A stretch of DNA of 28,883 nt from a virus, in IMG/VR virus record IMGVR_UViG_3300025849_003027, positions 1 to 28,883 of that record. One strand, given 5' to 3'. Shown here in pieces: positions 1-28,883 of this stretch. A model generated the notes under the pieces. That model made no database searches and was not told the origin of the DNA. It was given only the letters and a program-made list of their open reading frames with translations. A program made the position numbers and the translations under genes. Each line of letters starts with the position of its first letter. Positions within the stretch are counted from its first letter, which is position 1.

Positions 1-2
1 TA

Positions 3-1022
3 GAAGAAATTCAACGACCGCTAAATACTCGTAGCACAACAGTACAGTGGCTTAACCGTCAGACACGCGATGTTGCTGAAGAACGCTTGTGGGACATTAT
101 GGTCCATAACATTGCGTCATACAAGAGGTTGATTGAATATGTGGGAAGTCTTCCACCTGAACTTCGGATGGTACGATTGGGTTCTGATGTACTTCCTGTT
201 TATACCCAGCGGGATTGGTCTTATTATTGGCAGCGTCCTGACGTGGTACAATATGCGGAAAGAGAGTTTGCAAAAGTCGGTGAAGCGGCAAGAGCCCTTG
301 ATGTGCGACTTTCGATGCATCCCGGACAATTCACCGTACTTGCCAGTGATAACCCGGAAATAGTAGATAGGAGCATAGAAGAATTTGAATATCACACCGA
401 TGTCATCCGCTATATGGGTTACGGCAAAACCTTCCAGGACTTCAAGTGCAATGTCCACATATCAGGCCGACAAGGTCCAGCCGGTATCAAAGCCGCACTT
501 AAACGTCTCTCGCCAGAAGCAAGAAACTGTATTACAATCGAAAACGACGAAAACAAATGGGGGCTCGAACACACGCTTGAGCTTGCAGACGATCTCGCTC
601 TGGTGTTAGACATACATCACCATTGGTGCAATACTAGAGGAGAATATATTCAACCCGATGACGACAGAATTAACCGTATTATTGACAGTTGGCGTGGTGT
701 TAGGCCTGCTATGCATTATAGTGTTAGCAGAGAAGATCTTCTCGCCGGTCACTCAGAAACACAAAAACCGGACTTTGCGGCGCTTGAAGAACAAGGATTC
801 AAAAAAGGCAAACTAAGAGCACACAGCGATTATATGTGGAACTCGGCTGTAAATGACTGGGCGTTGTCGCATTTAGAGTGGGGTGACATTATGGTAGAGA
901 GCAAATGTAAAAATCTTGCAAGCATTGCACTATATAAATACAATATGGAGAAAAACAATGAGCAATTATTTGGGCATGATGTACGGCAGAAAGTCGAAGC
1001 CCCAGACCCAATCATCATCTGA
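3..1022 (+). CDS. uvdE: UV-damage endonuclease UvdE, 5' end outside window
   Basis: UvdE family proteins are TIM-barrel, metal-dependent endonucleases that nick DNA 5' of UV photoproducts and start an excision pathway independent of UvrABC. The reading frame is open from base 3, and the part before the TTG at 87 already looks like the family (TRSTTVQWLN, then a MVHNI segment), so the true start lies upstream and TTG 87 is not the start. Family motifs are visible in order: MHPGQF followed by NPEIVDRSIEEFEYH, IENDENKWG, the metal-site-like DIHHHWCN, HYSVSRE, AHSDYMW, and the C-terminal VESKCKN. The metal-ligand-type His, Asp and Glu residues appear intact. GC is visibly higher than in the structural genes (28 of 60 bases in 481-540). 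Its 3' end overlaps the next gene by 65 bases in another frame and contains a perfect TATAAATA. Family assignment is firm; activity is inferred. Confidence 0.9.
   Translation, partial: EEIQRPLNTRSTTVQWLNRQTRDVAEERLWDIMVHNIASYKRLIEYVGSLPPELRMVRLGSDVLPVYTQRDWSYYWQRPDVVQYAEREFAKVGEAARALDVRLSMHPGQFTVLASDNPEIVDRSIEEFEYHTDVIRYMGYGKTFQDFKCNVHISGRQGPAGIKAALKRLSPEARNCITIENDENKWGLEHTLELADDLALVLDIHHHWCNTRGEYIQPDDDRINRIIDSWRGVRPAMHYSVSREDLLAGHSETQKPDFAALEEQGFKKGKLRAHSDYMWNSAVNDWALSHLEWGDIMVESKCKNLASIALYKYNMEKNNEQLFGHDVRQKVEAPDPIII
933..940 (+). promoter_or_regulatory. Candidate T4-type late promoter element TATAAATA
   Basis: This is an exact match to the T4 late -10 octamer. It lies inside the 3' end of uvdE, 17 bases before the ATG at 958, which has its own GGAG ribosome site at about 947-950. 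A transcript from here would have a very short leader. AT-rich DNA makes chance matches possible, but similar ATAAATA motifs sit just before the genes at 1716, 11278 and 22517. Confidence 0.45.
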
Positions 1023-1227
1023 TAAAAATCCTAATAGAGTGTTAGGAGGATTACGCGGCCAAGGTGTAGATACAATGACTGTATTAGGAGAAGATGGCGT
1101 ACAACATACTATTCCTTCACAAAAGTATGTACAAGGATTAGAAGAAAAACTTCGTACACAGGACAGTAGAATTGCTCGACTTGAAACACAACTAAGGAGA
1201 ATGAGCCGTGATCAAAAAATGGATTAA
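958..1227 (+). CDS. Small hypothetical phage protein with C-terminal coiled coil
   Basis: This 89-residue protein starts at ATG 958 rather than the upstream in-frame ATG at 916, because GGAG lies a few bases before 958 and the region before it is uvdE coding sequence. The N-terminal half is polar and low-complexity (GRKSKPQTQSSSDKNPNR). It is followed by a compact segment that looks folded (GGLRGQGVDTMTVLGEDG and IPSQKYVQ). The last 35 residues (LEEKLRTQDSRIARLETQL) show coiled-coil heptad spacing. I recall similar short proteins in marine T4-like phages but cannot give a function. The first 65 bases overlap the end of uvdE, and the last 20 overlap the next gene, so the three are probably translationally coupled. 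Confidence 0.7.
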   Translation: MSNYLGMMYGRKSKPQTQSSSDKNPNRVLGGLRGQGVDTMTVLGEDGVQHTIPSQKYVQGLEEKLRTQDSRIARLETQLRRMSRDQKMD

Positions 1228-1375
1228 TCAAAGACTAAGCGAACGTACAACACTAGACGGTGCTGTACTAATTGGCGCAGGAATTGCGTTTTTAATTTTT
1301 AAACCTATTGCTTCTCTAGTAGCATATGCAGCTATTGCATATGGTGCATGGACAATTTGGAAGCGTGAAGACTAA
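1208..1375 (+). CDS. Small conserved membrane protein (55 aa)
   Basis: GTG at 1208 opens a 55-codon frame ending at TAA 1373-1375. The product starts with a basic amphipathic stretch (IKKWINQRLSERTT), followed by a long hydrophobic segment (GAVLIGAGIAFLIF, then SLVAYAAIAYGAWTIW) and a charged end (KRED). This suggests one long or two short membrane helices with the basic end in the cytoplasm. Very similar short proteins occur in marine T4-like phages, to my recollection, which supports it as a real gene. The upstream sequence overlaps the previous gene by 20 bases, pointing to coupled translation. Its stop overlaps the stop of the convergent minus-strand gene by four bases. Function unknown; a role in the envelope during infection is possible but not shown. 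Confidence 0.65.
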   Translation: MIKKWINQRLSERTTLDGAVLIGAGIAFLIFKPIASLVAYAAIAYGAWTIWKRED

Positions 1376-1659
1376 AGTTTACCAATAGGCGTAGAGCTAG
1401 AAGCAGTCATATTCCATACTTGTTTCTTTTCTACGCCTTTCTTTTGAGCAAATCTCTTACTATCGCAAGCATTACATACGTGAAAGTAGTTATTGCTTAG
1501 ACGTTTAGGATCCATACTACCTCTAGTGCGTTCAAACTCTGTATCACAACTATCACATCTAAACATACAGATAGTCTGCTCACGCTTATAGGCATGTTCC
1601 TTGCCAGTTTTGCTTTTACGTACATGCCGGGTTTGTTTTTTAAATTCTTTTAGAAACAT
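1372..1659 (-). CDS. Small zinc-ribbon-like hypothetical protein
   Basis: This is the only minus-strand gene in the window. The 95-residue product has two CxxC pairs, C35-x2-C38 (RCDSC) and C62-x2-C65 (VCNAC), separated by 23 residues, which is the spacing of a zinc ribbon. The N-terminus is strongly basic (LKEFKKQTRHVRKSKTGK). The conserved-looking core MDPKRLSNNYFHVC between the knuckles resembles an orphan family I recall from marine T4-like phages. Nucleic-acid binding is plausible from charge and fold, but not demonstrated. It converges with the preceding small gene, the stops overlapping by four bases with no terminator hairpin between them, and diverges from the Fe-S carrier gene. Its placement between + strand genes could reflect separate timing of expression. 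Confidence 0.7.
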   Translation of the reverse strand: MFLKEFKKQTRHVRKSKTGKEHAYKREQTICMFRCDSCDTEFERTRGSMDPKRLSNNYFHVCNACDSKRFAQKKGVEKKQVWNMTASSSTPIGKL

Positions 1660-1715
1660 AAGTATATTTACATTAAGATTATAAAAATAAGAAATAAATA
1701 TTAAAAAGGAACACT
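1660..1715. promoter_or_regulatory. Divergent intergenic region with promoter-like motifs on both strands
   Basis: This 56-base, very AT-rich gap separates the minus-strand zinc-ribbon gene from the Fe-S carrier gene. On the + strand, AATAAATA at 1693-1700 matches the T4 late octamer at seven of eight positions and is followed by AAGGA, about 6 bases before ATG 1716. On the minus strand, 1678-1683 reads TATAAT, an exact sigma70 -10 hexamer, but no good -35 box lies at the right distance. The minus-strand gene has no clear Shine-Dalgarno sequence. Both promoter calls are inference. Confidence 0.4.
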
Positions 1716-2078
1716 ATGAGCATACTAACTTTAACCCCGGCAGCAGAGAAACAAATAGATCTTCTAAGTGAAGAAAACGATTGCTACGGCATTACACTAA
1801 ACATTAAGGGCGGCGGATGCGCTGGTTTTGAGTACGAATGGGGCACAATTGCAAGTCCAACAGACTTAGCAGCAGATGATGAAGTAGTAAAAACAGCAAA
1901 CGGATCTGCGTTTGTAGTTGGAGCACATAGTTTAATGTTTTTAATTGGCACTGAAGTAGATTACGTAAAGAGTCTAGTAGGTGCAAACTTTGAAATACGC
2001 AATCCAAATGCCCAAAGTTCGTGTGGATGCGGAGTGAGTGTAAATTTTGATATGGACCTAATGAGTCCAGCTGTTTAA
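1716..2078 (+). CDS. A-type iron-sulfur carrier, IscA/HesB/ErpA family
   Basis: This 120-residue protein matches the A-type Fe-S carrier family in length and motifs. C35 sits in GGGCAGFEYEW and C103/C105 in SSCGCGVSV, the three cysteines that bind iron or a [2Fe-2S]/[4Fe-4S] cluster before passing it to apo-proteins. The opening LTLTPAAEKQIDLL is also typical. No IscU, SufB or cysteine desulfurase lies nearby, so the protein would have to draw on host assembly machinery. AAGGA precedes the ATG at good spacing. It ends 12 bases before the 2935-aa fibre gene and is probably cotranscribed with it. Two roles are possible: supporting host Fe-S enzymes during infection, or loading metal onto virion proteins. 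The family call is firm; the role is inference. I give no symbol because IscA, ErpA and SufA cannot be told apart here. Confidence 0.9.
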   Translation: MSILTLTPAAEKQIDLLSEENDCYGITLNIKGGGCAGFEYEWGTIASPTDLAADDEVVKTANGSAFVVGAHSLMFLIGTEVDYVKSLVGANFEIRNPNAQSSCGCGVSVNFDMDLMSPAV

Positions 2079-2090
2079 GGATAAAACGCA

Positions 2091-5000
2091 ATGGCAAAAC
2101 AGAATATTGATATCGGTGTTGAAGGTAATGATGGTACAGGCGATAGTATTCGCGAAAGTTTTCGTAAAGTAAATGAAAACTTTAGTGAAATATATGCTGT
2201 ATTTGGACTAGGTGGACAAATAAGTCTTTTAGACTTAGGCGATACTCCTAATACATACGATGGTCAAACAAATAAAGTACCGGTAGTAAATGATACTGAA
2301 ACAGGAATAGTATTTCTTGATTTAGCAAGTGACAATGCTTTAGATCCTACAGACATCGATACAATAGGATTTGACTTTTCTGAAGAAGGTAAGCTGGTAT
2401 TAAAAATTAATGCTATCGATATATCAAAAGATATATTTCCTACACTAGGTGGTCCACTTAATGCAGCTACACAACCCATTGCAAATATAGCAGAAATAAA
2501 TCAATCAAGCGTTGATACATGGCGTGCATCACATGGTGAAGATATCGAAATAGGCGATCTTGTTATAAACAAAAGATATGCTGATGCAAACTATCAAGAA
2601 AAACAAAGAGCAGGTGCTGGTATTAGATTAGATGCAGAACCTGCAAATACAGATTTTTATACAAAAACAATTGAATCTTTTAACAGTTTTGGCAATCCAG
2701 TAATTACAGCACATGGACTAAATGATCAATATTTAGGCGCTCCGTTTATATTTAGAACAACTAATCCCTCAGATCTTCCTACAAATATTCTTGACGAGCA
2801 AACTGTATACATAAGAATTGTAGATGAAAACACACTTACTTTTCATACGTCTGAAGCAGATGCAATTAACAATTCATCTAGAATAATATTATCGGGCGGA
2901 ACCGGTACATTTACTATTGTTGATGCAGATTATGATCCTACACTTGAAGGAAACTGGTTATCAACTGTAGCGTTGCCACGTGAAAGTGTTACACGTAGAC
3001 AAGGTGACAGGATGGAAGGTACACTTTTCTTAAATGACCACCCAGGTGATTTAGCAGGATTAGGTACTGATATCGGTGGATCAGATGATTTACAGGCAGC
3101 AACAAAATTATATGTTGATAAAGGTACTCCTACTTCACAAGTTAACTTGTATGTAGCAACAGATGGCGATGATAGACAAACATATACACCGCCGGGAAAA
3201 GAAGGTAGATCACCTAGTTGGGCATATGCTACAGTAAATGCAGCAGCAAGAAAAGCTGAAGAAATTATACTATCGGCTCCGATTGAGCCTGGTCCGTACA
3301 TGCAAACAATTACATTTGGCGGCGGCCTTGAACCTTCATTAGTAACAACAGCAGGGTTTACTGCTCCGCCAGTAAGTAGACCAAATTTTAGTATTCTTAT
3401 ATCCGAAAACGTAGAATTTATACAACAAGAAGTTTTAGCATTTATAGAAACTACATATCCAACTTTTGAATATAATTTAGATACTTGTGCAAGAGATGTT
3501 GAGTTTATTGTTAACAGTGTTAGATTAGATATTTTATTAGGCGATAATGCAAACTATCTTTCAAGATGGGCAGGTATTAGATATTATTCTAATCCGAGTG
3601 CAAGGAAAGCAATTGGAGAACAGTTAGTAGAAACTGTTGCATCTATTGAGCATACAAAAAAGCTAATTAGAGATATTGTCAAAGGTGTTACAGTAGGAAG
3701 TAGTAATAGTGTTGCAGGTACATTATATCAAAATAGATATACTCAATTCACTAATCCTGCACTTATTCCAGATGAATTTACAGCAGAGAACGTTGCTAGT
3801 GCAACTGATGCTAAATTTGATATTGTATTAGATATTATAGATGGACCGACTCCAGGTCCATTAGATGCACCTACAGTAGTAGATGGTGCAACTACTTACA
3901 AAATTAATTTAAGTAACGGATCTTATGGTTATGTAGACCAAGGAAACCCCACTAATACTGATATTATTCCAGGAAAAGTTGTTGTAGGTAAAGAGTCAGG
4001 CGCTGTTGGTAGAATCATTGCTTACGATTATGACGCAAATCCTGATACAGTATTACCTGCAGATAACGATGTTTTAGAATTACAACTTTTAGAACCTGTT
4101 GAATTTATTCCAGGCGAAGAATTAGAGTACGGAAATTTTGTAAGAGAAACACAATGTAGTATTAGAATTGAATCAGGCATTTATGAAGAAGACTATCCAA
4201 TTCGTGTCCCTGCAAACGTAAGTATTAAAGGTGACGAATTTAGACGAGTAATAATACGTCCTAAGAAACGTATATCACAATCTAGATATACTAATACATT
4301 TTTCTATAGAGATAAACAATTTGATAATTTAACAATTGTCTCTAGTCAAATTACACAACTTTCTTCAATAATCGGCGGCGCACCGAATGGTACTAGAGCA
4401 GGCGCAGCCGGTACGTATACAGGAGTAACGCCTACGACAGTTACAACAATCGATCCTATTACTTCGGCTGTAACAGTAAGCGAAGGCACAAGCGGTGCTG
4501 GTGAAAGAGCAACATTTAATATTACTGTAAATGCAAATGGTAGTGTATTACTAAGTAGTGTTACAATTGATAATCCAGGTACAGGATACTTAGTTGGGGA
4601 CACTATTACTATTTCAGACGATGATATCGGTGCAACTGGTGCGCCAGATCTTACATTTACAGTAGGAGAAATATCAGGCGGCAAGCCTTATATAAATCCG
4701 CTAACAAATGAAATAGATGGTTATTTCGGTTATCATTACTTAAAATATCCTAATAGATTAAAAAATGTAGGTGAAGGATATCAAAATGCTGGCGGCGCAG
4801 TTATAGCATCGAGAATCTTAGAAGATAACAAAGAGTTTATTGCAGAACAAGTAGTTCAGTATATTGCTGCAACATATCCGTCTTTATCATTTGCACAAGG
4901 AAAATGTAATAGAGATGTAAGACTAATTGTAGAAGCAATGGCAAAAGATTTTGTACTCGGCGGAAATGAAAATATTTTAGAAGCACAAGGTGAATATTAT

Positions 5001-8000
5001 TACGGTGCATTGCCAAAAGATGGCTCACAAAATGGAGCTACTGAAGATGGTATAAATCAGATTTATACCATTCTACAAGGACTATTTGCAAATGCACAAC
5101 CTGCAACTATCTATGGTGATGTAAATTTAATAGAATACCCTCAAGCAGATTTATTTAATGGCGAAGCTGAAGCAACTGCACTAGCAATGTCATTAAATTT
5201 TATTAATACAATAAATTTTGCATTCAACGATGATTACAATCCACCGTTACCTAATGACGAAATGGATGTGTTCTTAATGAACGATGCTACAATTCTACGT
5301 AACATGACTGTACAAGGACATGGCGGATTTTTATGTACACTTGATCCATATGGACAAGTTCTAACTAAATCACCATACATTCAAACAGGTTCAAGTTTTA
5401 GTAGATCGCAAAATAAACAAGTATTTTCAGGAGGTATGTTTGTAGATGCATTTACTGGAAATACAGCAGTACAAGTTGTATCAACTGGTAGACCTGCAGA
5501 CGGAAGTCCAGTTCCAGATGTAACTGCAACTCCTGATCCATTTGTCTTGCAAGTAAAAAGTTTAGGTAGTCCTGAAGACCCACAAGGTCTTTATATACGT
5601 AGACCAGAAACGCCTTGCCCATTTTATGTTGATGGTAGAAGATTCCAAGTTAATGCAGTAATAAATTACGATCCTGACGAAGGTACTGCGGTACTACTAT
5701 TAGATAAAAATAGTAACCCTGATGCACTAGGTATAGGACAAGGCTTTACAGGTATAACAAGTAATTTACAAACTGGAGTAGACTTAGATTCTATTGCTCC
5801 GTTTGAGTTTAATGAAGCAAAATGTGCCAGAGACACTGGATTAATTTTAGATGCGGTTGGTTTAGATATTGCATTAGGATCAAACTATAAAGCAGTTACA
5901 GCAGGGCTAGCATATCAACGTGCAAATGCAGATGTTGTTACAGCAGAACAATTAGCACAAACAACCGCAGCAATTAATTTTGCTAAAAGTGAAGTACTTG
6001 CGTTAGGTGATGTTGCAGCAGATGGCACAGCAACAGCTAGAGCAACAGCAGCATTTGACGAAGTTGTAGATATTTTAAATAATGGTGTAGTAAGCACAGA
6101 TGCCGCAGCAGATCCTCTAACTTTTCCGACGCCGGCAACACAACCTACAACTAATGCAAACGATGCAAGTGTAATACTACAAGCAAACAAAGCATTCATT
6201 GTAGCTCAAGTAACAAGTTTTATTACTACAAATTATCCAAGTCTTACATATAATAGTACAAAATGTGAAAGAGATGTAGGATATATCGTTGATGCACTTT
6301 CATATGATGTTCTTTATGGAGGTAATTCAGGAACTTTAATAAATGCAAGATCTTACTTTGTTGGCACAGCTGGACAGTTAGGTAATACAGATGAAGAAAC
6401 TGCTACTGTAGCAGCATATACTGATTTGCAAACTATTGTAAGCGAAGTTGTACAAGGTACAAGAGCAGGACAGCCTGTAACAGCAAACCCTGCAACGGGC
6501 ACAGAAGCAACAATAGTAAGTGATCTAGTTGGAATTATTAAAGATGTAATTGAACTTGATACTTTAGAATTATTGCCAGCTGAAGTTACTCCAAACTTAA
6601 CTTCATTGTCAGTAGGTGCAGCACTAATATCAGCAAATGTAGATATTAGTAATAATAGAGCGTTGATTGTTGCTAGAACAGTGCAAAGTATTGATGCTCC
6701 AATTCCAATCACACTACAAACTGCTGGTAACAGAAGTATGCTCGGCAACGACTTTACACAAGTTAACGACTTAGGTTATGGACTAGTTGTTGTAAATGGT
6801 GCGCTATCAGAAATGGTTAGTATGTTTACATATTACTGCCATGCATCGTATTATGCTAAGAATGGTTCTGAGATTAGATCTCTTACAGGTTCAAGTTGTT
6901 ATGGTGATTATGGTCTAGTTGCAGAAGGTTCAGATCCAAATGAGATTCCAGACGGAATTTCAACACGTGATGATATGAATAATCCTGCAAAAACATTTAC
7001 AGCTGATATTATTTTAACTTGTTCTGATAATGTTACTACAGTTGCGGGCGAAACAATTACACAGGCGTCAACGGGTGCAACTGGTACTGTAACAATTTCA
7101 AGTAATACAAGAACAATTTATCTAACAGGTGTATCTAATATATTTGATACTACAAATCAGCTTACAGGTTCAACAAGTGGCGCTTTAGGTGCAAGTAGCG
7201 TACCTAGTGAAGTTGATACTTCAGGGTATGCAAATGATGAAGAACAATTATTTGGACACCTTTATGATTTTGAATATTTACCGAGTAACAGAGGTGAATT
7301 TGATATCTATCATCCGGTAAAAGATATTTTTGCTAGATACGAGATTGCAAACGTTGTCGACACAGGCACAACAGTAGGAGAAATATCTGGATTTGGTGAT
7401 AGTATATCTATAACCTACGCAGGTATTAGTTTAGGCACAGGTACAGGAGCAACATTTAAAGTTTCTAAAACAATTACAGATGGATATAGTGTAACTGGTG
7501 TATTATTAGGAGAAGATTACGAAGTAGGTGATACTATTACTATTAGTGGTGCGGACCTAGGCGGAGCAACTCCGGCAAATGATGTTGTAATTACAGCAAC
7601 CGAAGTTGATAGTAATGGCGGATTCAAAACTTTTACATTCACTGGCACTATTGCAATAACTGACGATACGCCTAGATATAATGGTAAAATTATTAAAGTT
7701 AACTTTGCAACAGGTGATGGTCAGTTTAGTCAAAACGGTATTTTAGAAACAGACGGCATACCACATGGCACTTATGTACAAGTTAGAAATAACCAAACAT
7801 TTATCTTTGAAGATATTGCTCGTCCAGATATTTTAACAATTCGTCCATCTACTGCGGTTATCTTTAGAGAAAATCCAGATACTGTATATAGAAGTATTTC
7901 ATTTTTAACTGCGGATGCATTAGGTAATGAACTACCAGAAGACACTACTTTAGCAGGATTTGATAGTACTTATGACTATGTGCGTTTAGTTGTTGATACA

Positions 8001-10898
8001 GTTAATGCTCAAAATACAAAAGGTACAGTACTAGATCTAGATAGTAATCCTCTTACAGGCGGAACTACACTAGGAAATACAGCAGGCGATACAACTATTG
8101 CTGTAGTTAGAATATACGAAGAAAACGAAATTCGTCGTATTAATAATAATATTATAACTTCAGGTGATTTTAGGCCTAGTGATTTTAATGGTACAGGCGA
8201 ACTTCCTATGATTACAACATGGGCCGGTAAAAAACATACCATATCAAATTATAGAGGCGTACAAATTGACCCTGTATCAGGCGATCACGAAATACAAGCT
8301 ACGCCGTCAGAATCAGATGATTATGGTATTGTTGATATTGGTGATGTAAGTGACTTACAATATCCTGCGAGAGCAGCAGGGCTTGCTTCAACATTAGTAT
8401 TAGGAACTATAACACCGATACTTAGAAGTGGTCTACAAGCAGGATCACCAGGTACAGTTACTATTGCAATTTCTACTTGTAGAGCTACAGGACACGACTT
8501 CTTAGATGTTGGTACAGGTGGATTTAACACAAGTAACTATCCAAATGTTATCTTCGGTTTGCCGAGAGCACCGGATCAGTCAAATGAAGTTGACGAACGT
8601 GGCAAGGGTCGTGTGTTCTATGTAAGTACCGACCAAAACGGTATCTTTAGAGTTGGTAGATTCTTTAGTGTGGATCAGGGTACTGGCACTGTTAGTTTCT
8701 CAGCAAGTATTGCGCTTTCAGATGTTGACGGTCTAGGCTTTAAACGTGGTGTTGTTGTTACTGAATTCTCAACAGACACAGCGATGACAGATAACGCATC
8801 AGACACAGTACCTACAGAAAGTGCTGTACGTGGTTATGTTAATAGACGTTTAGGATTTGATCAAACTGGTGCAGCAATTACTAATAAAATTGGACCAGGT
8901 GTGCTTGCTCCAAACGGTAGTGTGCCTATGACAGCAGATATAAATGCTGCTGGTAACACTATAACGAATATTAGTACACCAGTTTCAGATAGTGATACTG
9001 CAAACAAAGCTTATGTAGATAATAGTCAAGGTAATAATGACACACTTCCAGATCTAAGAGACGTTGATATTAATGATTATGATGAAGGACAGTTATTAGT
9101 ATCAACATCGTTAAAGAAAATTATAATCGATGCAGATTTGATTACAACATCAGGGCCTGGAGCAGCGTATAAACCAGGACAAACAATATCAGGTAACCTT
9201 TCTGGAGCAACTGGTACAGTTGTTGATGTACAAGAAACACAAGGTTTCGAAGGTGATATTATTATCATTACCTATACACCATTAACAGGAGACTTTAGTT
9301 CAGGTGCTCCTGTAGGACAAGATACTGTAAGTGTATCAGGTGTAGTAAATGGCCCTTGTATAGACGGACCATTATCAGAATGGGCAAATGGTGTTCCTAG
9401 CGCAGATAGTGATGTTGTTATAACTACTGAAAGATTTGTTACTACAGATGGAAGTGGAAATCCAACAGATAGATATACTGAAGTTAGTATTCAACTTGCA
9501 ACTGAAACTATTGTTAATGCAGATGTTAGCCCAACAGCAGCAGTTGCACAAAGTAAATTAGATTTAAATGCAGCAGGTTTAAGAGCAAATGCAACAGGTA
9601 TAAGTCAGTCAGATTTAGGTGTTGCATCGTTTAAAGATACAGAATTTACTGCAACAAATGGATTTATTGAATTACAAACAAGTTCAGATACATCAACAGG
9701 TGTTGCTCCTGAAAAATTACAGCATATTTCAACTGATAATGTTTTAGGTAGAAGCGTAGCAGGTGATGGTTCAGTAAGTGCAATTCCTTTTGCTACAGTT
9801 ATAAGTGAAGGTGGCGGTCTAGAAGACGGTGACTTTACTAGTGAAATTGCTGCTGGAACAGATGCAGGTGAAGCACTAATAAAAACCGGTACTGGTACTT
9901 ATGGTATTAGTAATGTAACAGTAGCAGGTGAGCCTAACAGTATTGTTAAAACTAATGTCGACGGAAGTATTCAAGTCAATAGTCTTATACTCGGAGGGGA
10001 TAGTAATTACGAAGTATTATCATTAGATACTACCGAGCTACTACTCAAAACACCAGGACAAGGTACAATTCTTACAGCGACTGGCGGTTCTGCAGGAACA
10101 GGAGGATCACCTAGCGATCCAGGATATGTTCCTCCTACATTCCCAGATCTTGAGATACCAGGTAGTGTTAATATAGGCGGCACAGGTGTTACAGAAAGTA
10201 CACTTCAAGCAAGTTCAGTATTAGGCGGTCAAAGTAATCTTGCAGTAGACTGGATCTACAGTAGCTTTATAGAAGCACCAGGAGAAAAGGGACTTGCAAG
10301 TACAGGTATTGCAATAGGTGGAAATACAGGTAAAACAACAGCAGGACAAATTGCTATTGTTGCATCCGATAGTGGCACAAGTACAAGTGTTACACCGTTT
10401 ATCTTTAATAAAGACGGTGTTGTTCCTGACTTTGATAACATTTATAACATAGGTGCGCCAACAAAGAAATACAATACAGTATATGCTAGTGTATTCAACG
10501 GAACAGCAACTGAAGCATTATACGCTGACTTAGCTGAAAATTACTTAGCAGATGATAAGTATGCACCCGGCACAGTTTTAGTATTAGGTGGTGAAGAAGA
10601 AGTTACTACAACTAATATAAAAGAAGATCATAGAGTAGCAGGTGTTGTAACAACAAATCCAGCACACTTGATGAACAGTCATTTAAAAGGTGATAATGTT
10701 GCCGGGGTAGCACTACAAGGTAGAGTTCCATGTAATGTTATAGGTAAAGTACAAAAAGGTGATATACTTACTACAAGTGCTATACCTGGTTATGCTGTTG
10801 TTAACAATCAACCTAAAATTGGTACAATAATAGGTAAAGCTGTTAGTTCTAAAGATGATAGTGAACGTGGTACTGTAGAAGTATTAGTTGGAAAATAA
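2091..10898 (+). CDS. Giant tail-fibre / virion structural protein (2935 aa)
   Basis: The N-terminus (NDGTGDSIRESF, then KVNENFSEIY) is a module shared with the proteins at 11034 and 17189, probably for attachment to the virion. A DTPxxY segment follows near residue 50. An IESGIYEEDYPIRVP stretch near residue 690 looks like the start of a right-handed beta-helix. Four helical modules with a C-x-RD motif are centred at residues 466, 939, 1245 and 1392. Two glycine-rich segments with VGDTITI occur further on. The C-terminus from about residue 2811 (YADLAENYLADDKYAPGTVL) resembles Peptidase_G2/intramolecular-chaperone ends of phage fibres, which may cleave themselves after trimerisation. There is no signal peptide or membrane segment. 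Long polar repeats and AT-rich codon use match the neighbouring fibre genes. AGGA lies before ATG 2091. A receptor-binding or long-fibre role is inferred; no close function is known to me. Confidence 0.85.
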   Translation: MAKQNIDIGVEGNDGTGDSIRESFRKVNENFSEIYAVFGLGGQISLLDLGDTPNTYDGQTNKVPVVNDTETGIVFLDLASDNALDPTDIDTIGFDFSEEGKLVLKINAIDISKDIFPTLGGPLNAATQPIANIAEINQSSVDTWRASHGEDIEIGDLVINKRYADANYQEKQRAGAGIRLDAEPANTDFYTKTIESFNSFGNPVITAHGLNDQYLGAPFIFRTTNPSDLPTNILDEQTVYIRIVDENTLTFHTSEADAINNSSRIILSGGTGTFTIVDADYDPTLEGNWLSTVALPRESVTRRQGDRMEGTLFLNDHPGDLAGLGTDIGGSDDLQAATKLYVDKGTPTSQVNLYVATDGDDRQTYTPPGKEGRSPSWAYATVNAAARKAEEIILSAPIEPGPYMQTITFGGGLEPSLVTTAGFTAPPVSRPNFSILISENVEFIQQEVLAFIETTYPTFEYNLDTCARDVEFIVNSVRLDILLGDNANYLSRWAGIRYYSNPSARKAIGEQLVETVASIEHTKKLIRDIVKGVTVGSSNSVAGTLYQNRYTQFTNPALIPDEFTAENVASATDAKFDIVLDIIDGPTPGPLDAPTVVDGATTYKINLSNGSYGYVDQGNPTNTDIIPGKVVVGKESGAVGRIIAYDYDANPDTVLPADNDVLELQLLEPVEFIPGEELEYGNFVRETQCSIRIESGIYEEDYPIRVPANVSIKGDEFRRVIIRPKKRISQSRYTNTFFYRDKQFDNLTIVSSQITQLSSIIGGAPNGTRAGAAGTYTGVTPTTVTTIDPITSAVTVSEGTSGAGERATFNITVNANGSVLLSSVTIDNPGTGYLVGDTITISDDDIGATGAPDLTFTVGEISGGKPYINPLTNEIDGYFGYHYLKYPNRLKNVGEGYQNAGGAVIASRILEDNKEFIAEQVVQYIAATYPSLSFAQGKCNRDVRLIVEAMAKDFVLGGNENILEAQGEYYYGALPKDGSQNGATEDGINQIYTILQGLFANAQPATIYGDVNLIEYPQADLFNGEAEATALAMSLNFINTINFAFNDDYNPPLPNDEMDVFLMNDATILRNMTVQGHGGFLCTLDPYGQVLTKSPYIQTGSSFSRSQNKQVFSGGMFVDAFTGNTAVQVVSTGRPADGSPVPDVTATPDPFVLQVKSLGSPEDPQGLYIRRPETPCPFYVDGRRFQVNAVINYDPDEGTAVLLLDKNSNPDALGIGQGFTGITSNLQTGVDLDSIAPFEFNEAKCARDTGLILDAVGLDIALGSNYKAVTAGLAYQRANADVVTAEQLAQTTAAINFAKSEVLALGDVAADGTATARATAAFDEVVDILNNGVVSTDAAADPLTFPTPATQPTTNANDASVILQANKAFIVAQVTSFITTNYPSLTYNSTKCERDVGYIVDALSYDVLYGGNSGTLINARSYFVGTAGQLGNTDEETATVAAYTDLQTIVSEVVQGTRAGQPVTANPATGTEATIVSDLVGIIKDVIELDTLELLPAEVTPNLTSLSVGAALISANVDISNNRALIVARTVQSIDAPIPITLQTAGNRSMLGNDFTQVNDLGYGLVVVNGALSEMVSMFTYYCHASYYAKNGSEIRSLTGSSCYGDYGLVAEGSDPNEIPDGISTRDDMNNPAKTFTADIILTCSDNVTTVAGETITQASTGATGTVTISSNTRTIYLTGVSNIFDTTNQLTGSTSGALGASSVPSEVDTSGYANDEEQLFGHLYDFEYLPSNRGEFDIYHPVKDIFARYEIANVVDTGTTVGEISGFGDSISITYAGISLGTGTGATFKVSKTITDGYSVTGVLLGEDYEVGDTITISGADLGGATPANDVVITATEVDSNGGFKTFTFTGTIAITDDTPRYNGKIIKVNFATGDGQFSQNGILETDGIPHGTYVQVRNNQTFIFEDIARPDILTIRPSTAVIFRENPDTVYRSISFLTADALGNELPEDTTLAGFDSTYDYVRLVVDTVNAQNTKGTVLDLDSNPLTGGTTLGNTAGDTTIAVVRIYEENEIRRINNNIITSGDFRPSDFNGTGELPMITTWAGKKHTISNYRGVQIDPVSGDHEIQATPSESDDYGIVDIGDVSDLQYPARAAGLASTLVLGTITPILRSGLQAGSPGTVTIAISTCRATGHDFLDVGTGGFNTSNYPNVIFGLPRAPDQSNEVDERGKGRVFYVSTDQNGIFRVGRFFSVDQGTGTVSFSASIALSDVDGLGFKRGVVVTEFSTDTAMTDNASDTVPTESAVRGYVNRRLGFDQTGAAITNKIGPGVLAPNGSVPMTADINAAGNTITNISTPVSDSDTANKAYVDNSQGNNDTLPDLRDVDINDYDEGQLLVSTSLKKIIIDADLITTSGPGAAYKPGQTISGNLSGATGTVVDVQETQGFEGDIIIITYTPLTGDFSSGAPVGQDTVSVSGVVNGPCIDGPLSEWANGVPSADSDVVITTERFVTTDGSGNPTDRYTEVSIQLATETIVNADVSPTAAVAQSKLDLNAAGLRANATGISQSDLGVASFKDTEFTATNGFIELQTSSDTSTGVAPEKLQHISTDNVLGRSVAGDGSVSAIPFATVISEGGGLEDGDFTSEIAAGTDAGEALIKTGTGTYGISNVTVAGEPNSIVKTNVDGSIQVNSLILGGDSNYEVLSLDTTELLLKTPGQGTILTATGGSAGTGGSPSDPGYVPPTFPDLEIPGSVNIGGTGVTESTLQASSVLGGQSNLAVDWIYSSFIEAPGEKGLASTGIAIGGNTGKTTAGQIAIVASDSGTSTSVTPFIFNKDGVVPDFDNIYNIGAPTKKYNTVYASVFNGTATEALYADLAENYLADDKYAPGTVLVLGGEEEVTTTNIKEDHRVAGVVTTNPAHLMNSHLKGDNVAGVALQGRVPCNVIGKVQKGDILTTSAIPGYAVVNNQPKIGTIIGKAVSSKDDSERGTVEVLVGK
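3394..6330 (+). repeat. Four diverged C-x-RD protein modules inside the giant fibre gene
   Basis: Four segments share the pattern FI-x2-QV-x2-FI-x3-YP-x-L-x6-C-x-RD-x3-IV-x7-D-x3-GGN. Examples of the core are TCARDVEFIV, KCNRDVRLIV, KCARDTGLIL and KCERDVGYIV, with the Cys codons at 3486, 4905, 5823 and 6264. The third copy lacks the clear FI..QV lead-in. DNA identity among copies is low, so this is an old duplication. The predicted character is alpha-helical within an otherwise beta-rich protein. Confidence 0.7.
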
Positions 10899-10900
10899 TA

Positions 10901-11053
10901 ATGAAACGAAGCACTCTTGAAAAATTAATGAAAGCACAAAAAGCATCGGTTGACTTAGATGAGAGTCAACCTCAAACTAGACAGGTTATTGCAACAGCCG
11001 GCACAATAAAAGTTCGTGTAGAAGGAAAATCGAATGGCAAAACAGACAATTAA
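10901..11053 (+). CDS. Small hypothetical protein (50 aa) between fibre genes
   Basis: ATG 10901 lies three bases after the giant fibre stop and opens a 50-codon frame ending at TAA 11051-11053. The product begins MKRSTLEKLMKAQKASVDLD and continues QPQTRQVIATAGTIKVRVEG. It has a basic amphipathic helix followed by a short beta-like segment. I recall similar short proteins beside fibre genes in marine T4-like phages, which raises confidence that it is translated. It has no strong Shine-Dalgarno site and probably relies on coupling to the upstream gene. Its last 20 bases overlap the start of the next gene in another frame. Function unknown. Confidence 0.6.
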   Translation: MKRSTLEKLMKAQKASVDLDESQPQTRQVIATAGTIKVRVEGKSNGKTDN

Positions 11054-11237
11054 TACAGGTAGTACTCCTAACAAAGGTGATGGCGATCCTTTGCGTACAG
11101 CTTTTGATAAAATTAATAATAATTTTGATGAATTATATACAGCTGACGAAACTTTTATTAGTTTAACAATACTTAAAACAGAGGCAGCAGCAGCAACAGA
11201 CTTTGCAGACTTTCAAGCTAGGATTGCGGCGCTTTAA
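11034..11237 (+). CDS. Stand-alone fibre N-terminal module protein (67 aa)
   Basis: This protein is almost only the N-terminal module seen at the start of the giant fibre: MAKQTINTG, then GDGDPLRTAFDKIN and NNFDELY, followed by a short helical tail rich in alanine. AGGA at 11023-11026 gives good spacing to ATG 11034. It may be a small adaptor or plug at the fibre attachment site, or the remnant of a longer fibre whose distal part was lost. No in-frame continuation follows, because the next gene begins with a different N-terminal type 40 bases later. The module relation is visible in the sequence; its role is inferred. Confidence 0.75.
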   Translation: MAKQTINTGSTPNKGDGDPLRTAFDKINNNFDELYTADETFISLTILKTEAAAATDFADFQARIAAL

Positions 11238-11245
11238 GCAGATAC

Positions 11246-11253
11246 GATAAATA
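11246..11253 (+). promoter_or_regulatory. Candidate late promoter element GATAAATA
   Basis: Seven of eight bases match the T4 late octamer TATAAATA. It lies in the 40-base gap before the 1034-aa fibre gene, 24 bases from ATG 11278, with AGGA at 11265-11268 as the ribosome site. The spacing is reasonable for a late promoter. The call rests on the motif and its recurrence before other structural genes. Confidence 0.4.
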
Positions 11254-11277
11254 TGTATAACAATAGGATCGATACGA

Positions 11278-14200
11278 ATGGCAAATAGATTTCCACTAAT
11301 ACTAGACACCACAGATGGTAATAAGATCAAAGAAATACCATCAGGTGATAATCTAGATTTACGCAATGTTAGCATTGTTGATGCACAAAATATTGATGCA
11401 CTAGGTACAATTAATGCTCAAGCAATTACAATTAACGGAAATCAGTTACAACCTGGTGAATTTATAGATTTAGACGACACTCCTACAGCATATACAGATG
11501 CACAAGGAAAATTTGTAAGAGTTAAAGCAGATGGAACAGGGTTAGAATTTTACGAATTTGGCGATGCAGATGCAGAATTATTTGTAACAAATCTACAAGT
11601 AAGTCAAAGTATTCTACCTGACACAGATTTTGGAGCAAGTGTTGGCGGTCCTGCTAATAGATTTGATGGAGTCTACGGAAACTTCTTTCAAGGTAGTATA
11701 AAAGGTAATGATGGATCTACTGTTTTTGATGCTACTACAAACGAAATTCCTTATGCTGTAATTTCAGGTAGGCCTTTAGCTGTAAGTGATTTAACTAATG
11801 ACGAAGGCTATATTAAAGCAACAGATCTAAGAGCAGTAATACCTGAATTTATACAAGATGGATTAGTAACTGTTGAAGTTATTAATAGAGGCGACTTACA
11901 AGGTAGTGTATTTGGAGAAGATAGTACATTACTTGTTGATCACCTTAACTCTAGAATTAACGCAGCAAGACTTACACAAAATGGTGCATTAAATGGACAA
12001 ACAATTGTTTGGAATGAAACAACACAAGTTTGGGAGCCAGGTATTGCAGGTGACATTACAGGTTTTAGTTCAAATAAAACAGATACACTTACTGTAGAAT
12101 CAGGTTATAAAATTACATACCAAGATAGTGAAGGTACACTAGCTGGCGATATTATCTATATTGACACAACAACAAGATTAGAAGTCAACGAAGTTAGAGT
12201 AGAAGGCAATAACGATATCTATCCAGACGTAAATGGTAATGGTAATGTTGGTAGATCTGGAGCAGCGTTTGGTAATGCTTATATAAACAACATTGAAGCA
12301 ACAACATTATCAGGAGATTTAGCAGGTAATGCTGTTGGCGAAACACACAAAGCAAACACGGGCGTGTTTGGCGACAATACCGGAGTAGTAGGTAGTTATA
12401 AACTTCATGTTATAGGTGACTTAGGTGTTACAACAGGTAATTTAGACCTCAACGGAGGATCTATTATAGGAGCAAACTTTGAAGATGCTACAGGTAACTT
12501 TAGAGGATCTTTCTTTGGCGACGATTCAACTATTATTATTGACGGTGTTAGTAATAGTATTACAGGTAACTTACAATTTCCAACAGCTATTGGTACTATT
12601 ACTGGTACAGCTATTCAAATTAACGCAAGTGATAAAGTAACATTAGGAAATACAGAAACAACAGGCGAGATCTTTCCTTTCTTAAATGGATCAGGAAAGA
12701 TTGGCACAGTTGCAAGACGTTACGATGAAGGTAACTTTGTAACTCTGAGAGCGTCTAATTTTAGTATTGATACAGTTACAGCGACTACTATTGAAACAGA
12801 AAACTTTGTGTTAAGTGGTACAGGTACTGGTACATTAGAAAGTGCCACTGACTTAATACTACAAGTCGGCAATAGAGCAAAGATAGAAGGTGGTCCTCTT
12901 AAATTTGTAAATATGAATCAGACTGTAGCTAATCAGATTATAACACAAAGTGGCGATACTATCTATAATACATCTGAGAATAGATTTCAATTTTATCAAA
13001 GCGGTGCATGGGTAAGTTTGCATACAGGAGTATTTGAAGGCTCGCTTATAGGTAGTGTTGTTGCTGATGATAGTACTCCAATTATTGACGGAGTATCTGG
13101 TAAAATTATTACTCCTAATGTAACAGGTACAGCAACATTTGAAAATGAAGTTATTGTACAAGGGAACTTAACAGTACAAGGCACAACTACAACAGTTAAT
13201 ACAGAAGAAGTTAATATTGCTGATAATATTATATTATTAAACAGCAACTTCACCGGAGCAGGTCCAACCGAGTCCGGCGGAATTGAAATTGAGCGAGGCG
13301 ACGAAGCTAACAAACAATTTGTTTGGAACGAGACAGACGACAAATGGAGTATAGGTACAGAAACATTTGACGCAGCAACAATAGAAGCAACAACTTTAAC
13401 AGGTGACACTACTGGTACAATATCAGGATACTTAAATATAACTGGTGCTAGTGGCGGTGACATTACACAATTTACAAACATCACAGGTGACACAGGCGGC
13501 ACTAAGTGGCTTTATACAACACTAACCGGTGACACCGGGGGCAATATAAGTGGGTTCTTAAATATCACTGGTGATACTGGTGGTACTATAAGTGGCTTTA
13601 CAACACTAACTGGAGACACTGGTGGCGACATTACACAGTTTACAAACATCACAGGTGATACTGGCGGCACTATAAGTGGGTTCTTAAATATCACTGGTGA
13701 TACTGGTGGTACTATAAGTGGCTTTACAACACTAACTGGAGACGGCGCCGGAAGCATAACAGGTTTTGATATATCATGGTCACTAATTTCTAGTACTCCA
13801 ACTACACTTGCAGGTTATGGAATTACTGATGCAGCGACTAGCGCACAAGGTGACAATGCAGACACAGCGTTAAGCTGGGGCAACCACGCTATAGTAGGTT
13901 ATCTAACTGCTATTCCTGCTTCAATAACCGCAGATATAAAAGGTTCAATCTTTGGTGATGATAGCAGTCTAATAGTTGACGGTGTATCAGGTAAAATTGT
14001 GGCTAATTATGAAAACGGCACTAGTATTATTGACAACAATAGTATTGAATCAACAACTATAACAGCAGGAAAATTTGTAGGCCCTACAGACATAATAGTC
14101 GGCGATGTACAACAAATTAGTGGACCGGGTGTAATTAACGTAACAACACTACACACAGAAATTACAACAACTGGTGCAGATGCATTTACACTAGCAGATG

Positions 14201-14382
14201 GCGTAGCAGGACAAATAAAAATAATTAGTATGATAGTAGATGGCGGTGACGCAACAATTACTCCAACTACATTTGCTACTGGAACAACAATTACAATGGA
14301 CGATGTAAATGATAACATAACATTACTATACACTACAAACGGTTGGCTGAATATTGCTAATCAAGGTAGCGTAATAGCATAA
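11278..14382 (+). CDS. Tail-fibre-like protein with tandem repeats (1034 aa)
   Basis: The N-terminus (MANRFPLILDTTDGNKIKEI, then SGDNLDL) is a second type of fibre N-terminus familiar from marine T4-like phages. A DDTPTAY segment near residue 65 matches the DTPxxY segment of the giant fibre. Several copies of a GS-x-FG-DDS-x-IVDGVSGKI motif recur, for example GSFFGDDSTIIIDGVS, GSVVADDSTPIIDGVSGKI and GSIFGDDSSLIVDGVSGKI. A domain with QGNLTVQGTTTTVNTEEVNI and ADNIILLNSN follows near residue 630. Then come nine 14-residue repeats (type ITGDTGGTISGFLN) and a C-terminal knob-like domain (TLADGVAGQIKIISM, then DGGDATITP). The repeats suggest a long beta-rich shaft with a distal knob. AGGA lies nine bases before the ATG. 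A receptor-binding fibre role is inferred; the domain layout is seen. Confidence 0.85.
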   Translation: MANRFPLILDTTDGNKIKEIPSGDNLDLRNVSIVDAQNIDALGTINAQAITINGNQLQPGEFIDLDDTPTAYTDAQGKFVRVKADGTGLEFYEFGDADAELFVTNLQVSQSILPDTDFGASVGGPANRFDGVYGNFFQGSIKGNDGSTVFDATTNEIPYAVISGRPLAVSDLTNDEGYIKATDLRAVIPEFIQDGLVTVEVINRGDLQGSVFGEDSTLLVDHLNSRINAARLTQNGALNGQTIVWNETTQVWEPGIAGDITGFSSNKTDTLTVESGYKITYQDSEGTLAGDIIYIDTTTRLEVNEVRVEGNNDIYPDVNGNGNVGRSGAAFGNAYINNIEATTLSGDLAGNAVGETHKANTGVFGDNTGVVGSYKLHVIGDLGVTTGNLDLNGGSIIGANFEDATGNFRGSFFGDDSTIIIDGVSNSITGNLQFPTAIGTITGTAIQINASDKVTLGNTETTGEIFPFLNGSGKIGTVARRYDEGNFVTLRASNFSIDTVTATTIETENFVLSGTGTGTLESATDLILQVGNRAKIEGGPLKFVNMNQTVANQIITQSGDTIYNTSENRFQFYQSGAWVSLHTGVFEGSLIGSVVADDSTPIIDGVSGKIITPNVTGTATFENEVIVQGNLTVQGTTTTVNTEEVNIADNIILLNSNFTGAGPTESGGIEIERGDEANKQFVWNETDDKWSIGTETFDAATIEATTLTGDTTGTISGYLNITGASGGDITQFTNITGDTGGTKWLYTTLTGDTGGNISGFLNITGDTGGTISGFTTLTGDTGGDITQFTNITGDTGGTISGFLNITGDTGGTISGFTTLTGDGAGSITGFDISWSLISSTPTTLAGYGITDAATSAQGDNADTALSWGNHAIVGYLTAIPASITADIKGSIFGDDSSLIVDGVSGKIVANYENGTSIIDNNSIESTTITAGKFVGPTDIIVGDVQQISGPGVINVTTLHTEITTTGADAFTLADGVAGQIKIISMIVDGGDATITPTTFATGTTITMDDVNDNITLLYTTNGWLNIANQGSVIA
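13396..13773 (+). repeat. Nine 42-bp tandem repeats in fibre gene
   Basis: Nine in-frame 42-base units encode 14-residue repeats of the type [I/L]TGDTGGTISGF[LN/TT]. A higher-order duplication is also visible: 73 bases at 13545-13617 are identical to 13671-13743, an offset of 126 bases or three units. The near-identity of DNA, not just protein, points to recent expansion, and copy number may vary between strains. Confidence 0.9.
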
Positions 14383-14397
14383 TGGAGATAGCAAACT

Positions 14398-17166
14398 GTG
14401 AGTGAAAGAGAATATATTGTAAGTTTACATCGCGGAGTAGATGCAGAACAATTTAATCAAGATATGATAACATCAACAGGCGCAGGTTCGATACCAAATA
14501 GAACTGTTGATGTATCTAATGCTAGACCTGGTTCTTATAGGATTACACATTATGCATTAACAGATGCAGAAGCAACAGAATTAAAAAATGATTCAAGAGT
14601 AGTTGCAGTTGAAGTAAATCCGGAAGATAGAGACGATCTTATAATTACACATAAACGAATACAAGAAACAGTATTTGATAAAACAACTAGTGATTCTGGC
14701 GCATTTGTAAACTGGGGATTGCGTAGAATAAATGATGCTACAAATTTATATAGTGGTAATACAGCGCCCGGCGGCTATAATTTTACTATAGACGGAACAG
14801 GTGTCGATATAGTTATACAAGATAGTGGCATACAGTTTGCTCACGAAGAATGGAATGACTATAACGGAGAACAGAGATTACAACGTGTTAATTGGTATAC
14901 CGAATCTGGAATATTAGGCACCCAGCCTGGAGGATTTTATGCAGATTATGACGGACACGGAACACACGTTGCAGGAATAGTTGCAGGAAGAATATTTGGG
15001 TGGGCCAAAGGTGCAAATATTTATTCTATGAAAATACAGGGACTACAAGGACCATCTGATCCTGGATTTGGTATTCCAGCAATAGGTAGTTTTGATCTTA
15101 TTAAAAACTGGCATCTTAATAAACCTATTGAGCCTACTACTGGTTACAGACGACCAACAGTTGTAAATTTAAGTTGGGGATATAGTTCGTACTTTTCAGG
15201 TGTTACAGGCGGAGTATATAGAGGCACTCCTTGGTCCGGATCATCTAGGGATGCAACAAAAGGTATGATCGGAGCAGATGATGGTACAGGAATAGCTTAT
15301 CCTACAAGAGTTGCTGCTATAGATGTCGAAATACAAGAATTAATAGATGCAGGTGTTCATGTCTGTATAGCTGCTGGTAATACATTTCAAAAAATTGATG
15401 TTCCGGGAGGCTTAGATTATGATAATTATTTTACAAGTAACATTTATCCAGGTCAACTATATTATAACAGAGGCGGTTCTCCATATGATGACGAAGCATA
15501 TATTATAGGTAATGTAGATAGTGAAATACATTCAGGAGGACTAGAACAAAAAGCTGCTAGTTCAGAAACAGGTCCAGGAGTTATGTATTATGCACCTGGA
15601 ACAAACATAATGAGTTCAAGTAGTAATCAAAATCTTTATACTACAGGTGCATATCAATTTGGTAATTCTTTTTGGAAGCAAATGAATATAAGTGGTTCTA
15701 GTATGGCATCACCTCAAGTAGCAGGTATGCTTACTTTGTTCTTGCAATTGAATCCAGGTGCAACACCTGCACAAGCAAAAGATTTTATAGACAGAACAAT
15801 AAAAACAAATCAGCTATTTGATAGTGGACTGGACAATGATTATAATAACGAAAGATCATTGTTAGGTGGAAACAATAAGTTTATCTTTAATAAATTTAAT
15901 AGTTCAAAACAAATTGATGTTAGGTTTCCAGATACTGAAACATATAATATAATTGTAAATCCTGAAACAATATCCGAAGGCCAGTCAGTTACAATTATAC
16001 TTAATACTACAAATGTTGTAAATGGAACTAATGTGCCATTTACAATTAGTGGCGTTACAAGCGAAGATATCGGCGGACAAGATTTAACAGGTGTATTTGT
16101 TGTAAATAATAACACAGCATCAATTACATTGAACACAGTAGAGGATATACTTACAGAGGGAAATGAAACTCTTGTAATATCTTTAGACAATGGGAGTGCT
16201 ATCGCAGGGGTATTTATTTTAGATAGCTCTGTAGGAGCAAATGCTCCTACCTATCAGCTTTATCGATCAGCAGCAAGTGTAAATGAAAATGAAACATTTG
16301 ATATTACATTAATTACAAACTTTGTAGCCGCCGGCACTACAATACCTTATACTATTACAGGTATATCTAGCGACGACATCAATGGAGAAAGTTTAACAGG
16401 TGTGTTTACTATATCTGGAAACAGAGCTGATAAAACATTTACTATTACTGCTGATAGATCTACAGAGACAAATGAAACATTTACTATTGCATTAGATAAT
16501 GGTGCAAGTACAATAGATGTAATTATAAATGATACAAGTCAAACACCTACATTTTCGTTAAGTGCAGATACAAATCCAGTACCAGAAGGTACAAGTGTCA
16601 CTGTATCGTTATTAACTACAGAAAAAGATGACGGAGATATTGTAAATTATACAATAACCGGAGTATCATCTAATGATTTAAACTTTGCAAGTTTAAATGG
16701 ACAATTTACAATTAATTCAAATAGTGCATCTCAAAACTTTTTAATTACTCCAGATTTAACTACAGAGGGTTTAGAAACTATGACACTAAGCCTAGACAAT
16801 GGTAGCGATAGTATAGACATAGATATATCTGACACAAGTCCAAATAGACCTAGCGGAGTTAGTAGAAATATAAGCATCGCAAACGGTTATACTATAACTG
16901 GTACAGACTCTACTGGATTGTTAAATGGAGATAATTTAACTATCAATTTAGATTACGGTGATCAGCTAATACTTAATATTAATACTGCTGGTAATCCTTT
17001 GTTTATTAAAACTCAGCCTACTACAGGAACAGATAATCAAGTACTAGGAATACCAGGACAAGGAACAACAAGCGGAAATATAGTCTGGACACCTAGCTAC
17101 ATAGGAACATTTTATTATCAATCAAGTGTAGATGACTCCATGGGCGGACAGATCATAGTTAGCTAA
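14398..17166 (+). CDS. Subtilisin-family (S8) serine protease with adhesive C-terminal repeats
   Basis: The 922-residue protein starts at GTG 14398 with GGAG at 14384-14387. Residues 1-80 resemble an inhibitor_I9-type propeptide (EYIVSLHRGVDAEQF; SRVVAVEVNPEDR). The catalytic domain has the full S8 set: D142 in QDSGI, H187 in DGHGTHVAG, oxyanion N328 in CIAAGN and S435 in GSSMASPQVAG. Three Calx-beta-like repeats follow at about residues 516-615, 618-715 and 718-815, each with a TGVSSxDI-type strand and an E-T-x3-LDNG segment. A cupredoxin-like domain (about 819-922) ends the protein but lacks the usual metal ligands. There is no signal peptide. Placement among fibre genes suggests a virion-bound enzyme that cuts host surface protein or processes fibres. 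Proteolytic activity is strongly supported by the motifs; its target is unknown. Confidence 0.9.
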   Translation: MSEREYIVSLHRGVDAEQFNQDMITSTGAGSIPNRTVDVSNARPGSYRITHYALTDAEATELKNDSRVVAVEVNPEDRDDLIITHKRIQETVFDKTTSDSGAFVNWGLRRINDATNLYSGNTAPGGYNFTIDGTGVDIVIQDSGIQFAHEEWNDYNGEQRLQRVNWYTESGILGTQPGGFYADYDGHGTHVAGIVAGRIFGWAKGANIYSMKIQGLQGPSDPGFGIPAIGSFDLIKNWHLNKPIEPTTGYRRPTVVNLSWGYSSYFSGVTGGVYRGTPWSGSSRDATKGMIGADDGTGIAYPTRVAAIDVEIQELIDAGVHVCIAAGNTFQKIDVPGGLDYDNYFTSNIYPGQLYYNRGGSPYDDEAYIIGNVDSEIHSGGLEQKAASSETGPGVMYYAPGTNIMSSSSNQNLYTTGAYQFGNSFWKQMNISGSSMASPQVAGMLTLFLQLNPGATPAQAKDFIDRTIKTNQLFDSGLDNDYNNERSLLGGNNKFIFNKFNSSKQIDVRFPDTETYNIIVNPETISEGQSVTIILNTTNVVNGTNVPFTISGVTSEDIGGQDLTGVFVVNNNTASITLNTVEDILTEGNETLVISLDNGSAIAGVFILDSSVGANAPTYQLYRSAASVNENETFDITLITNFVAAGTTIPYTITGISSDDINGESLTGVFTISGNRADKTFTITADRSTETNETFTIALDNGASTIDVIINDTSQTPTFSLSADTNPVPEGTSVTVSLLTTEKDDGDIVNYTITGVSSNDLNFASLNGQFTINSNSASQNFLITPDLTTEGLETMTLSLDNGSDSIDIDISDTSPNRPSGVSRNISIANGYTITGTDSTGLLNGDNLTINLDYGDQLILNINTAGNPLFIKTQPTTGTDNQVLGIPGQGTTSGNIVWTPSYIGTFYYQSSVDDSMGGQIIVS

Positions 17167-17170
17167 ATAC

Positions 17171-17178
17171 TATAAATG
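17171..17178 (+). promoter_or_regulatory. Weak late-promoter-like TATAAATG
   Basis: Seven of eight bases match the T4 late octamer in the 22-base gap before the 239-aa gene. It overlaps the first base of the GGAG ribosome site (17178-17181) and lies only 10 bases from ATG 17189. A transcript starting here would have almost no leader and would probably lose the ribosome site, so this may be chance. Confidence 0.2.
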
Positions 17179-17188
17179 GAGAATCAAA

Positions 17189-17908
17189 ATGGCAGTTCAA
17201 TTAATTAATGTCGGGAATATAGCAAACGACGGTACAGGTGACGATTTAAGAGAAGCCTTTATTAAAGTTAATCAAAATTTTGAGGAACTTGACCTCCGTG
17301 ATGACGAACAAACAACGGCGTCAAATTTAGGTAACGTTGGCGAAGGTGTTTTTGCACAGAAATTAAATTACGATTTACAATTTAAAAAATTAGTTCCAGG
17401 AGCTAATGTAACACTAAATTCTACAGATACAGGTGTTACAATTAATGCTACTTCTGGAATAACACAATTGATCTTTAGTTCAGATAGTGGTAGTTTAAAT
17501 CTTTCAGGGCCGGGGCTTTTAAATGTTAACGGTGGCGAAGGAATTACAACATCAATAGTAAATGATACTTTAACAATTTCTAATACAAGTTCTTCATTAG
17601 TTACAGATACAACACCTCAATTAGGCGGCTCATTAGATGCTCAAGGTAATGATATAACTGCTGTTAATAGCATAACCGTATCTAGTATTACAGGGTTCCT
17701 TAATGGTAACATGCAAGGTAATGTATGGGGGATAGATATTAGAGATTTAGACAATGCAGTAGGAAATATTTCACAATCTTTTGACTTTGGAAATATTACA
17801 AGTACAGTTTCAAATATCTTAGAATACTTAGTAGCAAAAACAGAGGTAGACCAAGGAACAATAGTTTCTCCTGATCCGATAATTATCGATAATGGTTCAT
17901 TTATATAA
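17189..17908 (+). CDS. Short tail-fibre-like protein with shared N-terminal module (239 aa)
   Basis: Residues 1-37 carry the shared module: QLINVGNIANDGTGDDLREAF, with KVNQNFEEL after it. The rest is beta-rich and polar (GANVTLNSTDTGVTINATSG; TTPQLGGSLDAQGNDI), with the LGGSLDAQGNDI type of turn common in phage fibres. There is no recognisable enzymatic domain, signal peptide or membrane segment. GGAG precedes ATG 17189, and the gene ends 12 bases before the next large gene, whose AAGGAG overlaps the TAA region. It may form a short side fibre or a connector between larger fibres. The module relation to the proteins at 2091 and 11034 is seen; its place in the virion is inferred. Confidence 0.8.
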   Translation: MAVQLINVGNIANDGTGDDLREAFIKVNQNFEELDLRDDEQTTASNLGNVGEGVFAQKLNYDLQFKKLVPGANVTLNSTDTGVTINATSGITQLIFSSDSGSLNLSGPGLLNVNGGEGITTSIVNDTLTISNTSSSLVTDTTPQLGGSLDAQGNDITAVNSITVSSITGFLNGNMQGNVWGIDIRDLDNAVGNISQSFDFGNITSTVSNILEYLVAKTEVDQGTIVSPDPIIIDNGSFI

Positions 17909-17920
17909 GGAGTCTAATAT

Positions 17921-20900
17921 ATGTCTTTTAATCCTAAAGACACAGGAATTGTAAATAACTCTGGAATATATCCTAGTAGTACAACTATCACATCAGATGA
18001 AAACAATATAAGAATTGTTTCAGATGGAGATCCATATCCGGCAAAAGCAGGGAATCCTTTAAATAATGACGGTGTTACGGAAAGATCTGGATGGGCATTA
18101 GGAACATACATACAAACTAAAACTATCGATCTTACATTTAATTATCGTGGCGGCAGGAATAGTGCTAATCCTCAAAATGTAGAACAGGGACCGATAGGTA
18201 TTGCAACTAATGGAGTATTAATATACACATCAAAGAATAATGATATTTTATTTAACAGTGCAACAAAGCCACCGGATGAATTACACTGGGACATCTCTGT
18301 ATTCAGTGATGTTTATAAAGGTGATTTAGCAAGTGGCTATATAGACGAAACTGGTGCATATAGATATGTCACTGGTGCGTTTGTTCCGGCAGTATATTCT
18401 AGAGAACGTAAAATATATCAAAAAAACGAATACTATGGTAGTAATAGTTACGGTAATGATTTTATGCGCCATCAAGACGGACATTCTAAAATTGTAGGTT
18501 ATGCGTTTGATGGTTATCCTATCTATGGACCTTTTGGATATGACGATCCACTTGAGCCGTTATCAAGACCAATAAGAACACCGTCTGCTTACCGTTTAAG
18601 GGATAACGATGATCATAGACCTAACGGATATAAAATTACAGATACTTATAGAATTAATAATCAAGAAAGAAATTTTACACTTGGTACATTTGTAGAAGAC
18701 TATGAATACGTTTCTACTCTAAGTACACTTGATGAACACAACGGTAGATATTGTATTACTCCGGAATATCCTAACGGAACTTACGCATATTTTTTAACAT
18801 TTAAAGATAACGGGTTAGTTGAACCAGCTTATCCTTATGTAATAGGTCCTCAATCTAAACAACAAAGAACAGCAGGAATAGGCACAGCGGATATTATATC
18901 GTTATGGTCTGTTCGTAGCGGTACAGTAGTTGCTAATTTAGCTGAACGAAGACCTGTTATATTTGCACTACCTGTAACTGATGACATTTATCCTAGTGTA
19001 GAATTACTATCAGGCAATCTTCCGTCAGGAACTAGAATCGAAGGCAATAATTTAGTTGGTACTCCGTTTGAAGTAGAACGAGATACATCATATCAATTTG
19101 TGTTGCGAGCAAAATATAACGGCATTATAGACGACAGAACATTTATTATAAATGTTGTAGGACCTGACGATCCAGTATGGATTACAAATGAAGGAAGACT
19201 ACAAGTAGGATCTAATAATACACTTTATATTTTAGATAATGCACTTGTAGATTTTCAGTTATCTGCAATAGATAGCGATCTACCAGCAGGAGATGAATTA
19301 GAATATTTTATTGCAAACGGTGACGGTGAACTGCCGCCAGGATTGTCATTATCTGAAGATGGCAAAATTACAGGTGTTGTTGAACCTTTATTAGCATTAG
19401 ATAGAATAGGAAATATAGGCGGATATGATAACGAAGCATATGATACTTTTATAACTGATTTTAGTATAAAAAGTGATTTTGGATTTAGTAGTTATTATTA
19501 CGATATACTAGGTTACGACAATGCAGGTCAACCAAAAATACCAAAAAAATTAAATAGATATTATTCATTTGCTGTTACTGTTACAGATGGTGATAGTTGG
19601 GTAAGACGAGAATTTACAATATATCTTGTAGGGGACGACTATCTTAGAGCAGATAATACGATCATGCAAGCAGCGGACGGTGTATTTACAGCAGATAATA
19701 CACACTTAAGAAATCCAGTATGGCTTACACCGAGCGATCTTGGATTTAAACGAGCAAATAACTATGTTACATTATATACAGATATAATTGAAAGCGATAC
19801 ACTTGCAGGTTTTGTATTTTACGAATTATTAGATTTCAATCCTGACCGCACTCCTAGTTTACTTCCTCCGGGGTTAACTTTAAATACAGGCAGTGGAGAA
19901 ATTGCAGGTCGAGTTCCGTATCAGCCGGCAATAACAAACTCTTACAAATTTACACTTAGAGCAACAAGATTTGAAGCAGATACTGGAACAGTTGAAGTAA
20001 TAGGTACATTTAATGAAGATACATTAATAGGAAGAAATAATTTAAAAGTAGCAAAATTACCACAAGGCTTAGAAGACGGAGTAGATGATTTAGCATCTTT
20101 AAGAAATCAAGTAATTAGAATTAATGATAAAGAATACGAAATTATAAAAGTTGACGGAAGTAATAGTGATTATGATTTAATAACTTTAGATAGATCAGTA
20201 ACTCCTAAGATTAGATTGATTACAAGCCAAAGTGCAGTAATTAATGATGAAATCTTTTTTGTAAATCGTCTATCTGAAACTGAGAAAACAAGATACTTAG
20301 GTAGATTTTTAAATTTTAATGCTGTTGAAAAATATGAAATAAAGGATATTTTACCTTACCTAGAATATAGAATTAAAATGAAGGATAGTAGTGCTATTCT
20401 AATAGAAGAAACATCTCTAAATTTAAAAGTAGGCCAGGAATTTATACTAGGCGATTATGCATATTACAATGGAGCAATCTATCAACTATCAAGTACGGAC
20501 TTAGATCTATTTGGAGATCCTACAAGAATACACACAGTTGTTTCACAACAAGACGATAATGGTGCTATTATAAATGATAGCGAAGGAAACCCAGTAGTTG
20601 ATTTTAATTCTTCAAAATGGAGTTTTATATCAAATACAAGTGCAGAACTTAGTGAAACTGTAAATAGAAATATATTTGAGCAAAGACTACAAATGGATTT
20701 TGCAATGGGTGCATTACAAAGATTGTCTCCGCAGTATCAAACAAACATTTACTTAACAGAAGTTTATCCTGCAGATCCAGCTCAGCTCTGGAGTTTAAGA
20801 ATGCCATCTACAGCAAATAGTAGAAATAGTCTACTAGTAAAAAAATATTTGAAACCAACAAATCTATCATTTGTTATATACAGAGATAACGAAGATAGAG

Positions 20901-22486
20901 TTGAAATTACAAGTAATATAGAAGCAACTCCAGGACTTTTAAGAAATATTGCCAGCGGCGCAGATATAAGTATATCTATTTTCAAACGTGATTCATTTAC
21001 AAAACTAATTAAAGTTCTTGAACAAGATGAAATTGTAGACTTACCATTCAGTGATAAAACATTTGATATAAGAATAATAGGCGAAATTGACAGTACAATA
21101 GAATTTCTAACTGAACGTGATTTAGGAAATATAAAAGCTAATTTTGTTAGTACGTTTAAATTAAATGCAACTACTACTGTTCCGGATACTAATTTAATAT
21201 ATAGAATCATTTCTGGAAAACTACCTAACGGAATGAGATTAAATCTAGACGGAGATATTATTGGCAAACCTAGACAATATATAAATGATGAAGGGTTAGG
21301 ATTAACTACATTTGATAATTATTCTACAGTATTTGATAGTTTAGAATCTAAGTCTTCAACATTTGATAGAGATTTTGTCTTTACAGTAGAAGCAAAAGAT
21401 AGATTTGGTTATAGTGCTGTAACTAAAGAATTTAAAATAACTGTAGTTGATGATGACAAAATTAGATATAGTAACATATATGTAAAACCTTTGTTAGAAC
21501 CAAGACAACGTCAAAGTTTTACTAGTTTTGTAAGTAATCCTAAAATTTTTCCAAATAATAAAATTTATAGACCAGACGATCCTGAATTTGGTATACAAAC
21601 TACAATAAAAATGCTTGTATATGCAGGTATTGAAACTCAAGATATTGCTAATTTTGTTGCTGCAACATCTCTTAATCATAAAAGGACTAATTTTAAAATT
21701 GGTGATTTTAAAATGGCAGAAGCAAAACAGCCGGGTACTAATGAAGTAATATATGAAGCAATTTATCTAGAAGTAATAGATCCGTCACAACCTATAAACG
21801 GAAAGGCAAGAAAATCATTTACAGCTTCTACTACAGAAACTATAACTACAGATAGTATACAGTACGATACAAAGGATGACATTACTAATACAGGCACAGG
21901 ATTTCAAGAACTGCCTGTATATGGTAGAAACACAGTTAAGTTTGTTATTCCGAATGGTGACGATCTTATTATATTAACTAGAGATTCTAATGTAACTGTT
22001 GATGTTGACAATAATGATTTTGAAATTGAATTACGAGACGGCTCAGATGTAGAAATAGAGTTAGGAATTACTGATAGCGAACCATATAGAATAAGACCTA
22101 AAACAAATACTATAAAAGCAGATAATACAGCAATAAGAGCAAGTGATTTTAGAGATCAGAAAAAGTATATTGTTAATATAGATAACATGAGAAGTCGAAT
22201 ACAAGAAACTGGACAGGATGAAAGAGAATATTTGCCGTTATGGATGCGTACTCCGCAGGCAAATACATTTCCACAGGAATTAGATTATGTTACTGCAATT
22301 CCTGTATGTTTCTGTAAACCAGGAGAAGGTACAAATATAATGCTAAATATTAGAAATGCAATAACTAACAATTTATTTGACCAAACAAAAATTAATTTTG
22401 AATTTGATAGATATATAATCGACCAAACAAATAACAACAGTAACGAACAATATATATTGTTCGCAAATTACCAATACAACGTGTAA
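17921..22486 (+). CDS. Large structural protein with YHYH-like domain and Ig-like repeats (1521 aa)
   Basis: Near residues 184-310 is a YHYH-family domain: HSKIVGYAFDGYPIYGPFG, LDEHNGRYCITPEYPNG, and YPYVIGP. The name-giving YHYH tetrad is replaced by YAYF. After this come several cadherin/He_PIG-type Ig-like repeats, recognised by LPSGTRIEGNNLVGTP, LPPGLSLSEDGKITG, LPPGLTLNTGSGEIAG and LPNGMRLNLDGDIIGKP, each followed by a beta strand ending near FxxTVTxxD. The rest is beta-rich and of unknown fold. There is no signal peptide. A strong AAGGAG at 17907-17912 serves ATG 17921. Repeats of this type often bind carbohydrates or other proteins, so an adhesin or fibre-shaft role is likely. What the YHYH domain does in phages is not known to me. 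Confidence 0.85.
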   Translation: MSFNPKDTGIVNNSGIYPSSTTITSDENNIRIVSDGDPYPAKAGNPLNNDGVTERSGWALGTYIQTKTIDLTFNYRGGRNSANPQNVEQGPIGIATNGVLIYTSKNNDILFNSATKPPDELHWDISVFSDVYKGDLASGYIDETGAYRYVTGAFVPAVYSRERKIYQKNEYYGSNSYGNDFMRHQDGHSKIVGYAFDGYPIYGPFGYDDPLEPLSRPIRTPSAYRLRDNDDHRPNGYKITDTYRINNQERNFTLGTFVEDYEYVSTLSTLDEHNGRYCITPEYPNGTYAYFLTFKDNGLVEPAYPYVIGPQSKQQRTAGIGTADIISLWSVRSGTVVANLAERRPVIFALPVTDDIYPSVELLSGNLPSGTRIEGNNLVGTPFEVERDTSYQFVLRAKYNGIIDDRTFIINVVGPDDPVWITNEGRLQVGSNNTLYILDNALVDFQLSAIDSDLPAGDELEYFIANGDGELPPGLSLSEDGKITGVVEPLLALDRIGNIGGYDNEAYDTFITDFSIKSDFGFSSYYYDILGYDNAGQPKIPKKLNRYYSFAVTVTDGDSWVRREFTIYLVGDDYLRADNTIMQAADGVFTADNTHLRNPVWLTPSDLGFKRANNYVTLYTDIIESDTLAGFVFYELLDFNPDRTPSLLPPGLTLNTGSGEIAGRVPYQPAITNSYKFTLRATRFEADTGTVEVIGTFNEDTLIGRNNLKVAKLPQGLEDGVDDLASLRNQVIRINDKEYEIIKVDGSNSDYDLITLDRSVTPKIRLITSQSAVINDEIFFVNRLSETEKTRYLGRFLNFNAVEKYEIKDILPYLEYRIKMKDSSAILIEETSLNLKVGQEFILGDYAYYNGAIYQLSSTDLDLFGDPTRIHTVVSQQDDNGAIINDSEGNPVVDFNSSKWSFISNTSAELSETVNRNIFEQRLQMDFAMGALQRLSPQYQTNIYLTEVYPADPAQLWSLRMPSTANSRNSLLVKKYLKPTNLSFVIYRDNEDRVEITSNIEATPGLLRNIASGADISISIFKRDSFTKLIKVLEQDEIVDLPFSDKTFDIRIIGEIDSTIEFLTERDLGNIKANFVSTFKLNATTTVPDTNLIYRIISGKLPNGMRLNLDGDIIGKPRQYINDEGLGLTTFDNYSTVFDSLESKSSTFDRDFVFTVEAKDRFGYSAVTKEFKITVVDDDKIRYSNIYVKPLLEPRQRQSFTSFVSNPKIFPNNKIYRPDDPEFGIQTTIKMLVYAGIETQDIANFVAATSLNHKRTNFKIGDFKMAEAKQPGTNEVIYEAIYLEVIDPSQPINGKARKSFTASTTETITTDSIQYDTKDDITNTGTGFQELPVYGRNTVKFVIPNGDDLIILTRDSNVTVDVDNNDFEIELRDGSDVEIELGITDSEPYRIRPKTNTIKADNTAIRASDFRDQKKYIVNIDNMRSRIQETGQDEREYLPLWMRTPQANTFPQELDYVTAIPVCFCKPGEGTNIMLNIRNAITNNLFDQTKINFEFDRYIIDQTNNNSNEQYILFANYQYNV
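22444..22463. other. Perfect 20-bp palindrome near end of the 1521-aa gene
   Basis: The sequence CGAACAATAT is followed directly by its exact reverse complement. It lies within the coding sequence, 23 bases before the stop. Its fully paired, AT-rich centre could form a cruciform or serve as a binding site for a dimeric protein. There is no U-tract after it, so it is a poor intrinsic terminator. Confidence 0.6.
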
Positions 22487-22490
22487 AATA

Positions 22491-22498
22491 CATAAATA
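22491..22498 (+). promoter_or_regulatory. Candidate late promoter element CATAAATA
   Basis: Seven of eight bases match the T4 late octamer. It lies in the 30-base gap before ATG 22517, at 18 bases from the start codon, with AGAGGA at about 22504-22509 as the ribosome site. Spacing and recurrence favour a real element over chance. Confidence 0.45.
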
Positions 22499-22516
22499 TG
22501 TAAAAGAGGATAGACA

Positions 22517-23146
22517 ATGGCCAGTAATATACAAAGTAGTACAATTGATGCAGCATATCCAGTTGCTGGAGTAGATAATGATACTCAAGGATTTAGAGAT
22601 AACTTTAGTACAATTAAAGATAACTTTACAGCAGCAAAAGCAGAAATTGAACTTCTACAAAACGAAACTGTAAAACTAACAGAAAATAATAATTTTGCAG
22701 GAACCTATATTATTGATGCTAATCAGCAATCAGTAACAGGAAAAACATTTGATATAGGTGCACAAGAAGGTGATGTAGTTACTGAAATTAATTTTACTAA
22801 CGGACATTATCAATTTTTAGATATAAATTTTGCTGCATTAGTAGAGGATGGCGGTTATAAAACTGGTACTTTTAAAATTGTAGGGTTTCCCCTAGGTAAT
22901 AGTTCAGATCCAACATATGAGGATAGATTTGCAAAATTTACACTGCAAATAAACAGTACTGATATAACTATAGATAACTGGAAAATAAATTTTACAAGTG
23001 ATGCTGAAAACATGCATTTTAGTCCAAATTATCCATCACCTTTTGTTTTGCCAGCCAATGCAGATTACGGTCCAACAATAATTGAATTTTGGTCGCCAAA
23101 TGGTGGTGTAGATATATTTGTTAATTACTTAGGAAGATTTAAATAA
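22517..23146 (+). CDS. Fibre-region structural protein (209 aa)
   Basis: The N-terminus (PVAGVDNDTQGFRDNFSTI, then KDNFTAAKAEIELLQNETV) is a diverged relative of the NDGTGD...NF module at 2091, 11034 and 17189, followed by a short coiled-coil-like stretch. The rest is beta-rich (VTEINFTNGHYQFLDINFAA; TFKIVGFPLG; PTIIEFWSPNGG). It is the last gene of the fibre block and ends with VNYLGRFK. I recall similar proteins in marine T4-like phages as structural or hypothetical. AGAGGA serves the ATG. Its TAA overlaps the next start codon by one base (TAATG), so the two are coupled. A structural role is likely from context and module; the exact position in the virion is unknown. Confidence 0.75.
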   Translation: MASNIQSSTIDAAYPVAGVDNDTQGFRDNFSTIKDNFTAAKAEIELLQNETVKLTENNNFAGTYIIDANQQSVTGKTFDIGAQEGDVVTEINFTNGHYQFLDINFAALVEDGGYKTGTFKIVGFPLGNSSDPTYEDRFAKFTLQINSTDITIDNWKINFTSDAENMHFSPNYPSPFVLPANADYGPTIIEFWSPNGGVDIFVNYLGRFK

Positions 23147-23373
23147 TGCACCCTGGTGTAGGAGATTTATCTCATCTAACAGATAACGAAGTTGAAGATA
23201 AGATTATACAATTAAGTAGATATTATCATACTTGTAATAATGATGTAAAATCACAAATAATTCTAGTAATAGATACCTATAAAATAGAACAAGAAACAAG
23301 AAGATTGAATTTAAGAAAAAAAGAAGAAGATTCCGGCGAAAACGGACTTGACAATCTTATCAATATATCGTAA
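23146..23373 (+). CDS. Conserved small hypothetical protein (75 aa)
   Basis: The protein begins MHPGVGDLSHLTDNEVEDKI and continues with two amphipathic helices (IIQLSRYYHTCNNDVKSQII; VIDTYKIEQETRRLNLRKKE). The MHPGVGDLS opening is, to my recollection, conserved in marine T4-like phages near fibre or neck genes. It is highly charged and helical with no membrane segment or catalytic motif. The ATG overlaps the stop of the fibre-region gene in TAATG, indicating translational coupling and perhaps a role in virion assembly. The C-terminal tail (EEDSGENGLDNLINIS) is acidic and probably flexible. Confidence 0.75.
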   Translation: MHPGVGDLSHLTDNEVEDKIIQLSRYYHTCNNDVKSQIILVIDTYKIEQETRRLNLRKKEEDSGENGLDNLINIS

Positions 23374-23382
23374 AATATATGT

Positions 23383-23940
23383 ATGCTTATGAAAACAGAC
23401 TCTCTTGGAATCCCACGATTTACAAATAAAGATCTTATCGATATGATCTATACAGGTCATGCGGATAAGGTGCATGTAGTATTGTGCGATGCAAATGACG
23501 ATGTAGACAAGTTTAACTCCGCTATGGAAGAACAAGGTCTAGACAAACTACAAAAGTATATTCCATTAGATGTAGATCAAAAGACTTTTGACGGTGTATG
23601 TCAAGGTGAATGGTTTATGCCTGACGAATATAAAACACTTAATGTATTAAACTGGCTACAAGCAAATTTGATGGAAAAACTACAAGACCCTGGCGATAAT
23701 AATATTTTAACAACAAAAGAATGGGCTAGGGTTTCTGAAGAGTATGAACAATACAGACTGCGTGGTATGATTGACTTACTACGCTATATGGTCTATCTTG
23801 TAGATTTTATGCGTGAGAACGACATTGTGTGGGGTGTAGGTAGAGGCTCAAGTGTAGCAAGTTATGTGTTATACTTGATCGGCGTACATAGAATTAATTC
23901 AATCCAGTATGGCCTGGATTGGAGAGAGTTCCTGAGATAA
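23383..23940 (+). CDS. Orphan protein resembling the palm region of DNA polymerase III alpha
   Basis: The last 37 of 185 residues (WGVGRGSSVASYVLYLIGVH, then INSIQYGLDWREFLR) match the C-family polymerase (DnaE/PolC) segment GPGRGSAAGSLVAYxLGIT...YxLLFERFL. In true polymerases this is followed by the catalytic PDIDIDF, but here the protein stops right after REFLR. The N-terminal 148 residues (LGIPRFTNKDLIDMIYTG, DKVHVVLCD, DVDQKTFDGVCQ) also recall the region before the palm. The protein therefore cannot polymerise DNA by itself. Possible roles are nucleotide or primer binding, or interference with host replication. I recall similar orphans in marine T4-like phages. The start may be ATG 23383 or 23389; neither has a clear ribosome site. 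The resemblance is seen; function is unknown. Confidence 0.75.
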   Translation: MLMKTDSLGIPRFTNKDLIDMIYTGHADKVHVVLCDANDDVDKFNSAMEEQGLDKLQKYIPLDVDQKTFDGVCQGEWFMPDEYKTLNVLNWLQANLMEKLQDPGDNNILTTKEWARVSEEYEQYRLRGMIDLLRYMVYLVDFMRENDIVWGVGRGSSVASYVLYLIGVHRINSIQYGLDWREFLR

Positions 23941-23961
23941 GTAGAGTATAAGGAGAATAAT

Positions 23962-24312
23962 ATGGCTAGAAAGCAAATTGTACATAGATCTATGAGAGGC
24001 AAAGTTGTTGACATGGATTTGTTACGTAAAAAGAATGAACTTGTTCCTGCGATTGGCAATGCAAAAGTAAACGCACGTGGCGATGAATTAGGACCAGGCG
24101 GAAAAATTAAAAGAAAAAGAGAAGATATTGTAAAAGATCATTATCAAAAATATGCAAAAGATGAAAGAGGACAACTTGTAAAAAATGAAACAAGTACTAC
24201 TCCAGTTGATGACATTGCAGAACCTCTAACAGAAGCAGAAGTAGAAATGTTAGAAGAAGATGATGAATGGCAAGAAGACGCAGATGGAAATTTTGTACAA
24301 AAAGGTGAATAA
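23962..24312 (+). CDS. Highly charged hypothetical protein (116 aa)
   Basis: The first half is basic with a conserved-looking core (MARKQIVHRSMRGKVVDMDL, NAKVNARGDELGPGGKIKRK). The second half turns acidic (LTEAEVEMLEEDDEWQEDAD). I recall close relatives of the N-terminal core in marine T4-like phages, always without function. There are no catalytic, metal-binding or membrane motifs. The bipolar charge and probable disorder fit a small assembly or nucleic-acid-binding protein, but this is speculation. AGGAG at 23951-23955 lies six bases before ATG 23962, a strong site. The gene ends with TAATG overlapping the start of the GroES-like gene, so the two are coupled. Confidence 0.75.
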   Translation: MARKQIVHRSMRGKVVDMDLLRKKNELVPAIGNAKVNARGDELGPGGKIKRKREDIVKDHYQKYAKDERGQLVKNETSTTPVDDIAEPLTEAEVEMLEEDDEWQEDADGNFVQKGE

Positions 24313-24716
24313 TGGCTATAAATTTAGATACAATACACGGAACACTAAAACCGATTAATGATAGAGTTTTAGTTTCCGACATGTACTTTGGAGAACAGAC
24401 TACAAAAAGTGGGTTGATTTTAAGAAGTGATGATGGAGAAACAAGAGGAATTTATCCTCGTTGGGGAAGAGTACATTCAAAAGGCCCCAACAACAACGAG
24501 ACATATAAAGTAGGTGATTGGATACTTATTGAACATGGTCGTTGGACTCGTAGTATTAAAATTGACGAAGGCCATGGTGAAATAGAATTACGAATGATAG
24601 ATTCTGACTGTGTACTAGCATTTTCAGATAAAAAGCCCGACGGAGTTCAATTCGGTGCAGAATATGCAGACGGTGAACACGCAACAATTGATCCTTCATC
24701 ATTTGTTACAGCATAA
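24312..24716 (+). CDS. GroES-like co-chaperonin (gp31-type)
   Basis: The 134-residue protein has the GroES beginning (IHGTLKPINDRVLVSDMYFG), a mobile-loop-like segment with the hydrophobic tripeptide at 35-37 (KSGLILRSDDGE, cf. GGIVL in GroES), and the KVGDWILIEHGRW strand that corresponds to the GroES VGDIVIF region. The length is slightly above the usual 95-100, with an added acidic C-terminal tail (FGAEYADGEHATIDPS). T4 encodes a co-chaperonin (gp31) that replaces GroES to fold its capsid protein; a like role for this protein is inferred from family and phage type. It is coupled to the preceding gene and lies 10 bases before the MazG-like gene. Confidence 0.85.
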   Translation: MAINLDTIHGTLKPINDRVLVSDMYFGEQTTKSGLILRSDDGETRGIYPRWGRVHSKGPNNNETYKVGDWILIEHGRWTRSIKIDEGHGEIELRMIDSDCVLAFSDKKPDGVQFGAEYADGEHATIDPSSFVTA

Positions 24717-24726
24717 AGAGGTATAA

Positions 24727-25080
24727 ATGACAAACCCATTTAAAGATATTGAAACGTTTGGCACAGCGTGTGACCAACCGCCTAGTGAAGACAACTACAA
24801 AATGTACTTGTCGCTTATTGATGAAGAAGTAGGCGAGCTTGTAGAAGCTGTGGCAGCAGACGACAAGGTAGAACAACTAGACGCATTAGTTGATATTTTA
24901 GTTGTTACTATGGGTGCTATTAGAGCAGCAGGCTGGGACGGAGAAGCGGCCTGGAAAGAAGTAATGGACACAAACTTTGCAAAGATTGATCCAGACACAG
25001 GCAAAGTACGCAAGCGTGAAGACGGCAAAGTATTAAAGCCAGAAGGCTGGAAAGCACCTGAACTTGCAAAATTCATATAA
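24727..25080 (+). CDS. MazG-like nucleotide pyrophosphohydrolase (first copy)
   Basis: This is an all-alpha NTP-PPase of the MazG/PRA-PH superfamily. The metal-binding pattern E33-E34-x2-E37 (IDEEVGELVEA) with D52-x3-D56 (LDALVDILVV) is intact. Such enzymes split NTPs or dNTPs to NMP and pyrophosphate; in marine phages they have been proposed to alter (p)ppGpp or to clean the nucleotide pool. The C-terminus (FAKIDPDTGKVRKREDGKVL, PEGWKAPEL) is the extension seen in phage members of this group. AGAGG lies before ATG 24727. The 2OG oxygenase gene overlaps its last 17 bases. A second, diverged MazG-like protein is encoded at 27715. Confidence 0.88.
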   Translation: MTNPFKDIETFGTACDQPPSEDNYKMYLSLIDEEVGELVEAVAADDKVEQLDALVDILVVTMGAIRAAGWDGEAAWKEVMDTNFAKIDPDTGKVRKREDGKVLKPEGWKAPELAKFI

Positions 25081-25807
25081 CGATAGTAAAGATTACCTAG
25101 ACTTTCTAGTAAAAAACAATGTTTTTATAACTAAGGAAGAACTAGGTAATCGTAGTTTAATTGACAGCAATGTTTTAAATCACAATCTAGATTGGAGTAT
25201 GCTGAATAACACATATAACACTTTCGGTTATGTTGTAATAGATAATTTTTTAAATGAAGAGTATATTTTAAGATTAAGAGATTTTGTTTTATATTTTAAT
25301 ATGCGACATGATTACTATAAAGATTATGCAGCAATTAATTTTACACCAAACGAGCTTTGGTTTCCGGTGCTGTCAAATATTGTTAAAGAAACAAAAGAAA
25401 AACTTCCATTTCTAAGTCAGCTAGATATAGAAAGAGCATGGGCATTCATTTATAATCAAACTTCATACGGAGTAGATATTCATGCTGATCCAGGTCCTAC
25501 AAAAAATTCAGCTAACTTAAATTTTTGGGTAACTCCTAATGAATCAGTAAAACAGGATACTGAAACAAACGGATTATATATTTGGGACACAGCGCCACCT
25601 GATGACTGGGACTATTACGAAAAGAACTTTAAACCTGATGAAGTAAGAGAATTTTTAAAGTCCACAGGGAAAGAACCTGTTAGAATTAATTATGGATATA
25701 ACAAAGCTGTAATATTTAATTCACTATTTTATCATAAGTCGCAACCTGTAGAAACACTTCCGGGTTACGAAAATAAAAGAATAAATTATACTTTTATGTT
25801 TAGATAA
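25064..25807 (+). CDS. 2-oxoglutarate/Fe(II)-dependent oxygenase-like protein
   Basis: The 247-residue protein has the iron triad of the double-stranded beta-helix oxygenases: H140 and D142 in VDIHADPGP and distal H224 in SLFYHKSQPVE, with R239 in NKRINYTFMF placed to bind 2-oxoglutarate. The lead-in FGYVVIDNFLNEEYILRLR is typical of the prolyl-hydroxylase/PhyH-like N-terminus. Substrate is unknown; phage members have been suggested to modify proteins, nucleobases or lipids. The start is TTG 25064, overlapping the end of the MazG-like gene by 17 bases, with no strong ribosome site; the next ATG would remove 45 residues. Family confidence is high and start confidence moderate. Confidence 0.85.
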   Translation: MQNSYNDSKDYLDFLVKNNVFITKEELGNRSLIDSNVLNHNLDWSMLNNTYNTFGYVVIDNFLNEEYILRLRDFVLYFNMRHDYYKDYAAINFTPNELWFPVLSNIVKETKEKLPFLSQLDIERAWAFIYNQTSYGVDIHADPGPTKNSANLNFWVTPNESVKQDTETNGLYIWDTAPPDDWDYYEKNFKPDEVREFLKSTGKEPVRINYGYNKAVIFNSLFYHKSQPVETLPGYENKRINYTFMFR

Positions 25808-25866
25808 CTGTTGACAATGACATCAAAATGTGTTACTTTAATAATATAAACTATTAAGGAACTCTA
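25808..25866 (+). promoter_or_regulatory. Intergenic promoter candidate before the exonuclease gene
   Basis: An exact -35 box TTGACA sits at 25811-25816, but no good -10 box lies 16-18 bases downstream. The best AT-rich candidates (TAATAT at 25842, TATAAACT at 25845-25852) are about 25 bases away; the latter matches the late octamer at six of eight. AAGGA lies before ATG 25867. A promoter here is plausible because this is one of the longest gaps in the block. Confidence 0.35.
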
Positions 25867-26394
25867 ATGCCTGTACATGCAATGATTGATTTAGAAACCC
25901 TACATACTACTCCTCGAACAGCAGTGCTAACAGTAGGTGGTGTAAAGTTTAATCCTTTAGACAACAGCGAACCGCACAGTGAATTTTACTACAAACTAGA
26001 CCTAGACTCACAGGACAGAGATGTTAGTGACGATACTATTGCCTGGTGGAGCAAGCAGGATCCTAAAGTACAAGAAGAAGCATTTAGTACTGAAGGACGT
26101 GAACACATGGATGTGTTCTTAGATAGTTTGCCCAAATGGATGGTAGGTGTTGATGTGCTGTGGGGACACGGATATGGATTTGATATTACTATCATTGAAG
26201 ATATGTTACGTCAACGTGGTAAGCCTATTCCGTGGCAATTTTGGCAAGTGCGTGACTCACGTACATTATTCCTAATGGCAAAAGTAGATCCACGCAAAGC
26301 AATGCAAAGTGACTTGCACAATGCTCTAGCAGACGCTTACTTTCAAGCAAAGGGTGTACAAATGGTATACAAAGAGTTAGGAGTAAAGCGTTGA
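25867..26394 (+). CDS. DexA-like 3'-5' exonuclease (DnaQ fold)
   Basis: The DEDDh motifs of the RNase-H-like exonuclease fold are present: D8-x-E10 in MIDLETLHTTP, D106 in GHGYGFDITII, and H151-x4-D156 in LHNALADAYF. The DDTIAWWSKQDPKVQEEA segment is characteristic of the Rv2179c/DexA branch, which includes T4 DexA, a 3'-5' exonuclease on single-stranded DNA. The length of 175 residues is somewhat short compared with T4 DexA (about 227). AAGGA precedes the ATG after a 59-base gap. Its stop codon overlaps the TTG start of the next small gene. The likely role is degradation of host nucleic acid or DNA repair; whether it prefers DNA or RNA cannot be told from the sequence. Confidence 0.85.
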   Translation: MPVHAMIDLETLHTTPRTAVLTVGGVKFNPLDNSEPHSEFYYKLDLDSQDRDVSDDTIAWWSKQDPKVQEEAFSTEGREHMDVFLDSLPKWMVGVDVLWGHGYGFDITIIEDMLRQRGKPIPWQFWQVRDSRTLFLMAKVDPRKAMQSDLHNALADAYFQAKGVQMVYKELGVKR

Positions 26395-26555
26395 TACGGT
26401 GGTATGATTATCCCACAGCGTTTTTAACAGCAGATCTTATGATGACTGCTGCATTTAGTATTCCTTGGGTTGGCTTTATTGTTGCATACGCTATGTATGA
26501 ATATGGTTGGGAAGCATACTGTAACTGGAGGTTCAAGCAAGAATATGAAAGATAA
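26391..26555 (+). CDS. Small membrane protein (54 aa), TTG start
   Basis: TTG 26391 overlaps the TGA of the exonuclease gene and is preceded by TAGGAG at spacing of about six bases. The 54-residue product (IRWYDYPTAFLTADLMMTAA, then PWVGFIVAYAMYEYGWEAYC) has two hydrophobic stretches separated by a short turn and a basic end (NWRFKQEYER). I recall close relatives in marine T4-like phages with the same IRWYDYP opening, which supports this unusual start. Two membrane helices are likely. Its last 11 bases overlap the start of the lipoprotein gene, so both may act at the envelope. Function unknown. Confidence 0.7.
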   Translation: MIRWYDYPTAFLTADLMMTAAFSIPWVGFIVAYAMYEYGWEAYCNWRFKQEYER

Positions 26556-27705
26556 ACTAAAAAGATCGTACGTTATTTCACCACTATTGTTAGCAGCCTG
26601 CGGCGGTAGTGATAACAATGACGATAACAATAATACGTTATCATATAATTCGTCATCTGAGCCAGTAGTTGTTATTCTTGATCGTTTTCAAACATCTACA
26701 TCGCATGGTCCTCAAGTACTAAAAAACTTTTATGGCGAATTCCAAAGCGATAGTACAGAAGTTACTGTAATTGCTGAGGACCTTGATGAAAATAAAGATC
26801 CGATGCCACTAATTAGAGTGTATAACGATTTTGCCCCGGATGTCATTAATGCTAGTTGGGGTAGAGATATTGATACAACATACCCATTTATTGGCGAGTA
26901 TGACGATGCTCCTGAACACTCTTCTAACGGCAATTATTTAGAAGCTAATGAATTTTTATGGAAAAATGGAGTAACTGTTACTGCTAGCGCAGGCAATGAC
27001 GGCACCGAAGGAGCAACAAATGGAACCTTTGCAAACAGTATATTTCCTATTATGGTTGGTGCCTATAGTCAATACGATGATAAAATTTATGCCTGGAGTG
27101 ATCAAGGCAGTGCAGTTGTCCATTATTATGAATCAGGCGATGGCTGGGGAATAGAAGGAACTAGTTTTGCTGCACCTAGAGTTGCTGCACATGTTGCTCA
27201 TATTAAAAGCAACGATCCGAATATATCAGAAAGCTCAGTAAGAACTATACTAGAGAAAAACAGTTTGTATGATTTTGATGCAGGCAAGTATGTGCAGAAG
27301 TTAGATGAAATTGAAGACTTTAATCCTAGTATCACAACTAGAGTTAAAGTCGAAGCAGCATTTGAAATATTCGAAGGCAGAAATCCTAGTCAATCTGAAC
27401 TAGACAACTGGATATTTCTTTTAGACAATGGCATTGAAACACTAGGCTCTATGGCACAGCAATTTGCAATGGATGGTATTCAAACTGATGATGTTCCGCC
27501 TATTGAACGTATGCAAGCATTTTATCATTTTTGGTTAGATAGAGAATCACAAGACACAGAAATAGTAGATATGTATAACGATCTAGTACGAACACAAGAT
27601 TGGAACATTACATTTGATAACTTTATTGAAATAGAAAATGTTGACACTGAGTATAGTTTTGTGAATAATAATCATAATCAGCTTGTTAGCGAAGTATATG
27701 TATAG
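26545..27705 (+). CDS. Subtilisin-like protease, predicted lipoprotein, with DUF4214-like C-terminus
   Basis: ATG 26545 gives a bacterial lipoprotein signal: basic KDKLKRS, hydrophobic YVISPLLL, and a lipobox LAAC with C19, followed by a low-complexity linker (GGSDNNDDNNN). ATG 26470 would add 25 residues and bury this signal. GGAGG lies at 26527-26531. The mature part has an S8-like set: D46 in VVVILDRF, H54 in STSHGPQVL, oxyanion N151 in ASAGNDG, S207 in GTSFAAPRVAAH. The Asp and His lie only eight residues apart, unlike ordinary subtilisins, so this is a compact branch. A DUF4214-like segment follows at about residues 265-350 (EIFEGRNPSQSELDNWIFLL). It would sit on the outer or inner membrane facing the periplasm or outside. 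Superinfection exclusion or envelope remodelling is possible, but inferred. It shares no clear similarity with the 922-aa protease beyond the S8 motifs. Confidence 0.82.
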   Translation: MKDKLKRSYVISPLLLAACGGSDNNDDNNNTLSYNSSSEPVVVILDRFQTSTSHGPQVLKNFYGEFQSDSTEVTVIAEDLDENKDPMPLIRVYNDFAPDVINASWGRDIDTTYPFIGEYDDAPEHSSNGNYLEANEFLWKNGVTVTASAGNDGTEGATNGTFANSIFPIMVGAYSQYDDKIYAWSDQGSAVVHYYESGDGWGIEGTSFAAPRVAAHVAHIKSNDPNISESSVRTILEKNSLYDFDAGKYVQKLDEIEDFNPSITTRVKVEAAFEIFEGRNPSQSELDNWIFLLDNGIETLGSMAQQFAMDGIQTDDVPPIERMQAFYHFWLDRESQDTEIVDMYNDLVRTQDWNITFDNFIEIENVDTEYSFVNNNHNQLVSEVYV

Positions 27706-27714
27706 GATATGTCA

Positions 27715-28005
27715 ATGAAAAATAGTCCAATAAACACACTACAGCAACTTATGATTATTACTGCGGAAGAGTGCGGTGAGCTTACACAAAGATGTAGCAA
27801 AATAATGCGCAAATACGAATCTTTAGACTTGATTGAAGAAGATCAACGTGTTAAACTAGTAGAAGAGATTGGCGATGTACATTGCATGATCGAACTTATG
27901 GTAGGCCATGGCATTACAGATTGGCGTGAATTACATGATCGATCAGATTATAAAAAAGAGAAACTTAAAAAATGGAGTACATTAATTAATGTCAATGAAT
28001 CATAG
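27715..28005 (+). CDS. MazG-like pyrophosphohydrolase (second copy)
   Basis: I choose ATG 27715 because AGGA at 27704-27707 has seven-base spacing to it, against one base for the ATG at 27709. The 96-residue helical protein carries ITAEECGELTQRCSKIMRKY, with the EExxE metal site, and a second acidic site in VEEIGDVHCMIELM. It differs greatly from the MazG-like protein at 24727, so the two are not a recent duplication and may have different substrates. Its last 17 bases overlap the next gene. Nucleotide clean-up or alarmone breakdown is inferred from family only. Confidence 0.82.
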   Translation: MKNSPINTLQQLMIITAEECGELTQRCSKIMRKYESLDLIEEDQRVKLVEEIGDVHCMIELMVGHGITDWRELHDRSDYKKEKLKKWSTLINVNES

Positions 28006-28177
28006 TCCAAATAAAAAAGATGAAGAACTAGAACGTATGAAAGCAGAGTTTCTCGCTAAAGGTGGAGAGATTACAAAAGGCAAAACTAAAGCAATGCCCA
28101 GCGAACTTGGTATTAGCAACAATCAATGGAATAACAAACTATCTAAAGCAGAAAAAGATGCTAAAGCTGGTAAATGA
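27989..28177 (+). CDS. Small hypothetical protein (62 aa)
   Basis: A charged helical protein beginning MSMNHSPNKKDEELERMKAE and continuing FLAKGGEITKGKTKAMPSEL, GISNNQWNNKLSKAEK. The segment PSELGISNNQWNN is distinctive and, as I recall, occurs in other marine T4-like phages. No known motif is present. GGAG at 27974-27977 is 11 bases before the ATG, somewhat far. It overlaps the previous gene by 17 bases and ends one base before the next start, fitting a coupled run of small genes. Function unknown. Confidence 0.65.
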   Translation: MSMNHSPNKKDEELERMKAEFLAKGGEITKGKTKAMPSELGISNNQWNNKLSKAEKDAKAGK

Positions 28178-28178
28178 G

Positions 28179-28316
28179 ATGGCAAGAAAGAATAATAATT
28201 ATGCTAAACTATATAAAAAGTGGAAGCATCATTTGAGCAATAGTCGATTATGTGAAAAAGAAATTATTCGCCGAGCAAAAAGTTTTACCAAAAAAGGTAT
28301 GCAAGTACCAGAATGA
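28179..28316 (+). CDS. Small basic hypothetical protein (45 aa)
   Basis: Starting at ATG 28179, one base after the previous stop, the product is MARKNNNYAKLYKKWKHHLS, then NSRLCEKEIIRRAKSFTKKG and MQVPE. It is strongly basic and probably one or two helices. The longer in-frame version from ATG 28062 lies on top of the 62-aa gene and is unlikely. No good ribosome site is present, so translation would depend on coupling. Charge suggests nucleic-acid binding, but nothing specific can be recognised, and this is the least certain of the small genes here. Confidence 0.5.
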   Translation: MARKNNNYAKLYKKWKHHLSNSRLCEKEIIRRAKSFTKKGMQVPE

Positions 28317-28344
28317 AAAAAATTAAAAATATAAAGGACTTTTA

Positions 28345-28683
28345 ATGAAATACGTTATTGATATCGACGGCACTATTTGTCAAGAAGTTTACTTTATGGA
28401 TGGCACCGGTAAAAAAGACTATGCTAATCATATTCCAATGCCAGAGCGGATTGCACGAGTAAATGCATTATACGATGCAGGACATACAATCAAATACATG
28501 ACAGCACGTGGCTGTGTAAGCGGTGTAGATTATTACGAACTTACATACAAACAACTAATGGATTGGGGTGCAAAGCATCATGAACTAAGTGTAGGCGAAA
28601 AAGAAAACTACGATGTATGGATTGATGACAAAGCATTTTGGAGTGAAAACTTCTTCCGTGAAACAGGAGAGAGTTATGAGTGA
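28345..28683 (+). CDS. HAD-superfamily phosphatase-like protein
   Basis: Motif I is MKYVIDIDGTIC with nucleophile D6 and D8; motif II is the T53 of KYMTARG; K86 is a candidate motif III lysine; motif IV is D94-D95 in VWIDDKAFW. All four HAD motifs thus appear in 112 residues without a large cap domain. Small HAD proteins of this kind are common in T4-like phages, some related to polynucleotide 3'-phosphatase and some of unknown substrate. AAAGGA lies before ATG 28345. The last bases overlap the start of the aldolase gene, so the two are coupled; a sugar-phosphate substrate would be a fitting but unproven guess. Confidence 0.82.
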   Translation: MKYVIDIDGTICQEVYFMDGTGKKDYANHIPMPERIARVNALYDAGHTIKYMTARGCVSGVDYYELTYKQLMDWGAKHHELSVGEKENYDVWIDDKAFWSENFFRETGESYE

Positions 28684-28883
28684 TCCGAGATTTATTGCAG
28701 CAATGGACCACAGTGGTGGTTCAACCGGTGGCGTACTAGAACGCTACGGACAAGCGTACACAGAAGCAGACAAGATGGAGAAAGTTCATGCTATGCGTCT
28801 TAGAATGGTCAACAGTCCTGACTTCAACGACTCAAACATCTGGGGAGCAATCCTCTACCAAGACACAGTCACACGTGGCATGG
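28676..28883 (+). CDS. Class I fructose-bisphosphate aldolase, N-terminal part (3' end outside window)
   Basis: The first 69 residues are visible. They match the start of bacterial class I fructose-1,6-bisphosphate aldolase: FIAAMDHSGGSTGGVLERYG, then MEKVHAMRLRMVNSPDF and WGAILYQDTVTRGM (cf. FIAALDQSGGSTPKAL...GAILFEDT). The enzyme interconverts fructose-1,6-bisphosphate with dihydroxyacetone phosphate and glyceraldehyde-3-phosphate. The Schiff-base lysine lies beyond the window, so catalysis cannot be checked. AGGAG at 28665-28669 is six bases before the ATG at 28676, an ideal site. The gene overlaps the HAD gene by eight bases. GC is about 50% in the first 60 bases (30 of 60 in 28681-28740), well above the fibre genes, and codons such as AAC, GAC, ATC, TAC and CTC are common. 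An auxiliary metabolic gene feeding host glycolysis or the pentose phosphate route is likely. Confidence 0.85.
   Translation, partial: MSDPRFIAAMDHSGGSTGGVLERYGQAYTEADKMEKVHAMRLRMVNSPDFNDSNIWGAILYQDTVTRGM

Follow-up and report, generated by a model that had tools for sequence, protein, structure and literature searches.

A predicted phage lipoprotein with a subtilisin-like protease domain and its possible role at the surface of infected cells

Described S8 proteases and phage lipoproteins

Phage S8 proteases, lipidated subtilisins and phage lipoproteins are each already known. NalP and SphB1 are lipidated subtilases that cut surface proteins (PMC9977779, PMC9289746). In cyanophages, an S8 protease (phrog_9158/3677) is encoded at the side of the baseplate genes. 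The lipoprotein Llp of phage T5 reportedly acts by receptor binding and is not known to be a protease. Llp is synthesised by the infected cell and serves superinfection exclusion. Here, we describe a gene from an IMG/VR virus record (IMGVR_UViG_3300025849_003027; the whole stretch of DNA that was analysed, positions 1 to 28,883, is called the window), which encodes a predicted lipoprotein with an S8 domain and a C-terminal domain related to DUF4214, and we compare it with its viral and cellular relatives.

The window protein has the same fold as the S8 subtilases BPN' and Carlsberg, as well as their Asp/His/Asn/Ser set and GTS motif, and differs from them in its compact Asp-His spacing, its lipobox, its DUF4214-related tail and the absence of a propeptide. 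In its predicted state it can be likened to NalP and SphB1, which are lipid-anchored S8 proteases of the cell surface; unlike these, it is encoded by a phage and shows no beta-barrel translocator, S8 being the single Pfam domain in its 386 aa. T5 Llp and the window protein are both phage lipoproteins, the latter by prediction, whereas only the window protein is a predicted protease; the two are compared here by description. Compact S8 lipoproteins of Comamonadaceae, other Burkholderiales and an unplaced betaproteobacterium are alike in spacing and lipobox, but show no DUF4214 in Pfam and fall outside the viral clade. Viral sister proteins (L045, L048, L067 and L128) have the same S8 domain and DUF4214-related tail and differ in having no signal. 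A conserved viral family that combines lipobox, S8 and DUF4214-related domain did not turn up in INPHARED, and no phage S8 lipoprotein was present among the literature matches listed.

The cyanophage protease is likewise a phage S8 protein, but it is long, lies among virion genes and has no lipobox. The window lipoprotein gave no phrog_9158 match at E 0.01; its best PHROG match is phrog_3677 'protease' (E 1e-8), confined to the S8 part. The homologue of the cyanophage protease in the window is encoded at 14398-17166. This second S8 protease of 922 aa lacks a lipobox, has virion-type genes around it, precedes a T4 gp9/10-like protein, and is related to cyanophage proteins encoded next to genes for the baseplate wedge, tail pin or tail fibre. 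Profile comparison between the two S8 proteins of the window gave a match that is weak (E 0.019, probability 2.4) and restricted to the S8 part. In the other six records the lipoprotein is the one S8 match of each; these records may be fragments.

The features of the lipoprotein gene and its upstream neighbour, in window positions, are:

26545..27705, plus strand: predicted S8 lipoprotein gene, 386 aa (open reading frame; PF00082; five distinct viral relatives at 44-70% identity)
26545..26601, plus strand: predicted signal peptide and lipobox, residues 1-19, LLAAC with Cys19 (PROSITE-style rule; Cys19 invariant)
26602..26661, plus strand: low-complexity linker, residues 20-39, rich in Asn, Asp and Ser (direct reading)
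26662..27309, plus strand: compact S8 catalytic domain, residues 40-255 (Pfam, model, superposition, dN/dS)
26680..26682, plus strand: codon of Asp46, predicted catalytic Asp (invariant in 33/33)
26704..26706, plus strand: codon of His54, predicted catalytic His (invariant in 33/33)
26995..26997, plus strand: codon of Asn151, predicted oxyanion Asn, in SAGND (invariant in 33/33)
27163..27165, plus strand: codon of Ser207, predicted catalytic Ser, in GTSFAAP (invariant in 33/33)
27310..27702, plus strand: C-terminal helical DUF4214-related domain, residues 256-386 (PF13946 below cut-off; sister L045 above it; model)
26391..26555, plus strand: small membrane-protein ORF, overlapping the protease start by 11 bases (ORF list)

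Protease domain, anchor and C-terminal domain

The reading frame from 26545 to 27705, with its start and stop codons, agrees with the initial annotation. The window protein matches PF00082 with 55.7 bits (E 6.1e-15), above the curated cut-off of 21.8 bits, over residues 95-240 and profile positions 108-273 of 288; because the match starts at residue 95, it covers the Asn and Ser motifs and misses the Asp/His motif. Subtilisin Carlsberg is a phmmer match among PDB sequences (E 2e-5, residues 135-244), with SAGND of the window protein aligned to its AAAGNSG stretch and GTSFAAP to its GTSMASP stretch. The Asp/His half of the S8 domain is thus unseen by both the Pfam and the phmmer match. The sole NCBIfam match is the type VII secretion mycosin model TIGR03921, with 25.7 bits against a cut-off of 278.75, and no NCBIfam autotransporter matched at E 0.01.

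The catalytic set Asp46, His54, Asn151 and Ser207, first read from the sequence with these exact residue numbers, is invariant in all six distinct viral proteins (the window's and five others). It is also invariant in the 33 rows of a wider alignment (A8); since both the choice and the trimming of the rows relied on a visible Asp motif, the invariance of the Asp column is partly due to selection. Asp and His are 8 residues apart in the window protein, and at most 8 in 13 of the 33 compared proteins; in BPN' the spacing is 32 residues.

An AlphaFold model of residues 36-386, built from the 33-row alignment, reached a pLDDT of 85.9 and a pTM of 0.89, and replaced an earlier, poor fold from a 4-row alignment (pLDDT 43). 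VIA-align superposed it on the subtilisin structure 1suc with Z 23.1 and an rmsd of 2.2 A over 197 residues at 24% identity, the top rows being tied within 1 Z, so that the subtilisin core expected from the initial annotation is present in the predicted structure. The superposition starts at subtilisin residue 24 and, given the spacing of 8 residues, the model is without most of the BPN' segment between Asp and His. Subtilisins also rank first in Foldseek (E 3e-8), with a TM by model length of 0.39-0.49 among the best 50 rows, a modest value because the matches fall largely within its S8 part. BFVD matches at E 0.001 or below are mostly S8 proteases of phages and giant viruses, one of them from Agrobacterium phage Atu_ph07. 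By superposition on subtilisin, Asp46, His54 and Ser207 would lie close together in space. The protease fold is well supported by sequence and predicted structure.

The window protein starts MKDKLKRSYVISPLLLAAC, a typical lipoprotein signal, and its lipobox LLAAC ends in Cys19, which is invariant in the six distinct viral proteins. The lipobox rule, a PROSITE-style one based on n-region charge, a hydrophobic stretch and the lipobox Cys, holds for all six, in keeping with the clean LAAC lipobox that had been noted initially. Under a stricter version, which additionally allows no Pro, Asn, Gln or His before the Cys, three of the six pass, and the window protein, L003 and L004 fail. As a background, the usual rule was applied to the 269 ORFs of at least 60 aa in the window and the related 172-kb contig G006; it selected four, two of which are the protease itself. 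The signal and linker are the fastest-changing part of the protein, with dN/dS of 0.34-0.78 (9 of 15 pairs computable) compared to 0.10-0.43 for the S8 part (12 of 15, with three pairs saturated) and 0.12-0.36 for the C-terminal part (14 of 15), all of which are rough values since synonymous sites are near saturation. Together with the lipobox found in six of six proteins, this indicates that the letters of the signal drift fast and its pattern stays. The anchor signal is well supported by sequence.

In E. coli, the residue after the lipobox Cys governs sorting. It is G, Y, Q, N, G and G in the six proteins, and an outer-membrane location is suggested by this residue never being D. The linker of residues 20-39, whose low complexity is evident by direct reading as annotated, is too short to accommodate an I9 propeptide of typical size. 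The protein would then have to fold in the periplasm without the usual chaperone segment, which counts against a function in the envelope.

The C-terminal part of the model is all helix. DUF4214 has been described as a likely surface-anchoring domain (PMC12780176). The initial annotation had described this C-terminus as DUF4214-like, which stands insofar as the C-terminal profile (A4) matches sister protein L045 at E 2.8e-16 when 57 ORFs are searched, and L045 itself scores 32.6 bits against PF13946. The window protein, however, reaches 13.6 bits, below the cut-off of 23.2, and no DUF4214 match was found in the sisters L048 and L067 at E 0.1. With the window score under and the L045 score over the cut-off, the domain is called DUF4214-related and not DUF4214. 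A division of the C-terminus into two DUF4214 repeats was not supported (hhalign E 0.44), some control pieces scoring better, down to E 0.022.

Viral family, cellular relatives and gene neighbourhood

Scans of viral contigs identified six IMG/VR contigs that carry a relative across most of the protein length; the first scan recovered three of them and later scans the same six. L006 and L008 represent one phage, with 4 mismatches over 16,062 bases and an identical protease, and were counted once, which leaves five distinct contigs and, with the window, six distinct proteins, the others being 44-70% identical to that of the window. The window and the six related records are all virus records, and those scanned have phage replication or tail-type genes, which bears out their description as phage. 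In INPHARED, tblastn with the window protein found no match at E 1e-3, and the same holds for two sister proteins; with the L008 protein, hits up to E 1 came from 31 records, and the best of them had an E of 0.01. A plasmid search with the L008 protein gave none at E 0.01.

The DNA pattern GTS[FY][AS]APxVA occurs in 57 viral stretches, and a profile search of their ORFs revealed a sister subfamily with the S8 and C-terminal domains and no signal, whose proteins begin at the first strand. L045, L048 and L067 are full-length members and L050, L071 and L083 incomplete ones; L071, L083, L130, L131 and L132 were dropped as cut. A further scan added L128, and L129, a repeat of the L128 protein, was dropped. 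In L045, the sister protease gene (4260-5429, minus strand) and a phage lysozyme gene (3263-3778, minus strand) have a lysis-cassette-like arrangement. Among the 57 stretches, 45 ORFs are 5'-complete; one, L039 (the L003 protein), has a lipobox, and four (L063, L068, L075, L086) have a hydrophobic N-terminus without one. An export-type N-terminus is rare among the viral S8 proteins of the sampled contigs, and the lone protein with a lipobox belongs to the lipoprotein family described here. A tree built from 33 S8 domains unites the six lipoproteins of viruses with four viral proteins that have no signal in one clade (95/86), within which the lipoproteins group together (91/91), and bacterial lipoproteins are found elsewhere; the tree has several long branches, and its root and deep order are unsure.

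The first scan of genome contigs gave no match, and a scan with the joint alignment found 31 loci, matching mainly in the S8 part. The tree and A8 include 23 of these; L095, L099, L101, L104, L107, L119, L120 and L124 were left out, either as no clear Asp motif was visible at first or as they were judged too distant or cut. A lipobox by rule is present in 12 of 32 ORFs examined, many from Comamonadaceae and other Burkholderiales, with L107 doubtful for want of a hydrophobic stretch. Several cellular relatives have an Asp-His spacing of 6-10 residues, and six (L102, L109, L110, L113, L114, L116) are compact S8 lipoproteins with a spacing of 6-9, from Comamonadaceae, other Burkholderiales and an unplaced betaproteobacterium. 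The lipobox in these six was assigned by rule in four and by eye in L113 and L116, which fail the rule. Pfam found S8 in the six and DUF4214 in none, and neither of the two scanned against NCBIfam (L110, L113) has a family over cut-off. The six have a common C-terminal end. Nothing suggests that the phage anchor was acquired from these bacterial lipoproteins. In the search for a cellular source, 385 genomes were covered from the class to which Thalassobium sp. R2A62 belongs, placed in the Alphaproteobacteria by name; four matched at E 1e-6, at S8 positions only.

The place of the protease gene among its neighbours varies between loci. It lies immediately 5' of a clamp-loader gene in L003, L004 and L008; in L007, one small ORF intervenes, and in L005 one ORF separates it from a downstream ribonucleotide reductase gene. 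The upstream neighbour is a GAPDH gene in L008 (PF02800, E 3.6e-59), which is a host-like metabolic gene, a dihydroorotate-dehydrogenase-like gene in L007, and an unmatched ORF of 294 aa in L004. In L005, a MazG-like ORF, recognized by eye, is preceded by a tailspike-like gene with a pectate-lyase fold, one ORF upstream of the protease, and virion genes are therefore not always distant. The order in the window is 3'-5' exoribonuclease-like gene (PF16473), small membrane ORF, protease and MazG-like ORF, the last named by eye and without a Pfam match. No receptor-linked partner gene was seen among the neighbours, and a quick look revealed no T4-type late promoter words close upstream of the protease gene.

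The initial annotation drew attention to the small membrane-protein gene overlapping the protease start. The overlap of 11 bases is present in the window, but the association is not conserved: the RWYDYP motif of the small ORF occurs only in the window and L003 among the six loci searched, by an exact search that would miss a diverged copy, and in L003 two ORFs separate it from the protease. Absent as an exact motif from four loci, the small ORF does not form a unit with the protease, contrary to the gene pair that had been envisaged.

Genes of the related contigs indicate kinship with jumbo or giant phages. The L003 clamp loader is nearest to Pseudomonas phage PA5oct and kin (54.9%), followed by Atu_ph07 (48.1%), and for the DNA polymerase encoded on the L008 contig, Sinorhizobium phage Phosso comes first (49.1%), again followed by Atu_ph07 (45.3%). 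The tmRNA of the L008 contig is starred by ARAGORN, which marks a permuted tmRNA, as in Alphaproteobacteria. The host is probably alphaproteobacterial, judging from the relatives of the window rather than from the window itself. The marine origin assumed in the initial annotation fits the cyanophage-like genes.

Other genes of the window include a UV-endonuclease UvdE gene at 87-1022 (PF03851, E 1.3e-37); in the tail region, at 17921-22486, a protein of 1521 aa that combines a YHYH domain with putative Ig domains; and at 23383-23940 an ORF of 185 aa that matches phrog_11127, a family of short DNA polymerases, and contains the stretch GRGSSVASY, which resembles a lone piece of the DNA polymerase III alpha subunit (the subunit named by eye). 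On G006, a tmRNA gene at L030:7484-7821 (G006 27484-27821), starred by ARAGORN, has the tag ANDNRAPEMALAA, and at about 123-165 kb (L035-L037) many consecutive genes share one strand; judged by eye from the N-termini, several of them resemble radical-SAM or other Cys-rich enzymes.

Proposed role in the infected cell

On the basis of sequence and model, the window protein is very probably an exported S8 lipoprotein protease. The fold, catalytic set, anchor signal, constraint and gene neighbourhood were computed, and timing, export, lipidation, outer-membrane sorting, activity and target are what we infer. The protease would be made during infection, exported by Sec, lipidated at Cys19 and probably sorted to the outer membrane, where the anchored subtilisin would cut proteins of the cell envelope, and the DUF4214-related C-terminus may keep it attached to the target or to the surface. 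That it acts as an envelope protease during infection, whatever its target, appears somewhat probable. Its purpose would most likely be to modify the surface of a cell that is already infected, the foremost targets being receptors or incoming parts of rival phages. Superinfection exclusion fits the lipid anchor and is the leading purpose proposed, which as a specific purpose stays tentative. The reading as a whole, to which we give a probability of roughly one in four, is that relatives of jumbo phages infecting marine Alphaproteobacteria would use a lipid-anchored subtilisin to shave the surface of the infected cell, as proteolytic superinfection exclusion, by means of a viral S8-DUF4214 module that also has a sister form without export, once located near an endolysin gene. 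The existence of this sister form, with the same S8 and C-terminal domains and no signal, implies that the shared core function need not be envelope-based.

The location of that one sister gene speaks for the main alternative, an envelope protease of the lysis stage that severs the connection of the outer membrane to the cell wall, or cleaves proteins of the outer membrane, in spanin-like work, with the signal-less sister arriving via the holin hole and the lipoprotein via Sec. The L045 gene is one ORF away from the phage lysozyme gene (PF00959, E 8.5e-31; phrog_7 endolysin) and adjoins a small ORF matching phrog_462 'lipoprotein'. In L048 and L067, however, the sister gene sits between a 5'-3' exonuclease and a dUTPase gene, and the scan of neighbours in the lipoprotein branch showed genes of replication, nucleotide and other metabolism, one tailspike-like gene and no lysis gene; we regard a lysis function as unlikely. 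The replication and nucleotide genes in the neighbourhood, as well as the conserved catalytic set, would also agree with counter-defence, that is, an early destruction of envelope-located host defence or stress proteins, or of host toxins or proteases. Nothing specific speaks against it; PADLOC gave weak matches, which reach at most 20.4 bits for the window protein and are restricted to the S8 part. We consider this explanation improbable.

The GAPDH gene directly upstream in L008 could be taken to favour a metabolic role, in which envelope or surrounding protein is degraded in general to supply amino acids in a nutrient-poor sea; a membrane tether and an extra domain suggest a definite target instead, and such a role seems more doubtful still. 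That the protein is cytoplasmic or inactive and its lipobox due to chance, for which the signal-less sisters and the three of six proteins failing the stricter rule could be cited, is very improbable in view of the invariant catalytic residues and of the usual rule holding in six of six proteins as opposed to four of 269 ORFs, two of these being the proteases.

If the proposed proteolytic superinfection exclusion is true, an enzyme tethered to the envelope could strip many receptors. The family offers a natural pair of proteins with and without an export signal for probing the role of an envelope protease in infection.
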